Assembly: GCA_025980765.1 (NCBI GenBank)
Contig: JAICXB010000015.1
Location: 1 to 64,000 of the forward strand
Direction: 5' to 3'
DNA: 64,000 bases
DNA from: Terriglobales bacterium
Lineage (GTDB): Bacteria; Acidobacteriota; Terriglobia; Terriglobales; Acidobacteriaceae
A model generated the notes under the pieces. The model saw only the letters and a list, made by a program, of their open reading frames with translations, made no database searches and had not been told where the DNA came from. Made by a program: the position numbers and the translations under genes. Positions 1 to 64,000 of the stretch are shown here, piece by piece. How positions within the stretch are numbered: position 1 is the first letter of the stretch; each line of letters begins with the position of its first letter.

Positions 1-191
1 ACCACCAAATCAAAATTGCAATACTTGGCCATGGCCCAGGCGGCGGCCAGGCTGGTTGCTGAAAGCACCTGATATCCGGCAGAAGACAGGTCGTGCTCGC
101 GCATTTCCATGCGGTTAACGTCCGTGCAAACGGACAACAGCAAAGGACTGACGGCGGCCGGTCCGCTCCCAGGGGTCGAAGCGAAAGCCAT
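1..191 (-). CDS. Receiver-like protein, N-terminal part (runs off window start)
   Basis: Partial gene read leftwards out of the window, 63 codons visible. The ATG at 191 has an AGGAG box at 203-207, a convincing start. After about 15 low-complexity residues comes a beta-alpha-beta pattern (LLLSVCTDVNRMEM, then AGYQVLSATS, then FDLVV). This resembles the first half of a CheY-like receiver domain, where the phospho-acceptor Asp would fall in or just after the DLVV strand at the window edge. The first-strand acidic pair is poorly conserved (CTD), so it may be a divergent or pseudo-receiver. The assignment rests on fold pattern only. Confidence 0.5.
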   Translation of the reverse strand, partial: MAFASTPGSGPAAVSPLLLSVCTDVNRMEMREHDLSSAGYQVLSATSLAAAWAMAKYCNFDLV

Positions 192-360
192 ATGATTGTT
201 TACTCCTGTGCACTAAAGGCGGGGCATTCTGTGTCAGAAAAATGACTCTGTCAATAAGAAAAGAAGCAAGCCGGAAAAGCTTCGTCTTGTTCCCTGGGAC
301 AGAAAGGTTACCGGCTCAGTTGCCCACGTTCCTCTGGGCTATTGTTGAACGAAGTACTAA

Positions 361-1588
<1,228 letters not shown>

Positions 1589-1634
1589 GGTTGCCAAGCT
1601 CCACCGTTTCTACTTCCTGCTGTATCGATATCCC

Positions 1635-1700
1635 TTGCCTCCGGTCTGCGTAATCGGCTAATATGTCGTATACGACGCGTCGAGCACGACGCACAGGAGG
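1635..1700 (+). promoter_or_regulatory. Promoter with operator-like palindrome and hairpin before the methyltransferase gene
   Basis: A sigma70-like promoter can be read as TTGCCT (1635-1640), an 18-nt spacer and TAATAT (1659-1664). Directly after the -10 box lies a perfect 12-nt palindrome, GTCGTATACGAC (1665-1676). A perfect hairpin follows, GCGTCG-AGCA-CGACGC (1677-1692), then a strong Shine-Dalgarno AGGAGG (1695-1700), six bases before the ATG at 1707. A palindrome at the expected transcription start suits a repressor site. The MarR-type regulator downstream at 2408 is the obvious candidate; this is inference. Confidence 0.55.
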
Positions 1701-1706
1701 CCCAAT

Positions 1707-2279
1707 ATGCATTTTGATCTCAATCAGGCCGCCATCGATGTTTGGCTGGCGCTCGCCGCAGTGTGGCTGATCACCGCCACGCGCGCCAAGGCCCCGGTGC
1801 GTACGCAGCCCGGCGCCTCTCGTCTGATTCATGTCCTTGTCATGGCCGCAGCTTTCGCACTGCTGTTTCGTCACGACGCCCGCGTCGGCCCGCTGGCGGC
1901 GCGCATCGTGCCGGCTTCCGGCGCGGCGGCATATGGGGGATTTGCGCTCACGGTCATCGGCGCCGTCTTCGCCATTTGGGCGCGGCTGCAGCTAGGCACG
2001 AACTGGAGCGCGGCCGTGACCGTGAAGCACGATCATGCCCTGGTGCAGCGCGGCCCATATCGGCTGGTGCGACATCCGATTTATGCCGGAGGCCTGGCCG
2101 CGATGCTGGGAACCGCACTCGTCTTCGGCGAGGCCGGATGCTTTGTCGCCGTCGCGCTCAGCTTCGCCGGCTTCTGGTGGAAGACGCGAATGGAAGAGGA
2201 ATTCATGATGCAGCACTTCGGCGCCGATTATTCTCAGTACCAGCGCAGCGTGAAGCGGCTGATCCCGTTTGTGCTGTGA
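1707..2279 (+). CDS. Isoprenylcysteine carboxyl methyltransferase-like integral membrane protein
   Basis: 190 residues with four to five hydrophobic segments (about 10-24, 40-54, 72-90, 127-157). The C-terminal motif RGPYRLVRHPIYAG (residues 115-128) followed by EEEFMMQHFGADYSQYQ is the SAM-binding signature shared by bacterial ICMT-like and phospholipid methyltransferases. It probably methylates a lipid-soluble or small substrate at the membrane; in bacteria the substrate is rarely known. An AGGAGG box fixes the start. A MarR regulator follows 128 bases later with a family A repeat in the gap, so the two may form a regulated unit. Confidence 0.83.
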   Translation: MHFDLNQAAIDVWLALAAVWLITATRAKAPVRTQPGASRLIHVLVMAAAFALLFRHDARVGPLAARIVPASGAAAYGGFALTVIGAVFAIWARLQLGTNWSAAVTVKHDHALVQRGPYRLVRHPIYAGGLAAMLGTALVFGEAGCFVAVALSFAGFWWKTRMEEEFMMQHFGADYSQYQRSVKRLIPFVL

Positions 2280-2300
2280 GCGGATTCGGCGGAGGAAAAT

Positions 2301-2397
2301 TCTTACCACAGAGGACACGGAGGAGCACGGAGGTAGGAAGGCCAAAGCAGACGCCCTTTCAATTTCCTCAGTGACTCAGTCTCCTCTGTGGTTAAGA
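2301..2397. repeat. Intergenic inverted repeat, family A (copy A1)
   Basis: Left arm about 2301-2333, built from the word CACGGAGGA in variants. Right arm about 2367-2397, its mirror, ending CTCCTCTGTGGTTAAGA. The outer ends pair well (TCTTACCACAGAGGA against TCCTCTGTGGTTAAGA). It lies between the methyltransferase and the MarR gene and ends 10 bases before the MarR ATG, so the MarR ribosome-binding region borders the element. Related copies lie at 14967-15058, 43523-43607 and 51605-51753. Confidence 0.85.
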
Positions 2398-2407
2398 AAA
2401 CCCAAGA

Positions 2408-2884
2408 ATGAAGAAGAAGATCACCAGCGGGGAAGCCCAGCTACGCGAGCTGGCTCAGGAACTCGAGCAGCACCTCACGGCCATCCGCCAGGAGATTCGC
2501 CGTCCGGTGGAGGCCGAGTTCGCCAAGGGAGGCCTCACTGGTCCGCAGCGCAGCGTGATGCAGGCGGTAGTGCACTCCGACGGCCGCAGTTTGAAAGAGC
2601 TCTCAGCCCAGGTAGGACTCGCTCACAGCACCGTATCCGGCATCGTGGACCGTCTGGAGAAGCGCGGCATGCTCAAGCGCCACGCCAATGCCACCGACCG
2701 TCGCCACACCCGCATTGTGGCATCAGCAGAAGTGCGGGAGTTCATGGAGAAGAAGTATCCAGTAATCGCCGCCAGCCCGCTGTTAACAGTCTTATGCCGC
2801 GCCACCCCGGGGGAGCGCGATGCAGTGCTGCGCGGAGTGCGAGCTTTGCGGCGGCTGTTGGGGCAAGGGAAGGGAAGCCGCTGA
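2408..2884 (+). CDS. MarR family transcriptional regulator
   Basis: 158 residues, normal MarR length. The winged helix-turn-helix spans about residues 38-105: LTGPQRSVMQAV, then SLKELSAQVGLAHSTVSGIVDRLEKRGMLKR with the wing ATDRRHTRIV. N- and C-terminal helices would form the dimer interface. MarR proteins bind short palindromes and usually repress their own or neighbouring genes, with release by small ligands. The palindrome GTCGTATACGAC at 1665-1676 upstream of the neighbouring methyltransferase is a plausible target. No clear Shine-Dalgarno is visible because a family A repeat ends only 10 bases upstream. Confidence 0.92.
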   Translation: MKKKITSGEAQLRELAQELEQHLTAIRQEIRRPVEAEFAKGGLTGPQRSVMQAVVHSDGRSLKELSAQVGLAHSTVSGIVDRLEKRGMLKRHANATDRRHTRIVASAEVREFMEKKYPVIAASPLLTVLCRATPGERDAVLRGVRALRRLLGQGKGSR

Positions 2885-2902
2885 TTCTGTTGCCACCGCC
2901 GG

Positions 2903-4465
2903 CTATGCTGCCTGAGGGCTGGAGGAGGTGGAAGTGTCACCGGCCCAGCCATCCTGAAACCTGGCCCGAATGGTTTCTTCCGGCATCGCTGGCGCGATAA
3001 AGAATCCCCGGCAGGAGCGCGCGATGAGTCGCGCCCAGCGTGTCGATCGCGTTACTCGAGCGCTATCGGTGGCAATTCCGGTATTTGCGTACATCTGCCG
3101 ATAGAGTTTCGAAATCAGGATAAAAGCCAGGCGCGCCTTCGATGTGCGTATGAAACCAGCGCGTTTCCAAATCATGCGAAAACTGTAGAAGCGGTCCCAA
3201 ACCGATTGCGTCAACTTCCGTATCTCGCCGGACGACATGGTCGGGTGAGCAATGTAAGTCCGCGGACGCAGCTTGTCGGGAATCAGCCAGTGGCGGGTCA
3301 GGGGCACTCCTGCGATGCGGGTACTGTCATCCTGCATCTTCTTGGCCCAGCGCTCGAAGTCAATGGTGCCCGGCAGCGGCATCAGCATCACGAACTGCGC
3401 GAACGTGAGATTGGCTTCCTGAGCCAGTTTCAAAGTGGCATCGAACGTCTGCGGCTTGTCGCTGGGCAATCCAAAGATAAATGAGCCGAGCACGTGAACG
3501 TCGTGCTTGCGGAACGAGCGCAGCCGTTGGACGAGTTCCTCGCCCGCCAGGTTGAAATCTTTATAGACATCTTTCAGGCCCTCGGGCGTGACCGCTTCCA
3601 CGCCCACCAGCACTCCTTTGATATGCGCGGCGCGCATGGCCTCAAGAAATTCTTCGTCCTCGGCCGCCTCCATGGTGATCTGAGTGAAGAACACCATGTC
3701 TGCGGGAAGAAGCGCCAGTTGCCGCATCAGCTCAAAGCGTTCTTTGCGCAGGGCGGTGAGATAAGACAATCGCGCCTGGTTTCCTTGCCGTTTGGCCAAT
3801 TGCAAATCGCGGAGAGAAACCGGATAAAAATTATCGTCGGAGAGCAGAACAAACCGGAAGCCCATGGTGCGCAGGGTTACCAGTTCGTCCAGCACCACGT
3901 CGGCTGTGCGCATCCGCGGACGCTGCCCATCTGTGCGCCATACCGAGCAGAAGGAGCAGTGCTTTGGGCATCCTCGCACTGTCTGTACCGACGCCCACAT
4001 GTATTGGTTGCGTGGCAGCAGCTCCCAGCGCGCCGGCCGAAAACGGTCCGCCTCGATCAACCCGCCGGTGTACACCCGCTGCAGAGTTCCGGCGAGACAA
4101 TCCTGCAGCGCTTGCGGCCAGACAACATCTCCGTCTCCGCAAACCACTGCGTGGGCGCCGCCCATTTCCAATGCTTCTTCGGGAAAAAGTGTGGCATGCA
4201 CGCCGCCAAAAATCACAGTAGCGCCGCGCTCGCGGGCCGCTCGACCGAGTTCATATCCGCGCAATGCATTCGCCGTGTGAATGCCAATTCCAACCACATC
4301 TCCGGCTGTGACGGTGGCGGGAGAGAAATGCTCCAGGGTTTCGTCAACAATTATGGGATCGCCAAAGGATGCGGGGGTTGCAGCGGCCAGAACATAAAGC
4401 CATCGAGGTGTGATGACGCTGACGCCAAACGACAACTGGCTGGGGTTCACCAGGTGAACTTTCAT
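2903..4465 (-). CDS. B12-binding domain radical SAM protein
   Basis: 520 residues. The N-terminal part (about 20-130) looks like a B12-binding Rossmann domain (GDVVGIGIHTANALRGYELG, VIFGGVHATLFPEEAL). It is followed by a radical SAM core with the cluster motif CPKHCSFC (Cys 166, 170, 173), a class B C-x3-C-x2-C arrangement. The segment LLSDDNFY and the later VGVEAV and GSFIFGLPSD strands are typical of the radical SAM barrel. Such enzymes methylate or rearrange unreactive carbons; lipid (hopanoid) and natural-product substrates are common, but nothing nearby identifies this one. It is a single gene. Confidence 0.9.
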   Translation of the reverse strand: MKVHLVNPSQLSFGVSVITPRWLYVLAAATPASFGDPIIVDETLEHFSPATVTAGDVVGIGIHTANALRGYELGRAARERGATVIFGGVHATLFPEEALEMGGAHAVVCGDGDVVWPQALQDCLAGTLQRVYTGGLIEADRFRPARWELLPRNQYMWASVQTVRGCPKHCSFCSVWRTDGQRPRMRTADVVLDELVTLRTMGFRFVLLSDDNFYPVSLRDLQLAKRQGNQARLSYLTALRKERFELMRQLALLPADMVFFTQITMEAAEDEEFLEAMRAAHIKGVLVGVEAVTPEGLKDVYKDFNLAGEELVQRLRSFRKHDVHVLGSFIFGLPSDKPQTFDATLKLAQEANLTFAQFVMLMPLPGTIDFERWAKKMQDDSTRIAGVPLTRHWLIPDKLRPRTYIAHPTMSSGEIRKLTQSVWDRFYSFRMIWKRAGFIRTSKARLAFILISKLYRQMYANTGIATDSARVTRSTRWARLIARSCRGFFIAPAMPEETIRARFQDGWAGDTSTSSSPQAA

Positions 4466-4651
4466 TGCCCTCCACGGGAATGCCGTCTCTGTGATTACTG
4501 AGACCGTGCACTGTCCAGATTAGATGCATCATCAAGAGATTCTAGAAGCGCAATTCTTCGCCAAGTCCCTGCCGATGCAAGATTGCGGGCCATTGCCGGC
4601 ACGGCGAACCGCGGGGCGACACGCCGCGAAATTTTGTCGGCATGCCCGGTC

Positions 4652-4686
4652 AAAAGCCGGCAGCCGGAAGCCGACAGCGGGCAGCG
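4652..4686. repeat. Intergenic repeat, family I, single arm (copy I1)
   Basis: A run of the word AGCCGG(C/A)AGCC in variants, 10 bases beyond the stop of the phosphoesterase gene. The mirrored form occurs at the other end of that gene (6784-6868). As a single arm it cannot form the long hairpin alone, but it can pair with the left arm of I2. Function unknown. Confidence 0.6.
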
Positions 4687-4695
4687 AATACCACG

Positions 4696-6678
4696 TCAGA
4701 ACTGAAACATGTCCAGCATGTCGCCGGAAATGCCGTTGCGGGCGTTCAGGCTGTTCAGGCGCCAGTTCCACTGAATGAACTTGAGAATAGAAACATGGTC
4801 CATCTGCACGTGCGACACATATCCTTTTTTTGCATAGGGAGAGATCACCAGCAATGGAACTCGGGGCCCCAAGCCCTGTGTGTCCAAGTGCGGCGGCGGA
4901 ACATGATCGTACCATCCTCCGGCGGTGTCGAAGGTGACAATGAGCGCGGTTGTGCTCCAGGCGGGAGAAGCCTGCAAATTATGCACCAGCGTATCTATGA
5001 ATCCCACGCCCACTGAAACGGCACGATCATTGCCGGGATGCAGGTCGTTAGAACCACTGGGGATGATGAACGACACCTCAGGTATGTTCCCACTCTTCAG
5101 CAGCGGAGCGAACTGCGTGTAATCCTGCGTGATGGAATGGGTTGAGGTGAAGTATTGGAACGGATTGTGCATCGGGTTCGAATTCGAGCAGACGCCGAAG
5201 GACTCCTGAAACACGTTTAGAGTAAATCCATTTTGGGAAAGTTCGTCAGCAATGTTCTTGAAGTTATAGGGCTGCGAATTGGGGTCCGGCTGTTGGCACG
5301 GGCCAAACGATGGTTGTACGGATGCCAGGCTGCCATTGTCTGACGCGGCCACCATGTAGAGCTGGTTGGTTGGCGCTTCGGCGATCACCGAACTGAAATA
5401 GTGGTCGGCCAAAGCAAACTGGTCGGCATAGCCCCACAGGATGGGAATTCCGGGAATCGTGCTGTCGAAATAACCCATGGCAACATCGCCGCTGACCAAT
5501 GCGTATTTGTCCATTAACCCGTTGTCGATTTCCTTGAGATATGGTGTGTGGCCTTCCGGCAGCAGCGGCGACACGGCATTGGTCTGGAGAAACGGAGAGA
5601 CGGACTTCCCGCTGGAGTCAATTTGGGAATAACCAGGAATGCCAGGATGAATGCCTTCCACTGTGTTGCCGCTGGTTCCAGGATACATTCCAAACAACTG
5701 GTCAAAGCTGCGGTTCTGCATGATCAGAACAATCACATGCTGCAGCGGCGATGCGGTGGGATTCTGCGGAACTACCGTGACAACGGCTTTCGCCGTGACC
5801 GTCTGATTATCGCTGCTGGTGGCAGTTGCCGTGTAAGTCGTAGTGGCAGTCGGAGACACGGTGACGCTTCCTGCCGGTACGTCTTGTACGGCTCCAACTC
5901 CGTTATCGATGCTGAGTGTGGCGGCATTCGAGGTTGTCCAGCTCAGCGTGCTGGAGCTGCCGCTGGTGATGCTTGCTGGACTGGCAGAAAAAGTAATCGT
6001 CGGCGCCGGCGCTTTTACAGTTACGACGGCCATTTGCGTGATTGACTGGCCATTCGTGCCCATCGCAATTGCCGTGTAGGTGGTGGTAATCGTCGGGTCG
6101 ACGACGATGCTGTCGCCCGCGGGATTTTGTACCGCACCGATGCCGTTGTCGATGGTCAGTGAGCTGACGTTGGTCGTGGTCCAGCTTAATGTTGCGGAGC
6201 CGCCGGCGGTGATGGTTGCCGGAGTGGCGGAGAATGCCAGCGTGGGCGCCGGTGGCGGAAGTGGAGGAGGTGGCGGAGCGCTCACCGTCACTGTTACTTG
6301 CTGAGAAACACTTTGGTTGTTCGCTCCAGAGGCGGTTGCTGTGTAAGTGGTCGTGGCCGCCGGAGAAACATTCACGCTGCCCGCTGACACATTCTGTTGC
6401 GCGCCCAATCCGGGATCGATCGTGAGTGAGGTGGCATTGCTCGTCGTCCAACTCAGCGTCGAAGCGCTGCCGCTGGAGATCGCTGCCGGCGCCGCCGCAA
6501 ATGTAATGGTCGGGGGCGGGGGAGGCTGCGGCGAAGGCGGCGGAGCGCTTGGAGTCGACGAGGCAGCGGGCGCCGCCGGTTGTTGAAAACTGTTGCCACC
6601 GCCGCACCCTACGATTGCGGCGATACTTAGAATGCCAAGCAGCAGACAACAAAAACGGATCCCGGGGCCCAAATTCAC
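4696..6678 (-). CDS. Secreted phosphoesterase (phospholipase C/acid phosphatase family) lipoprotein with Ig-like repeats
   Basis: 660 residues. The N-terminus has a hydrophobic signal and a lipobox ending IAAIVGC (Cys about 25), then a Pro/Ser/Ala-rich linker. Three homologous Ig-like repeats of about 80 residues follow (about 55-130, 145-220, 226-300), each with SGS(A/S)STLSWTTSNA and TTTYTA(T/I)A motifs. The catalytic part (310-660) opens with HVIVLIMQNRSFDQLFG, the metal-binding start of the phosphoesterase family that includes bacterial phospholipase C. It also has VSFIIPSGSNDLHPG and TFDTAGGWYDHVPPP. It likely acts on phosphate esters at the cell surface. Family I repeats border both ends of the gene. 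Confidence 0.88.
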   Translation of the reverse strand: MNLGPGIRFCCLLLGILSIAAIVGCGGGNSFQQPAAPAASSTPSAPPPSPQPPPPPTITFAAAPAAISSGSASTLSWTTSNATSLTIDPGLGAQQNVSAGSVNVSPAATTTYTATASGANNQSVSQQVTVTVSAPPPPPLPPPAPTLAFSATPATITAGGSATLSWTTTNVSSLTIDNGIGAVQNPAGDSIVVDPTITTTYTAIAMGTNGQSITQMAVVTVKAPAPTITFSASPASITSGSSSTLSWTTSNAATLSIDNGVGAVQDVPAGSVTVSPTATTTYTATATSSDNQTVTAKAVVTVVPQNPTASPLQHVIVLIMQNRSFDQLFGMYPGTSGNTVEGIHPGIPGYSQIDSSGKSVSPFLQTNAVSPLLPEGHTPYLKEIDNGLMDKYALVSGDVAMGYFDSTIPGIPILWGYADQFALADHYFSSVIAEAPTNQLYMVAASDNGSLASVQPSFGPCQQPDPNSQPYNFKNIADELSQNGFTLNVFQESFGVCSNSNPMHNPFQYFTSTHSITQDYTQFAPLLKSGNIPEVSFIIPSGSNDLHPGNDRAVSVGVGFIDTLVHNLQASPAWSTTALIVTFDTAGGWYDHVPPPHLDTQGLGPRVPLLVISPYAKKGYVSHVQMDHVSILKFIQWNWRLNSLNARNGISGDMLDMFQF

Positions 6679-6783
6679 GGTACTTACCTCTTCCGTTCAG
6701 GTTTGGAGTCAGGAACTCTGGACGGGGTTGTTTCCGGATTTGCACGTCAGTACGCATAGCAATGATTGCAAGGGCTTCGGCAT

Positions 6784-6868
6784 CGGCTGCCGGCTTCCGG
6801 CTAGACACAGGAAACGCGTTTGATGCTGGTCTTAGCTGGAATCCGGGAGCCAGAAGCCGGCAGCTTTT
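6784..6868. repeat. Intergenic inverted repeat, family I (copy I2)
   Basis: Left arm 6784-6804 (CGGCTGCCGGCTTCCGGCT) and right arm about 6834-6868 (AGCCAGAAGCCGGCAGC at its core, then TTTTT) form an imperfect inverted repeat with a spacer of about 30 bases. The T-run after the right arm could make it a rightward terminator. It lies in the divergent gap between the phosphoesterase (-) and hslR (+). Confidence 0.65.
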
Positions 6869-6886
6869 TCTGATAGCTTTTCTCCC

Positions 6887-7255
6887 ATGCGCATCGACAA
6901 ATGGCTTTGGGCGGCGCGGTTCTTTAAGACGCGGGCTCTGGCGGCGCGGGCGTGCGAGTTGGGGAGGATCGAATCCAATCAGCAGCCAGCCAAGCCTGCG
7001 CGCGAGGTGCGCGTCGGCGATATGCTGCAGATCACCAGTGAGGCTGGCAATTTTCAGGTTGAGGTGCTGGTGCTAAGCGAGATTCGCGGACCGGCGGCGG
7101 TGGCGCAAACGCTCTATCGCGAAACCGACGAGAGCCGCGCGTTGCGGCTGAAAGCTGCGGAAGAACGCAAGGCCATGCGGGGATCGATGCCGGCGCCGGC
7201 AGGAAGGCCGTCAAAACGCGACCGCCGCCGGATCATCAAGTTTCGCGGGGAATGA
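6887..7255 (+). CDS. hslR: S4-domain RNA-binding protein, Hsp15-like
   Basis: 122 residues. The S4 RNA-binding domain occupies residues 1-60, starting MRIDKWLWAARFFKTRALAARACELGRI and continuing with VRVGDMLQI. A basic C-terminal tail follows, PSKRDRRRIIKFRG, as in Hsp15/HslR. The E. coli homologue recycles 50S subunits that carry a stuck nascent chain. Length matches the family. The ATG at 6887 lies 18 bases after a family I repeat. Confidence 0.88.
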   Translation: MRIDKWLWAARFFKTRALAARACELGRIESNQQPAKPAREVRVGDMLQITSEAGNFQVEVLVLSEIRGPAAVAQTLYRETDESRALRLKAAEERKAMRGSMPAPAGRPSKRDRRRIIKFRGE

Positions 7256-7358
7256 GGGCGGCCATGGGCGCGCCGCTTAGTCGAAAACAACGGCAAAAAC
7301 ATACCACGGATTGCACGTATGTAATAAGCAGGTTGGCTCGCGTTCCTTTAGATGGCTC

Positions 7359-7568
7359 GTGTCGAAGGAAGTAACTGCAGAAGTCACATTCAAGGGAGGC
7401 AATGTCACCCCAGCTCACATAGATCGACTTGCTAAATATCTCGAATTGGCTAAGCTTGCCCCAGAAGAGGAGACTGACTGGCGGCTGATCGACCAAAACA
7501 CTGAGGCCCGGTTTTCACCGGGCCTCGCACCCCACTCCCGAGGGAATGGGGGGGATATATTTGCTTAA
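7359..7568 (+). CDS. Small hypothetical protein upstream of the NYN RNase
   Basis: The frame can open at TTG 7311 or GTG 7359; the conserved-looking part starts at VSKEVTAEVTFKGGNVTP and continues AHIDRLAKYLELAKLAPEEE, a strand-turn-helix pattern seen in short partner proteins. The last third is encoded by two back-to-back hairpins (7503-7551) and looks unnatural, so the original stop may have been lost or the frame may be fortuitous. No Shine-Dalgarno is evident. The region is AT-richer than its surroundings and leads into the NYN gene. Real coding status is uncertain. Confidence 0.35.
   Translation: MSKEVTAEVTFKGGNVTPAHIDRLAKYLELAKLAPEEETDWRLIDQNTEARFSPGLAPHSRGNGGDIFA
7503..7551. terminator. 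Two adjacent hairpins, possible terminator without T-run
   Basis: First hairpin GAGGCCCGG-TTTTCA-CCGGGCCTC (7503-7526, 9 perfect pairs). Second CCCCACTCCC-GA-GGGAATGGGG (7530-7551, one mismatch). No T-run follows on the plus strand, so a classical intrinsic terminator is not certain. They lie within the last codons of the small frame above. Confidence 0.5.
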
Positions 7569-7653
7569 TTAGAATAGTCCAAAACCGCCGAGGATGCAAG
7601 CTTCAGTTCTGTGAAGTCGTGAATATTGAAGCTGTGCAAACAACAGAAAACAA

Positions 7654-8274
7654 ATGGCTAGAGTCAACGTTTACATAGACGGTTTCAATCTTTATTACGG
7701 CTCAACAAAGGATACGCCGTATAGATGGCTTGATCTGCGCCAGCTCTGCAGTCAAATGCTTCCAAACGATTACGTCCAGCAGATTAAGTATTTCACGGCT
7801 CTCGTCAATGCCAGGCCGCATGATCCCCAGCAGCCGATACGGCAGCAAATCTACCTCAGAGCCTTACGAACTTTGCCGAACTTCTCCATCCATTTTGGGC
7901 ACTTCCTGACGCACAGTTGCCGGATGGCTCTTACAGGAACGAATCCTGCGCAAAAGGTGTGGGTAGATAAGACCGAGGAGAAGGGATCAGACGTGAACTT
8001 AGCTTCCCATTTGCTGATGGATGGGTTTAATGGCGCATATGAAGTCGCAGTCTTGATTACAAATGATTCTGATTTAGCAGAGCCGGTAAGGATGGTCAGA
8101 AACCAACTTCATCTCGGAATCGGAATTCTAAATCCACATCAGCAACATAGCCAGCAATTGAAGAACCTCGCCACTTTCATAAAGCGCATTAGGCAGTCGG
8201 ATCTTATAACCGCTCAATTTGCTCCGACCCTCACGGATGCAAAGGGTACCTTCACGAAGCCAGCATCGTGGTGA
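7654..8274 (+). CDS. NYN domain protein (PIN-like RNase)
   Basis: 206 residues. The N-terminal VNVYIDGFNLYYG places Asp9 and Asn12 as in NYN/LabA-like nucleases. KGSDVNLASHLLMDG contributes Asp113, and VAVLITNDSD contributes Asp138 and Asp140. These are the acidic residues expected to bind a divalent metal in the PIN-like fold, so endoribonuclease activity is likely. Base composition is more AT-rich than the flanks, suggesting acquisition. The only companion is the doubtful small frame upstream. The target RNA is unknown; toxin or defence roles are possible but unproven. Confidence 0.85.
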   Translation: MARVNVYIDGFNLYYGSTKDTPYRWLDLRQLCSQMLPNDYVQQIKYFTALVNARPHDPQQPIRQQIYLRALRTLPNFSIHFGHFLTHSCRMALTGTNPAQKVWVDKTEEKGSDVNLASHLLMDGFNGAYEVAVLITNDSDLAEPVRMVRNQLHLGIGILNPHQQHSQQLKNLATFIKRIRQSDLITAQFAPTLTDAKGTFTKPASW

Positions 8275-8345
8275 GCAAATACCTTGCCCAGATCAAACGA
8301 CCCAAGTTTTCGTTGCTTTGTCGTTTAGCCAGAAGCTGGTAGCTC

Positions 8346-8594
8346 TTACCCCTGGTGTTCGCTCTTGGCCTTGCATTTGGTCACGATGGCCTGATGCAGG
8401 CGTTCGCGGATGGGCTCTGGGAGGGGATAAACATCGTTATCGTGGTAAATTTCGATGGTCTTGCGGGTTGTGTTGCAGACGACGTAGCAGTCATGGCACC
8501 ACTGAAGATGCTCTTCCAACTCAGTCTTGAGTTGGACGTCGATCTGGCCGTCCAGATATTCGTTAAGTTCTTTCAGGAAGTCTTTGCACTTCAC
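8346..8594 (-). CDS. Anti-sigma factor, zinc-finger (ZAS/zf-HC2) type
   Basis: 82 residues with the anti-sigma zinc-binding pattern H-x3-C-x2-C in EEHLQWCHDCYVV, preceded by CKDFLKELNEYLDG where Cys3 supplies a further ligand. There is no transmembrane segment, so it is a soluble anti-sigma factor. Its ATG overlaps the sigma gene stop by four bases (8591-8594), which couples their translation. It should bind and inhibit the sigma factor encoded upstream until a stress such as thiol oxidation releases it. Confidence 0.9.
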   Translation of the reverse strand: MKCKDFLKELNEYLDGQIDVQLKTELEEHLQWCHDCYVVCNTTRKTIEIYHDNDVYPLPEPIRERLHQAIVTKCKAKSEHQG

Positions 8595-9223
8595 TGCGGC
8601 TTCGCCCCATTCCGTTTGGGTTTTTTGAAATAGCGGTTGAGGCGCTCGCGTAGTTGCAGGCGAGCCCTCAAAAGCCGCGACTTTACAGCAGGAACACTCA
8701 AATTTAGCATCTCTGCAGTTTCTTCGGTGGACATTCCTTCGATGTCCCGCAAAACGAAAACGGTGCGGAAACTTTCGGGAAGTGCCTGAATTGTCTTCTG
8801 GAGTATTTCCCCTAACTCCGATTGGTCATAGAGCTGCTCCGGATTCGGGCTCCAGTCGGCGACCTCCCGGGGCATGCTGCCTTCGTCGGTGGTCACATCT
8901 TCGTCCAGCGAGACCGTCTTCGCGGTCTTGCGCCGGCGCAGCTTCATCAGGGCCTCGTTGACCGCGATCCGGACCAGCCAGGTGTAAAACTTGGAGTTCC
9001 CCTGGAACTGCGCCAGGTTGCGATAGGCCTTGATAAAGGCATCCTGCACAACATCTTCCGCGTCTTCACGATTCTGGGTGATGTGCTGGGCGATGCGGAA
9101 CACATTGCGGTCGTAGCGCTTGATCAACTGCTCAAACGCGCCGACGTCCCCGCTGCGAGCCGCCTCTACGAGCGCCAGTTCTTCGGTCTGGGGCTCCGCT
9201 ACTTTTGATTCGATACCGTTCAT
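8591..9223 (-). CDS. RNA polymerase sigma factor, ECF (RpoE/SigW-like)
   Basis: 210 residues. Region 2 (about 30-100) contains FEQLIKRYDRNVFRIAQHIT, the DAEDVVQDAFIKAYRNL core and FYTWLVRIAVNEALMKLRRR. Region 4 (about 150-200) contains LPESFRTVFVLRDIEGMSTEETAEMLNLSVPAVKSRLLRARLQL in short motifs typical of ECF factors. The gene forms an operon with the anti-sigma factor. A long inverted repeat (9314-9367) lies upstream in the divergent gap and may be the control site. Confidence 0.94.
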   Translation of the reverse strand: MNGIESKVAEPQTEELALVEAARSGDVGAFEQLIKRYDRNVFRIAQHITQNREDAEDVVQDAFIKAYRNLAQFQGNSKFYTWLVRIAVNEALMKLRRRKTAKTVSLDEDVTTDEGSMPREVADWSPNPEQLYDQSELGEILQKTIQALPESFRTVFVLRDIEGMSTEETAEMLNLSVPAVKSRLLRARLQLRERLNRYFKKPKRNGAKPQ

Positions 9224-9313
9224 ACTTGTACGACGCAGAGAATCGAGTCTGCTATCTTAAATGCTATACGCGGTCCCTGCCAGCAAAGTTTATAAATAGC
9301 GAATCACCCACCT

Positions 9314-9367
9314 GCTACCGCGGGCGGTACTGTTTCGCTGAGATAGATCAGTACCATCCGCGGTAGC
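9314..9367. promoter_or_regulatory. 19-nt inverted repeat in the divergent sigma/GAF-protein gap
   Basis: Arms 9314-9332 and 9349-9367 are inverted repeats matching at 17 of 19 positions: GCTACCGCGG-gc-GGTACTG against CAGTACC-at-CCGCGGTAGC. The spacer is 16 nt. It lies 90 bases upstream of the sigma gene ATG (-) and ends 3 bases before the first possible ATG of the rightward gene (9370). The position between two divergent genes suggests an operator or a shared regulatory structure rather than a terminator. It resembles none of the other repeat families here. Confidence 0.7.
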
Positions 9368-9369
9368 GG

Positions 9370-10428
9370 ATGTTCATCGGGAATATGGACCAACTCCGTC
9401 AGATAATCGAAGATGCCGTTTCCGCCCGCTTGAGCCAGCATTTAACTCAGCTCCAGCAGGAAATCGCGGAAGAAGTTGCAAGCCAGGTTCAGTCTCTGCT
9501 CGACAAAATGTCGGCCGAATCCTCCGCCGCTCCGCAGACCTCCGATTCGACTCAGAGGCTGAACGCGGCCGTGGCTTCAATCCAGGAAGCCACGGCGCAA
9601 GCCGACATCCTGAAAGCTCTGCTCGAGGGCATAGCCCACTTCACCGCCAGGGCAGCATTGTTTGTAGTGCGCGGCACGACTTTGGCAGGATGGCAGTCGC
9701 GTGGCTTTGCCGAGGACAACATGCGTGGCGCGAGCGTCGATGGCGCGCAAGGGCTGGCGGCCAGGGCCATCAAAGATCGTGCTCCCGTGTGCGCTGTGGC
9801 GGCCGAGTTCGACGCAAATTTCAGCCAGCGGAACGGCACTCCATGGGACGGCAACGCAACCCTGTTTCCGCTCGTGGTCCGCGATAAAGTCGCGGCACTC
9901 ATTTACTGCGACGCCGGCGTCACCTCCGGGACCGATTCTGATTATTCCGCCATCGAAGTCCTCACCCGATATGCCTGCCTGTGGCTCGAACACGCCGCGG
10001 CGAGAAAACCTGCAGGCGCAAGCGCCGATGTAGCCATCCCCGCACAAGCTGCGGTAGTTGCGGAACCGGCTGAGAGCGCACCGCGAGAGGCGCCGGCAGT
10101 CGCAGCCGCGCCCGCTGCCAGCGCCGCGCCGCAAGCATCGCTCGATGGCGTATCCGCCGAAGAGCAGGAACTGCATCGCAAGGCCAAACGTTTCGCCAAG
10201 CTTCTGGTAGATGAGATCAAGCTCTACAATCAGGCGAAAGTCGCCGAAGGGCGGCAGAGCCGCGAAATCTACAAACTACTGCGCGAAGACATCGAGAAGA
10301 GCCGCGCCACCTACGAGAAGCGCTACAGCGGGACTCCAGTGGCTTCTGCCGCATATTTCAACGAGGAAGTGGTGCGCATCCTCGCCGACAACGATCGCGC
10401 GCTACTGGGCAGCGACTTTCCGGGTTAA
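9370..10428 (+). CDS. Cytoplasmic GAF-like sensor protein, function unknown
   Basis: 352 residues; an internal ATG at 9385 (MDQLRQ) is an equally good start. Residues about 5-70 form a coiled-coil-like helix (RLSQHLTQLQQEIAEEVASQ). Residues 75-215 look like a GAF domain (ILKALLEGIAHFTARAALFVV, TLFPLVVRDKVAALIYCDAG). An Ala/Pro-rich linker follows, then a conserved C-terminal helix block (EEQELHRKAKRFAKLLVDEI, NQAKVAEGRQSREIYKLL). This arrangement is one I associate with Acidobacteria and some deltaproteobacteria. No output domain is seen, so it may sense a ligand or act as a scaffold. It diverges from the sigma operon across a long inverted repeat. Confidence 0.65.
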   Translation: MFIGNMDQLRQIIEDAVSARLSQHLTQLQQEIAEEVASQVQSLLDKMSAESSAAPQTSDSTQRLNAAVASIQEATAQADILKALLEGIAHFTARAALFVVRGTTLAGWQSRGFAEDNMRGASVDGAQGLAARAIKDRAPVCAVAAEFDANFSQRNGTPWDGNATLFPLVVRDKVAALIYCDAGVTSGTDSDYSAIEVLTRYACLWLEHAAARKPAGASADVAIPAQAAVVAEPAESAPREAPAVAAAPAASAAPQASLDGVSAEEQELHRKAKRFAKLLVDEIKLYNQAKVAEGRQSREIYKLLREDIEKSRATYEKRYSGTPVASAAYFNEEVVRILADNDRALLGSDFPG

Positions 10429-10502
10429 TTTGCATTTGCATGGCTGCTGCTGCGCTACCGAGGAATCTCCACTTTCCCATGTCGAGCTGCCCATATCCGA
10501 TC

Positions 10503-10668
10503 TGTCATCCTGAGCCCGCCCCGGCGGGCGAAGGACCTCCTGGGATGCGTCGTTCTCAAACACCATCGGGGCTCTTCGAGCACAAATTGGTTGAAGAGCC
10601 GCGACGCAGCAGTTGAGTCGGAAATATCGCAGGAGGTTCTTCGCCCAAAAGCTGGGCTCAGAATGACA
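10503..10668. repeat. Intergenic inverted repeat, family C (copy C1)
   Basis: Left arm 10503-10542 and right arm 10630-10668 are mirror copies of TGTCATYCTGAGCCC plus GGGCGAAGRACCTCCTG. Each arm also carries a small palindrome of its own (GAGCCCGCC-ccg-GCGGGC and GCCCAAAAGCTGGGC). The middle holds another hairpin, GGCTCTTC (10570-10577) against GAAGAGCC (10593-10600). The element fills most of the 367-base gap between the GAF-like gene and the transglycosylase gene; no coding potential is seen there. A close relative lies at 23681-23845. Confidence 0.85.
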
Positions 10669-10795
10669 CATCAAGAAAAGCGCGGCCTCTTACCAAGAGA
10701 GGCTCCTTCCGCCAATTTGAACAAGCTTGCGGCATGTCGCGTCTCTGCTCATGATGTTGGTGCGGCGGCATTGTTGTCGAAGAAACCAGTGAACT

Positions 10796-13189
10796 TTGCG
10801 CTACACCGGTAAAAAATCAGGGTTTAATCTATCTATTGTGAGCTGCACCTCAGGAACTCGTACTTTCTCCGTTTTTCGTCATTTTTGTTTGGTGCTTCTT
10901 GTCCCCTTGCTTCTCTTCGCTTCCACTCCTTTCGTCAGCGCCGCTTCAACCGCCCACAAGAAACCTGCGGCCAAAACCGCGAAGAAGCATGCGAAGAAGC
11001 GTCCCGCCAGGACTCGCGCTACACCTGCGCAACGGCGTAAGCTGCGACGCGCCTTTGTCGCCTCGGCGGATTTGAAGCCAATGGCCAAGCAGTTGCTTTC
11101 CGAGCCCACTCCCGCTGCCTACGCGGGGGTTGAGCATTACGCAGTCCGGCATCGCGGCGACGATGGCGGCACACTGGCGCATCTGGTGCTCGGGTACGCT
11201 CACCTCCAGGACCACGATTACCAGAAGGCCACGAAAGAGCTGAAGCTGGCCTCAGCTCGGGGCGGAGAACTCGCCGACTACTCCGATTATTTTCTGGCAG
11301 AGAGCGTCGGCGGCAGCGGTGACCAGCAGCAGGCGGCGAACGCTCTGAAGCTTTTTGTCCAGAAGCATCCGGATTCGCTGTTTCGCCGGCAGGCTGACCT
11401 GATGCGCGCGGCGGCGCTGGTCAGCATCGGACAGTCACAGGATGCGCTGCATCTGCTCGAAACCATGCGCGACGGACGGCCTGACGTCGAGCTTGCCCTG
11501 GGACGCGCCTACGTTGCCGCCGGGCAGCCGCAGGAGGCAGTCTCTATTTGGAACCGGATTTATACCGAGATGCCTACCAGCGCGGAGGCCCCCCAGGCCT
11601 CGGCTGAGCTCGCCAAACTGGCCGCGCGCGGCCTGGTTGTGACTCCCACTTTGGAACAGCGGCAAACGCGCGCCGATCTGCTGATGAAGAGCCGTCGTTA
11701 TGAGGACGCCGCAACCGAGTATCGCGCCATCCTTGATAGCATTCGCTCCGATGCCGGCCAGTCCGCCTCAGGCGGACAACAGCGCGAATTGCAGGTGAAG
11801 CTCGCCGGAGCGCTGTATCACACTCATCACCTGGATGAGGCGAAATCCCTGCTTGAGTCGCTCGCCGAAGGCCAGGATGAGATCGAGGCACAGCGCCTTT
11901 ATTACCTGCATGAAATTGCGCGCAGCAAGGACGATGGCGACAAGGAACGCGAGCTCGTCAGCAGGCTGATGCAGAAATTTCCCGCCAGCCCATGGCTGCA
12001 GGATGCCCTGCTTTCCGCCAGCAATATGTACATGCTGCGCCCGGACTACAACAACGCCATCGAGTACTACAGCGCGCAATACAAGCTGTTTCCCGAAGGC
12101 AGGTTCTCGCCGTATTCGCACTGGAAGGCGGCATGGATGAACCTGCGCGCCGGCAATCGCGCTGAAGCCGAGCGACTCATGGAAGAGCAGATCGCGATGT
12201 ATCCCGCCGGACAGGAAGTGCCCCCCGCGCTCTACTGGCGCGCGCGCCTGGCGGAAGAGGACGGCGACCGCGATCGCGCGGGCGAGTATTACACGTTTAT
12301 CCTGCGTCGCTTCTCGCACTACTACTACGCCGACCTGGCGCGAGAGCGCCTGCGCTTTCATTTCGATACATCCAAACACGATCCGCTGCTCGACAAGATT
12401 CCGCCTGACTCGCAGCCTGCGAGAGAAAGCTTCGAAGCGCCTGCCGACGATCTGCGCGTGGCCCGCGCGCGCCTGCTCTCGAATGCCGCGTTGTTCGACT
12501 TTGCTATTCGCGAGCTGCAGGCCGAGCCCGACAAACTCTATGCCCGGGCGGAAATTGCGCGCATCTACATGGATGAGGACCGCACCCAGCTTGCAATCGA
12601 AGCGTTGAAGCGCGCCGTCCCGGGCTACTTCGCCCAGGACATTCCTGAGATCCCACAATGGGCCTGGGACATTCTCTTCCCAAAACCGTACTGGAGCGAT
12701 CTGACGCGTTACGCGCGCGCCAATGGCCTGGATCCCTATCTGGTGGCCAGCCTCATCCGCCAGGAGTCCGAGTTCAATCCCACCGCGGTCTCGCGCCAGA
12801 ACGCCTGGGGACTGATGCAAATCCTGCCGAGCAATGGGAAGAGACTGGCTAAGGAGCTAAAGATCCGCCACTTCAATCAGGAACAACTCACAAATCCCAC
12901 CACCAATCTGGCCATGGGCACGCGTTATTTCAAACACATGATCGACGATTTTGGCGGCCAGGTGGAGTACGCGCTCGCCGCCTACAACGCCGGCTCCGAT
13001 CGGGTAAAGAACTGGAAAGGGCAGGGACAGTATCGCGATATCTACGAGTTCGTGGAGTCGATCCCGTTTACCGAGACCCGCGAATACGTTGAGGCCATCA
13101 TGCGCAATGCCACGGTGTATCGGTTGCTGTATTCAGGTGAGACCAGGACAGCCCGAGTGGATGTGGCCGATCGAAAACAGAACCGATAG
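10796..13189 (+). CDS. Soluble lytic murein transglycosylase (Slt70-like) with TPR-like repeats
   Basis: 797 residues from TTG 10796; GTG 10838 is an alternative start. A signal peptide (FCLVLLVPLLLFASTPFVSA) sends it to the periplasm. A Lys/Arg-rich stretch follows, then long helical TPR-like repeats (about 90-600), as in the Slt70 ring. The C-terminal SLT domain (about 630-790) has the catalytic Glu in LVASLIRQESEFNP. AWGLMQILPSNGKRL and YALAAYNAGSDRVKNWKG then give the lysozyme-like fold. It cleaves peptidoglycan to 1,6-anhydro-muropeptides. Monocistronic, preceded by a family C repeat. Confidence 0.93.
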   Translation: MRYTGKKSGFNLSIVSCTSGTRTFSVFRHFCLVLLVPLLLFASTPFVSAASTAHKKPAAKTAKKHAKKRPARTRATPAQRRKLRRAFVASADLKPMAKQLLSEPTPAAYAGVEHYAVRHRGDDGGTLAHLVLGYAHLQDHDYQKATKELKLASARGGELADYSDYFLAESVGGSGDQQQAANALKLFVQKHPDSLFRRQADLMRAAALVSIGQSQDALHLLETMRDGRPDVELALGRAYVAAGQPQEAVSIWNRIYTEMPTSAEAPQASAELAKLAARGLVVTPTLEQRQTRADLLMKSRRYEDAATEYRAILDSIRSDAGQSASGGQQRELQVKLAGALYHTHHLDEAKSLLESLAEGQDEIEAQRLYYLHEIARSKDDGDKERELVSRLMQKFPASPWLQDALLSASNMYMLRPDYNNAIEYYSAQYKLFPEGRFSPYSHWKAAWMNLRAGNRAEAERLMEEQIAMYPAGQEVPPALYWRARLAEEDGDRDRAGEYYTFILRRFSHYYYADLARERLRFHFDTSKHDPLLDKIPPDSQPARESFEAPADDLRVARARLLSNAALFDFAIRELQAEPDKLYARAEIARIYMDEDRTQLAIEALKRAVPGYFAQDIPEIPQWAWDILFPKPYWSDLTRYARANGLDPYLVASLIRQESEFNPTAVSRQNAWGLMQILPSNGKRLAKELKIRHFNQEQLTNPTTNLAMGTRYFKHMIDDFGGQVEYALAAYNAGSDRVKNWKGQGQYRDIYEFVESIPFTETREYVEAIMRNATVYRLLYSGETRTARVDVADRKQNR

Positions 13190-13302
13190 CGTTCTGTCAC
13201 TTTCGCCAGAATGGCTTCTAGGATGTATTCATGTCCAGATGAGGGGCGTTCGGTTCCAGATCCCGTCAAACCAGCTCTCGTCGAACAAACCGTGAGCGCT
13301 GA

Positions 13303-13549
13303 TCAGCGGTAGGCATCGCGGCGATGGAGGACTCGGCGGATCTCGATGGCGTCGGGATCGTTGCAGACGAAGAAGAGCCGATAATCACCAATCCGCAGCC
13401 GAAGTTCTTCTCTTCCCTGGAGAGCTTTTCACGTCGCCCGCTCCGGATTCCGCGAAACGATGCAATGCAGAAAGGATCTGCATGGCGGTAGGCTTGCTTA
13501 ATCTACGGACATCGCTCTTGGCTAGATCAGTCCAAACGATCCGCTTCAC
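13303..13549 (-). pseudogene. Frameshifted RelE/ParE-like toxin
   Basis: On the minus strand a GTG start (13549-13547) overlaps the antitoxin stop TGA (13548-13546). It opens VKRIVWTDLAKSDVRRL and continues to about GAGDVK, then shifts. The other frame carries on with ALQGREELRLRIGDYRLFF, then VCNDPDAIEIRRVLHRRDAYR and a stop at 13305-13303. Removing one A from the AAAA run (13426-13429, T on the plus strand) restores one 81-residue protein with the RelE hallmark LRIGDYRL and the basic C-terminus. The total span of 247 nt is one base more than a whole number of codons. The toxin is therefore probably inactive, or the run was misread. Confidence 0.8.
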
Positions 13550-13824
13550 TTCGGATGCCTGGAATCGTTGATCTCTTCTTTTGTTAGGCCAAGTTCCTCC
13601 AAAACCTGCTCGTGTGGAATGCCCCTGTTGTGCTTAGACCATTCCTGCGCTTCCCCAAGCGCTTTTTTCCCTTCAACCGAGAGGTCTTCCTCATCGATAG
13701 GAGCCTGAGCGATGGCGAGAGAGACGGGATCGAGCATGGCCTCGAGCAAGCCGACCACAGCGGACAGTTGCGTGGGCGGAAGCCGGTCAATCAGTTCATA
13801 GGCGTGCTCTTTGGTATGGGCCAT
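13546..13824 (-). CDS. Antitoxin-like protein paired with the broken RelE-like gene
   Basis: 92 residues from the ATG at 13824 (MAHTKEHAYELIDRLPPTQL), with a GAGAG-type box upstream; an in-frame start at 13875 would add 17 unlikely residues. The helical N-terminus (YELIDRLPPTQLSAVVGLLE) and acidic C-terminus (EEDLSVEGKKALGEAQEW, LGLTKEEI) match small antitoxins that precede RelE/ParE-type toxins. The stop overlaps the toxin start by four bases. The frame is intact. The DNA-binding class is not clear. Confidence 0.7.
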   Translation of the reverse strand: MAHTKEHAYELIDRLPPTQLSAVVGLLEAMLDPVSLAIAQAPIDEEDLSVEGKKALGEAQEWSKHNRGIPHEQVLEELGLTKEEINDSRHPK

Positions 13825-13886
13825 GATTTCTTTTTCTCTCGCTCCATTCTCACATAGAGTATCCAACGGTTTCATCTGTTGTTGTA

Positions 13887-13958
13887 CCCAGCACTGCGTC
13901 GCCCGCTGGCGCGGGCTTCCTGATGCTGGGCTACTGTCAGTCGCCCTGCTGCGCAGGG
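13887..13958. repeat. Palindromic intergenic hairpins (family K)
   Basis: An outer pair CCCAGCA (13887-13893) and TGCTGGG (13924-13930) encloses GCCCGC-TGGC-GCGGGC (13901-13916). It is followed by GCCCTG-CTGCG-CAGGGC (13942-13958). The site is between the antitoxin gene start and the end of mdh; both read leftwards, so it could terminate transcripts or act as a processing structure. Only one copy was noticed. Confidence 0.5.
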
Positions 13959-14008
13959 CCTGGACTCTTCGCGGCTACGGAGCTTCGTGGCTGCGTAGGC
14001 TGCGACTT

Positions 14009-14935
<927 letters not shown>

Positions 14936-14966
14936 GATTGCTCCCTTAACGTTTGGAAAAATCTTT

Positions 14967-15058
14967 AACACGGAGGACACCGAGGTCACAGAGTCTGTTT
15001 GAGGGCTGGTGCTGAACGCTTTGGCACCTCTGTGACCTCCGTGCCCTCCGTGTTCACC
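14967..15058. repeat. Intergenic inverted repeat, family A (copy A2)
   Basis: Arms 14967-14993 and 15027-15058 pair along about 27 nt with two mismatches; the shared core is AACACGGAGG and GAGGTCACAGAG. The loop is about 33 nt. It fills the gap between icd and mdh, which are co-directional, so its transcript would form a strong stem-loop between the two messages. Confidence 0.9.
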
Positions 15059-15064
15059 ATGGGT

Positions 15065-16504
15065 TTATGCCAACGCCGCCTCACGCGCCGTCGTCTTCAA
15101 CGCGTCCATATTTCCGATCATGTACGAGGCGAACTCGCTGGTCTTTACCTTGGTGGCGCCGTCCATCTGGCGCTCGAAATCGTAGGTGACTTTTCGCTGG
15201 CGGATAGTGGCTTCGAGGCTGCCTTCGATCAGGCGCGCGGCCTCCGACCATCCGATGAAGTCAAACATCATCACGCCCGACAAAATTACCGATCCGGGAT
15301 TGATGACGTCGAGATCGGCATATTTCGGCGCAGTGCCGTGCGTGGCTTCGAAGACCGCGTAGCCATCGCCGATGTTGCCGCCGGGGGCGATGCCGAGCCC
15401 GCCAACCTGCGCCGCGCAAGCATCGGAGATGTAATCGCCGTTCAAATTGGGTGTGGCCAGAATGTGATATTCCTGCGGGCGAATGATTACCTGCTGAAAA
15501 ATCGAGTCGGCGATGCGATCGTTGATCATCAGCTTCTTTTTCCACTGTCCCTGACCATGGCTAGAGTAGATGCGCTCCAGCGCGTCTTTCACTTCGGCAT
15601 AGACCGACTTGCGGAATTCTTCTGAAGCGAACTCGAGGCCGGGCTCAATCTGCTGCGCATTCTGCTCGACGGAAAGCTGCGGATTCTTGTCTTTGTTGTC
15701 GAGAATCCAACTTTCGCGCTCCGTGACAATGGAATTCCGGAACTCATCCTGGGCAACCTGATATCCCCACTCTCGAAATGCTCCTTCGGTGAACTTCTGG
15801 ATGTTGCCTTTGTGCACCAGCGTGACCACGGGACGGCGATTGTCGAGCGCATATTGAATCGCCCGTCGCACCAGGCGCTTGGTGCCATGGATGGAAATAG
15901 GCTTGATCCCAATTCCGGAATCTTCGCGGATGCGCTTTTTGCCTCCGGCGAGCATGTCCTCGTTGAGGAACTTGATCAGCCTGCGGGCGCCGTCGCTGCC
16001 CTCTCGCCACTCGATGCCGGCATAAACGTCTTCGGTGTTCTCGCGAAAGATGACGACGTTCAGCTTCTCAGGATGCTTCACCGGCGAAGGCACTCCGGCG
16101 TAGTGACGCACCGGACGCACGCAGGCATAGAGGTCCAACTCCTGTCGCATGGCCACGTTGAGGGATCGGATGCCGCCGCCGACCGGCGTGGTCAATGGTC
16201 CTTTGATGGAGACGCGCAGGTCTTTGGCCGCGAGCAACGAGTCCTCAGGAAACCAGTTGCGGAATTTCGTGAATGCCTTCTCTCCGGCAAAGATTTCGTA
16301 CCACGCCACCTTGCGCTTGCCGTCGTAAGCCTTCTCGACCGCGGCGTCGAAGACCTGGCGCGAGGCTTTCCAGATATCGCGTCCGGTGCCATCGCCTTCA
16401 ATGAACGGGATAATGGGATTGTCGGGAACTTGGAATTTTCCGCCTTCATAGCGGATGGGCGCGCCCTCAGAGGGAAGAGGTACGCCGTTATACGAGGCTG
16501 CCAC
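15065..16504 (-). CDS. icd: Isocitrate dehydrogenase (NADP+)
   Basis: 479 residues, longer than the E. coli enzyme (416). The isocitrate-binding loop [18 protein letters not shown] lies at about 108-125, and [17 protein letters not shown] and [19 protein letters not shown] are characteristic. [17 protein letters not shown] carries the Lys-Tyr pair typical of NADP specificity. It converts isocitrate to 2-oxoglutarate in the TCA cycle. It is followed by mdh, so the two TCA genes are adjacent. Its upstream side is occupied by a composite family B repeat containing vapB. Confidence 0.96.
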
Positions 16505-16569
16505 GCACTGCTCCTGTCAAAAATATGGAATGAAGCCAAACTGATTAAGCTAACACTGGAGGGCGGCTT

Positions 16570-17012
16570 CTAGCTACTAGCTGCTGGTTGCTAGCTCAAG
16601 GCAAAAGCAACTTCTCACACGGATGAGACGGATCTAACGGATCGGACGGATAAATTCCGGAGAGAGGGTTAGCAGTTAACTGCTGGGGCTGATCCGGTTC
16701 TTTCGAGATTTTAAATCGCCTTTCCAGATACCGCTTCCATAATAGCGAAGTATGGACTTGCGAGTCTCCGAGCGCACTAATAATTCCAGAGCCCGGTTCA
16801 CGATTTCCTGTTTCGTACGAAGGCCGGTGAGTTTGCGGGCCTTAAGCAACAATTCCATGTCGATCCCGATGCTAGTTCTCCGCATGGACCAAACATACTC
16901 TCCTAGATCCGTGAAATCCGTCAGATCCGTCACATCCGTGTCATCCGTGCGAGGATTTGCTTTTGGTGTTAGCTAGCAGCCAGCAGATAGTAGCTAGCAG
17001 CCACTACAGCAG
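16570..17012. repeat. Composite nested inverted repeat, family B (copy B1), enclosing vapB
   Basis: Three nested pairs of arms read from outside in. First are words of TAGCTRCTRGCTGCTRGC (16570-16596 and about 16969-17008). Second is GCAAAAGCAA (16601-16610) against TTGCTTTTGG (16957-16966). Third are tandem ACGGAT words (16617-16651) against tandem ATCCGT words (16906-16949). The centre (16652-16900) holds the vapB gene instead of a short loop. The same nested order occurs at 48018-48242 and 53447-53652 without cargo. The element spans almost the whole icd to VWA gap. Confidence 0.8.
16676..16885 (-). CDS. VapB-type antitoxin, no toxin partner
   Basis: 69 residues from ATG 16885 (MRRTSIGIDMELLLKARKLT). 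A ribbon-helix-helix fold is expected: strand RRTSIGID, helix MELLLKARKLTG, helix TKQEIVNRALELLVRSE, as in the DUF2191/VapB family. The C-terminus RKSILRYYGSGIWKGDL matches the toxin-binding tail of this family. A VapC (PIN) gene normally follows at once; here only repeat DNA follows to the end of icd. It is therefore an orphan antitoxin sitting in the centre of a composite inverted repeat. Confidence 0.75.
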   Translation of the reverse strand: MRRTSIGIDMELLLKARKLTGLRTKQEIVNRALELLVRSETRKSILRYYGSGIWKGDLKSRKNRISPSS

Positions 17013-18038
17013 CTACTCTCCGCGCGGCACATATCCGGTGCGGTAGTGCACCTGCAACGCCAGTGTCTGCTCGGCGCGGGCTACGCGTACTTTGATTTTG
17101 CGCCATTTGCCTTGTTTGGTGATGCGGGGCGGGCGGTATCCGAGCACGTATTGATTGCGAAGTTCCAGGCTGGCTCGGGCGGCAGCTTCGGGGATCTTGA
17201 TCGCCTGATCGACCGTCAGCGTGCGTCCGCCGGTGGATTCGGTTACAGCCGTGAGCCACTGCCTGCCGAAACGTTCTTCCAATTTTTTGGTAATCAGCAG
17301 CGCGGGAGCGTCGCAAACGTCGATGGCATAGATCGTTGCATCGGACTCGCGGGCCATGCGCTTCACCTGGCCGAGCGAGTGGCGGCTGTTATTGTCGCCG
17401 CCATCGGAGATGATCAGCAGCGCTTTGCGCTCGTACTTTGCCGTGCGCAGCTTGCGCACGCCCATAAATATCGCGTCGGCCAGCGCGGTGTTTCCTTTGG
17501 CACTGGTAGCGCCGAGTTTGGCCCGAATAGTTTCGATGGACTGCGTGGTGTCGGCCAGTAGCTTGGGCTGCTCCGCAAAGGTGATGACGAAGTAATCGTC
17601 CGCCGGATTGGCATTGCTGAAGAACTCGGCAACCGCCTGGCGCACCGAATCGATCTTGTTGCCCATGCTGCTGCTCAAATCGACGAGCACGCCGACAGAG
17701 AGCGGAGCATCCTCGGAGAAGAAGTACTGGATCTTCTGCTCGCTCTGGTCCTCGAACAGCCGGAAATCATTTTTGTTGAGGTCGAGCACCGGATGGTTCT
17801 TCTGATCCGTCACGGTAACCGGCACCGTGACCAGATCCACGCTGACCCGCAGCGGCGCAACCGCGCCTGCAAGTTGTGGTTTTGCCCGCGGGACGATGTG
17901 CACGTCGTCGGGAATCTGCGCGCTTGCCTGCATGGGTAAGAACGCGGCCAGGCACAGACAAACAATGAGCCATCGCAATGATGGTCTGTATAAGAGGGCG
18001 TGCCGCGACCGAGTTGGTAGACACAGAGGGGATGTCAT
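17013..18038 (-). CDS. Secreted VWA-domain protein (VWFA-related Acidobacterial type)
   Basis: 341 residues. Signal peptide about 1-40 (LRWLIVCLCLAAFLPMQASA). Then a strand-rich lead (VSVDLVTVPVTVTDQKNHPV, LNKNDFRLFEDQ), which is diagnostic of the VWFA-related Acidobacterial domain family. The MIDAS motif D-x-S-x-S is DLSSS at 120-124, with the downstream Thr and Asp in GNTALADAI and IISDGGDNN. The C-terminal IKVRVAR and TGYVPRG close the domain. Such proteins are exported and probably bind metal-dependent partners; many acidobacterial genomes carry dozens. A strong phylum marker. Confidence 0.93.
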   Translation of the reverse strand: MTSPLCLPTRSRHALLYRPSLRWLIVCLCLAAFLPMQASAQIPDDVHIVPRAKPQLAGAVAPLRVSVDLVTVPVTVTDQKNHPVLDLNKNDFRLFEDQSEQKIQYFFSEDAPLSVGVLVDLSSSMGNKIDSVRQAVAEFFSNANPADDYFVITFAEQPKLLADTTQSIETIRAKLGATSAKGNTALADAIFMGVRKLRTAKYERKALLIISDGGDNNSRHSLGQVKRMARESDATIYAIDVCDAPALLITKKLEERFGRQWLTAVTESTGGRTLTVDQAIKIPEAAARASLELRNQYVLGYRPPRITKQGKWRKIKVRVARAEQTLALQVHYRTGYVPRGE

Positions 18039-18091
18039 GGAATTGTGCCGCGAATTATCAGCCGAATCCGGCCGGAATGAAAAGAAAAAAG

Positions 18092-18169
18092 TGTGGCACA
18101 GCCGCCTTCGGCTGCGGAGCCATGTGTGAAATCAAACCCTAAGCCACAGCCGAGGGCGGCTGTGCCACA
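18092..18169. repeat. Intergenic inverted repeat, family J
   Basis: Arms 18092-18117 and 18143-18169 form a near-perfect inverted repeat with core TGTGGCACAGCCGCC against GGCGGCTGTGCCACA. The spacer is about 25 nt. It lies between the divergent VWA (-) and TPR (+) genes. A single copy was noticed in this window. Confidence 0.85.
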
Positions 18170-18227
18170 AAATTGCACTTGCCTGCTTACGATCATTCGT
18201 GTGATGTAATCGGTTGAGAACTGCGCG

Positions 18228-19400
18228 ATGGAAGCACCTCTACGGCGATCACTGGCAGACCGCATCCTGGGTAAACGCGTCATCTTTCGCCGTCCCATCT
18301 ACATATTTTGGCTGTCGGCGATCACGATTGTGTTGTTTGCGGCGACATTTGGGCTCAATCGGGTGTATGCGCAGCGCCAGCAGCAGCTCAGCATTTCCTG
18401 GTTTCGCGAAGGACAAACTGCCTTGGCAGCCGGCAAACCTGAGCTTGCTATCGGCGATCTGCGCACCGCGCTGGCTTATTCGCATGACAATCAGGAGTAT
18501 CTCTTCGCGTTGGCGCAGGCCTTGGCGGCGGCTAATCGCGTGCCGGAGGCGCGTTCCTACTTGCTTTCGCTGCTGGAAGATGAGCCTGGAAATGGGCCGG
18601 TGAACCTTGAACTCGCGCATCTGGCCGTGAAAACGCACGATAACGGGCACGCCATGCGCTATTTCAATGGGGCAATCTACGGCGCGTGGGAGGCGAATCC
18701 TGAGGCGCAGCGCCAGCAAGTGCGCAAGGAACTCATCGATTTCCTTACTTCCCAGCAGCTAAGAACGCAAGCCCGCGGCGAACTGCTTACTTTGAGCGCG
18801 GAAATGCCCAAAGATTCCGGCTCTGAACTGTGGGTTGCGAACGCGTTTGCCAAGCTTGGAGACGACGCCAGCGCGCTCGATTTCTACAACGCAAGCTTGA
18901 AACGCAATCGTCATGACGCCGATGCGCTGCTGGGTGCAGGAAAATCCGCGTTCCATTTGGGCCGCTATCGCGATGCATTGGCATATCTCAAGCGCGCAAA
19001 CTCCGCGCATCCGGACGCAGAATCGGCGCAAATGCTCGGGCTTACATCGCTGATTTTGGACCTGAATCCCTTCGAAAGCAGCCTCTCGCAGGACGAACGC
19101 AGGCATTGTATGGTGCTGGCAATGGACGTAGCCGACCGCAGACTGCAGCAGTGCGCGCAGTCGCAGCACGTGGATTTAAGCGTTCCCGGCACAAATCCCA
19201 TGCAGCTTTATCGCGTTCAGTGGCTACAAATTGACCGCGAAATCGCGCATGCGCGCAGCCATTCTAGCCTGGTGGAGCTGCTGAACCCGGTTGCGAGTCT
19301 CATAATGGGAATCGAACAGCAGCCGGGATGCGGACCGCCGGCGCAGACCGACGATGCAATGCTGCACATCTATGCGCGTCCGGAAGAGCTGCAGCCGTGA
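18228..19400 (+). CDS. Membrane-anchored TPR protein
   Basis: 390 residues. One transmembrane helix near the N-terminus (residues about 25-46, YIFWLSAITIVLFAATFGL) leaves the rest probably outside the cytoplasm. TPR-like helical pairs follow (WFREGQTALAAGKPELAIGD, DALLGAGKSAFHLGRYRDAL, YLKRANSAHPDAESAQMLG). It is likely a protein-interaction scaffold; no enzyme motif is seen. The stop TGA overlaps the GTG start of the CLC transporter gene (GTGA at 19397-19400), so the two are translationally coupled, although a functional link is not known. Confidence 0.8.
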   Translation: MEAPLRRSLADRILGKRVIFRRPIYIFWLSAITIVLFAATFGLNRVYAQRQQQLSISWFREGQTALAAGKPELAIGDLRTALAYSHDNQEYLFALAQALAAANRVPEARSYLLSLLEDEPGNGPVNLELAHLAVKTHDNGHAMRYFNGAIYGAWEANPEAQRQQVRKELIDFLTSQQLRTQARGELLTLSAEMPKDSGSELWVANAFAKLGDDASALDFYNASLKRNRHDADALLGAGKSAFHLGRYRDALAYLKRANSAHPDAESAQMLGLTSLILDLNPFESSLSQDERRHCMVLAMDVADRRLQQCAQSQHVDLSVPGTNPMQLYRVQWLQIDREIAHARSHSSLVELLNPVASLIMGIEQQPGCGPPAQTDDAMLHIYARPEELQP

Positions 19401-21127
19401 GCGGACCGGTCACAGCTGCGCCAAACCCCGCGGAAAAGCCACAAACTGCCGCTGCGGCGGCCACCGGACAAGGCCAAGGCGAGCAGTTTTTTCTGCTGCT
19501 GGCGATCTTCATCGGGGTTTTTTCCGGCCTGGCGGTTGTCTGCTTTCGCATCTTCATCGAGTTCTGCCGCATGGAGCTGCTGGGATCGTCGCTTTCCTCC
19601 AGTTTTCCGCGCATTCTTCTCGCTCCCGCGCTCACCGGAATCGCCGTAGCCGCACTGGTGATGTTCGCATTTCCACGAACGCGCGGCAGCGGCGTGAATC
19701 AAACCAAGGCTGCGCTCTACATTTATGACGGCTATATCCCGTTTCGGACCGCGATCGGCAAATTTATTTGCTCGGGATTGGCGATCGGATCGGGGCAATC
19801 TCTGGGTCCTGAAGACCCTTCGCTGCAGATTGGCGCCTCGATCGCGTCGATGATTGGCCGCAAACTCAAGCTGAACCGCGAACGTTTGCGCCTGATTGCG
19901 CCCATTGGCGCGGCTGCGGGACTTGCTGCGGCTTTCAATGCACCCATTTCCGCCGTGCTGTTCGTAATCGAAGAGGTCATCGGGCGCTGGACGGCCGGCA
20001 TTTTGGGGGCAGTAGTCCTCTCGGCCGTCTCTAGCGTAGTAGTTTCCCGCTATTTTCTGGGCTCGGAACCGCTCTTCCGCATTCCTCCGGTCGAGTTCAT
20101 TCAGCCCAGAGAACTGATTGCTTATGCCGTTTTGGGAATCGTGGGCGCGCTGGCATCGGTGGTTTTCTCTAAAGCAATTGAGATCTTCCGGCCGCGAATG
20201 AAGGCAATGCCGCGCTGGACGCAGCTTCTGCAGCCGGCAATTGCCGGCCTGATCATCGGCGCGATTGGGCTGGCAGGGCGTCCGGAGGTGATGGGCGCCG
20301 GGTACGAGTTCATGGACCAGGCGCTGCACGACCAGTTTGCGTGGGAGATTATGGGGATTCTGGCCGGTCTAAAGATCCTTAGCACCGTGCTTTCGTTCGT
20401 GAGCGGGACGCCGGGAGGCATGTTTGCGCCGACATTGTTTATTGGTGGCATGCTTGGCGGCGCTGTAGGAGGCGTCGAGCGGCTCTTCTTCCCGTCTTTG
20501 ACTGGCTCAGTTGGGACCTATGTTCTGGTGGGAATGGGCGTGCTTTTTGCCGCATTTTTGCGCGTTCCGATGACCTCGGTGTTCATGGTTTTGGAGGTCA
20601 GCGGCAATTATTCGATCATCGTGCCGGTGATTCTGGCCAATACGCTTGCATATTTGATCTCGCGCAACCTGCAGCCGGTGGGCATCTTCGATCTTCTCAG
20701 CCGCCAGGACGGGCTGGATTTGCCATCCATGGAGGAACAGCGCGAAGAACGGGTGCGTCGGGTGGAAGATGCGATGCGCGCCGTGGACGTGCCAGTGGTG
20801 AGTTCACAACAGACAATCGAGCGCGCCATTGCCCTGGCGGACGAGCAAAATGCCAGCGAACTCCTGGTAGACGATCCCCCCTTTGGCTGGTCGAGCGTGA
20901 GTACGTCGGCGCTGGAGGAACTGGCGCGCGCAGGAAAGGCGCAGACTACGATCGCTCACATCCTACCCGAGGCGCGGATGCCGCAGATCTATCCGGATAA
21001 TCGGCTGGAAGTCGCGCTTAAGCACATCGCGCACTGGCCGTTTTTGCCGGTAATCCATCGCGCCAACCCAAGGCAACTAGTTGGTTTGATCTCGTTACGG
21101 GATGTAATCAGCACGTTTGTCGAGTAG
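19397..21127 (+). CDS. CLC family chloride channel/antiporter with CBS domains
   Basis: 576 residues starting at GTG 19397, overlapping the upstream stop. The CLC core (about 30-430) contains RTRGSGVNQTKAAL (first ion-binding loop, Ser kept). LGPEDPSLQIGAS corresponds to the usual GREGP filter, with the gating Glu kept but Arg and Gly replaced. FNAPISAVLFVIEEV has the Glu used for proton transfer in CLC antiporters. GTPGGMFAPTLFIGG gives the third loop. The C-terminus (440-576) carries CBS-type repeats (VPVVSSQQTIERAIALADE, FLPVIHRANPRQLVGLISLR). Probably a Cl-/H+ exchanger. Confidence 0.92.
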   Translation: MSGPVTAAPNPAEKPQTAAAAATGQGQGEQFFLLLAIFIGVFSGLAVVCFRIFIEFCRMELLGSSLSSSFPRILLAPALTGIAVAALVMFAFPRTRGSGVNQTKAALYIYDGYIPFRTAIGKFICSGLAIGSGQSLGPEDPSLQIGASIASMIGRKLKLNRERLRLIAPIGAAAGLAAAFNAPISAVLFVIEEVIGRWTAGILGAVVLSAVSSVVVSRYFLGSEPLFRIPPVEFIQPRELIAYAVLGIVGALASVVFSKAIEIFRPRMKAMPRWTQLLQPAIAGLIIGAIGLAGRPEVMGAGYEFMDQALHDQFAWEIMGILAGLKILSTVLSFVSGTPGGMFAPTLFIGGMLGGAVGGVERLFFPSLTGSVGTYVLVGMGVLFAAFLRVPMTSVFMVLEVSGNYSIIVPVILANTLAYLISRNLQPVGIFDLLSRQDGLDLPSMEEQREERVRRVEDAMRAVDVPVVSSQQTIERAIALADEQNASELLVDDPPFGWSSVSTSALEELARAGKAQTTIAHILPEARMPQIYPDNRLEVALKHIAHWPFLPVIHRANPRQLVGLISLRDVISTFVE

Positions 21128-21164
21128 GGAACTGCATCCTTCCGCCTGGAATTGCCGAGACAAC

Positions 21165-21194
21165 GTTAGGGCGCGGCTAAGGTCGTCCCCTAAC
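21165..21194. other. Short hairpin after the CLC gene
   Basis: GTTAGGG (21165-21171) and CCCTAAC (21188-21194) can pair with a 16-nt loop, 38 bases after the CLC stop. No T-run follows. It might be a weak terminator or a chance palindrome. Confidence 0.25.
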
Positions 21195-21274
21195 ACTTAC
21201 GGGCTTCGGATTCGCCCGGCGGATTCAGAACCGTTCTTCTGGATCGGAGCATCGAACAATAGCTAAGGAGTGTT

Positions 21275-21931
21275 GTGGCTGAACTCGGCTTAAACGCGTC
21301 TCAGATCATCGCGTTGGTGATTGGAACCAGCTTCGCCGCGGGGCTGAATGTCTATGCCATGCTGGGCACACTGGGCGTGCTCGGACGGGTGCACGCCATT
21401 GCGCTGCCGGCTGCACTGCACGTAGTCCAAAACCCAGTAGTGATCGTGATTGCCTGGGCGATGTTCGTGTTGCATTTTTTTGCCGATAAGATCCCCGCAT
21501 TTGACCTGATTTGGAACGCGTTGCACACCTTCATTCGCATTCCATTGGCCGCACTGGTGGCCTATGCCGCGACTTCGCAGCTATCACCCGAGACTCAAAT
21601 CGCGAGCACCGCATTAGCGGGAGTCATCGCCGCCGTGGCGCATACGGGTAAATTTGCGGCGCGGGCCGCAGTCACGCCTTCTCCAGAGCCATTTTCGAAC
21701 GCGGCGCTGAGCGTAGCGGAAGATGCGACTTCTGTTGGCCTCACCTGGTTTGCCACAGCGCATCCTTTCTGGGCCGCGATTCTGGCCATTGTCCTCGTCG
21801 CGGGAGCTGTAGTTCTGATCTGGCTATTTGCGCGTGGAGCAAAGGCGCTCTTCCGCAGAGCACTCAATCAGTTGCGCGGGCGAAGGCCATCGGAACCTCA
21901 GCCGCAATTGACCTTGCCTCCTGTGGCGTGA
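21275..21931 (+). CDS. DUF4126 family membrane protein
   Basis: 218 residues from GTG 21275, with AAGGAG seven bases before it. Four or more hydrophobic segments (about 9-38, 48-68, 85-115, 162-190). The pattern SFAAGLNVYAMLGTLGVLGR and FFADKIPAFDLIWNALHTFI is typical of DUF4126, a poorly studied family of integral membrane proteins. TPSPEPFSNAALSVAEDATS is the second conserved block. Function unknown. It precedes the DUF47-Pit phosphate genes on the same strand with about 45 bases between, so it may belong to the same transcription unit. Confidence 0.85.
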   Translation: MAELGLNASQIIALVIGTSFAAGLNVYAMLGTLGVLGRVHAIALPAALHVVQNPVVIVIAWAMFVLHFFADKIPAFDLIWNALHTFIRIPLAALVAYAATSQLSPETQIASTALAGVIAAVAHTGKFAARAAVTPSPEPFSNAALSVAEDATSVGLTWFATAHPFWAAILAIVLVAGAVVLIWLFARGAKALFRRALNQLRGRRPSEPQPQLTLPPVA

Positions 21932-21974
21932 AATATTCGTGCGTCGTAGCTAAACATCTTCATAGCTAAAGATC

Positions 21975-22589
21975 ATGGTCCGTTTTCTTCCAAAAGAAAC
22001 GAAGTTCTTCGACATGTTCACCGAAATGGCGAACAACCTCACTGAAGGCGCGCGCCTGCTGAAGACGATTCTCGAAGACATGCGCGACGTCGATGCACGC
22101 GTGCAGCAACTCAAGACCATTGAACATCGCGGTGACGAGATGACGCACGATGTGCTGACGAAGCTCAATCAGAGCTTCATCACGCCATTCGATCGCGAGG
22201 ACATTCACAAACTGGCCTCGTCGCTCGACGACGTGCTGGATTTTGTCTATGCCGCCGGCGAGCGGCTGGTAATGTACAAAATCAGCGGCATCACTCCTTC
22301 TGCTGCGCAGTTGGCCGATGTCGTGGTGCGCCAGGGGGAGCAGCTCTGCAAAGCAGTGGCGCTGCTCGGCAAGAATGACAATGTGCTGCAGTATTGCGTG
22401 GAAATTAATCGCCTGGAAAACGAAGCCGACCGCATTACCCGCAATGCCCTGGCGCAGTTGTTCGATGTCGAAACCGATCCCATCGCCCTGATCAAGAAAA
22501 AAGAATTGTATGAAGCTCTGGAGACCGCGTCAGACAAAGCCGAAGACGCGGCCAATGTGATCGAGTCTGTCGTCGTGAAGAGCGCCTGA
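21975..22589 (+). CDS. DUF47 (PhoU-like) Pit accessory protein
   Basis: 204 residues, all-helical, with the DUF47 signatures FLPKETKFFDMFTEMA at the start, IEHRGDEMTHDV (about 48-59) and TPFDREDIHKLASSLDDVLD (about 72-91). A C-terminal half repeats the E-x3-D pattern (EINRLENEADRI, ELYEALETASDKAEDAANVI). These PhoU-related proteins are regularly encoded just before a Pit transporter, as here (33-base gap), and probably modulate low-affinity phosphate uptake by metal-dependent binding. Confidence 0.93.
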   Translation: MVRFLPKETKFFDMFTEMANNLTEGARLLKTILEDMRDVDARVQQLKTIEHRGDEMTHDVLTKLNQSFITPFDREDIHKLASSLDDVLDFVYAAGERLVMYKISGITPSAAQLADVVVRQGEQLCKAVALLGKNDNVLQYCVEINRLENEADRITRNALAQLFDVETDPIALIKKKELYEALETASDKAEDAANVIESVVVKSA

Positions 22590-22622
22590 GCGCACCCATC
22601 CTACGCATGAGGACAGCCCACT

Positions 22623-23648
22623 TTGGATAGCACGACCGTACTGGTGCTCCTGACCATTCTTCTGGCCCTCTGCTTCGATTTTTTCAATGGATTTCATGAT
22701 GCCGCCAACAGCATCGCCACCGTGGTTTCGACGCGCGTTCTGTCCCCGCGACTAGCGGTGATCTGGGCGGCATTCTTCAATTTTGTTGCAGCTTTTCTAT
22801 ATGGCACCGCGGTAGCCACCACCATCAGCTCGAAAATGATCGATATCAGCCACGTCACGCAATACGTGGTGCTGAGTGGACTTGCGGCTGCGATCATCTG
22901 GGACATCATCACCTGGTGGTGGGGCCTGCCCACCTCCTCGTCTCACGCTCTGATCGGCGGTTATGCGGGCGCGGCCGTTGCCCGCGCCGGTTTCGGCGTG
23001 ATCCTTCCCAGTGGATGGACGAAAACGTTGGTATTCATCGTTGTCGCTCCCCTTATGGGACTGGTCCTCGGACTGATCTTCATGACGGCGATGTACTGGA
23101 TCTTCCGCCACTCCGCGCCGCGCCAGGTGGACACCTGGTTTCGCAAACTGCAATTGCTCTCTGCCGCTTCCTACAGCCTGGGACACGGCGGAAATGACGC
23201 CCAGAAAACTATGGGACTGATCGCCGGCGCCCTCTACACCGGGGGCATTATCACCCGGCAGGAGTTTGCCACAAACTGGGGTCACTTTCATTGGCCGATC
23301 GTGCTTGGCGCGAATCTCGCAATGGGATTGGGAACTTATTTTGGCGGCTGGCGAATTGTTCACACCATGGGCTCGAAAATCACAAAATTGAAGCCCATTG
23401 GCGGCTTCTGCGCCGAAGCCGCGGGAGCTCTTACATTGTTCAGTACCGCGGCTACCGGAATTCCCGTGAGCACGACGCACACGATTACCGGCGCGATCGT
23501 CGGGGTGGGTTCGACGCAGCGGCTTTCGGCCGTGCGTTGGGGCGTCGCTGGGCGCATCGTCTGGGCATGGATCCTGACGATTCCGGCTTCGGCCGGTGTT
23601 GCCGCCGGACTGTTCTGGATCATTCGAATCTTCAATCCAAACGCATAG
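22623..23648 (+). CDS. pit: Inorganic phosphate transporter, PiT family
   Basis: 341 residues from TTG 22623. The PiT signature FNGFHDAANSIATVVSTRVL is at about 21-40 and its inverted-topology twin GHGGNDAQKTMGLIAGAL at about 192-209. GLPTSSSHALIGG and GIPVSTTHTITGAIVGVG carry the paired STTH-type motifs. About ten transmembrane helices. It imports phosphate (often as metal-phosphate) with H+ or Na+. It follows DUF47, the usual pairing. Its downstream side is a family C repeat. Confidence 0.95.
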   Translation: MDSTTVLVLLTILLALCFDFFNGFHDAANSIATVVSTRVLSPRLAVIWAAFFNFVAAFLYGTAVATTISSKMIDISHVTQYVVLSGLAAAIIWDIITWWWGLPTSSSHALIGGYAGAAVARAGFGVILPSGWTKTLVFIVVAPLMGLVLGLIFMTAMYWIFRHSAPRQVDTWFRKLQLLSAASYSLGHGGNDAQKTMGLIAGALYTGGIITRQEFATNWGHFHWPIVLGANLAMGLGTYFGGWRIVHTMGSKITKLKPIGGFCAEAAGALTLFSTAATGIPVSTTHTITGAIVGVGSTQRLSAVRWGVAGRIVWAWILTIPASAGVAAGLFWIIRIFNPNA

Positions 23649-23680
23649 AGTTCCTTCTAGAACCCCGAGCACCCAAAGAG

Positions 23681-23845
23681 TTTCATCCTGAGCCCGCCTC
23701 CGCGGGCGAAGGATCTCGCGGAATCTGTTGGCCTCCATTGCCGATTGTGAATCCTCGACCAAGACTTGGTTGAGGAGCTAGATGCAGCATTTTATTCACA
23801 CAGATTCCGAGAGGTTCTTCGCCCAAAAAAGGGCTCAGAATGACA
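23681..23845. repeat. Intergenic inverted repeat, family C (copy C2)
   Basis: Left arm 23681-23727 and right arm 23801-23845 mirror each other. Shared blocks are CATYCTGAGCCC, GGGCGAAGRAYCT and CGGAATCTG. The middle has its own hairpin, CCTCGACCAAG-AC-TTGGTTGAGG (23753-23775), comparable to the central hairpin in C1 (10570-10600), so the whole architecture is conserved. It lies between pit and ribBA. Confidence 0.88.
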
Positions 23846-23922
23846 CTTTTTGAGAGACTTCCTTTTAAGCTCCCGGTCCCACACTGCTAGAATCTTCTCA
23901 GCTCTACACGCATCCTATCGCC

Positions 23923-25086
23923 ATGTCATCCGTCTTCACAGATGTGGAAACGGCAGTATCGGAGATTCGCGCCGGCCGCATGATCGTCGTGGTGGACGAC
24001 GAAGACCGCGAGAATGAAGGCGATCTCACCATTGCCGCCGAATTTGCCACGCCGGAAGTCATCAACTTCATGGCCAAGTTCGGCCGCGGCCTGGTCTGCC
24101 TGGCGCTCACCGAGGAGCGGCTCGACTATCTCCGCCTGGGGATGATGACCGCGAATAATACGTCCCAATATGGCACGGCGTTTACGGAAAGCATCGATGC
24201 TCGCGATGGCGTGACCACCGGCATTTCCGCCTATGATCGCGCGCGCACGATCGCGGTTGCGATCGATCCCGCCAGCCGTCCATCAGACCTGGTGCGGCCT
24301 GGGCACACTTTTCCGCTGCGGGCGCGCAAAGGCGGCGTGCTGGTGCGCGCCGGCCAGACCGAAGCTTCGGTCGATCTGGCACGAATGGCGGGGCTGATTC
24401 CGGCCGGCGTGATCTGCGAAATCATGAAGGAAGATGGCACCATGGCGCGAGTGCCGGACCTCATCGAGTTTTGCCGCGAGCACCAGATGAAGATGCTGAC
24501 TGTGGCCGAGTTGATCCGTTATCGCATGCAGCACGAGCGCTATATTCGCCGCATTGGCGAGGGCGTGTTGCCGACGCGATATGGGGAATTCCGGCTGGTG
24601 GCTTATGAATCAGAAGTTGACGGGGGCGAATCCCACGTCGCATTGTTGCTTGGCGATGCCGGAGAGGGCGGCGATCCCGTGCTGGTTCGCGTACATTCCC
24701 ATTGTCTGGTGGGCGATGTTTTCGGAACTACGCTTTGCGAATGCAATGCGGTGCTCGAACGCTCGATGCAGATGATCGCGGAAATCGGACGCGGGGCCAT
24801 TATTTATCTGCACCAAACCGCAAAAGGATTCAACGTGAGTGAAACCGCGGGCGGGGCCGCTCTCTCGTTTGAGCACGAGCGGCGCGATCCTAAGAGTCCC
24901 GAACATCAGAGGAGAACTCAACGTCAGATTGGACTCGGGGCGCAAATCCTCTCCGACTTGAATCTCCGCCGCATTCGCCTGCTGACCAACCATCCGCGTC
25001 GCGTGCCCGCGCTCGAAGGCTTCGGCATTGAAATTGTGGAGCAGGTGCCGGTGACCACGACCTTGTCGGCCGGCAAAATGGGTTAA
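23923..25086 (+). CDS. ribBA: RibBA-like protein: DHBP synthase plus divergent GTP cyclohydrolase II domain
   Basis: 387 residues. Residues 1-205 are 3,4-dihydroxy-2-butanone-4-phosphate synthase-like: [29 protein letters not shown] and [16 protein letters not shown]. The usual metal-ligand His of the GHTEA motif is Gln here ([12 protein letters not shown]). Residues 206-387 are GCHII-like: [17 protein letters not shown] keeps the three zinc Cys. The segment normally reading RQEGR is HQTAK, and the following EANHQLGF-type region is absent or replaced. [20 protein letters not shown] is intact. The protein belongs to riboflavin synthesis by family, but both active sites look altered. No FMN riboswitch was recognised upstream. 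Confidence 0.85.
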
Positions 25087-25090
25087 TGAG

Positions 25091-25172
25091 CTAGTGGACA
25101 GAATAAACTTGGTGGACTGAATGAACTTGGGTATCAAATTCCATAAAGTCCATTGAGTCCACTTTGGTCCAT
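25091..25172. repeat. Intergenic inverted repeat, family F (copy F1)
   Basis: Left arm 25091-25131 built from CTAGTGGACA/GGTGGACTGAA words; right arm 25142-25172 mirrors it (AGTCCATTGAGTCCAC). The gap lies between two convergent genes, ribBA and the ABC exporter, and the element fills it completely, touching the last codon of the exporter gene. A bidirectional terminator role fits the position. Relatives at 27695-27760 and 32132-32169. Confidence 0.8.
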
Positions 25173-26989
25173 CAGACGCTCCCGCCTGCGTGTGCTGCGA
25201 AGCTGGACGATGCGTCTTCCTGAAAGGCCGCAGGTGCGCTGAGATATTCCCGATTTGGCATCACTGCTTTCAGCCGCCCGCTGTCCAGCAACAGCACTAC
25301 GTTGCAGTTGCGGATGGTATTGAGCCGGTGAGCGATGATGAAGCTGGTGCGGCCCTTCATCAGGTCTTCCATGGCCTCGAGCACGGCGGATTCGGTCTTG
25401 ACGTCGAGCGCGCTGGTGGGCTCATCGAGGATCAGGACGGGAGCGTCCTTCAGGAAGGCCCGCGCGATAGCGATGCGTTGTCGCTGGCCTCCGGAGAGGC
25501 GGTTCCCGCCTTGACCGATTTTCGTGTCGTACCCCTGGGGAAGTGACAGGATGAAATTGTCGGCGTGAGCTGCCTTGGCGGCTTCGATGATCTCGGCGCG
25601 ACTCGCATCCAGTCGCCCATATGCGATGTTGTCCGCGACGGTCGCGGAAAACAGCACGGGCTCTTGTCCAATCACCGCGAACTGCTGCCGCAAATGGGAG
25701 ACGCTATAGCTGCGCAGATCGCGCTCGTCCAGCAGGATCTGTCCGGAAGCCGGCTCATAGAAACGGGTCAGCAAGTTCACGAGAGTTGTCTTGCCCGAGC
25801 CGCTCGCTCCCACGATTCCGACCCGCGTGCCCGCATCGACGGAGAATGAAACCTCGTCCAGTGCGCGACCGCCGTTGGGATAGTCAAAGCTGACACTCTC
25901 GAAGCGAACGCGTCCCGCAGCGCGACCCTCAGCGGATGCGCCGGCGACCTCGCCCTGCTCTGGACGGTCCTCGAAAAGAACAAATGCGCGCTCCAGGCTG
26001 ACCAGCCATGACTGCAGCTCCGGCAACTTGCTGCTAATCGTCTTGAGCGGTTCATAGAGCTGCGCAACGTAAGCCATCACCAGCAGCAGATCACCGAGGC
26101 TGATGAATCCGGCAAGCACGTGGCGGATGCCAATCAGCAGGGTGGCCGCGCCGCCCAATGCGATGGCGGTTGAGATCAGCAGGTGATATCCGGCCTGGAT
26201 AGAAGCCAGCCGAACTTGCTCCGTCATTCGTTGCCGCGAGCGCATGCGGAAACGGTCATCTTCGAAATGTTCCGTGTTGAAAGCCTTTACTACGCGGATC
26301 GAAGCCAGCGCTTCGCTCATCAGCAGCATTGCCGAGCTATCGAGGTTCTTGACGCCCTCCCAGGCTTTGCGGGCCCTGCGACTCGATCGCCGAGCGGCCA
26401 GCATCAGAACCGGTGACAGCAACAACGCAACCAGCGCAATCGACCCGTCAATTCGGGCGGTCACATAAAACATGGCCGCGAATGAAAGAGCCGAGGTCAC
26501 CAGCGGAAGAATTCCCTGAATGAAAATGAACTGGATCGCCGGCGCGTCATGCTGAATCCGATAGGCGATGTCATTGGTGCCGCGGCGATCGTGGGTGGAA
26601 AGTGTAAGCCGTTGCGCCTGCCAGAAGAGACGTGTGCGCAGCTCAAACACCAATCTTTCGCCGGTATAGGTCTGCAGAAGCCACGAACCCAGCGTTTGCA
26701 GGTTCGTCAATATCGCCAGGGCCAGCAGCAGGGCGATGGCGAGAACCAGGTTTGCAGACGAGGATCCGGCCAGCCGGGCCGGCACAAAATGCTGCAGGGC
26801 CGAAGGGAGCGGATGATGTCCGATTACGCTGTCCACCGCAATTTTCAACGGCAACGGCAGCAGCATTGCAATGGGAACGGAAAAGGCAGCGAGCAAGAAA
26901 ATGCTCAGCAGATGGTTGAAGCTGGGACGCGCAAGTTCCATCAGACGCCTGCGCAAGGCAAGCCGATTTGTGAGTTTCTTCTCTAACAA
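25172..26989 (-). CDS. ABC transporter, fused permease/ATPase (exporter type)
   Basis: 605 residues from TTG 26989; an ATG at 26941 (MELARPSF) is an alternative start. Residues 20-320 hold six transmembrane helices of a type IV exporter. Residues 350-590 form the nucleotide-binding domain: Walker A GASGSGKTTL, Q-loop VIGQEPVLFS, signature LSGGQRQRIAIARAF, Walker B VLILDEPTSAL, switch His in IIAHRLNTI. It acts as a homodimer at the inner membrane. The substrate (lipid, peptide or drug) cannot be told. Confidence 0.95.
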   Translation of the reverse strand: MLEKKLTNRLALRRRLMELARPSFNHLLSIFLLAAFSVPIAMLLPLPLKIAVDSVIGHHPLPSALQHFVPARLAGSSSANLVLAIALLLALAILTNLQTLGSWLLQTYTGERLVFELRTRLFWQAQRLTLSTHDRRGTNDIAYRIQHDAPAIQFIFIQGILPLVTSALSFAAMFYVTARIDGSIALVALLLSPVLMLAARRSSRRARKAWEGVKNLDSSAMLLMSEALASIRVVKAFNTEHFEDDRFRMRSRQRMTEQVRLASIQAGYHLLISTAIALGGAATLLIGIRHVLAGFISLGDLLLVMAYVAQLYEPLKTISSKLPELQSWLVSLERAFVLFEDRPEQGEVAGASAEGRAAGRVRFESVSFDYPNGGRALDEVSFSVDAGTRVGIVGASGSGKTTLVNLLTRFYEPASGQILLDERDLRSYSVSHLRQQFAVIGQEPVLFSATVADNIAYGRLDASRAEIIEAAKAAHADNFILSLPQGYDTKIGQGGNRLSGGQRQRIAIARAFLKDAPVLILDEPTSALDVKTESAVLEAMEDLMKGRTSFIIAHRLNTIRNCNVVLLLDSGRLKAVMPNREYLSAPAAFQEDASSSFAAHAGGSV

Positions 26990-27236
26990 GGGACTAAGAA
27001 CGGACCGGTGCGATATTGATGCCGCAGAATGCAGCGTAGCTTCGTCATCGATTGCGCAACCAGTGTCTCTGGAACGTAATCTACCGTGATTCGCAAATCG
27101 CTATCAACAAAATGTGCAAGTATCGGGTCAATCTAATTCGTACTAAGGCAAAAGATTGCTGCTGTACTAAGGTTCTATCGGCATTCCATCGCTGGTTCGC
27201 CATCGTTTACAGTCAGCGGCAAGGAGAAACCTCAGC

Positions 27237-27668
27237 ATGTCAACTGCTTCAAACAACCTACCTGCATCGGCAATGAACACTCAGGAGCAAGCTACGATTG
27301 GCAAGAGCCTGACTATCAAAGGCGAAGTAACCGGCTCCGAGTCGCTCTACATCGACGGCAAGGTCGAAGGCTCCATCAACCTCTCCGGAAATCGCATTAC
27401 CATCGGGCGCAACGGACAAGTGAATGCCAACATCAACGCCCGCGAAGTTGTAGTGATGGGCAAGGTGCGCGGTAACCTGAACGCCAGCGATCGGGTAGAC
27501 ATTCGCAGTGAGGGCTCACTAACCGGAGATGTCGGCGCACAACGCATCAGCATCGAAGATGGCGCGTATTTCAAGGGCGGAATTGACATTCGCAAGGCGG
27601 GGCAGAAGACCGATGGCAAAGAGCCCGTCTCAATCGGCGCGGCGGCAGCAACTGGCACCCGCGGGTAA
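27237..27668 (+). CDS. Bactofilin (polymer-forming cytoskeletal protein)
   Basis: 143 residues, with AAGGAG 10 bases before the ATG. The central bactofilin domain (about 18-120) has short beta-helix repeats: IGKSLTIKGEVTGSESLYIDG, VEGSINLSGNRITIGRNGQV and GNLNASDRVDIRSEGSLTGD. The unstructured tails are typical. Bactofilins self-assemble without nucleotide into membrane-associated filaments that organise cell shape, stalks or envelope enzymes. It is monocistronic, followed by a family F repeat. Confidence 0.95.
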   Translation: MSTASNNLPASAMNTQEQATIGKSLTIKGEVTGSESLYIDGKVEGSINLSGNRITIGRNGQVNANINAREVVVMGKVRGNLNASDRVDIRSEGSLTGDVGAQRISIEDGAYFKGGIDIRKAGQKTDGKEPVSIGAAAATGTRG

Positions 27669-27694
27669 CCCTCGGGGCTGCGATGTGGCAGGAA

Positions 27695-27760
27695 TTGTGG
27701 ACTAGGTGGACGAAGTGGACATATGGAAAGGTCCACTTCCTTCACCACTTGTTCCACTAA
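27695..27760. repeat. Intergenic inverted repeat, family F (copy F2)
   Basis: Left arm 27695-27720 (GTGGACTAGGTGGACGAAG) and right arm 27731-27760 (GTCCACTTCCTTCACCACTT) are imperfect mirrors with a 10-nt loop. It lies 27 bases after the bactofilin stop, where a terminator is expected. The 190 bases from here to the next ATG show nothing recognisable apart from a TTGACA at 27853-27858 that could be a -35 box. Confidence 0.8.
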
Positions 27761-27950
27761 GCCGCTCGCCACGATTTTCACGTCACGGAAGAAAACGCCT
27801 TCTCGCGCCAGAGTACCTCGCCTTGCCTCTGACGTCCAAGCACATCACCCGGCTTGACAAAAAGGATCAACTTGCAACAGAGTGGATGCTGTTGGCAACT
27901 AAGTAACCGAAGTAGAAGCACCAACCTTTTTGCGGGCCCCGGGGTTTTCC

Positions 27951-30900
27951 ATGAGGTGTTCTTGGCTGGCGGTACTCTGTTGTTTGCTTACTTTCTGCAG
28001 TTTTGGATTCGCGCAATGCACTCCCGCATCCGGCCAGTCGCTGGCCATTTGTAGCCCGGCTTCCGCAGCCACTGTAAGCTCTCCCGTACAATTTGTGGAA
28101 GGCGCAAGCTCGTCGATTGCAGTCTCGGCGCAGTGGGTGTACCTGGACAACGTGGTCGTTTTAAAGACCTCTTCGCCGCAGATCAACACACCCGTGAATG
28201 TGTCAGCGGGACAGCACAATTTGCGCGTCCAGACCTGGAGCACGAGCGGCACTCTCTATCAGGCAGGAGTGAACTTCACCGTGGGCAGCGGAGGCGGCGG
28301 CGCGTGCACGAATTCGGTTGTGAACAGCGTCAAGATTTGCAGCCCTCTGAATGGCGCATCGGTGACCTCGCCGGTGCAATTTGTGTCTCAAGCCAACACT
28401 GCGAACACGGTTGGATCTACTTGGGTCTACGTGGATAACACAGTGGTCTACAAAAGTCCGAAAGTTGCCAGCGTAAGCACGTCGCTGAACATTGCTCCAG
28501 GTGCGCACAATGTGCGCGTCCAGACCTGGGACGCGAATGGGAATGTCTTCCAGGCAGGGGTAAACGTTACGGTCACGTCTGGCAACGGAGTTTCCATCTC
28601 GATCACTCCCACATCTGCTTCTGTAGCCGCTGGCGGCACACAGCAATTCGGCGATACCGTTTCCGGCACTTCGAACACGAGCGTCACCTGGTCGGTAGAT
28701 GGAGTGAATGGGGGCAATTCGAGCACCGGAACGATCTCAGCAACTGGACTGTATACAGCCCCCGGTGCGGCAGGTTCGCATACCGTCAGTGTGACTAGCG
28801 TCGCCGACAGCACAAAAACAGCCAGTGCTGCTGTGACTGTGAGCAGCAGCTCTGGCGTGAGCATCACAATTAATCCAACTAGCGCGACTGTAGTGACTGG
28901 GGGTACGCAGCAATTCGGCGATACCGTTTCCGGCAGTTCAAATACGAGCGTCACTTGGTCGGTGGACGGCGTGACTGGAGGAAATTCCAGTACTGGAATA
29001 ATCTCCACAACAGGGCTGTACACGGCTCCGACTTCCAACGGTTCTCATACAGTGACTGTGACCAGCGCGGCCGATACAACCAAAAACGCCAGCGCGACTG
29101 TCACGGTTCAGTCCACCAGTTCCTGCACCAATCCTACCGTCAACAGCGTGCGCATCTGCTCGCCGGTCAATGGCGCCAGCGTGACCTCGCCAGTGCAATT
29201 CGTCTCCCAGGCCAACACTTCGAATGCGGTTGGATCGACGTGGGTGTACGTGGACAACACGGTTGTGTACAAGAGCCCCAGAGTTGCCAGTGTGAGCACG
29301 TCGTTGAGCATTGCTCCCGGCACTCACAATGTGCGCGTGCAGACGTGGGATTCCAAAGGCAATGTCTTCAAAGCGGGAGTCAACATCACGGTCACCAGCG
29401 GAAGCGCAGTTTCTGTGACCATCAGTCCAACATCGGCATCAGTTGCAACCGGCGGAACGGTGGACTTCAACGCGACCGTTTCCGGCAGCCAGAACACCGG
29501 TCTGAACTGGCTGGTCGACAACGTGGCCGGCGGAAACAGCACCACCGGCACCATCGACTCATCGGGTGTTTACACTGCGCCCAGCGCTACGGGAACGCAT
29601 ACCGTCACCGCTCAAAGTGTCGCCGATACAAGCAAGAGTGCGAGTGCCTCTGTGACGGTCACGGCCAGCGCCGGTCTCACGGTGCACCCCATCAATGCGG
29701 TGATCACGGTGAACCAGCAGCAACAGTTCACGGCCAGCGCCCTGTCCGATTGGTCGGTGGATGGAATCGCGGGAGGAAACGCCACGGTTGGTAGCATCGA
29801 TGGCACCGGGCTCTACGATCCGCCTTCAACCACCGGATCTCACACCATCACCGCGACTCTGAGGTCTGATCCCACGAAGAGCGCCAGCGCCACGGTATAT
29901 GTCGAAAACCATGCCGGCATCTTCACCAGTCGCTATGACAACCGGCGCACTGGCGAAAACACACAGGAACTTGCACTCACCACAGCCAACGTCAACAAGA
30001 ACACCTTCGGCAAGCTGTTCTCGCGCAGCACCGACGGATATACCTTCACCCAGCCGCTGTATGTCCCCAATGTGACCGTTCCCGGAAAGGGAACGTTCAA
30101 CGTCGTGTATCTCGCCACCGAGCATGACAGCGTCTATGCCTTCGACGCCGATGGGACTGTTACCTCGCCGCTATGGCATGTGAGCTTCATCGATCCGGCA
30201 AACGGGATCACTACGCTTTCCTCCACGCTGGTGGGAAGCACTGATCCCGGGCCGGAAACCGGCATTACCTCCACTCCAGTGATCGATGCATCGACGGGAA
30301 CGCTCTACGTGGTCTCACAACGCGTGAACCATTCCGTGGTGGAGACACACCTGCATGCGCTTGATATCAAAACGGGTGCCGAAAAATTTGGCGGACCGGT
30401 GAAGATTCAGGCCACTATCAAGGGCACTGGCGACGGAAATGTGAACGGCCAGATTTCGTTTAATGGAGCAAAAGAGCATCAACGCCCCGGTCTGTTGTTG
30501 GACAGCGGCACCGTTTACATCGCGTTCGCATCGCTCAACGACAACAACCCATATCACGGTTGGGTGTTTGCCTATGATGCCGGAACACTGTCTCAATTGG
30601 CAGTGTTCAACGCCAGTCCCAATGGCGGCCGCGCCGGCATCTGGCAGGCTGGATCCGGTCTCGCTTCAGATGGTTCGGCGATTTATCTTGCCACCGGCAA
30701 TGGGACCTTCGAATCCAGCGGTCCGGATTATGGCAACAGCTATGTGAAGCTTTCCAGCGGATTATCCGTGCTGGATTTCTTCACTCCATTCAACCAAAGT
30801 ACATTGTCCTCTCAGGATTTGGATCTCGGCAGTTCAGGACTGATTGTTGCACCCGACCAGAGCGGCGCTCATCCCCACATTCTCGTGGGTAGCGGGAAGA

Positions 30901-31412
30901 GTGGGGATATCTATGTGGTTGATCGCGATTCCATGGGCCACATGATCTCCGGCAGCAACAGCCAGATCGTTCAATATCTGCCGCGGGCATTGGGCGTTAA
31001 CCCGAGCGGCACGGATCAGTTCTTCGGCAATGGCGCGTACTGGAACGGGAACGTATATTTCGTCGGCTCCGTCGACAAATTGAAGCAGTTCACGCTGAGT
31101 GGTGGACTGTTGTCCACCAGCCCCATTCACCAGTCTCCGACAGTGCTCTCGTCCGGACGCTCGGCCGAGCCTTCGATCTCCTCAAACGGCACCAGCAACG
31201 GCATCGTCTGGGTGATCCAGAGCAATGCTGGCAATGCGGTGCTGCACGCGTACAAGGCGACCGACGTATCGCAGGAGCTGTACAACTCCACGCAAGCCGG
31301 AAGCCGCGACACCGCAGCCACCGTGATGAAGTTCAGTACTCCCACGGTGGTGAACGGCAAGGTCTTCATAGGGACCAAGAACGAACTGGATGTTTATGGC
31401 CTGCTGCCGTGA
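27951..31412 (+). CDS. Large secreted protein: Ig-like repeat array plus PQQ-like beta-propeller
   Basis: About 1153 residues from ATG 27951, giving a clean signal peptide (WLAVLCCLLTFCSFGFAQ). Residues about 20-660 alternate two repeat types. One contains NSVKICSPLNGASVTSPVQF and STWVYVDNTVVYKSP (three copies). The other contains SITPTSASVAAGGTQQFGD and TWSVDGVNGGNSSTGTIS (four copies plus a shorter one). From about 660 the chain reads TSRYDNRRTGENTQELAL and then propeller-like blades with VYLATEHDSVYAFDADG, GITSTPVIDASTGTLYVV and SGDIYVVDRDSMG. Probably extracellular or surface-exposed; no catalytic residues identified. Repeat copies are also close at DNA level (CAGCAATTCGGCGATACCG at 28640 and 28908). 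Confidence 0.82.
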   Translation: MRCSWLAVLCCLLTFCSFGFAQCTPASGQSLAICSPASAATVSSPVQFVEGASSSIAVSAQWVYLDNVVVLKTSSPQINTPVNVSAGQHNLRVQTWSTSGTLYQAGVNFTVGSGGGGACTNSVVNSVKICSPLNGASVTSPVQFVSQANTANTVGSTWVYVDNTVVYKSPKVASVSTSLNIAPGAHNVRVQTWDANGNVFQAGVNVTVTSGNGVSISITPTSASVAAGGTQQFGDTVSGTSNTSVTWSVDGVNGGNSSTGTISATGLYTAPGAAGSHTVSVTSVADSTKTASAAVTVSSSSGVSITINPTSATVVTGGTQQFGDTVSGSSNTSVTWSVDGVTGGNSSTGIISTTGLYTAPTSNGSHTVTVTSAADTTKNASATVTVQSTSSCTNPTVNSVRICSPVNGASVTSPVQFVSQANTSNAVGSTWVYVDNTVVYKSPRVASVSTSLSIAPGTHNVRVQTWDSKGNVFKAGVNITVTSGSAVSVTISPTSASVATGGTVDFNATVSGSQNTGLNWLVDNVAGGNSTTGTIDSSGVYTAPSATGTHTVTAQSVADTSKSASASVTVTASAGLTVHPINAVITVNQQQQFTASALSDWSVDGIAGGNATVGSIDGTGLYDPPSTTGSHTITATLRSDPTKSASATVYVENHAGIFTSRYDNRRTGENTQELALTTANVNKNTFGKLFSRSTDGYTFTQPLYVPNVTVPGKGTFNVVYLATEHDSVYAFDADGTVTSPLWHVSFIDPANGITTLSSTLVGSTDPGPETGITSTPVIDASTGTLYVVSQRVNHSVVETHLHALDIKTGAEKFGGPVKIQATIKGTGDGNVNGQISFNGAKEHQRPGLLLDSGTVYIAFASLNDNNPYHGWVFAYDAGTLSQLAVFNASPNGGRAGIWQAGSGLASDGSAIYLATGNGTFESSGPDYGNSYVKLSSGLSVLDFFTPFNQSTLSSQDLDLGSSGLIVAPDQSGAHPHILVGSGKSGDIYVVDRDSMGHMISGSNSQIVQYLPRALGVNPSGTDQFFGNGAYWNGNVYFVGSVDKLKQFTLSGGLLSTSPIHQSPTVLSSGRSAEPSISSNGTSNGIVWVIQSNAGNAVLHAYKATDVSQELYNSTQAGSRDTAATVMKFSTPTVVNGKVFIGTKNELDVYGLLP

Positions 31413-31416
31413 AGGA

Positions 31417-31547
31417 GCAAGCGATAAGCAATAGGTGATAAGCAACATCAGCGATCAGCAATAAGCGATAAGCAAAACCGGTCGAAGATGCTCGGTGCTA
31501 GTTTTCGCTTATTGCTTATCGCCTATTGCCTATTGCTTATTGCTTGC
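31417..31547. repeat. Intergenic inverted repeat, family G
   Basis: Left arm 31417-31478 is built from GCGATAAGCAATA words; right arm 31501-31547 mirrors it (TTATTGCTTATCGCCTATTG). It starts five bases after the stop of the large secreted protein. The remaining 230 bases to the STAS gene show nothing clear. Confidence 0.85.
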
Positions 31548-31778
31548 TTTCCCGCTTCTTCTTGCACGAAAGCTGCCCGCCCATTACAGTGGTTGCATGA
31601 CGCCCACTGATCATGTTCGCTGCTCCCTTATCGCATCACTGGTGCCTTCCGTCCCCTATTCACCTTGGTAATCCCGTAAGGGAAATTTCGTCTTACATTT
31701 TGGAACCATTGCTCCGCCGCATCGTCTAACCAGTAGCCGAATTCACAGATTCGATGATCAACAGCTTTCGGAGAATGC

Positions 31779-32129
31779 ATGAAATTGAAAGTGGAAGTTC
31801 GTACCGATGAAGGCTTTGCTCTTATTCGCTGCACAGGGCAATTGATCTTTGGGGAGGAATCTGACGTTCTTTGTGGTTCTCTCGAAAAGGCTTTTTCCCG
31901 TTTCAGGAAGTGCGTTCTGAACCTCGGAGGAGTGGAGCAGATTGACGCAGGCGGCCTCGGCATTTTGGCGGGGTGGTGCAGGAATGCGCAGGCGCTGAAC
32001 TCGCAGCTCCTGCTGGCCAACGTCCCCGCGGAGATCGCGGAGATGTTGCGGCTGACGCGCTTGTCCGACGTTCTGGAGATGCATGAATCCGAAGAGGCCG
32101 CCATTCACGCGTGCTGCCAGGCGGCGTGA
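31779..32129 (+). CDS. STAS domain protein (anti-sigma factor antagonist-like)
   Basis: 116 residues, a single STAS domain. The strand VRTDEGFALIRCTGQL, the CVLNLGGVEQIDAGGLGIL segment and LLLANVPAEIAEMLRLTRLSDVLEM fit SpoIIAA-like proteins. At the position of the phosphorylated Ser (usually D-S-S/A-G-L) the motif is DAGGL, so the acceptor Ser is replaced by Ala and classic kinase control seems unlikely. No anti-sigma kinase is encoded nearby. It may act as a constitutive binding partner or have a different control. Confidence 0.85.
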   Translation: MKLKVEVRTDEGFALIRCTGQLIFGEESDVLCGSLEKAFSRFRKCVLNLGGVEQIDAGGLGILAGWCRNAQALNSQLLLANVPAEIAEMLRLTRLSDVLEMHESEEAAIHACCQAA

Positions 32130-32131
32130 AT

Positions 32132-32169
32132 CCTAGTGGACGATGTGGACTTCGTGGACTGAGTGGACA
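32132..32169. repeat. Intergenic repeat, family F, single arm (copy F3)
   Basis: Tandem GTGGACT(G)AGTGGAC-type words (CCTAGTGGACGATGTGGAC, then TTCGTGGACTGAGTGGACA) with no mirrored arm. It fills the space between the STAS stop and the groESL terminator, a convergent gap. A solitary arm suggests partial deletion. Confidence 0.7.
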
Positions 32170-32171
32170 AT

Positions 32172-32198
32172 AAAAAGGCCCCGCTTTCGCGGGGCCTC
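32172..32198 (-). terminator. Intrinsic terminator of groESL
   Basis: On the minus strand the hairpin AGGCCCCGC-GAAA-GCGGGGCCT (32197-32176, nine perfect pairs) is followed by TTTTTA (32176-32171). It lies about 30 bases beyond the groEL stop. A classical Rho-independent terminator. The space between it and the stop holds a TAGC-rich palindrome related to family B words. Confidence 0.92.
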
Positions 32199-32225
32199 AG
32201 CTAGCGGCTAGCCGCCAGCAGCTTC

Positions 32226-34026
<1,801 letters not shown>

Positions 34027-34028
<2 letters not shown>

Positions 34029-34350
34029 AACTTGCCTTCTTCACCGACTTCGCCACGCCAGTGAGAACGCCGTAGATTTCCTCTTCCTTGATGATGAGGA
34101 ACTCTTCGCCGTCTATCTTCACTTCGCTGCCGGCATATTTGCCGAACAGAACGCGATCGCCTTCCTTGACATCCAGCGGAAATACTTCGCCTTTGTTGTT
34201 GCTCTTGCCTTTGCCAACGGCGATCACTTCACCTTCCTGCGGCTTTTCTTTCGCAGTGTCGGGAATAATGATGCCGCCACGAATGGACTCGCCTTCTTCA
34301 ATGCGCCGAACCAGAATGCGGTCATGTAACGGGGTCAGCTTTGCTGCCAT
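34027..34350 (-). CDS. groES: Co-chaperonin GroES
   Basis: 107 residues, slightly longer than usual (95-100). [56 protein letters not shown] and LIIKEEEI are standard GroES motifs, including the mobile loop. The extra C-terminal residues read [13 protein letters not shown]. It caps GroEL. First gene of groESL, with a vegetative promoter and a CIRCE operator upstream. Confidence 0.98.
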
Positions 34351-34438
34351 GAATTGACTCCTTTTGTTGTAAGTTGTTGAAATCTATGAGACCCAAATCG
34401 ACCGCCCAGAATGGACGATCCCGGCTGGAAGCAGCTTG

Positions 34439-34465
34439 TTAGCACTTCAGCCTTACGAGTGCTAA
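34439..34465 (-). promoter_or_regulatory. CIRCE operator (HrcA site) for groESL
   Basis: TTAGCACTT-N9-GAGTGCTAA, matching the CIRCE consensus with one change in one arm. It overlaps the end of the -10 box and is about 90 bases before groES. In HrcA-regulated bacteria this box represses groESL until heat shock. Confidence 0.93.
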
Positions 34466-34494
34466 TTGTAAAGAGAACTTGTGGGCGTTGTCAA
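34465..34494 (-). promoter_or_regulatory. groESL vegetative promoter
   Basis: Read on the minus strand: TTGACA (34494-34489), 18-nt spacer, TACAAT (34470-34465). A good sigma70/sigmaA promoter directly abutting CIRCE, which explains repression by HrcA. Confidence 0.88.
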
Positions 34495-34511
34495 GTCTCT
34501 GGAGGCAAAAG

Positions 34512-34579
34512 TTGAGTGAAAGTCACTCAATGCAGGAAATCGGGTCATGGGGTGATCGGGTCATCGGGTGAAGTGAAGA
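34512..34579. repeat. Hairpin and single family E arm upstream of the groESL promoter
   Basis: TTGAGTG-AAAGT-CACTCAA (34512-34530) is a perfect 7-bp hairpin 18 bases upstream of the -35 box. It is followed by family E words (ATCGGGTCATGGGGTGATC, then GGGTCATCGGGTGAAGTGA; 34539-34579) without a mirrored arm. Possibly a remnant of a full element as seen at 59126-59198. Confidence 0.6.
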
Positions 34580-34635
34580 CTTGAATTTCTGGGAATCGTC
34601 GCTGTGCCGTGGCGGGTCGGCTGGATGATGGTGGC

Positions 34636-34876
34636 GCTCAATCCAACTTCAACAGCCGCTCAGATCGAATGTGCGACAGGCGCACAAGGTTGTCCCGAAA
34701 TCGTCGGACTTCGGTTTTCACAGCAGCCAGCAGCTTCTACCAATGCCGACATAGTGGTCTTCCCTCACTCAAAGTCCATCAGCCGCTTAAATCGCATGTG
34801 CTCGACGCGCACAGGGTCAGCCTGAATCGACCGGACGTTCTGTTTTGGCCGACAGCCAGCAACCAGCAGCTAGCAG
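34636..34876. repeat. Two diverged tandem copies of an approximately 100-bp sequence with a conserved hairpin
   Basis: Copy 1 (34636-34736) and copy 2 (34764-34876) align along their length: CAGCCGCTYARATCG, ATGTGC, CGCACA, a TCGNCCGGAC/TCGTCGGAC block, GTTTT, then CAGCCAGCAGC-type words. Each has a small hairpin at the same place: TGTGCG-ACAGG-CGCACA (34670-34686) and TGTGC-N7-GCACA (34797-34813). On the minus strand each copy could encode a short similar C-terminal peptide, so they might be gene-tail remnants. Copy 2 borders the symporter stop. Identity unknown. Confidence 0.55.
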
Positions 34877-34882
34877 CTTCCT

Positions 34883-36718
34883 TCAGTGCGACATGAATGC
34901 CGGTGCTTCTGCGGCGCTGCTTGCCGGTTCCGGCTCGGCTACGAACGACTTCAGCTGGCGGAGCATGATGAACAGGCACACGATGCCAATCACCAGAAGG
35001 ACAGTTCCGCGCACCGGCCGGCCGAGAATCGCGTAACCTGACCCAAATAAGAAGGAATAGACCATGGTGCAGCCGAGTATCCACAGGCCGAGATTGCGGC
35101 CAAGGTCGCGCGTGGGTCGAACATCGCCTGCGATGGATGCAATGTGCTTCCATCCACGCACGTCGGGACGGACATGGCGATAGAAGCGAACGAGAACTTC
35201 CTGGGTTTCAGGCCGGGTGGCATAGGTGGCGATGATCCACGCCAGGGTGGTGATGGCGGTAGTTGTGCCCGCGGTCTTGGCAAAAAGCACAGCATCGTTG
35301 CCCTGGAAGGGCTGAGTGAAGCGAATTCCCAGAGCGACTACCAAGGCAACGGCCATCGCCGAAATCTCGCTCCAGGCATTGATGCGCCACCAGTACCAGC
35401 GCAACAAATAGACGGCGCCAGTGCCGGCGCTCAGCTCCAGCACCCACTGCCATCCGGCTTCGATGGACGTGAGCTGGGCGGCGACAATGGCGGCGCAAAC
35501 CACCAGGATCACAGTCACAATCCGTGACACGCGTACATAGTGCTGTTGCGAGCCGTCCTGCTTAAAGAAACGTTTGTAGAAATCGGCAACCAGGTATGAC
35601 GCGCCCCAATTGAGCTGCGTCGCGATGGTGGACATGAATGCAGCCAGGAAGCCGGCGACAGCCAGGCCGCGCAGCGAGGCCGGCAGGTGCTGGACCAGCA
35701 CCAGCATGTAGCCCTCCTCGGGATGGCCCAAATGCGGATACATCACGATGGCGCAAAGCGCGGTGAGAATCCAGGGCCAGGGACGGATCGCGTAATGCGC
35801 GATGTTGAACCACAGAACAGCGAGAAGTCCCTGGCGTTCGTCTTTGGCGCTGAAGATGCGCTGCGCGATGTATCCGCCGCCGCCGGGTTCGGCTCCGGGA
35901 TACCAGAACGCCCACCATTGCAGCCCGAGAAAGACCAGCAGCGTGATCACCGGAAGCGTCCACCACGCTTGTGAAGTAAGGCCTTGAGAGAAGTCGGGGA
36001 AAAATTTCAGAATATCGCCATGCGCCAGCTTTGGATCGGGAGGCAGAGCCAGGCCAAGTTTCGCAATCAGCGCGTGCATTCCTCCGACGGCGCTGATGCC
36101 GTAGTAGGCCACCGCGGTCACTACGCCCATCTTTAAGATGAATTGAAACAAGTCAGTCCAGAGCACTCCCCACAATCCGCCAATTGCGACATAAAGTCCG
36201 GTGAAGGGAATCACGACAAAGATGCAAATCGCCAGCGCCGCGCGTTCGTTCACTCCCATCACCACGGCCACAATGCTGACCATCGCCTTGGTGACCCACC
36301 CGAGAATCAGGCAGTTCATGAGCAGGCCGATGTAGACGGCGCGAAAGCCCCGGAGAAATGCAGCCGGTTTGCCGGAGTAACGCATCTCGGCAAATTGCAC
36401 ATCGGTCAGAAGTCCAGAGCGCCGCCACAATCGGGCAAAGAGAAAAACCGTCATCATGCCTGACAGCAGGAACGACCACCACAGCCAGTTTCCGGCGATG
36501 CCCTGCTTGTACACGATGCCGGTTACGAGCAGGGGAGTGTCGGCGGAAAACGTGGTTGCCACCATGGAGGTTCCGGCCAGCCACCAGGAGACCGTGCGTC
36601 CCGAGACGAAGTACTCCTCCATACTGCTTCCGGAGCGTCGCCGGAAATAGAGGCCCATGAAGATGGTGATGGCGAAATATCCAAGGATGGCCGACCAATC
36701 GAGCCAGGTAAGGCGCAT
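34883..36718 (-). CDS. Sodium:solute symporter family protein
   Basis: 611 residues from ATG 36718; an upstream in-frame start at 36835 would translate a family D repeat and was rejected. About 13 hydrophobic segments. The SSS signature region is recognisable: SSMEEYFVSGRTVSWWLAG, TTFSADTPLLVTGIVYKQG and MSTIATQLNWGASYLVADFY. It couples Na+ to uptake of a small solute. The substrate is unclear; the C-terminal extension (about 480-611) adds further helices. It diverges from the barrel/cytochrome genes across a family D repeat. Confidence 0.9.
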   Translation of the reverse strand: MRLTWLDWSAILGYFAITIFMGLYFRRRSGSSMEEYFVSGRTVSWWLAGTSMVATTFSADTPLLVTGIVYKQGIAGNWLWWSFLLSGMMTVFLFARLWRRSGLLTDVQFAEMRYSGKPAAFLRGFRAVYIGLLMNCLILGWVTKAMVSIVAVVMGVNERAALAICIFVVIPFTGLYVAIGGLWGVLWTDLFQFILKMGVVTAVAYYGISAVGGMHALIAKLGLALPPDPKLAHGDILKFFPDFSQGLTSQAWWTLPVITLLVFLGLQWWAFWYPGAEPGGGGYIAQRIFSAKDERQGLLAVLWFNIAHYAIRPWPWILTALCAIVMYPHLGHPEEGYMLVLVQHLPASLRGLAVAGFLAAFMSTIATQLNWGASYLVADFYKRFFKQDGSQQHYVRVSRIVTVILVVCAAIVAAQLTSIEAGWQWVLELSAGTGAVYLLRWYWWRINAWSEISAMAVALVVALGIRFTQPFQGNDAVLFAKTAGTTTAITTLAWIIATYATRPETQEVLVRFYRHVRPDVRGWKHIASIAGDVRPTRDLGRNLGLWILGCTMVYSFLFGSGYAILGRPVRGTVLLVIGIVCLFIMLRQLKSFVAEPEPASSAAEAPAFMSH

Positions 36719-36773
36719 GATTTTGAACTGTATTCGGGTTCCACAATGCGCGCAAATCTTTTTCACCAGACAG

Positions 36774-36868
36774 GAATCGGGTAATTGTGTAATCGGGTAA
36801 TTTGGTAATTGAAAACCAAGACCCAGGCACTTCAATTACTCAATTACGAAATTACTCAATTACAAAAT
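36774..36868. repeat. Intergenic inverted repeat, family D (copy D1)
   Basis: Left arm 36774-36813 (AATCGGGTAATTGTGTAATC words) and right arm 36831-36868 (CAATTACGAAATTACTCAAT) mirror each other with a 17-nt loop. Located in the divergent gap between the symporter (-) and the outer-membrane barrel gene (+). The remaining 210 bases to 37080 show no recognised element. Confidence 0.85.
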
Positions 36869-37079
36869 CCCTTCTCAGTGCCTCCGTTGTGAATAAATTT
36901 TTCTCTTGTGCAAATCTTTCCGTAATCCGAAAATGTCTTGCTTGCGTTCCTTATAAAGAACGTCTCCCCCCGGGTTCTGCTTGAAGCCGGTCACAGGTTT
37001 GTGATACCAAGTACGGACTCCATTTTTTAGCTCGGCTCACTCGCCCAATGGCGCCTCAACCGGAAAGGTTTGATCGGTT

Positions 37080-39455
37080 ATGAGCTGGTATCTCACGCGC
37101 ATCTCCGGGGCTCTGCTCGCTGCCCTATGCTTTGTCGTGCCTGTGCTTCAGGCGCAGACTTCGTCTGGTGGGGCGGAAATGCGCCAGGCATTACTCCGCG
37201 CAATGAATGCGTCCGCCGCTACGACGGCGGCTTCTGCAGCACCTCAGTCGCAATCTTCATCAACGGCGGAGACGGCCACCGCTGCAACGCCAAATCCTCA
37301 ACAGACAATTCCGGAACCCCAGGAGAAGGAGCACAACCGAGTCATACCCGGCTCGCAGCGGCGTTTGCCGCACCAGCGGGTGATTACAACCAGCGCCATT
37401 GAAGGTCTTGTAACAACCGAAGATGGCCGCGGGCTGGTTGGCAGTAAGGTGGTATTGCGCGATACCAATGGCGGCAAGCCGTTCGAGACGATGACCAACG
37501 GTGACGGCGTCTTTCGCGTGCGGGATTTGACCGCCGGCACTTATCAGCTTGATCTGAGTGCGCAGGGCTATCAGAGTTTCAGCCAGCCGAAGGTTCAGGT
37601 TGGTTCCGGGGAAGTGCTGTCGGTCGAAATCAAACTCCGTGCAACGGCAAATAACGTGGCAACGGGTCCTATGGATCGGCCGCTGGCGGGAGCAGTTCCG
37701 CCCGAGGCCGGACAGACTACCGCCGAGACGGAAGAACCTTATCGCGAGCTGCGGCGGCGTCCGAATGAAACCACGCCACAGCAGACTGCGACAGTCCAAA
37801 CTCCGCCCACAGAGAACGAAAATTTTAAGGTCGAGACTTACCGCTGGGATCCGACCGATGGGAATGACCAGGATCCTCTGCAGAGCTATCGCCGATATCC
37901 CAATTCGGGCGAATACGTAAATACCAAGGGGCACTGGTTCGATCCTTTCGATCGCAACAAGCTGAAAGGCGACTATCCGATCTTTGGCGGCCAGACGTTT
38001 TTTGCATTCACCGGCAGTGCAGTCAGCGCGCTGGATGCGCGCCGGCTGCCAACTCCCAGTCTGGTTGCCGCCCGCAATCCCGGCTCGTTCGTCTTCTTCG
38101 GCAGAGGCGGGCAATTCTTTATAGATCAAATTTTCCGTTTCACCGGAGAGCTCTATCACGGCGATACCAGCTTTAAGCCGAAGGACTGGCGAATCGTCTT
38201 CACCCCGGCATTCTCCGTGAATTACCTTGAGACCCGCGAGCGCGGCATTGTGAACATCAATCCCCAGCGCGGGACGGACCGTTTCGACGATCATGTGGGA
38301 CTGCAACAAGCATTTGTCGAGTACAAGATCCACGATCTCAGTCCTAACTACGACTTCATCTCCGTGCGCGCGGGAATTCAGCAGTTCCAAAGTGATTTCC
38401 GCGGGTTCGTCTACAACGAAGAGCAGCCGGGACTGCGTATTTTTGGCAATTTGAAGTCTGACCGCCTCGAATACAACCTGGCCTACTTCTATCACCTGGA
38501 GAAAGACACCAACAGCGGCCTGAATACATTTAACGATCGTCATCAGCAGGTGATGATTGCCAACCTCTACATTCAGGACTTTCTCTTCAAGGGATATACC
38601 ACCGAGTTCAGCTACCACTTCGATAAGGATGACCCCTCTATTTATTTCAACAACAACGGAGTCATCACCCGGCCCGAACCGATTGGCGTGGTCACGCCAC
38701 ATGGCATTCGGTCGCATTACATCGGCTGGACCAGCAATGGGCACATCAAGCGCATCAACGTCTCGCATGCCTTCTACCAGGTGCTTGGATACGACACCGA
38801 CAATCAGGTAGCGTCGCGCCGCTTCTTGCCTTGCGCGAAAGGGCCTGGACTTTGCGATGGCGTGGACATCAATGCTCAGATGGCGGCGCTCGAGCTCTCA
38901 TTAGATAAAGACTGGGTGCGTTTTCGCAGTTCGTTCTTCTACGCCTCGGGAGACAAGAATCCGCGCGACCGCATCGCCCGCGGATACGATTCCATTGATG
39001 AATCGCAGGGTTTTGCCGGTGGCGACTTCAGTTTCTGGAACCGCGAAGGCATTCGTCTGACCAGCACGTTGATCGGCCTCAAATCGCCCGATAGTCTCTT
39101 TCCCGATCTGCGCGCCAGCAAGGACGAGGGCCAGGCCAATTACGTGAACCCTGGCGCCTACGTGTACAACGCCGGGGCGGATTTCGATATCACGCCCAAG
39201 ATGCGCTGGGTAGTGAACTTCAATTATCTGGAGTTTGTGCACACTGCCCCGCTGGAGCTGACGCTATTCACCAATCACATCCACCGCGGCATCGGCGGCG
39301 ATTTCGGGACGGGCATCATCTATCGCCCGCCGTTGTCAGAAAATATGGTCTTTGAAGCCGGAGTCACCGGCCTGGTTCCCGCCCAGGGTTTGCGGGATGT
39401 TTACACAAATAAGACTTTAGTCAGCGGATTTGCATTGCTGAGGTTCATGTTCTAG
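37080..39455 (+). CDS. Outer-membrane beta-barrel protein with carboxypeptidase-regulatory-like domain
   Basis: 791 residues. Signal peptide about 1-25 (ISGALLAALCFVVPVLQA). A Gln/Thr/Ala-rich linker leads to a transthyretin-like regulatory domain (about 105-190: IEGLVTTEDGRGLVGSKVVL, TYQLDLSAQGYQSFSQP). From about 270 onward the chain is a series of amphipathic strands ending in FALLRFMF, a typical outer-membrane C-terminus with a terminal Phe. No plug domain is evident, so it differs from ordinary TonB receptors. It is followed 111 bases later by the giant multihaem cytochrome, suggesting a porin-cytochrome pairing. Confidence 0.8.
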   Translation: MSWYLTRISGALLAALCFVVPVLQAQTSSGGAEMRQALLRAMNASAATTAASAAPQSQSSSTAETATAATPNPQQTIPEPQEKEHNRVIPGSQRRLPHQRVITTSAIEGLVTTEDGRGLVGSKVVLRDTNGGKPFETMTNGDGVFRVRDLTAGTYQLDLSAQGYQSFSQPKVQVGSGEVLSVEIKLRATANNVATGPMDRPLAGAVPPEAGQTTAETEEPYRELRRRPNETTPQQTATVQTPPTENENFKVETYRWDPTDGNDQDPLQSYRRYPNSGEYVNTKGHWFDPFDRNKLKGDYPIFGGQTFFAFTGSAVSALDARRLPTPSLVAARNPGSFVFFGRGGQFFIDQIFRFTGELYHGDTSFKPKDWRIVFTPAFSVNYLETRERGIVNINPQRGTDRFDDHVGLQQAFVEYKIHDLSPNYDFISVRAGIQQFQSDFRGFVYNEEQPGLRIFGNLKSDRLEYNLAYFYHLEKDTNSGLNTFNDRHQQVMIANLYIQDFLFKGYTTEFSYHFDKDDPSIYFNNNGVITRPEPIGVVTPHGIRSHYIGWTSNGHIKRINVSHAFYQVLGYDTDNQVASRRFLPCAKGPGLCDGVDINAQMAALELSLDKDWVRFRSSFFYASGDKNPRDRIARGYDSIDESQGFAGGDFSFWNREGIRLTSTLIGLKSPDSLFPDLRASKDEGQANYVNPGAYVYNAGADFDITPKMRWVVNFNYLEFVHTAPLELTLFTNHIHRGIGGDFGTGIIYRPPLSENMVFEAGVTGLVPAQGLRDVYTNKTLVSGFALLRFMF

Positions 39456-39480
39456 GGATTTCTCGACCAAGGCGACTAGG

Positions 39481-39555
39481 GAATCGAGTGATTTCGTGAT
39501 CGGGTGATCGGGCGATTTGAAATCGCGAGATCACGAAATCACGAAATCACGAAAT
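39481..39555. repeat. Intergenic inverted repeat, family E (copy E1)
   Basis: Left arm 39481-39519 (GTGATCGGGTGATCGGGCGAT core) and right arm 39521-39555 (ATCACGAAATCACGAAATCA) form an imperfect hairpin with almost no loop. It lies between the barrel and the cytochrome genes and ends 12 bases before the cytochrome ATG, so it also covers its translation start region. Confidence 0.85.
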
Positions 39556-39566
39556 GAATTTTCTTC

Positions 39567-42500
39567 ATGGAACACCTAAAAAAATCACGCAGCTTGCGGG
39601 CAGTTATCGGATCGGCAGTCGTTTTCATCTTCATGATGTGCGTGTTGGTGCAAGCCCGGCCGGCGGCGCACAAGCAGAATCAGAGCAATACTCAGGCGGC
39701 GACCCCTCCGCAGCAGCAGGACCAGAGCAGTGAGGCCATCAACGAGCGTACGGAGAGGCGCGGGTCGCAACTTCTGATCCGCCAGACTCAGGCAGAGGCT
39801 GACGCGAAAACGCGAGGCTGCATGAGTTCGGGCTGTCATACTCCAATCGACAGCGTCACCATGCATAGCACCAGCACGGTGCGAATTGGCTGCACCGATT
39901 GCCATGGTGGCGACGCGACCGTGATGAATACCGCGGCCGCCGGTACCCCGCAATACGATGAGGCCAAACACAAAGCCCACCCTCGAGCGCGCTTCGCCGA
40001 TGACGAGAATAGGTCTGCCAACCGAGTACGCCCTTACACCCACTGGCTGAAAGAGAGCGCGGAGTGGGTGAAGTTCGTCAACCCAGGCGACAATCGCATT
40101 TCTTCCCTGACCTGCGGGCGTTCCGGGTGCCACATGGAAGAGGTCCATCAAGTCCGCACCAGCATGATGACGCACGGCGCCCTGCTGTGGGAGGCAGCGC
40201 TGTACAACAACGGCGGTTATCCCCTGAAAGATGCTCGCTTTGGTGAGAGCTACTCGATGGATGGCAAGCCGCAGCGCCTGATCACCTGGCCTCCGCCCAC
40301 ACCCGAAGAGACCAGGAAAAAAGGTGTGCTGCCGTTCCTCGATCCGCTCGAGCGGTGGGAAATATCACAACCCGGCAACGTGCTGCGCGTCTTCGAGCGC
40401 GGCGGAGAGGAAAAGGGCGAGATCGGTAATCCTATCTCCGAAGAAGATCCCGGACGTCCTGACGTAAAGCTCTCTACGCGCGGCTTCGGAACCGAACTGC
40501 GTACCGATCCCGTTTTTCTGGGCTTGCAGAAGACCCGATTGTTCGATCCTCTACTGTCATTCCCCGGGACCAACGAACAGCCCGGCGACTACCGCCAGAG
40601 CGGATGCACAGGCTGCCACGTGATCTACGCGAACGATCGCGATCCCGGGCACTCGGCGCAATACGCCCAATACGGTAATCAGGGAATGTCGCAGCAGATC
40701 GATCCGACGATTCCCAAAAATGAACATGGGCATCCACTGCGCCACATGTTCACCCTCTCCATCCCGTCGAGCCAATGCATGGTCTGCCACATGCATCCAG
40801 GCACGAATATGGTCACCACTTACTACGGCTACACCTGGTGGGACAACGAAGTCGATGGCGAGAAGATGTATCCCAAGGAGCAGCACGATCCCACCCAGCA
40901 GGAGCTGCATGACGCTGAAGTACGCGATCCGGAAGGCGCTACCGACCGCGGCAAATGGCGCGACGTGAGCTTCCTGCGTCAAGTAGGATCGCCGGAGTTC
41001 AACAAACAGCTCGACAAGACGCAGTTTGCCGACTTCCACAGCCACGGCTGGATCTTTCGCGCGGTATACAAGCACGATCGCAAAGGCAATCTGCTCGACG
41101 CCGACGATCACATCGTGGACTGGAACGATAAAGACAAATTCAAAAAAGCCGTCCACCTCGCCGACATCCACGAGGAAAAGGGCATGCAGTGCGCCGATTG
41201 CCACTTCGAGCAGGACAGCCATGGCAATGGCAAGCTCTATGGCGAGAGCCGAAACGTAATCGTTGTGACCTGCGAAAGCTGCCACGGCGACGTGACCTCG
41301 CGCGCCACCCTGGTGATGAACGGTCCAGCCGCACCAGATCACGGGATCAACATGGGCGCCAGAACCACTCCCTTTGGTGAGCGGCAGTTCTATTGGAAGG
41401 GCGACCGGCTGTATCAACGCTCGATCATGAATAAAGATTTGGAGTGGGAAGTTGTACAGGTTCTCGACACCATCACTCCCGGCCGCCCCCATTACAGTGA
41501 GAAATCCCGGTTGGCCAAGACCATCCAGAAGGATGGAGTCACATGGGGAGCGATCGTCGATCAAAACGACCTCACCAAACTCGCCCATTCCTCCAGCAAG
41601 ATGAGTTGCCAGAGCTGCCATACCTCATGGACGACCAGCTGCTTTGGCTGTCACCTGGCCATGACTGCCAATCAACGCATGCCCATGCTGCACAATGAAG
41701 GCTTGATGACGCGCAATTGGACCGCCTACGACTTCATGGTCCTTCGCGACGACGTGTACATGCTCGGGATCGACGGGACCGTAACCGGAAACCGAGTGTC
41801 GCCTGCCCGTTCCGCCTGTGCCATTATCGTCAGCTCCCAGAATGGCCAACGCGATTGGCTTTATTACCAGCAGCAAACCATCTCCGCGCCGGGATTCAGC
41901 GGCCAGGCGTTCAGTACCTACGTGCCGCATACTGTCCGCGCCAAGGAAACCAAAGAGTGTGTTGATTGCCACGTCTCGCAGCAGAAGGACAACAACGCGT
42001 GGATGGCTCAGCTCTTTATTCAGGGCACGAACTTCGTCAACTTCATGGGCCGCTACATCTATGTCGCTACTGGAGATGATGGTTTTAATGCCATCGCGGT
42101 CGCGGAACACGACGAACCGCCGGCGATCTATGGCAGCGACTTCCAGAAAATCGCTTATCCCAAAAACTATGAAGATCATGTGAAGCACCACCTGGAACTG
42201 GAAGATGTTGATGAGCACACGGTACGCGCAAAGCTGGGCGGAGAAGAAGTGCTCGATGTTCAGCTGCGTGGCGAATATCTGTATGCCGCGGTCGGCAAGG
42301 GCGGCTTCCGGATCTATGACGTTGCCCAGATCGATAACAAGGACTTTTCCGAGAAGATCACCACCGCGCCGGTGTCGCCGCTAGGACAGAGGTTGTACGT
42401 CAGGAGCAAATACGCAACCGCCATTGCCACTCCGAGCACCCTCGCCGTCGATCCCCTTCGCACCGAATATCCTCAGAACGAAGAGCAGAAGATCCACTTG

Positions 42501-43481
42501 ATGTATGGATTCCTTTACGGGACAGACAGCAAAGAAGGCCTGATCGTCATTGGCAACAAGCTGACGGACAAAAAGGATTTTGCGGGAGTGGGCACGCTGC
42601 TCGATGGAAATCCGGCGAACAACTTCCTCCATCGCGCGGTGACCTTCAATCCGGACGGAAAACTGACGGGAGCCCGTCGCATTACCATTGCCGGCGTCTA
42701 CGCCTACATCTTGTGCGATCGCGGCCTGGAGGTCGTCAGCCTTGACGATCCGCTGCACCCCAAGATCACTGCCGAGATCGGCGCGCCGATGCTCAATCAA
42801 CCCACCGGTGTGGCTGTGCAGTTCCGCTATGCCTTCATCACGGACAAAGACGGCCTCAAGGTCCTGGATGTAACCAACCTGGCCGAGCCCAAGTTCCTTG
42901 AGAACGCGAAAGTTCCGCTCAACGACGCGCGTAACGTTTATGTCGCGCGCACCTACGCCTACATTTCTGACGGCAAAGACGGCATTGCGATCGTCGATGT
43001 CGAGCGCCCGGAGCAGCCCAAACTGGACCAGATGTTCAACGCCAATGGACAGCTCAAAGACACGCGCGATTTGAAGATTGGCATGGTCAGCTCCAGCCAG
43101 TTTGCCTTCGTGGCCGACGGCGAGGCCGGATTCAAAGTCATCCAGTTGTTCTCACCGGAGGACAATCCCAAGTTCTACGGTTTCAGCCCAGAGCCGACTC
43201 CGAAGCTAATTGCCCGCTACAAAACGAAAGGCCCTGCGCTAATCGTCTCAAAGGGTGTCGATCGCGACCGTGCCGTCGATGAGAGCGGCAATCAAGTGGC
43301 GGTCTTTGGCCGCCGCGGCGCGCGTCCGTTCACGCTGCCGGAGATGCAGAAGCTGTATCTGCGTGACGGCCAGCTCTATACCGTTACCAATGATCCGCCG
43401 GGCCCGGCCATTGGCCCGCGAAACCCGCTGAAAGCCGGCGAATCGGGAGAAGACGAGAAACGCCCAAGCGGCGGAAAGTAA
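39567..43481 (+). CDS. Giant multihaem c-type cytochrome fused to an LVIVD-type beta-propeller
   Basis: 1304 residues. An N-terminal hydrophobic segment (AVIGSAVVFIFMMCVLVQA) serves as signal or anchor. Eight CxxCH haem sites are seen at about residues 109, 347, 404, 542, 569, 681, 692 and 798. Two C-x4-CH sites lie at 85 (CMSSGCH) and 183 (CGRSGCH), so up to ten haems. Residues about 810-1240 carry repeated blades such as YLYAAVGKGGFRIYDVAQI, YAFITDKDGLKVLDV and YAYISDGKDGIAIVDV, which match LVIVD repeats. No catalytic lysine motif was found. Probable role: electron transfer at or beyond the outer membrane, together with the preceding barrel. A family A repeat follows. Confidence 0.88.
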   Translation: MEHLKKSRSLRAVIGSAVVFIFMMCVLVQARPAAHKQNQSNTQAATPPQQQDQSSEAINERTERRGSQLLIRQTQAEADAKTRGCMSSGCHTPIDSVTMHSTSTVRIGCTDCHGGDATVMNTAAAGTPQYDEAKHKAHPRARFADDENRSANRVRPYTHWLKESAEWVKFVNPGDNRISSLTCGRSGCHMEEVHQVRTSMMTHGALLWEAALYNNGGYPLKDARFGESYSMDGKPQRLITWPPPTPEETRKKGVLPFLDPLERWEISQPGNVLRVFERGGEEKGEIGNPISEEDPGRPDVKLSTRGFGTELRTDPVFLGLQKTRLFDPLLSFPGTNEQPGDYRQSGCTGCHVIYANDRDPGHSAQYAQYGNQGMSQQIDPTIPKNEHGHPLRHMFTLSIPSSQCMVCHMHPGTNMVTTYYGYTWWDNEVDGEKMYPKEQHDPTQQELHDAEVRDPEGATDRGKWRDVSFLRQVGSPEFNKQLDKTQFADFHSHGWIFRAVYKHDRKGNLLDADDHIVDWNDKDKFKKAVHLADIHEEKGMQCADCHFEQDSHGNGKLYGESRNVIVVTCESCHGDVTSRATLVMNGPAAPDHGINMGARTTPFGERQFYWKGDRLYQRSIMNKDLEWEVVQVLDTITPGRPHYSEKSRLAKTIQKDGVTWGAIVDQNDLTKLAHSSSKMSCQSCHTSWTTSCFGCHLAMTANQRMPMLHNEGLMTRNWTAYDFMVLRDDVYMLGIDGTVTGNRVSPARSACAIIVSSQNGQRDWLYYQQQTISAPGFSGQAFSTYVPHTVRAKETKECVDCHVSQQKDNNAWMAQLFIQGTNFVNFMGRYIYVATGDDGFNAIAVAEHDEPPAIYGSDFQKIAYPKNYEDHVKHHLELEDVDEHTVRAKLGGEEVLDVQLRGEYLYAAVGKGGFRIYDVAQIDNKDFSEKITTAPVSPLGQRLYVRSKYATAIATPSTLAVDPLRTEYPQNEEQKIHLMYGFLYGTDSKEGLIVIGNKLTDKKDFAGVGTLLDGNPANNFLHRAVTFNPDGKLTGARRITIAGVYAYILCDRGLEVVSLDDPLHPKITAEIGAPMLNQPTGVAVQFRYAFITDKDGLKVLDVTNLAEPKFLENAKVPLNDARNVYVARTYAYISDGKDGIAIVDVERPEQPKLDQMFNANGQLKDTRDLKIGMVSSSQFAFVADGEAGFKVIQLFSPEDNPKFYGFSPEPTPKLIARYKTKGPALIVSKGVDRDRAVDESGNQVAVFGRRGARPFTLPEMQKLYLRDGQLYTVTNDPPGPAIGPRNPLKAGESGEDEKRPSGGK

Positions 43482-43522
43482 GCGCCAAGGCATGGGTACC
43501 TAGCCCGCGCCTCTGGAACTCA

Positions 43523-43607
43523 TTTACCCACGGAGGGCACAGAGGAGCGCGGAGGAAAACCTTCGTTTAGATTCCTCTGTGTTCCTCAGTGTCCCTCTGT
43601 GGTTAAA
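43523..43607. repeat. Intergenic inverted repeat, family A (copy A3)
   Basis: Left arm 43523-43557 (GGAGGGCACAGAGGAGCGCG core) and right arm 43572-43607 (CCTCTGTGTTCCTCAGTGTC core) with a 14-nt loop. It starts 42 bases after the cytochrome stop in a convergent gap, a terminator-like position. Confidence 0.88.
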
Positions 43608-43645
43608 ACTTGCAGAAAGAGCGAGCTCGGCACTTGGTCGAAAAG

Positions 43646-43672
43646 CAAAGGCCGCCCGAAAGGCGGCCTTTG
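43646..43672. terminator. Bidirectional intrinsic terminator
   Basis: CAAAGGCCGCC-CGAAA-GGCGGCCTTTG (43646-43672), 11 perfect pairs. It is 18 bases past the stop of the small minus-strand gene and also downstream of the cytochrome on the plus strand. T-rich edges are present in both directions, so it can end both transcripts. Confidence 0.85.
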
Positions 43673-43689
43673 TTGCGTCTCAGCTCAGC

Positions 43690-43917
43690 TTACAGCGTTG
43701 ACTCGATTTCGAATCCCCAAGCTTCCAGCAGCGGCTCTGGAATGTACTTGGAATTCTTGTTCTTCCGCGCCCACTCGCGCAAACGCGTCGAGCGCAGATA
43801 TTGCTCAGGCATGAGCTTGAATTCCTTTACTGCCTGTTCGAACGAGGTTACGACGGGAACTACCGGTCCAATCGGCTCCGGCTTTCCCCAATTCGGATTT
43901 CCGCGACGTTTTGCCAT
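43690..43917 (-). CDS. Small conserved hypothetical protein
   Basis: 75 residues. Begins MAKRRGNPNWGKPEPIGPV, then TSFEQAVKEFKLMPEQYLRS, then LREWARKNKNSKYIPEPLL and ends AWGFEIESTL. No domain is recognised. A basic N-terminus, a helical middle and a perfect terminator placed right after the stop support a genuine gene. The WARKNKNSKYIPE stretch could bind nucleic acid, but this is speculation. Confidence 0.7.
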   Translation of the reverse strand: MAKRRGNPNWGKPEPIGPVVPVVTSFEQAVKEFKLMPEQYLRSTRLREWARKNKNSKYIPEPLLEAWGFEIESTL

Positions 43918-44350
43918 TAGTTCACCTTGCCTATGATGGTTATTCGATTAATCCAAAACCTGCCGGGATTCAGATAAGCACCGCTCTTTCATCAACAAAG
44001 CGATTGCTCTCAGAGAGCTTCCCGGCCTTCCTGTAAAACCTCCGAGTGTAGGGATTTCTTCCTTAAAATGCAACGAAAAACGCCGAATTGCTCCACGTGC
44101 TAATTTGAAAGCCTTAGTACGTGAGACAACATTTTGTCCTTTGATCCTTAACGAACATCCAGCGTACCCGCGCACCACCAATTGTTTGGTTCATTTAACA
44201 GAATGCATTAGATTCCGATCCTTGCACGCGGTTTTTCTGCCCAATCCCAGCCTGTGAATGTTGGCCTAAGTTGGCATGCTTCGCATCCCAGGCGGTTTCG
44301 CTGATCTCGTGAGTTAGAGGCCGGTCATGTCCCTTAAACCCGTAATACTT
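43918..44350. other. Gap without recognised feature
   Basis: 433 bases between the small hypothetical gene start and the stop of the TonB-dependent receptor. A minus-strand open frame (43948-44181) exists, but it has no family pattern and no ribosome-binding site. No repeat family, hairpin terminator or RNA gene was recognised. The promoter of the small gene should lie at the left end. Confidence 0.5.
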
Positions 44351-47293
44351 CTAGAACGTGAGCTTTGCCGAGAACTGAAACGATCGCGCCGCCAACTGGT
44401 TCGTGATGCCGGCAAGCGGCTGGCCGAAGGTGGAGTTGGCCGGCAGAGTGGCTCCATTCCCAAACACGCCGTTGTAGCCCACAAAGTTGGCGTGGTTGAA
44501 AACATTGAAGGCTTCCGCGCGAAGATCCAGTTGCACGCGCTCGCTCCCAAGCGGGAAAGGCCGTTCTGCAAATGGCGAGACCTCGTAAATCGCTCGACCT
44601 CTCCCGGTATTGCGTCCAACTACTACTCCGTCGATCACGGGACGATCCGCTGTTGCGCCGGGATCGCCGAAATTGTTCGCGCCGGTCGTAATGTTGAACG
44701 GCAGTCCCGAGGCCAGAGTGCCTACTCCGCCGACCGTGATGTGCAACGGCGCGACATAGAATCCGCTGAGGACGAAGCGATGGCGCTGGTCGAAAATGGC
44801 GTCGCCGTACTCGGCCGCGCCGACAAAATTCGGATCATTAGGATTCTGCTGGGGAACGTCGGGATCCACGTTGTCGCTGGTATGCGAGTACACATAGCTG
44901 GCCAGCATGGAGAACCGGCTGGTGAAGCGGTGGTTGAGGTTCAAGTTGAAGGAATTGTAGTGCGCGTAGCCGTCATTTATGTCGGTCTGGATGACGGTAT
45001 AGGGCGGTTGTGGACCGGTGGCTTTCGCTGGATTGCACGCTAAACCATTCTGGGAATAAAAGGACATCCAGAACGGCCGCGTGCAGTTGGCCGCCTGCGC
45101 TGTCCGCACTTGCCCTGGCGCGGTGCGGACGAATGGTGCGGGCGCATCCACGTCCAGCGGGCGATTAATCTTCACGGTGTGGGAACCCACATAATCCATA
45201 CTCAGCACCCAGTCCGGGACGAACTGATGTTCGATCCCTAGGGTCCATTGTTCCGAGTATGGATTCAGCAGTGCGTCAGGATATTGGGTTAGAGTGGCAA
45301 CCGGGAAGAATTGGTCATAAAACGAGGCCCTGCCCGGGCGGATATAGATGCTGCGCGGCGGCAGCACCGCGCCCGATGGGAATGCCTGCAGCGGAGCTGC
45401 GGAAACACTCTGCGGAAAACCGATCTGTCCGGCTTGCGCGGTGAAGTTGAATACCCCGGTCGGTCCGGAGAGCGCGTAATTCGCTTCGGAATTATCGACT
45501 ACCTGCGAGTAGTAGATTCCGAAGCCACCGCGAAGCGTAGTGGTGTCATGGCCGTGCAGGTTGTAAACGAAGCCGAATCGAGGCGCGAAATCCTTTCTCG
45601 AATCGGTGAACGTCTGTTGTTCATAACGCAAACCGAAGTTGATGGTAACGTCGGGACGTAGTCGAAAATCATCCTGCACAAACAATGCCCAGAGCGTGTC
45701 ATCGACGGTGTAGCTTCCATTGCCGAAGCTTTGGGTGTAGCTGTTGACGTTCGCGATGTCTCCAAGAAACGCCGGGCCCTCACAAATGGAGAGGCTTTGC
45801 GTGCAGGTTTTGTACGTGAACTGTCCAAGAAAAATCGGGCCGCCAAATTCCTTGCTGTCGCCGCCGTTGTGCGCGTGAATGACATCGGCTCCGAATCGCA
45901 CTTGATGACGTCCCCACGAAGCTGAAAACGTGTCCGCAGCCTGGTACTGCCGGTTCTGCAGCAGAGCCGATTGCGAGGTCCCGGTGGTGAAGGTTCCCCC
46001 AGACGTTGTTGGAACGACGAACTGCGTTCCCAAAACGACCGGATCAAACTCCGTGATCGGTGAAGCCAGCTGAAACTGCAGGCGCGCATTGTTCAGCAGG
46101 GAAGAACTCAGGATTGCCGTTTCCCCCAGCTCCGTCGAGTAGGTGCGCCGTTTAAAGATGCGGTCCACTGTAGGCAGGGTATTGCCACCAACGGTGCCGT
46201 TTGGGTTGGTGTCATGAAAACTGTCGGCATCTTCAACCAGGAAGAGAGTATTGTTTTCGTTGATTTGATGGTCGAGGCGCGCATAAGCCAGCCATCCGCG
46301 ATAGTGTCCGACGAAGCTGCCGAGAGCGATCGGAGATGTAATCGGAGAGGCACGGTCCTGCCAGCTATATTCGCCGGACAGAAAAAAATGAGTGCGATTG
46401 CTGGCGCCAATCGGACCACCAAGCGAAGCTGCGCCCTGCGTCAATTTGTCGCTGGTGAGATCGTTGCCATTGGCGGCGCTCGTCGTAGTGAATCCGGACA
46501 GTTTGGCCCCGAGCGACGACGGCCGGAAAAGCCCGAGCGCATCACCATGAAACTGATTGCCGCCGCTGCGCGTAACGATGTTGACTACGCTCCCCGCACT
46601 GGCTCCGTACTCGGCGGAAAATGCGTTCTCCAGAACCGTCATCTCCTGCACAGCATCGACCGGAATGTTGGAGAAGATTGTCTGTCTTCCCCACAAGTCA
46701 TCGCCGGTTCCGCCATCGACTTCGAACCATGCTTGCCGCCGCCCTCCGCCATTGGTGGTGAACAAGTTCTCATTCATGAACGCGTCGCCCTGATTGATCG
46801 CCGGACGATTGGCCGCGTTCAGCAAAGGCAGGAAAGTGATTCTCCGGTTTAGAAGCGGCGTTTCTTCCACTTGCGAGGTCCCCAGAAGATCGCCAAGTTG
46901 GGGTTCGTCGGTGCGAACTTCTCCGGCAATTCCGGTAACATCGACCTGCGTCTCGCCACCCGTCACGCTGAGTTCCAGTTTGAGGTTCGCGCTCGTGCCA
47001 CCGCTGAGTGTGATTCCTTCCAGATGAGCGTCGGCAAATCCTTGCCTGCTGGCCGTAATCGCATACGTTCCCGAAACGGGAAGTCCGGCGAGAGAAAAGC
47101 TTCCAGAATGATCGGTGTGCACGCTGCGCTGCAGACGAGTCAGGCTGTTGGTGGCGGTGACCTGCACACCAGGAATGGCAGCTTGACTCTGATCGATGAC
47201 AATGCCGTGTATGGTGGCGGTGTCAGGGGTCTGAGCTGAGGCGAAAATGGAGAAGCTAAAAATGAGCAGCAGTAACGCAGATCGAGCAGTCAA
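44351..47293 (-). CDS. TonB-dependent outer-membrane receptor with carboxypeptidase-regulatory-like domain (Oar-like)
   Basis: 980 residues. Signal peptide (ALLLLIFSFSIFASA). A regulatory-like domain (about 25-110: TIHGIVIDQSQAAIPGVQVT, FADAHLEGITLSGGTSANLK). A plug-like domain (about 130-250: VDAVQEMTVLENAFSAEYG, SAGSVVNIVTRSGGNQFHGD). Then a large barrel ending FQFSAKLTF. This Oar/TonB type is abundant in Acidobacteria. The substrate is probably a carbohydrate or peptide but cannot be told; there is no neighbouring degradative gene. The terminal Phe is right for outer-membrane assembly. Confidence 0.93.
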   Translation of the reverse strand: MTARSALLLLIFSFSIFASAQTPDTATIHGIVIDQSQAAIPGVQVTATNSLTRLQRSVHTDHSGSFSLAGLPVSGTYAITASRQGFADAHLEGITLSGGTSANLKLELSVTGGETQVDVTGIAGEVRTDEPQLGDLLGTSQVEETPLLNRRITFLPLLNAANRPAINQGDAFMNENLFTTNGGGRRQAWFEVDGGTGDDLWGRQTIFSNIPVDAVQEMTVLENAFSAEYGASAGSVVNIVTRSGGNQFHGDALGLFRPSSLGAKLSGFTTTSAANGNDLTSDKLTQGAASLGGPIGASNRTHFFLSGEYSWQDRASPITSPIALGSFVGHYRGWLAYARLDHQINENNTLFLVEDADSFHDTNPNGTVGGNTLPTVDRIFKRRTYSTELGETAILSSSLLNNARLQFQLASPITEFDPVVLGTQFVVPTTSGGTFTTGTSQSALLQNRQYQAADTFSASWGRHQVRFGADVIHAHNGGDSKEFGGPIFLGQFTYKTCTQSLSICEGPAFLGDIANVNSYTQSFGNGSYTVDDTLWALFVQDDFRLRPDVTINFGLRYEQQTFTDSRKDFAPRFGFVYNLHGHDTTTLRGGFGIYYSQVVDNSEANYALSGPTGVFNFTAQAGQIGFPQSVSAAPLQAFPSGAVLPPRSIYIRPGRASFYDQFFPVATLTQYPDALLNPYSEQWTLGIEHQFVPDWVLSMDYVGSHTVKINRPLDVDAPAPFVRTAPGQVRTAQAANCTRPFWMSFYSQNGLACNPAKATGPQPPYTVIQTDINDGYAHYNSFNLNLNHRFTSRFSMLASYVYSHTSDNVDPDVPQQNPNDPNFVGAAEYGDAIFDQRHRFVLSGFYVAPLHITVGGVGTLASGLPFNITTGANNFGDPGATADRPVIDGVVVGRNTGRGRAIYEVSPFAERPFPLGSERVQLDLRAEAFNVFNHANFVGYNGVFGNGATLPANSTFGQPLAGITNQLAARSFQFSAKLTF

Positions 47294-47382
47294 TCGGCAG
47301 CCTTCCAGGAACCTTCCAAGCTAGACTGCCTTGTTGATTACTACCAGCCAGCGTACGAGGATGTGCTTGCCTGCTCGTCGCC

Positions 47383-48009
47383 TCAGGACGTGGGGACCGA
47401 CTTCAATGCGGGCGCCGGCTTACGCGATGCGATCCGGTCGACGATCCGGAACGCCAGCAGCGCGGCCAGAATGCCGGCCATGATCTCCGGGCGGGTGAGG
47501 TCGCGTTTTACCAGCCACCAGAAGTGGACGACGCCCGCTATGGCGCTGCCATAGATCAACCGATGCAGGTTCTGCCAGCGTTTTCCTCCCAAGCGTCGAA
47601 TCGAAGCTGCCGTCGACGTAAACGCGAGAGGGGCCATCAGGCACCACGCAGTAAATCCGGCGGTGATGAAGGGCCGCTTGTACACGTCTTTGACGATCTC
47701 ATGGATATCGAAGAACTTGTCGAACCAGAGATAGGTCATCAGGTGCAGGCAGCCGTAGAAAAACGCGAACAGCCCGACCATTCGCCGGAAGCGAATCAAC
47801 CAGTTCAGCCCGGAGAGCTTCCGCAGCGGACTAATCGCCAGTGTGATCAGCAGCAGGTAAAGGGTCCAGTGTCCGGTCGAAAACGTGATCTCGCTCAGCG
47901 GATTAGCGCCGAGCTCATCATGAGTCGCCTTCCAGACCAGCAAGCTTACCGGCGAAAGACAAAGCGCCCAGACGAGGACTTTAAGGAGAATGATGAATCG
48001 GCGAGGCAT
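47383..48009 (-). CDS. msrQ: MsrQ, haem-binding membrane subunit of periplasmic methionine sulfoxide reductase
   Basis: 208 residues, five to six transmembrane helices of the ferric-reductase-like domain. Haem-ligand His residues are in FFYGCLHLMTYLW and WQNLHRLIYGSAIAGVVHFWW. LSPLRKLSGLNWLIRFRRMVG-like and KRPFITAGFTAWCLMAPLAF segments match MsrQ/YedZ. It passes electrons from the quinone pool or flavin to MsrP. msrP lies directly upstream; a composite family B repeat of about 225 bases separates the two genes. Confidence 0.95.
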   Translation of the reverse strand: MPRRFIILLKVLVWALCLSPVSLLVWKATHDELGANPLSEITFSTGHWTLYLLLITLAISPLRKLSGLNWLIRFRRMVGLFAFFYGCLHLMTYLWFDKFFDIHEIVKDVYKRPFITAGFTAWCLMAPLAFTSTAASIRRLGGKRWQNLHRLIYGSAIAGVVHFWWLVKRDLTRPEIMAGILAALLAFRIVDRIASRKPAPALKSVPTS

Positions 48010-48017
48010 GAAAAAAA

Positions 48018-48242
48018 GCTGCTGGCTCCTAGCTGCTGGCTGCTAGCCAAGACACAAAACCAAGAGCAACAGCTTTACCACGGATTTCACGGCACGAGCA
48101 CGGATTGCACGGATTCATTTCTTTCTCTTGCTTGATATAGATCCGTGCGATCCGTGTACATCCGTGAAATCCGTGGTAAAGCTGTTGCTCTTGGTTTTGC
48201 TTTTGCCGTTAGCTGGTAGCCAGTAGCGAGCAGCCAGAAGCT
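48018..48242. repeat. Composite nested inverted repeat, family B (copy B2), with perfect 37-bp arms
   Basis: Outer arms 48018-48048 and 48208-48242 carry AGCTGCTGGCTGCTAGC-type words. The inner arms 48056-48092 and 48162-48198 are perfectly inverted over 37 bp (modules CCAAGAGCAAC, AGCTTTACC and ACGGATTTCACGG). The centre continues with CACGGATTGCACGGAT against ATCCGTGCGATCCGTG. The right outer arm overlaps the msrP stop (48241-48243) and the left begins 8 bases before the msrQ ATG, so the element fills the operon gap. Confidence 0.92.
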
Positions 48243-49194
48243 AAAAATACTTCTTCAAATCCATCCCGCTATACAGGCTCGCGACCTGGTCGCCGTATCC
48301 GTTGAACATCAGCGTTTTGCGTTTCAGGAATTCGCCAATGCGGCGTTCGGTCGCCTGGCTCCATCGGGGATGATCAACGTTGGGATTCACGTTTGAATAG
48401 AAACCATACTCGTTGGGCGCAGCTTTATTCCATGCGGTTGCCGGTTCGTGGCCGACGAAATCGATTTTTACGATCGACTTGATCCCTTTGAAGCCGTATT
48501 TCCACGGCACCACAATCCGTACCGGCGCGCCGTCTTGATTGGGAAGCGTTTCGCCATACATTCCAAAAGTAAGCAGCGTGAGCGGATTCATGGCTTCGTC
48601 CATTCGCAGGCCTTCCGTATAAGGCCAGTCGAGCACGTTCGAGCGCTGGCCGGGCATTTCGGAGGGCCGGTAAACGGAAGTGAAGGCCACATATTTGGCT
48701 TTCGACGTGGGCTGCACCTGATCGATCAGCTTGCTCAGCGGGAATCCCACCCAGGGAATCACCATCGACCAGCCTTCGACGCAGCGCATGCGATAAATCC
48801 GCTCTTCCAGCGAGGCCAGCTTCATCAACTCGTCAAGATCATAGGTTTTCTTCTGCGCGACCGCGCCCGTCACCTGCACCTTCCAGGGACTGGTCTTGAA
48901 GTTGCGCGCCAGGTCTGCCGGCCCATATTTGTCCACGCTGAATTCATAAAAATTGTTGTAGTTGCTGATGTCCTTCAGCGGGGTCAGCTTCTCGTCAGTC
49001 GAGAAGGAGCTCTTCACGGTGGAGAGCTTGGTGTTGGCCTCAACGGTTTGCGATGGACGCGCCATCTCACAAGCGCCGGTGGCCAGCGCGGCGCCAAAGA
49101 TCGTGGCCCCGGAGATGAACTTGCGCCGATCCAGGTAGAGAGATTTTGGCGTGATTTCAGAAGAAGGAATATCGGCAGCTTTCTTGATTAGCAT
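48241..49194 (-). CDS. msrP: MsrP, molybdopterin catalytic subunit of periplasmic methionine sulfoxide reductase
   Basis: 317 residues. A Tat signal, [20 protein letters not shown] (about 22-41), exports it folded. The sulfite-oxidase-like fold has the Mo-coordinating Cys in [17 protein letters not shown] (about 137), with FPLSKLI and [20 protein letters not shown] following. The tail [20 protein letters not shown] is typical. It reduces oxidised Met in periplasmic proteins using electrons from MsrQ. Strain-specific targets are unknown. Confidence 0.96.
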
Positions 49195-49249
49195 TTATGA
49201 TTCCCAGCGTGTTGGATTCATTATAAGTACGAATGTGGCAGCGACCGGG

Positions 49250-49356
49250 GATTTCGTAGTCTGGTAATTGGGATGTTTCATAATTGTTTCTTTCACTTAC
49301 GATGCATCTCCTGTTTTTCAAATTACCCGATTACGAAATTACACAATTACGAAATT
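49250..49356. repeat. Intergenic inverted repeat, family D (copy D2)
   Basis: Left arm 49250-49272 (GATTTCGTAGTCTGGTAATT core) and right arm 49319-49356 (AATTACCCGATTACGAAATT core). The spacer is about 46 nt. It lies between murB's stop (49363) and the msrP start region (49194), both on the minus strand. Confidence 0.8.
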
Positions 49357-49362
49357 GCCGTT

Positions 49363-50409
49363 TCAGAATCCCACAAAAACCGGCTCGGGATGAAGCGTTA
49401 CTCCGAACACATTCGCCACCCCTTCTTGCACTCTGTTCTTCAACTCCACTATTTCCGCTGCCGTAGCTCCACCGCGATTGACGATCGCGAGACTGTGCTT
49501 GCGCGAAATCCCCACCCGTCCCATAGCAAAGCCTTTGTGGAATCCGGAACGCTCTACCAGCCACGCCGCCGATATCTTCACCTGCCCATCTTCCGCGGGA
49601 TAACTGGGCGGCTTCTGCTCGCGACATACTGACAGCGCGGCAATCCGCTCGTACTCCGCCACAGCGACGATCGGATTCTTGAAGAACGATCCAGCGCTGC
49701 GGCAATCATCATCTCCGGCAGTAATGAGCATGGCCTTGCTCGCGCGAATCTGGCGAACCGCCTCGCGGGTTTGACCTAAACTGGGCGATTGAGAGCGGCC
49801 GGCAAAGTGCCGTTTCAGATCGGCGTAGTCAATGCGTGGCGCGCCGCCGGGAGTGAGCAAATATGAAACTTGCGTGACAATGTACCGGCCCTTCTGCGTC
49901 GAATTGAAGATGCTGGTTCTATACGAGAAGCCGCATTCGGCGTTGCTCATCTCGGTCACGTTCCCGGTCGCAATTTCGATCACCCGCACACTGGTGATCG
50001 TCTCCGCGACTTCCTGCCCGTAGGCGCCGACGTTCTGTACCGGAGTGCCGCCCACGGTGCCGGGAATGCCGCTCATGCATTCGATGCCTGCGCAATTCTG
50101 CTCGACGGAGAGGGCCACGAGCTTGTCCCAATCTTCGCCGGCCCCGGCGTGAAACAGCCGTTTGCCATTGCTCTCTCGAGTGCTGATTCCGGAGATACCG
50201 ATCTTCAGAACCAGTCCGGGCCAGCCGGTATCGGCCACTACAAGATTGCTGCCCCCGCCGAGCACGAACAATGGCAGAGAATGACTGCGGGCATGCTGCA
50301 ACGCCTGCAGCACTTCGCTCTCATCAGCGGCTTCAACGAAAAAACGCGCCGGGCCTCCGACCTGAAAGGTGGTGTAAGGCGCCAGAGTGAGATGTTCGCG
50401 GATTTTCAA
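49363..50409 (-). CDS. murB: UDP-N-acetylmuramate dehydrogenase
   Basis: 348 residues. FAD-binding domain with TTFQVGGPARFFVEA, LFVLGGGSNLVVADTG and IECMSGIPGTVGGTPVQNVG (conserved GIPGxxGG). Catalytic residues lie in CGFSYRTSIF, DCRSAGSFFKNP (Ser acid) and the C-terminal ISRKHSLAIVNRGGATAAEI. It makes UDP-MurNAc for peptidoglycan. The insert between GSFFKNP and KISAAWLVE is consistent with a type I enzyme. It is followed by msrPQ after a family D repeat. Confidence 0.97.
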   Translation of the reverse strand: MKIREHLTLAPYTTFQVGGPARFFVEAADESEVLQALQHARSHSLPLFVLGGGSNLVVADTGWPGLVLKIGISGISTRESNGKRLFHAGAGEDWDKLVALSVEQNCAGIECMSGIPGTVGGTPVQNVGAYGQEVAETITSVRVIEIATGNVTEMSNAECGFSYRTSIFNSTQKGRYIVTQVSYLLTPGGAPRIDYADLKRHFAGRSQSPSLGQTREAVRQIRASKAMLITAGDDDCRSAGSFFKNPIVAVAEYERIAALSVCREQKPPSYPAEDGQVKISAAWLVERSGFHKGFAMGRVGISRKHSLAIVNRGGATAAEIVELKNRVQEGVANVFGVTLHPEPVFVGF

Positions 50410-50461
50410 TCTCAGATGAGATTACCGCATCTCCACAAAGAAGCTTCTGCGAAGTACATCG

Positions 50462-51598
50462 CTAACAATCTCGACCGTCCGCTCCGAAAGCCGTGGCGGA
50501 GTCGCCGGGAACTACTCCAGCATTGGCAAATTTGAGAGCTTTGCCGCTTTCGAGGACCTTTTCGTACAGCTCCGAATAGCCGTCCGCCATGCGCTTGGCC
50601 GAATGATGCTCTTGCGAGAATTGCCGGCACTGCATTGGATCAATCTCAGCGACACGAGGTAGTGCGGAGATCATCTCGACCGCATTGTCTACTAATATTC
50701 CCGTCACGCCAGGCTCCACTACTTCGGTGAGAGCGCCCCGGCGCAGCGCAATGACTGGGGTGCCGCATGCGGCGGCCTCCATCGCCACTATGGAACTGGT
50801 CTCGTTGATTTCGCTGGTAATAAGCAGCGCGCGGGCGTTGCGGATCAGCTCAATTTTCTCGCTGAATGTCGGGTGGTCCACAAACTTGGCCCGGTCGCCT
50901 GCGCGCTTAAGCCGCGGGATGATCTCTCGCGCGAAGTACTTCTGGTGATACAGAAACGGATACACCGTCCCGGCCAGGATTAGACGGGCGCCGGCGGCAT
51001 GGGCAACGTCCAATGCAGTGTGCGCGCCCTTTTCTTCACAGATTCGTCCAAGCCAAAGCAGATATTCCCGTTCCCGATATGGAACCACCGCAGCGGCAAA
51101 GCGTTCCAGAGCGATACCATTGGCTACGCTTCCGAGTACCCGCGGCAAACTGCGAAATTCGGCCATCTGCGATTGCGATACGCAGTTGAAGGACACCCGC
51201 TCTGGAACCAGGCCGAATTCGACGTTTTTATAGAGTCCCAGAGGCAGATGCAGGGTCGCCAGCAGCGGAAGGGGCAGTTCGTTCGCATGCGGCCAAAACC
51301 CGCCGCTCATATCGTGAACCAAGTCGAAGCCGCTGGCACCGCCCCCAAGCAGCCAGTCAAATACTCTGCGCTTCTGTTCCTCAGCCGCTTTTTCGAAGCT
51401 GTCAATGTGGCCATTCGAATCGCCTGTAGCAAACAGTTCGCCTGCAATCTGCGATCCATGACACGCCGCTACGCACGTCTCATTCCCCCGACGATGCATC
51501 TCCCGCTCCAAAGTCCAGAGCACCTGCTCCGCCCCGCCCGCGCTGTGCTCGGAAAGCGGAAGCAACGGATATGCAATGTAGAGAATTCGCAATCGCAA
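50462..51598 (-). CDS. Glycosyltransferase family 4 (GT4)
   Basis: 378 residues. GT-B fold: N-terminal SAGGAEQVLWTLEREMHRRG and FDLVHDMSGG, then a nucleotide-sugar domain with YLLWLGRICEEKGAHTALDV (about 205-224), ILAGTVY and the E-x7-E motif region NETSSIVAMEAAACGTPVIA (about 290-309). A family GT4 sugar transfer to an acceptor is expected; donor and acceptor are unknown. It is adjacent to a PIG-L deacetylase gene on the same strand with a 185-base gap holding a repeat, so it may take part in a GlcNAc-based glycoconjugate or thiol pathway. Confidence 0.9.
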   Translation of the reverse strand: MRLRILYIAYPLLPLSEHSAGGAEQVLWTLEREMHRRGNETCVAACHGSQIAGELFATGDSNGHIDSFEKAAEEQKRRVFDWLLGGGASGFDLVHDMSGGFWPHANELPLPLLATLHLPLGLYKNVEFGLVPERVSFNCVSQSQMAEFRSLPRVLGSVANGIALERFAAAVVPYREREYLLWLGRICEEKGAHTALDVAHAAGARLILAGTVYPFLYHQKYFAREIIPRLKRAGDRAKFVDHPTFSEKIELIRNARALLITSEINETSSIVAMEAAACGTPVIALRRGALTEVVEPGVTGILVDNAVEMISALPRVAEIDPMQCRQFSQEHHSAKRMADGYSELYEKVLESGKALKFANAGVVPGDSATAFGADGRDC

Positions 51599-51604
51599 CC
51601 TTAT

Positions 51605-51753
51605 GGTTTAACCACGGAGACACGGAGACACGGAGGAAGATTGGTATTGGATAACTTCGTAATCGGGTAATTGAAATCTGAGTTTTCTGACAATTTCGAA
51701 ACAACAGATTACAAATTACCCGGTTTTCTCCGTGTCTCTGTGTCTCCGTAGTG
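51605..51753. repeat. Hybrid inverted repeat: family A outside, family D inside (copy A4/D3)
   Basis: Outer arms 51605-51638 (CACGGAGACACGGAGACACG core) and 51726-51753 (CCGTGTCTCTGTGTCTCCG) are family A words. Inside lies a family D pair, 51652-51681 (CGTAATCGGGTAATTGAAAT) against 51694-51723 (CAGATTACAAATTACCCGG). It lies between the GT4 gene and the PIG-L gene. Two families nested in one hairpin. Confidence 0.85.
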
Positions 51754-51783
51754 AAATCCTACGTTTCTGAGCCGATGGAATTT

Positions 51784-52566
51784 TCATCTTTCCAGCGGAG
51801 CCTTCGCGGAAACGAAATCGACGAAGGCGGCGCAGACCTCCTCGGGTGTCATGCGCCATTGCCAGTACTCGTAATTCAATTTTCCTGGATGGGGACGACG
51901 AGCATAATCGTAGGCCGCCTGGGGCCGAAATCGCTCCAGGCCGGTTTCGAATGGAGGCAGCGAGGTGAACTGAGATTTGTAACAACTCAGCATGCGCAGT
52001 TTCGCCTCAAGCTCCTCTCCATCTACGACATACTCCAACACCTCGCCGTGTTCCTCGACGAACTGCTGGTGCACTCCGGCGCCATTGCTGTCACGGTGAT
52101 ACAGAGGCGCCTCCCACAATGGAAGCGTAGTGGCGCGCGCGAGTTGTGCCGCGAGAAAGTTGCAGGCGTCGTGGTCAGGGTGTCCCCCTTCGTACGCCAA
52201 CGTCAGCAGGCACTCCGGACGCCGTCGTTCAACGATTGCCGCAAGCGCCGCAAATGCAGCCGGCAATGCTCGATAGAGGCGCTGATCGGTCAAAGGCGCT
52301 GAACTCTGCCGAGCCAGAAACTCGACTTCACTCACATGTACAGCTTTCAGGGCGGCGACGGCTTCATCTTCGCGGATGGCAGCATACTGTTCGCGCGAGC
52401 CGAAGCGGCCCCAGAAGTATTCGTCTTCCGGCGCTCCGTCGGTCGCGAAGACCACACAAGGGTCGCGCATCTGCTGCAGCAGACCGCCGCAGGTAATGGT
52501 TTCATCATCAGGATGCGCGATGATGACCAGGGTGCGTCCTAGTAAGGGCTGCAGGGAAGCGGACAT
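51784..52566 (-). CDS. PIG-L family deacetylase
   Basis: 260 residues. Zinc site: the AHPDDETITCGGLL motif (about 17-30; H, D, D) plus the distal His in YEGGHPDHDACNFLA. LVIIAHPDDET, IREDEAVAALKAV and LLTLAYEGGHPD are typical of PIG-L/LmbE enzymes, which remove acetyl from GlcNAc derivatives. Substrates in this family include GlcNAc-PI, GlcNAc-malate (bacillithiol) and mycothiol precursors. The nearby GT4 fits a two-step GlcNAc pathway. Start ATG 52566 directly borders the palindrome in the dapD gap. Confidence 0.92.
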   Translation of the reverse strand: MSASLQPLLGRTLVIIAHPDDETITCGGLLQQMRDPCVVFATDGAPEDEYFWGRFGSREQYAAIREDEAVAALKAVHVSEVEFLARQSSAPLTDQRLYRALPAAFAALAAIVERRRPECLLTLAYEGGHPDHDACNFLAAQLARATTLPLWEAPLYHRDSNGAGVHQQFVEEHGEVLEYVVDGEELEAKLRMLSCYKSQFTSLPPFETGLERFRPQAAYDYARRPHPGKLNYEYWQWRMTPEEVCAAFVDFVSAKAPLER

Positions 52567-52612
52567 AAGCTGCTAAGCTTCTAAGCTCAGCCGCTTAGTA
52601 GCTTAGCAGCTA
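52567..52612. repeat. Palindrome filling the PIG-L/dapD divergent gap, family H (copy H2)
   Basis: AAGCTGCTAAGCTTCTAAGC (52567-52586) and GCTTAGTAGCTTAGCAGCT (52593-52611) are an imperfect inverted repeat. The gap between the two start codons (52566 and 52616) is only 49 bases and the element occupies it from 52567 to 52612. Both start regions therefore lie directly on the repeat, and any promoter between them must overlap it. The core words AGCTTCTAAGC match copy H1. Confidence 0.85.
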
Positions 52613-52615
52613 TTT

Positions 52616-53446
52616 ATGTCAACTCTGCGCCAGGAAATCGTGCGCCTCTTTGATGCCGGCCCGCGCGCCAAGGACGATCCGCAATCGCTTTCGATATTCC
52701 TGCGGTTCCGCGAGGCGCTGACCCGCGGCGAGATTCGCGCCGCCGAAAAGGCTGGAGATCAGTGGTCGGTGAATGCCTGGGTGAAGCAGGGCATTCTGCT
52801 TGGCTTTCGTCTTGGGCAACTCGAAGAGCGCGGAGACTCCCTGTCGTTCGTCGACAAGAACACTTTTCCCCCGCGGGCTCTGCGAATTTGCGACCAAGTC
52901 CGCGTGGTCCCCGGCGGATCGTCCATTCGCACCGGCGCGTTTGTCGCCGCGTCCGTCATCTGCATGCCGCCGATGTACATCAATGTTGGCGCATACGTAG
53001 ATGAAGGCACGCTGGTGGACTCGCACGCTCTGGTCGGATCCTGCGCTCAAATTGGCAAGCGCGTTCATCTCAGCGCGGCAGCGCAAATCGGCGGCATACT
53101 TGAGCCGGTGAACGCCTCGCCTGTGATCGTCGAGGACGATGTGCTGGTCGGCGGAAACTGCGGTGTCTATGAAGGCACGCAAGTGCGTGCACGGGCGGTG
53201 CTCGGAGCCGGCACTATCCTCACCCGCTCCACACCGGTTTACGATCTCGTCCGAGGAGAACTCCATCGCGCCTCCGCCGAGCGTCCACTGGTGATTCCCG
53301 AAGGAGCAGTGGTAGTGCCCGGAGCCCGCGCCATTTCGCGCGGCAAAGGCCAGGAGTGGGGACTGTCGCTCTACACGCCAGTGATCGTGAAGTACCGCGA
53401 CGAGAAAACAGATCAGTCGATTGAGTTGGAAGAGCTGTTGCGTTAG
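52616..53446 (+). CDS. dapD: 2,3,4,5-tetrahydropyridine-2,6-dicarboxylate N-succinyltransferase
   Basis: 276 residues. Left-handed beta-helix acyltransferase with hexapeptide turns: GGSSIRTGAFVAASVICMPP, YINVGAYVDEGTLVDSHALV, GSCAQIGKRVHLSAAAQIGG, DDVLVGGNCGVYEGTQV. The N-terminal helical domain (REALTRGEIRAAEKAG) is typical of DapD. Uses succinyl-CoA in the lysine/diaminopimelate pathway. No Shine-Dalgarno is seen because a family H palindrome lies directly upstream. A composite family B repeat follows. Confidence 0.96.
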   Translation: MSTLRQEIVRLFDAGPRAKDDPQSLSIFLRFREALTRGEIRAAEKAGDQWSVNAWVKQGILLGFRLGQLEERGDSLSFVDKNTFPPRALRICDQVRVVPGGSSIRTGAFVAASVICMPPMYINVGAYVDEGTLVDSHALVGSCAQIGKRVHLSAAAQIGGILEPVNASPVIVEDDVLVGGNCGVYEGTQVRARAVLGAGTILTRSTPVYDLVRGELHRASAERPLVIPEGAVVVPGARAISRGKGQEWGLSLYTPVIVKYRDEKTDQSIELEELLR

Positions 53447-53652
53447 CTGCTAGCTGCTGGCTGGTAGCTGCTAGCCAGAACCAAAGCAACACACTGCACG
53501 GATGACAGGGATATGAGGCCTTGGTTCGTGACGGATCGCACGGATATTTTCTGGAATAATCCGTGCGATCCGTGCAATCCGTGAAATCCTTGGTAAAGCT
53601 TTTTGCCTTTGCGTTTGCTTTTAGCTAGTAGCCAGAAGCTAGTAGCCAGCAG
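53447..53652. repeat. Composite nested inverted repeat, family B (copy B3)
   Basis: Outer arms 53447-53480 (TGCTAGCTGCTGGCTGGTAG) and 53621-53652 (GCTAGTAGCCAGAAGCTAG). Middle module CCAAAGCAAC (53481-53490) against TTTGCGTTTGCTTT (53607-53620). Inner module with tandem ACGGAT words (53498-53546) against tandem ATCCGTG words plus a near-copy of TGGTAAAGCT (53558-53600). Same order as B1 and B2 but more diverged. It starts directly after the dapD stop and ends 26 bases before rnj. Confidence 0.85.
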
Positions 53653-53678
53653 CGATTGTCTGCTAGCATCGTGTTTCG

Positions 53679-55349
53679 ATGAACCCCGGCAAACTTCAGA
53701 TTGTGCCGCTTGGCGGACTTGGCGAGTTCGGCATGAACTGCATGGCCCTGCGCTGGGGAGACGACATCATTGTCATTGACGCCGGGCTCATGTTCCCCGA
53801 GTCAGAGCTGCTGGGCGTCGACATCGTTGTCCCCGACATCGGCTATCTACTGGAGAACCGCGACAAAGTCCGCGCTATCCTCCTCACCCATGGACACGAA
53901 GATCACATTGGCGGTCTGCCCTGGATTCTTTCCGAGCTGAACCTGCCAGTCTTCGGAACAGAGTTCACGCTGGCATTAGTCGAAGGCAAGCTGGAAGAGC
54001 ACGGGCTGTTGGATTCGGCGCAACTCAACGAAGTCAAACCCAACGAGCGCTTTCGTATCGGGTCGTTTCTCATCCATCCCATTCGCGTGACCCACAGTTT
54101 GGTGGACTGCGTGGCGTTGGCCATCCACACACCATTGGGAGTCGTGATTCATTCCGGAGATTTCAAGGTCGATCCCACGCCGACTGACGGCAATCTCTTT
54201 GACCTGCACCAGTTCGCCGAATACGGCAAGGAACGCGCGCTCCTACTGCTGCAGGACTCGACAAACGTCGAGCGCCCGGGATACACGCCATCAGAGCGTG
54301 CGGTGCGTCCGCGCTTCGAAGAGGTCTTTACTCGCAGCAAGCGGCGACTGTTCGTGAGCTGCTTTTCTTCGTCCATCCATCGCATCAAGCTGGTGGCGGA
54401 GATGGCCTTCGAGCACGGGCGCAAACTGGCATTGGTTGGCCGCTCCATCAACGAAGCAACGGAGATCGCGCAGGACCTTGGATACGTGAACATTCCCGAA
54501 GGCACGCTGATTCATCCTGGCCAGATTCGGGATTTTTCTCCGGAACGCGTTTGCGTGCTGATCAGCGGCACCCAGGGCGAGCCAATGTCGGCTCTGTCGC
54601 GCGCGGCAGTTGACAATCACAAGCACGCGAAGATCGAGCCCGGCGACACTGTTGTGCTTTCGTCCCGCATCATCCCCGGCAATGAGAAGGCGATCTACCG
54701 CATGATCGACCATCTCTACCGGCGCAATGCAAACGTTATTTATGAAGACGGCGCCGGTTCTCCTGTACACGTCAGCGGACACGCCAGCCAGGAAGAGCTT
54801 CGGCTTCTGATCAATTTGGTGCGTCCGAAATATTTCGTGCCCATCCATGGCGAATTCCGCCAGTTGCGCCGCCATGCTGAACTGGCCGCTTCCATGCATG
54901 GCGCGGTAGGCAGCGTGATGATGATGGAGAGCGGAGATGTGCTCGAAATCGACGAACTGGGCGCGCGTAAGGCCGGCCGGGTGACGGTGGGCCGCGTGTG
55001 CATCGACTCAGGTTCGTCGAGCGATGTGGTCGAAGACCTCATCATTCGCGATCGCCGCCACCTCAGCGAGGATGGCATCGTGTTGCCCATCATCGCCATC
55101 AACAAACTCACTGGGTTGGTGGAGTCGATTCCCGAAATAGTGATGCGCGGATTTGCCGCAGCGGGCATCGAAAACGGGTTCTTTTCCGAAGCGCGTGAAG
55201 TGATAGGCCGGACGCTGGAGCAATCCAGCCGGGAAGAAAAGGCCGATTACGGCGTCATCAAGGAAAAGATCCGCCAGGACCTGAAGCGCTTTATCAGCAA
55301 GAACACTAGCCGGCGTCCACTGATCATGCCCGTGATCTTAGAGATTTAG
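53679..55349 (+). CDS. rnj: Ribonuclease J
   Basis: 556 residues. Metallo-beta-lactamase domain with VIVDAGLMFPE, the metal motif LLTHGHEDHIGGLPW (HxHxDH) at about 71-84, VIHSGDFKVDPTP and the beta-CASP region (SEYGKERALLLLQDSTNVER-like, RSINEATEIAQDLGY). Then HVSGHASQEELRLLINLVRP and the FVPIHGEFRQLRRHA motif. The C-terminal domain starts near 450. An mRNA-decay and maturation enzyme with 5'-exo and endo activities. Confidence 0.96.
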   Translation: MNPGKLQIVPLGGLGEFGMNCMALRWGDDIIVIDAGLMFPESELLGVDIVVPDIGYLLENRDKVRAILLTHGHEDHIGGLPWILSELNLPVFGTEFTLALVEGKLEEHGLLDSAQLNEVKPNERFRIGSFLIHPIRVTHSLVDCVALAIHTPLGVVIHSGDFKVDPTPTDGNLFDLHQFAEYGKERALLLLQDSTNVERPGYTPSERAVRPRFEEVFTRSKRRLFVSCFSSSIHRIKLVAEMAFEHGRKLALVGRSINEATEIAQDLGYVNIPEGTLIHPGQIRDFSPERVCVLISGTQGEPMSALSRAAVDNHKHAKIEPGDTVVLSSRIIPGNEKAIYRMIDHLYRRNANVIYEDGAGSPVHVSGHASQEELRLLINLVRPKYFVPIHGEFRQLRRHAELAASMHGAVGSVMMMESGDVLEIDELGARKAGRVTVGRVCIDSGSSSDVVEDLIIRDRRHLSEDGIVLPIIAINKLTGLVESIPEIVMRGFAAAGIENGFFSEAREVIGRTLEQSSREEKADYGVIKEKIRQDLKRFISKNTSRRPLIMPVILEI

Positions 55350-55350
55350 C

Positions 55351-56250
55351 TTACTTGCGCTTGAGCGCTTCCAGTTCATCCAGCGTGCGCGGCCAGTCCG
55401 AGCCTAAGAGCCGAGATAGGCTCCGGTCTTTCAGCACCTTGCCGCCCGTCTGGCAGTGGGCGCAATAGTTGGTTTCATTATCGGCGTAGCGGATACGCAA
55501 GACTTTTTCGCCACATCGCGGGCAAGGCTGGCCGTAGCGTCCGTGGACCGCCATTTCCGGACGGAACGCCGTTACCTTTTCGGGAAATCCATTTTGGGCT
55601 TCGGCCTGTAAGCGATCGATCCAGAGCTGGAGCGTCTGCCGCGTGGCGACGAAAAGGCGCTTCCACTGCGCCGAATCGAGTTTGTTGGTTAGCGCGATGG
55701 GAGAGAGTTGGGCGGCATGCAGAATTTCGTCAGAGTAGGCATTGCCGATGCCGCTAAGCACGCGCGGGTCGGTCAGCGCGCGTTTGAGGGTGCGATTCTC
55801 GGCTGTCAGCGCAGCGCGAAATCCGGCGAGATCGCTGGCGAAGACGTCGATTCCGCCGGGATCAACTGAGTGCAATGCCTCTTCTCCCTTGAAAACATGC
55901 AACGAAGCTCGCCGTTTGGATCCAGCTTCGGTGAGCACCAGCGAGCCTGCTGGGAAATCAAAGGCGGCGACGCTCTGGCGCCCGGAAAGCTTGGCCTGTG
56001 GCTGGCGCCAGTGCAGCCGGCCGGCAATCATCAGGTGCAACACCAGCCACAGATCGTTGTCGACAGCGATGGCGATGCGCTTGCCAATGCGCCGCAACTC
56101 GCGCACAATGCGGCCTTCGACTTCCGCCAGCGCCGGTTGCGCGGTGCGCAACACGAATGGACTGGCGATGCGCACGCGCTGAAGCGGCTGGCCGACAATA
56201 CGTGATTCGAGCGCAAACATGTAAGCGGAGATGTCGGGTAATTCGGGCAT
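55351..56250 (-). CDS. mutM: Formamidopyrimidine-DNA glycosylase family (Fpg/Nei)
   Basis: 299 residues. Begins MPELPD with the catalytic Pro2 and Glu3. RIGKRIAIAV supplies the lysine-containing loop and LHLMIAGRLHW is the conserved core. The helix-two-turn-helix DPRVLSGIGNAYSDEILHAA is intact. The C-terminal zinc finger reads CPRCG then YCAHC; the Arg that usually precedes the last Cys pair in Fpg is not obvious here (NETNYC), so Nei-like or altered specificity is possible. It repairs oxidised bases. Convergent with rnj; the two stop codons are one base apart. Confidence 0.85.
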   Translation of the reverse strand: MPELPDISAYMFALESRIVGQPLQRVRIASPFVLRTAQPALAEVEGRIVRELRRIGKRIAIAVDNDLWLVLHLMIAGRLHWRQPQAKLSGRQSVAAFDFPAGSLVLTEAGSKRRASLHVFKGEEALHSVDPGGIDVFASDLAGFRAALTAENRTLKRALTDPRVLSGIGNAYSDEILHAAQLSPIALTNKLDSAQWKRLFVATRQTLQLWIDRLQAEAQNGFPEKVTAFRPEMAVHGRYGQPCPRCGEKVLRIRYADNETNYCAHCQTGGKVLKDRSLSRLLGSDWPRTLDELEALKRK

Positions 56251-56378
56251 CGGGACCTGCTGGCCTAGTCAAACAAATCAAAGCCAAAAGCGAATGCAAG
56301 CCGCGCCCCATTGCGTCCGACTCCCGGTTTCGCGCGCTGCTGCTAAGCTGGTGATTGGCACTTGCAGGTCATTGTTTC

Positions 56379-57653
56379 ATGCAGTTGGCCTTCCGCATCG
56401 CGAAACCAGTTCTCGCGCTGATGCTGCTTGCAACTGGCTCTGTGGCGCAGGCAGCTCCCGCCCAGAAAATTGACAACAATCCTGGGCGCGCTTATCTCTC
56501 TCCCGAGAAGTACACCAATGCTTTCTTTGGGTTCGCGATGTCGCTTCCTCCGGGGGGGCGTTTTACGATTTTGACGACTGCTTCAAAACCACCCAATTAC
56601 TTTCTCTTTGGACTTGAAGCTCAAGACAGCCGGATTACCGGGATTCACATTGTTGCCACGCAGACTGAAAAGACTTCTGCGGATGCGGTGAAAGACGCAA
56701 TTTCGAGAGACGATAGCCGCACGAAGAAAATCAAGATCGGCGGCAAAGATCTCTGGCGCAGCGAATCAAAACAGGAAACCGCCTTCGGCAAGCAGGAGTT
56801 TATTGGCTACGGCGTGGCTCTCGACGGCTATGTCCTTCAGTTCCAGATTGTCTCGGTGAATGCCGAGCTGACCGATGAGTTGGAGCGCGTGGTGCAGTCG
56901 ATCATCTTCTTCGATCCGGCGAAATCGCGGGAGATTGCAGGCCCCGACAGCCGTCCGTATCCCATCGATACTGCTGCGATCGAGAGCGCGGGCGGGAAGA
57001 TTGCAGAACTCGATGCCGGAACCGTTGATGGGAACACGTATTCCAGCTCCTATTTTGATTTTTCGTACCGGCTGCCCGCTAAGTGGAATGTCGCGGACAA
57101 AGCCGCACGTCAGAAAATCACGTTCGCAGAGCCTCGGCCGGAAAGGAGTCCGGACCTCGACCCGGATCGCCAGATCGCGCTGCATTGCACGCGTGTTCTG
57201 CTGTGGGCGGCAAAATATCCTCAGGCCAAGAGCCGCGGTGAATTTGATCCCTTCATCTTGATCGCGGTCGCCGATCCGTCATGCCTGCCGGTGCCCGTAT
57301 CGTTCCCCAATTCGATACAGGATCGAGCCGGCCTTCAGGAGTTCACGCGAGCGGTGGTGCAGTCCTTCACTGGCACTGCGCTTCTGGGCGCCGCCAAAGG
57401 AGGAGTTTTCAAAGCCCGAGCCAGCAATATAGATGGGCATCTGTTCGTGGAATTGCCGACCATCGCGTTAACTGCTGTCCCCGGCAGCCGCTTGTACAAG
57501 AAAGTTCACCTGTCGCTGTCGATCACCCAAATACGCGGTTACTGGTTGATCTGGACGTTCGCCAGCGATGATTTCTCCGAATTACATCAGATGATGAAGA
57601 CCAGCATTGTGTTTGCGCCGTCCTCACGCAGCGGCGGAGATAGCGCGCAGTGA
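56379..57653 (+). CDS. Secreted hypothetical protein with two related domains
   Basis: 424 residues from ATG 56379 (an ATG at 56355 is less likely); a signal peptide follows (KPVLALMLLATGSVAQAAPA). Two domains of about 180 residues begin with similar phrases, KYTNAFFGFAMSLPPGG (about 45) and YSSSYFDFSYRLPAKWNV (about 225). These look like the central sheet of PsbP/Mog1-like folds. Internal Cys residues are few (CTR and DPSC). No enzyme motif is seen. Exported, function unknown. It runs into the dapA region on the same strand with a 61-base gap. Confidence 0.7.
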   Translation: MQLAFRIAKPVLALMLLATGSVAQAAPAQKIDNNPGRAYLSPEKYTNAFFGFAMSLPPGGRFTILTTASKPPNYFLFGLEAQDSRITGIHIVATQTEKTSADAVKDAISRDDSRTKKIKIGGKDLWRSESKQETAFGKQEFIGYGVALDGYVLQFQIVSVNAELTDELERVVQSIIFFDPAKSREIAGPDSRPYPIDTAAIESAGGKIAELDAGTVDGNTYSSSYFDFSYRLPAKWNVADKAARQKITFAEPRPERSPDLDPDRQIALHCTRVLLWAAKYPQAKSRGEFDPFILIAVADPSCLPVPVSFPNSIQDRAGLQEFTRAVVQSFTGTALLGAAKGGVFKARASNIDGHLFVELPTIALTAVPGSRLYKKVHLSLSITQIRGYWLIWTFASDDFSELHQMMKTSIVFAPSSRSGGDSAQ

Positions 57654-57714
57654 GGCGTACGATCATGCACACAACAGTCCCATGAGCACCGCGCATTCGC
57701 GCTATGCTTGTTGC

Positions 57715-58617
57715 ATGAACCTTCGCGGATGTGGCACTGCCCTGGTCACGCCCTTCCGGCGTGCCGGCAACATCGATGAATCGGCGCTGCGATCTCTCGT
57801 GGAATGGCAAATCGCTTCCGGCGTTCACTTTCTAGTTCCGTGCGGCACTACCGGCGAAACCCCAACGCTTTCCCATGACGAATGGCTGCGCGTCATTGAT
57901 CTCACCGTCGAAGTTGCGAATCGCCGGGTGCCGATCGTCGCCGGAGCTACGTCGAATTCCACCGCGGATGCGGTGCAGAAAGCCAAAGAAGTCGGATCGC
58001 GCGCCGGCGTGGACGCGATCCTGACCGCCTCGCCCTACTACAACAAGCCGACACAGGAAGGCCAATATCAGCACTTCAGGGCCATCGCCGAGGCGGTGAA
58101 CAAGCCGCTGGTTCTCTACAACGTCCCCGGTCGCACCGGCGCCAACATTGAGCCGGCAACGCTGGCGCGACTGGCCAAAATCCCTAACATCATTGCCGTG
58201 AAAGAAGCCAGCGGCAGCATGACGCAAATCGCCGAGGCGCTCAACGCGGTCCCTGATGACTTTATTCTTCTTTCCGGAGACGATGCCATCACCTTGCCGG
58301 TCATTTCTCTTGGCGGAATGGGAATTATTTCTGTGGCCTCCAACGTGATCCCGACGGAAATTTCCCGGATGACGCAATCGGCGCTCGAGGGCGACTGGAA
58401 ATCAGCGCGTGCGCTTCATCGCAAGTACCTGCCACTGATGCAGGGACTCTTTCTCGAATCGAATCCGCTGCCGGTGAAATGCGTGCTGGCGATGATGGGA
58501 AGAATCGAAGAGAACTATCGCCTTCCCATGGTGCAGGTGAAATCGGAAACTCGGGCTAAGCTGGAGAAGATTGCGGCAGAAGCGGGACTGCTGGCGGGCA
58601 GAATGGCCGCGCGATAA
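57715..58617 (+). CDS. dapA: 4-hydroxy-tetrahydrodipicolinate synthase
   Basis: 300 residues from ATG 57715, which matches family length; an ATG at 57682 would add 11 odd residues. The (beta/alpha)8 aldolase core has GTALVTPFRR, the GTTGETPTLS motif, ASPYYNKPTQEGQYQHF with the catalytic Tyr, and the Schiff-base Lys in IIAVKEASGSMTQI. The C-terminal region is complete. It makes the branch-point intermediate for lysine/DAP, complementing dapD elsewhere in the window. Confidence 0.95.
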   Translation: MNLRGCGTALVTPFRRAGNIDESALRSLVEWQIASGVHFLVPCGTTGETPTLSHDEWLRVIDLTVEVANRRVPIVAGATSNSTADAVQKAKEVGSRAGVDAILTASPYYNKPTQEGQYQHFRAIAEAVNKPLVLYNVPGRTGANIEPATLARLAKIPNIIAVKEASGSMTQIAEALNAVPDDFILLSGDDAITLPVISLGGMGIISVASNVIPTEISRMTQSALEGDWKSARALHRKYLPLMQGLFLESNPLPVKCVLAMMGRIEENYRLPMVQVKSETRAKLEKIAAEAGLLAGRMAAR

Positions 58618-58691
58618 AGTTCGCCATGCCGCAGTGTCCACCGTACTATTGTTCCAGTTAAAATACTGATGAGGCTTCAAGAGGAGATGGA

Positions 58692-59120
58692 ATGTATCCA
58701 GAACTGATGGTTATGCCCATGCGTGAAGAGGTTTCCCGACTTGGAATAAAAGAAACGCGAACCGCGGAAGAGGTTGAACAGGCTGTCCGCCAGCCAGGCA
58801 CGACCATGGTCGTAGTGAACTCGATTTGCGGATGCGCTGCAGGGAAGATGCGTCCAGCCGTGCGGGCGGCGCTTCAGAACTCGATCAGGCCCGACCAGAG
58901 CATCACTGTCTTTGCCGGCCAGGACCGCGAGGCCACCGACAAAGCCCGCGCGTTTTTCACCGGCTATCCTGCTTCTTCGCCTTCAATTGGAATTCTTCGC
59001 GACGGCGAACTGGTGTACATGATGCAGCGCTCCGACATCGAAACCAGCGATCCCCGCAGCATCGCCGATAAGCTCACGCAGGCTTTCAATCAGTTCTGTT
59101 CGAAAACCGCCGCGAAATAG
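58692..59120 (+). CDS. brxA: Bacilliredoxin (BrxA/BrxB, YphP/YqiW family)
   Basis: 142 residues, the family length. Thioredoxin-like fold with the CGC motif in VVVNSICGCAAGKMRPAV (about 45-49) and FFTGYPASSPSIGILRDGEL. In Firmicutes these enzymes remove bacillithiol from oxidised proteins. This implies a bacillithiol-like thiol or another use of the CGC site. A GAGGAG box precedes the ATG. A GT4/PIG-L pair that could belong to bacillithiol synthesis lies at 50462-52566. Confidence 0.93.
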   Translation: MYPELMVMPMREEVSRLGIKETRTAEEVEQAVRQPGTTMVVVNSICGCAAGKMRPAVRAALQNSIRPDQSITVFAGQDREATDKARAFFTGYPASSPSIGILRDGELVYMMQRSDIETSDPRSIADKLTQAFNQFCSKTAAK

Positions 59121-59125
59121 AAAGA

Positions 59126-59198
59126 ATCGGGTGATCGGGCCATCGGGTCATCGGGCGAAGTTAGATCACCCGATGACCCGATGGCCCGATCACCCGAT
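59126..59198. repeat. Inverted repeat, family E (copy E2), nearly perfect 33-bp arms
   Basis: Arms 59126-59158 (ATCGGGTGATCGGGCCATCG core) and 59166-59198 mirror each other with a single mismatch and a 7-nt loop. It lies 6 bases after the brxA stop. A second family E element (59820-59877) lies on the other side of the next gene. Confidence 0.92.
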
Positions 59199-59375
59199 CC
59201 CTCATTGCCCGCTTCCGCACACTCTCGTCCCAGAGCGAACAGCCAACTCGGGACTCCACCCCACCCAATCCATCTAAGTACAACAATTAAAACCGCTTCT
59301 GCGCTCCGTCCCATGGCAATGAAACTGCGCGTTCTTCCTCCTAGCAGTGTTGTCTCTCTTTCAGGAGGAGGCATC

Positions 59376-59819
59376 GTGGCCAAGGTCGAGCGCGTGCGGC
59401 AGATACTGTCCAGTCCCTTTGGACCGGAGGAGTTGTCAGAGCAAACCAGTCAGGGATGGCGGGCGGTCGCCATTGAATGGGAGAGGGAACTCCCGGCAGT
59501 GCGGGAAGAAGAACTACCCCTGAAGCCGGGCGAAGAAACCCCCTTCGGTTTGCAGATCTCAAAAGAATCGGCGCAACTGGAAGAGAACCCTACCGAACGG
59601 GAAGCGCTATTTCTGATGATGGAGCTAACCGTAGAAGAGGGCCCGTACACGCGCATCGCCGAGGAACTCAATCGCAAAGGCTTCCGCACCCGGCAGGGCA
59701 CTCGATGGAATCCCGTCTCCGTCTTCCAGATGCTTCCCCGATTAATCGAGGTAGGCCCAAAGATCTTCGCCACTGACGAATGGCAACGACGGAAGCAAAG
59801 ACTGAAAGCCTCGCAATAA
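59376..59819 (+). CDS. HTH protein with recombinase-like DNA-binding domain, flanked by family E repeats
   Basis: 147 residues from GTG 59376, selected because AGGAGG (59363-59368) lies 7 bases before it; the ATGs further upstream at 59313/59319 have no such box. The N-terminal part (VERVRQILSSPFGPEEL, GWRAVAIEWEREL) is unknown. The C-terminal part (about 90-147) TRIAEELNRKGFRTRQG, TRWNPVSVFQMLPRL and IFATDEWQRRKQRL resembles the Recombinase (PF07508) helix-turn-helix of large serine recombinases, without a catalytic resolvase domain. It sits between repeats E2 and E3, with E3 touching its stop. Confidence 0.7.
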   Translation: MAKVERVRQILSSPFGPEELSEQTSQGWRAVAIEWERELPAVREEELPLKPGEETPFGLQISKESAQLEENPTEREALFLMMELTVEEGPYTRIAEELNRKGFRTRQGTRWNPVSVFQMLPRLIEVGPKIFATDEWQRRKQRLKASQ

Positions 59820-59877
59820 TCGGGTGATCGGCTCATCGGGCCATCGGGTGAAGTGACATCGCCCGATCACCCAAATC
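59820..59877. repeat. Inverted repeat, family E (copy E3)
   Basis: Left arm 59820-59854 (ATCGGCTCATCGGGCCATCG core), right arm 59855-59877 (CATCGCCCGATCACCC). It begins at the base after the stop codon of the HTH gene and ends just before the LytTR stop (59880). Shorter and more diverged on the right than E2. Confidence 0.85.
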
Positions 59878-59879
59878 TT

Positions 59880-60647
59880 CTAGGCGTTCTTGTCCAAGAA
59901 TTCCCTTAGTCGTCCATATCCCGCCCGGCTCACCGGCAGGCGCGTGCCATCGTTCAAGATGGCTACGTGGGTGTCTTTCCCGTACGGCTCGATTCTGGCG
60001 ACTCGTTCCAGATTCACGATGTAAGAGCGATGAATGCGCAGAAAGCGCTTCGGATCGAGCGCTGTCTCAAGCGCTGAGATCGTTTGCTGCTTCAAATGTT
60101 TCTTGCCGTCACTGGACAGGGCAACGTAATCGTCCTGCGCCTCGGCAAAATCGAGCTTACCGATGGGGATGATGTGGACTTTTGTCCCATCGCGCACCAC
60201 GACCCGCTCGGCATACTCTCCCGGCGAACGCGCGGCCGATTTCAGTTCCGACGGCGTCGGCAATTTGCCGCCAAGTTGCTGCTTGGCCCGCGCCAATGCA
60301 GCCTCAAAGCGATCGCGGCCAAACGGCTTCAGCAGATAGTCAACGGCGTGGACCTCAAAAGCGCGCAGCGCGTGCTGATCGTAAGCGGTGGCGAAGATGA
60401 TCGCCATTTCTGTGCCGATGAGTTCCAGCACTTCAAAACCATCCAGCTTCGGCATTTGGATATCGAGAAACAACAGGTCCGGCTTGAGTTCCGCTACGGC
60501 TTTTACGGCTTCGAAGCCGTTAGCGCATTCCGCGACGATTTCAACTTCCGGATGCGTTCCCAATAATTCCCTGACCACCTGACGCGCCAGGTCTTCGTCG
60601 TCCACCACCACTGCACGAATATGTGTATTTAAGCTGATGGAACTCAT
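59880..60647 (-). CDS. LytTR-family response regulator
   Basis: 255 residues. A CheY-like receiver (1-125) with AVVVDDEDLARQ, phospho-Asp62 in LLFLDIQMPKLDG and KPF at the end (DYLLKPFGRDRFEAAL). The LytTR DNA-binding domain (about 150-255) has FAEAQDDYVALSSDG, KRFLRIHRSYIVNL and TRLPVSRAGYGRLREFL. It binds as a dimer to direct or inverted imperfect repeats. The ATG overlaps the kinase stop by four bases. Together with LiaF-like genes it suggests an envelope-stress system. Confidence 0.95.
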   Translation of the reverse strand: MSSISLNTHIRAVVVDDEDLARQVVRELLGTHPEVEIVAECANGFEAVKAVAELKPDLLFLDIQMPKLDGFEVLELIGTEMAIIFATAYDQHALRAFEVHAVDYLLKPFGRDRFEAALARAKQQLGGKLPTPSELKSAARSPGEYAERVVVRDGTKVHIIPIGKLDFAEAQDDYVALSSDGKKHLKQQTISALETALDPKRFLRIHRSYIVNLERVARIEPYGKDTHVAILNDGTRLPVSRAGYGRLREFLDKNA

Positions 60648-61720
60648 GCCGTCACCGCCTTCCTCTCAGCCGGAAGTACCAAGCCGACCTGGAAGCGTTC
60701 GGCACTTTTGTTGACAGAGAAGCTGGAACGATTGCCGTAGCGGGTTTCGAGGCGTTGGCGGACGTTGACCAGGCCAACTCCATTTCGCCGGCGCGCCGGT
60801 GCTTCGGGATCAAAGCTGTTCTCAACCAGAATAGAAATGCTCTCGTCCGCAGCACGATAATTCGCGTTCAAATGAATCCAGCCACCCTCGGTCAAATTGG
60901 CGATGCCGTGTGCAACCGCGTTCTCCACTAGCGGTTGCAGCAGCAGCGGAGGCACCATGCAGCCGAGCGTCTCGGGTTCGATGTTTTCCTCCATCTCTAA
61001 TCGCGCGCCAAAACGAATTTTTTCTACCGCAAGAAATGAATGAATCAGAGAGAGCTCTTCTTCGAGCGAGATCACTGACTTCTCTCCGAGTCCCAACGTT
61101 CTGCGCAAAAAATCTGCCAGTGCGATGCACATCTCGCGCGCTCGTGCCGGGTCGCTGCTGGTCAAAGCGCTGATCGAATGCAGGCTGTTGAAGAGGAAAT
61201 GCGGATTCACTTGCGCCTTCAACGCTCTGAGTTCCGCGTCCCGGGCTTGCACGTGGGCCTGCAGTACGCGTTGCTCGGCCTCCCGCGATGCTTGCTGCGC
61301 GAGGATGACGTAATGCATAGCAACCGAAAGCAAATACAGCAAAACGCCCAGTCCGAAGATCAACGGCAGGTCTTTGTTGAACCGTGTACTAAGACCCTGA
61401 AATTTCGTAAAGGAGGAAAGTCCCGCTGCGACTCCTTCTGCGGCGAGCACCCAAAGAAAGCTGACGATCAAAGCTCCCAGAAGGTGAGAGATGATCACCT
61501 TCAGGAATCCGGTAGTCTCCAGCGGTAGGCTGCGGCACGAATACCAGGTGGAAAGGCAGATGAACGCGTACAAGAGCGCCAGGGGAATGATCAGCGCTGT
61601 GATCTCCAGCGAGCTCAACCCACCTTGCGCCGCGATCAGATATGCGAGCAACTTGGTGAGCGGTACCCAGGCAAGCAGGTAAAGTGCGAGCCGTTTTGGT
61701 TGTCGCAGAATGGGATGCAT
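60644..61720 (-). CDS. LytS-like sensor histidine kinase
   Basis: 358 residues. N-terminal five or so membrane helices (1-150). Then the His_kinase region: NPHFLFNSLHSISALTSSDP (the phospho-acceptor His) at about 172-191. An ATPase domain follows with PPLLLQPLVENAVAHGI (N-box), LVENSF and GVGLVNVRQRLETRYG (G-boxes). It signals to the LytTR regulator encoded downstream. Located directly after the LiaF-like gene, which is a likely sensory partner. Confidence 0.94.
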   Translation of the reverse strand: MHPILRQPKRLALYLLAWVPLTKLLAYLIAAQGGLSSLEITALIIPLALLYAFICLSTWYSCRSLPLETTGFLKVIISHLLGALIVSFLWVLAAEGVAAGLSSFTKFQGLSTRFNKDLPLIFGLGVLLYLLSVAMHYVILAQQASREAEQRVLQAHVQARDAELRALKAQVNPHFLFNSLHSISALTSSDPARAREMCIALADFLRRTLGLGEKSVISLEEELSLIHSFLAVEKIRFGARLEMEENIEPETLGCMVPPLLLQPLVENAVAHGIANLTEGGWIHLNANYRAADESISILVENSFDPEAPARRRNGVGLVNVRQRLETRYGNRSSFSVNKSAERFQVGLVLPAERKAVTA

Positions 61721-61728
61721 GGGTCAGT

Positions 61729-62520
61729 CTAATAGCTCTTGATCTCAATGCCGCCGAACACCGCCGCGCCGCGAATGCTCAACGTCTTCACCGGCATGTC
61801 TGGCCGGGGATGGTGCCGGGATTTGTCCTCCCAGGCTCCAAATACTGCCGCCCCTTCCAACGACACTTTCCACCACTCCGGAATGATGATCTCGCCGCCG
61901 CCGAAGATCGCGGTGACATCGATCACCGCGTGATCGCCCTGCATTTGCGCGCGGCTCAGATCGATCTTAAAGCCGCCAAATACGGCAACGATCTCTCCGC
62001 CCTCCACCAGCACACCTTCAATGCGCCGTTCGATGGCGCCAAAGATGCTCACGGACTTCAACGGGCCGCTCTGCCGGCGCAAGCTCCCGATCATTCCATC
62101 CAAGGGGCCTCTGAACCCAGCCCTCCCCTGGCGCACCTCATTGGCATGCCACGCCAGCAGGAGTCCGGCGACAATCAGAAAAAGCGGCCAGAGTTGGTGG
62201 AAGCCGAAACGCACGTATCCAAATTCGTGGAATTCCAGGATGGCGCCGAAGAAAATCAGGAACCCGCCAAAGATGCGGGCGCCGGAGGAGGCGCCTTCCA
62301 CCATCAGCTTGAGAATTCCGGCGACGACGAAGATGAGCGGCCAAAGGCGGAAGAGCACATAGGCATCCACCAGCCCGAGATGGTCCAGCAGCAGGATCGT
62401 TCCAATCGCGGTGATGGCGATGCCAGAGAGCAGAGTGCCGGTGGCATTGCCCATGGCGAAAATGCCGCCGACCTGCCGCTTTGGCTGGTTCTCCTCAAAA
62501 TCCATGGCTACGTTCCTCAT
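61729..62520 (-). CDS. LiaF-like membrane protein with cell-wall-stress C-terminal domain
   Basis: 263 residues (or from the ATG at 62505, MDFEENQ). Membrane segments about 28-52, 56-72, 85-96 and 110-125. The C-terminal soluble part has repeated motifs SVSIFGAIERRIEG, GEIVAVFGGFKIDLSRAQM, DVTAIFGGGEIIIPEWWKV and EGAAVFGAWEDK, matching the LiaF C-terminal family. In Firmicutes LiaF inhibits a kinase until the envelope is damaged. Here it precedes a LytS/LytR pair by 8 bases, with the LiaI-like gene upstream overlapping it by 26 bases. Confidence 0.88.
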   Translation of the reverse strand: MRNVAMDFEENQPKRQVGGIFAMGNATGTLLSGIAITAIGTILLLDHLGLVDAYVLFRLWPLIFVVAGILKLMVEGASSGARIFGGFLIFFGAILEFHEFGYVRFGFHQLWPLFLIVAGLLLAWHANEVRQGRAGFRGPLDGMIGSLRRQSGPLKSVSIFGAIERRIEGVLVEGGEIVAVFGGFKIDLSRAQMQGDHAVIDVTAIFGGGEIIIPEWWKVSLEGAAVFGAWEDKSRHHPRPDMPVKTLSIRGAAVFGGIEIKSY

Positions 62521-62782
62521 TGCGAACCAGCGGGCGAGCTGGAACGCGCGACTCGACGACCGCGCCGATCAGAGGATGCTCCTCTCCTTCGATCAACAGC
62601 ATGACGGTCCCGCAAACGATGAGCAGCAGAGGCCACCACGTCATCCAGTCCTGCGCTCCGGGAAGATTAACGCTGATGCTCAGAACGTCCATCCGCGATA
62701 ACAACATCAGGGTGCCGAGTGTAGCAATAATCACTCCCGCCACTACGTCGCTCGTCCGCGACTGGAGATTTGCGCCCTTCAT
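62495..62782 (-). CDS. LiaI/LiaF-like small membrane protein
   Basis: 95 residues with two transmembrane segments (VVAGVIIATLGTLMLLSRM and DWMTWWPLLLIVCGTVMLLIEG). This is the LiaI-LiaF-like membrane region found alone. It overlaps the LiaF-like gene by 26 bases, so translation is coupled. Likely part of the same four-gene envelope-stress operon. A GGAGG-type box lies upstream of its ATG. Confidence 0.82.
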   Translation of the reverse strand: MKGANLQSRTSDVVAGVIIATLGTLMLLSRMDVLSISVNLPGAQDWMTWWPLLLIVCGTVMLLIEGEEHPLIGAVVESRVPARPLVRNEERSHGF

Positions 62783-62889
62783 GGCTGCCTCCTGCCTGTC
62801 CTTGCTTCGAGGACAAGAGTAGAAGAGGCGTTCCCATCGGTCTTGCGCTTTTCGGTAAGTGGAGGTCGGGTACCGGCGAATGACGGTTG

Positions 62890-63270
62890 TCAGCCTGCCT
62901 GCACAAACTCCAGCCGGTTGCCCCAGGGATCTTCGGCATAGAAACGCCGGGCGCCGGGGATTGCGTCGTCATCCTGCACGGCGATTCTGGCCGCAGTGAA
63001 TCGCTGCCGAAGCTCGCGCAGATCAGTCACTGCAATGGCCGGATGCGCCTTTTTTGCCGGACGAAAGTCTGCCTCGATCCCAATGTGAATTTGATGAGTT
63101 CCACATTGGAACCAGCAGCCACCGCGATTGCGCAACGCTTCAGGTTTGCTAAGTTCGGATAGACCGAGGATCCGGCCATAAAAATCGCGCGCAGCATCCT
63201 CGCAACCCGCAGGGGCCGCGAGTTGCACATGGTCAATGCCGAGGAGCAAGGATGATGAAGTGCCTTGCAT
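62890..63270 (-). CDS. VOC (glyoxalase/dioxygenase-like) family protein
   Basis: 126 residues. Starts GIDHVQLAAPAGCEDAARDF with the metal-binding His, then YGRILGLSELSKP, FQCGTHQIHIG and RFYAEDPWGNRLEFV. A single VOC domain (two paired beta-alpha-beta3 modules). Metal-dependent enzymes of many functions use this fold; the exact reaction is unknown. Its ATG overlaps the stop of the upstream decarboxylase (TAATG at 63272-63268). Confidence 0.9.
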   Translation of the reverse strand: MQGTSSSLLLGIDHVQLAAPAGCEDAARDFYGRILGLSELSKPEALRNRGGCWFQCGTHQIHIGIEADFRPAKKAHPAIAVTDLRELRQRFTAARIAVQDDDAIPGARRFYAEDPWGNRLEFVQAG

Positions 63271-64000
63271 TATCCCGGTCCAGCCGACAATGGCTGTCGT
63301 TGTGCTTGGAGACGTGTCCGGACCGCCTCCGCCGCCTGTTGCAACCTCCCCAGCAATTCTTCCAGGTGCCGCTGCTCAGTGAGATAGCTGATAATCATCA
63401 CGCGAATTACGGTGCGGCCATTTACCCGCGTGGTCGAAATCCAGTGCTTACCGTCGCGAGTCACATGGTCAACAATCGCCTCAAGAGCGCGCTCATCCTC
63501 CTCGCCATCTCTCAATCGCAGATTCACGATCGGCAGCATCGGCGGTGTGACTACCTCAAAATCCGGTGATTTCCTGATCTCTTGCACAAACCAACTCATG
63601 AGCGCGAGTTGACGATCGATGTGCTGCTCGTAAGCTGCGCGTCCATGCACCCGCAATGTGAGCCAGAGCTTCAAGGAGTTCATGCGCCGCGACCACTGCG
63701 TGCTGATCGCGAAGTTGTCGGTGGTTATTGGCTGCCCGGTCTTCGGCATGTACGGAGTTGCCACGCCGAACGTCGGCTTCAGCAGTTCGGGATGCGCAGT
63801 CAGCACCACCCCGGCGGCGAATGGCATGGCCAGCCATTTGTGCGGATCGATGGTAAGCGAGTCCGCCAACTCGATGCCGCTGACGAGACTGCGATGCTGG
63901 TCGCTGAAGATGGCCGCCGCTCCATACGCGCCGTCCACATGAAGCCAAAGTTTGTGCCCCCGGCAGATTTCAGCGATGCCGGAAATATCGTCGATTACCC
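63270..64000 (-). CDS. PLP-dependent decarboxylase (group II type), C-terminal part, runs off window end
   Basis: 243 codons visible; the N-terminus is beyond the window. IDDISGIAEICRGHKLWLHVDGAYGAAA and the PLP-Lys motif SLTIDPHKWLAMPFAAG identify the pyridoxal-dependent amino-acid decarboxylase family (as in Glu, Tyr and aromatic decarboxylases). The C-terminal SRRMNSLKLWLTLRVHG and STTRVNGRTVIRVMIISYLT are normal. Substrate undetermined. It is translationally coupled to the VOC gene. Confidence 0.92.
   Translation of the reverse strand, partial: VIDDISGIAEICRGHKLWLHVDGAYGAAAIFSDQHRSLVSGIELADSLTIDPHKWLAMPFAAGVVLTAHPELLKPTFGVATPYMPKTGQPITTDNFAISTQWSRRMNSLKLWLTLRVHGRAAYEQHIDRQLALMSWFVQEIRKSPDFEVVTPPMLPIVNLRLRDGEEDERALEAIVDHVTRDGKHWISTTRVNGRTVIRVMIISYLTEQRHLEELLGRLQQAAEAVRTRLQAQRQPLSAGPG

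Follow-up and report, generated by a model that had tools for sequence, protein, structure and literature searches.

What does an outer-membrane barrel do beside a multihaem cytochrome that ends in a beta-propeller? The question is raised by two neighbouring genes on the (+) strand of a Terriglobales genome, which we studied in a window of 64,000 nucleotides (the whole stretch of DNA analysed). The original prediction had read them as such a barrel and such a fusion, and both ORFs were confirmed at their positions. Promoters and terminators were predicted no more often than in shuffled sequences. Taken with the rest of the genome, the pair probably forms the outermost part of a chain by which electrons from NADH leave the cell. 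The two genes are:

37080 to 39455, (+) strand: outer-membrane barrel protein, partner of the cytochrome (791 residues)
39567 to 43481, (+) strand: cytochrome with ten haem sites and a C-terminal seven-bladed propeller (1304 residues)

The following features were identified in the barrel protein:

37080 to 37157, (+) strand: probable Sec signal peptide (VLQA-QT; hydrophobic stretch 2-20, cleavage site read by eye)
37398 to 37637, (+) strand: CarboxypepD_reg sandwich, residues 107-186, accessory (Pfam PF13620, 4.8e-17; pLDDT about 95)
37842 to 37994, (+) strand: conserved pre-barrel segment, about residues 255-305, RW...DPYNQN.LKGDYPI (invariant R, W, K and D columns)
37995 to 39449, (+) strand: 18-stranded barrel of AlgE-like fold with a C-terminal Phe (predicted model; superposition on AlgE)

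The predicted model orders a sandwich, a linker and a barrel with 18 transmembrane strands. Superposed on AlgE (5d5d), the barrel aligned over 359 residues (Z 27.3, rmsd 3.0, 11% identity), and as modelled its fold is of the 18-stranded AlgE type. Membership of the alginate export family by sequence was rejected: the alginate-export Pfam family did not match the protein, and we found no sequence-profile relation to AlgE. A 52-sequence profile gave no PDB match for the barrel up to E 10, single-sequence PDB searches returned nothing useful, and no Pfam or NCBIfam model covers this part of the protein. The N-terminal domain had been described as regulatory-like. It does match CarboxypepD_reg, as the list shows, but as a structural sandwich, found in the closer relatives of the barrel protein and missing from most of the distant ones. 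The window also encodes a TonB-type barrel protein with a CarboxypepD_reg domain at 44351-47293. The pre-barrel segment is possibly a docking peptide.

In the cytochrome, a motif scan and an alignment located the haem sites listed here with the other features:

39567 to 39659, (+) strand: probable Sec signal peptide without lipobox (hydrophobic N-terminus)
39819 to 39839, (+) strand: haem site 1, CX4CH (CX2CH in most relatives)
39891 to 39905, (+) strand: haem site 2, CX2CH
40113 to 40133, (+) strand: haem site 3, CX4CH (76 of 119 relatives)
40605 to 40619, (+) strand: haem site 4, CX2CH
40776 to 40790, (+) strand: haem site 5, CX2CH
41190 to 41204, (+) strand: haem site 6, CX2CH
41271 to 41285, (+) strand: haem site 7, CX2CH
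41607 to 41621, (+) strand: haem site 8, CX2CH
41640 to 41654, (+) strand: haem site 9, CX2CH
41958 to 41972, (+) strand: haem site 10, CX2CH
42048 to 43265, (+) strand: seven-bladed beta-propeller of LVIVD type, about residues 828-1233 (Pfam PF08309; predicted model)

The original prediction allowed for up to ten haem sites, and there are exactly ten (eight CX2CH and two CX4CH); 2000 shuffles of the protein's own residues averaged 0.03 haem motifs and never exceeded 2. No other ORF in the window has two or more such motifs. All ten sites are invariant in 119 of 119 relatives, and ten further histidines are 98-100% conserved (119 sequences), which is the pattern expected for bis-His electron-transfer haems. 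By its conserved CXnCH sites and predicted export signal, the protein is a multihaem c-type cytochrome. The CX4CH sites had been thought unusual, a view that the relatives contradict: the two spacings are interchangeable among them, haem 1 being CX4CH in 8/119 and haem 3 in the larger share listed above. Lipoprotein anchoring was rejected as a general feature, given about 7 plausible lipoboxes among 118 relatives; the window's cytochrome has none.

The model of the haem domain is weak (pLDDT < 60 over long stretches). The C-terminal part is predicted as a propeller, with pLDDT mostly above 90, and the LVIVD-type propeller proposed from the sequence held up: Pfam LVIVD scored 54 bits (cut-off 20.2), and the predicted fold spans about 406 residues. 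Residues 749-1154 of the model (828-1233 of the protein) align to solved propellers, e.g., 1l0q (Z 28.5, rmsd 2.4, 278 residues). On the Pfam score and the modelled fold, this part is an LVIVD-repeat propeller. Foldseek searches with the whole cytochrome matched mainly propellers, and the matches to cytochrome cd1 most likely reflect the propeller. The literature searched held nothing that combines LVIVD with outer-membrane multihaem cytochromes.

The barrel and the cytochrome are near-obligate partners. The original prediction had made co-occurrence of the two genes in other genomes a test, which they pass: of 396 Acidobacteriota genomes, 42 encode the cytochrome and 41 of these also encode the barrel, which is missing from all of the other 354. 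Full barrel matches in 61 close relatives were likewise confined to cytochrome-holding genomes. Of 97 loci, 86 have the two genes side by side in the same orientation, and five of the remaining 11 are cut by a contig end. Full-length relatives of the pair occur in at least eight bacterial phyla, including Acidobacteriota, Planctomycetota, Nitrospirota and Binatota. Judged from its genes, the pair has the layout of a porin-cytochrome complex of extracellular electron transfer, with a dedicated porin next to a multihaem cytochrome.

Another contig of the same genome (C55) encodes, in a row, a NuoEF-like flavoprotein (a NuoE-NuoF fusion, i.e., an NADH module), an iron-sulphur protein in which HoxU/NuoG N-terminal domains are fused to cyclic-nucleotide-binding domains, a membrane protein, and a membrane-anchored decahaem cytochrome. 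The membrane protein has five hydrophobic stretches, WX3HX13H at 77 and 273, and SGIIG at 119. In its family (19 sequences) the four H, the S, both G and W77 are invariant, and W273 is conserved in at least 90%. A PDB profile search with this protein returned coiled-coil noise only. The available text of He et al. 2017 (PMC5566968) gives as the hallmark of PCC3/PCC4 an inner-membrane protein with two WX3HX13H and SGXXG, and notes that HX13H pairs are common to the PCC3/PCC4 proteins and to b-haem binding in ferric reductases and NADPH oxidases. The C55 protein carries this motif set, a match of motifs and not of homology; the PCC3 and PCC4 inner-membrane proteins themselves differ overall, according to the same text.

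In relatives the operon often lies beside the pair, and it adjoins it in contigs of Acidobacteriota, Nitrospirota, Phycisphaerae and Ignavibacteria. Among the genomes tested, the membrane protein and the decahaem cytochrome were present in 10 of 10 with the pair and both missing in 2 of 2 without it, and across the phylum the association has an odds ratio of 58 (Fisher p 3e-18). A close decahaem cytochrome of the C55 family is missing in half of the phylum's pair-holders; in some of these, the pair has different multihaem genes as neighbours.

On balance, we lean towards reading the pair as the terminus, at the outer membrane, of a dedicated electron-transfer chain. This reading is based on the genes present, their predicted folds, the conserved haem sites and the co-occurrence, and from these we infer haem loading, complex formation, the order and direction of transfer, surface exposure and the external partner. 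NADH would reduce the NuoEF-like flavoprotein, which would pass electrons to the iron-sulphur protein with its cyclic-nucleotide-binding domains, and this in turn to the five-helix inner-membrane protein with two putative b haems. From there they may reach the periplasmic decahaem cytochrome anchored in the inner membrane, and finally the haem-bearing domain of the cytochrome in the window, presumably held at the outer membrane by the 18-stranded barrel. The propeller could be a docking or substrate-binding head, and candidate external partners are a metal oxide, a humic quinone or others. We favour the outward direction since an NADH module stands at the start of the chain. Points against the reading are the lumen of the barrel, too narrow to enclose the decahaem domain, the missing lipobox of the window's cytochrome, the pair-holders with no close C55-type decahaem cytochrome, and the weak model of the haem domain.

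We consider it rather unlikely that no electrons leave the cell, with the barrel admitting a soluble substrate on which the cytochrome acts as a multihaem oxidoreductase of the periplasm, either supplied by the NADH chain or passing electrons into respiration. AlgE/OprD-type barrels are solute channels and are the best fit for the barrel, and two short stretches of the cytochrome showed weak profile similarity to octahaem nitrite reductase (PDB, 1.1e-5), but the PDB similarity is confined to these two haem segments, and the cytochrome has a full set of candidate distal histidines. The motif scan found only CXnCH sites in it and no CXXCK active-site haem motif, and on these grounds its identity as an octahaem nitrite reductase or NrfA was rejected. 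Less probable again is a surface-located reductase of ferric or haem iron with an assimilatory role, serving iron supply rather than energy. The C55 membrane protein resembles the haem arrangement of ferric reductases/NOX, and about half of the loci have an HbpS-like gene next to the pair; however, the neighbourhoods of relatives' loci held no recurring siderophore or TonB-receptor family, and a chain of 20 haems would be large for this task.

MtrB-type barrels have 26 strands. A conduit of MtrCAB type, with the decahaem domain threading the barrel, is in line with the tight pairing of porin and cytochrome and with the ten haems, as in MtrA, but we regard it as improbable to a still greater degree. 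The computed lumen of an 18-stranded barrel, about 21 Å where 26 strands as in MtrB give about 35 Å, is too small for the decahaem domain to be sheathed. Neither the barrel protein nor anything else in the genome matched PF11854 (MtrB_PioB), and with its 18 strands an MtrB/PioB identity was rejected. The conduit across the outer membrane that had first been suggested, with a putatively exposed propeller, is supported in part: this genome encodes a trans-envelope electron chain, but a literal threading of the barrel by the cytochrome is not supported. An ordinary TonB-dependent receptor beside an unrelated cytochrome is already contradicted, although CarboxypepD_reg also occurs on TonB-type barrel proteins such as the one at 44351-47293: no Plug domain matched the barrel protein up to E 1 (Pfam), as the original prediction had expected in a test set beforehand, 18 strands are predicted against the 22 required, and co-occurrence with the cytochrome is near-perfect.

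Beyond the pair as the probable outer end of an NADH-fed chain, a broader claim can be put forward tentatively: there may be a widespread, quinone-independent route from cytoplasmic NADH through a nucleotide-regulated diaphorase, a b-haem protein and 20 c haems to the cell surface. Its terminus at the outer membrane would be of a new kind, built from an AlgE-like barrel together with a decahaem cytochrome capped by a propeller, and most of the lineages concerned are not known for extracellular respiration. If this were true, an electron path across the whole envelope, largely undescribed so far, would exist in many Acidobacteriota and Planctomycetota of soil and water, cultured planctomycetes among them (e.g., Rubripirellula obstinata and Roseiconus nitratireducens). 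Extracellular electron transfer would then reach further than is known now, and the barrel would be a sharp marker gene. A structural question is raised as well, namely in what way a barrel of 18 strands helps a protein with ten haems to pass electrons.

Among known systems, the 'Group 1' porin-cytochrome complexes of the Sterkfontein karst MAGs (PMC13264449, 2026) are probably the same pair, likened by their description in the available text and not by sequence. They are described there as a decahaem gene of 4-5 kb (3.9 kb for the ORF here) with a porin of about 20 strands, and a ferredoxin-NADP reductase gene lies nearby in 7 of 11; the MAGs holding such complexes are for the most part Gammaproteobacteria or Acidobacteriota, and two are Planctomycetota. 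The paper does not use the word "propeller", and its available text describes neither an AlgE-like fold nor an operon of NADH module, iron-sulphur protein, b-haem protein and decahaem cytochrome. PCC3/PCC4 share with this system a porin, multihaem cytochromes and the inner-membrane protein with its two WX3HX13H and SGXXG. In the accessible part of PMC5566968, the porins of PCC3 reach 42 strands and its cytochromes a median of 34 haems (extracellular) and 21, against 18 strands and ten haems here, so that a PCC3 identity was rejected; quinone-pool coupling is proposed there for PCC3/PCC4, with neither propeller fusion nor NADH module. AlgE has the same 18-stranded fold as the predicted barrel, at the low identity given above and with no profile match of the barrel to any PDB chain. 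MtrCAB, MtoAB and PioAB likewise combine a porin with decahaem cytochromes across the outer membrane; the MtrB-type barrel has its own Pfam family, not found here, and MtrCAB-type systems lack the propeller. The HoxEFU/NuoEFG diaphorase modules share with the C55 operon the NuoE-NuoF fusion and the HoxU/NuoG N-terminal domains. In C55, these are fused to cyclic-nucleotide-binding domains and, instead of a hydrogenase or complex I, are linked to a b-haem-type protein and a decahaem cytochrome.

Both open reading frames of the pair were confirmed where the original prediction had placed them:

37080-39455, (+), outer-membrane barrel protein, 791 aa
39567-43481, (+), multihaem cytochrome with a C-terminal propeller, 1304 aa

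A motif scan of the cytochrome counted ten haem sites (eight CX2CH and two CX4CH, vs a mean of 0.03 motifs in shuffles) and no CXXCK site. Its N-terminus has a hydrophobic, signal-peptide-like stretch. All ten sites are kept throughout an alignment of 119 cytochrome sequences, in which haems 1 and 3 alternate between CX2CH and CX4CH and the other eight are invariably CX2CH. Ten non-motif histidines are 98-100% conserved (residues 100, 138, 389, 393, 410, 493, 535, 552, 674 and 788 in the window), and His884 of the propeller is 96% conserved. Judging from sequence, ten haems and ten spare histidines would suit bis-His electron-transfer haems; we infer the pairing of individual haems with these histidines. 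Similarity to solved proteins in a profile search was limited to two short stretches, common to octahaem nitrite reductase.

The propeller predicted at the C-terminus is borne out by LVIVD repeats exceeding the Pfam cut-off and by a seven-bladed propeller in the predicted structure (residues 80-1279, mean pLDDT 70, pTM 0.78; C-terminal part mostly >90). Model residues 749-1154 (828-1233 of the protein) superpose on seven-bladed propellers, the top match being a YVTN propeller from an archaeal surface layer (Z 28.5, rmsd 2.4, 278 residues). Similar propellers occur in surface proteins among the structural matches, and the LVIVD name is used in work on repeats of cell-surface proteins (PMC2447325). 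The predicted propeller is probably a docking site for a partner or a substrate.

The barrel protein has a CarboxypepD_reg domain (Pfam), lacks a plug domain, and is modelled as a disordered linker followed by 18 transmembrane strands, mostly with pLDDT >90. It ends in Phe, the usual last residue of outer-membrane barrels. Its best superposition is AlgE (Z 27.3, rmsd 3.0, 359 residues). The modelled barrel would not be wide enough to enclose a decahaem domain in the way the sheath-type porin MtrB does; its role may therefore be to anchor the cytochrome, to provide a short path through a haem or a loop, or to let in a soluble partner. The segment just ahead of strand 1 is strongly conserved and is a candidate docking site. 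The neighbouring gene (44351-47293, (-)) encodes a different class of barrel, Oar-like, with CarboxypepD_reg and a TonB-type barrel (OMP_b-brl_4, 2.2e-89). Between the genes of the pair lies a short 8-base tandem repeat, GAAATCAC x4.6 (39519-39555), and similar 8/16-base repeats occur at 36775-36868. Elsewhere in the window, a Ferric_reduct membrane protein (47383-49194, (-)) with a molybdopterin oxidoreductase upstream forms an MsrQ-MsrP-like periplasmic methionine sulphoxide reductase pair, and 27930-31412 (+) encodes a secreted protein of 1160 residues with repeated Ig-like domains.

Among 396 sampled Acidobacteriota genomes, 42 encode the cytochrome and 41 the barrel; a class-level sample yielded 61/399. 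Every barrel-holding genome also has the cytochrome, and the co-occurrence on which the original prediction depended was found in 41 of the 42 cytochrome genomes; the sole exception, G639, carries its cytochrome on a 4.3 kb contig. A scan with one genome per species gave at least 570 related loci, of which the top 80 are near full-length matches (49-68% identity). Their record titles name Acidobacteriota, Planctomycetota, Nitrospirota, Binatota, Rokubacteria, Verrucomicrobiota, Ignavibacteriota/Chlorobiota and a deltaproteobacterium. Titles of MAGs can be wrong, but several records are isolates, including Planctomycetes Pan216, Rubripirellula obstinata, Neorhodopirellula pilleata and Roseiconus nitratireducens. 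The cytochrome family looks old, since in a 72-sequence tree most groupings follow phylum and label changes are few.

In 86 of 97 loci the barrel gene lies immediately upstream of the cytochrome and on its strand. Of the remaining loci, 5 are truncated by a contig end, 3 have their barrel match at another place in the locus and 3 have no such match. The cytochrome lacks an adjacent barrel in the planctomycete loci L145, L173 and L185, the last having two c554-like genes in its place, along with the genes for the decahaem and the membrane protein. Frames are broken in the cytochrome of a same-genus genome (G004:C247 19052-22785) and in the barrel of locus L112 (5212-7314), either by sequencing errors or because the copies are decaying.

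Neighbourhood clustering of 100 loci gave as recurring neighbours an HbpS-like haem-binding protein, a NuoE-NuoF fusion (NuoEF), an iron-sulphur protein that is HoxU/NuoG-like and carries cyclic-nucleotide domains (FeS-cNMP), a decahaem cytochrome anchored in the membrane at its N-terminus, c554-like multihaem proteins and a small membrane protein. The window's own genome has the chain genes away from the pair, as a compact operon on another contig, C55 (locus L218):

C55 12178-14040, (-), NuoEF
C55 9989-12202, (-), FeS-cNMP
C55 9090-9986, (-), membrane protein
C55 7596-9080, (-), decahaem
C55 14149-15609, (+), c554-like cytochrome, divergent from the operon

The membrane and decahaem proteins were found in 10/10 tested genomes with the pair and were both missing from 2/2 without it. 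Across the phylum, 21 of 42 pair-holders have the decahaem (E <= 1e-25), vs 6 of 354 other genomes; the test ignores shared ancestry, and its p-value is therefore a guide only. Several pair-holders without this decahaem have other multihaem genes adjoining the pair. In Ignavibacteria-type loci (L183 10671-13507, L180 16560-19555) the operon runs on into FHA-domain proteins, one of which, as tested in L183, is a fusion with a pyridine-nucleotide oxidoreductase. In Nitrospirota, some decahaem copies carry a long extension at the N-terminus that is FHA-like in appearance.

The best reading of the pair and the C55 operon is an electron path from NADH to the outer membrane. Electrons would pass from NADH through flavin to iron-sulphur clusters, then to two b haems, to ten periplasmic c haems, and finally to the ten haems and propeller of the pair's cytochrome at the outer membrane. 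With an NADH module at the head of the chain, outward flow is the likelier direction and reverse flow the less likely one.

The C55 membrane protein has SGXXG and two copies of WX3HX13H, matching the motif set of the inner-membrane proteins of the porin-cytochrome gene clusters PCC3 and PCC4, which the sections of He et al. 2017 (PMC5566968) on these proteins liken to ferric reductase and NADPH oxidase. LVIVD and outer-membrane multihaem cytochromes are brought together in none of the papers searched, and the architecture, spread and linked chain of the pair appear undescribed in that literature. The portions of a karst metagenome study (June 2026, PMC13264449) that describe such genes report 11 pairs in which a 4-5 kb decahaem gene is next to one for a porin with about 20 strands, often accompanied by a ferredoxin-NADP reductase; unlike here, those portions recognise neither a propeller nor the class of barrel nor an NADH chain. 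The karst group is probably the same pair, and the porin-cytochrome pair as a kind is thus already known.
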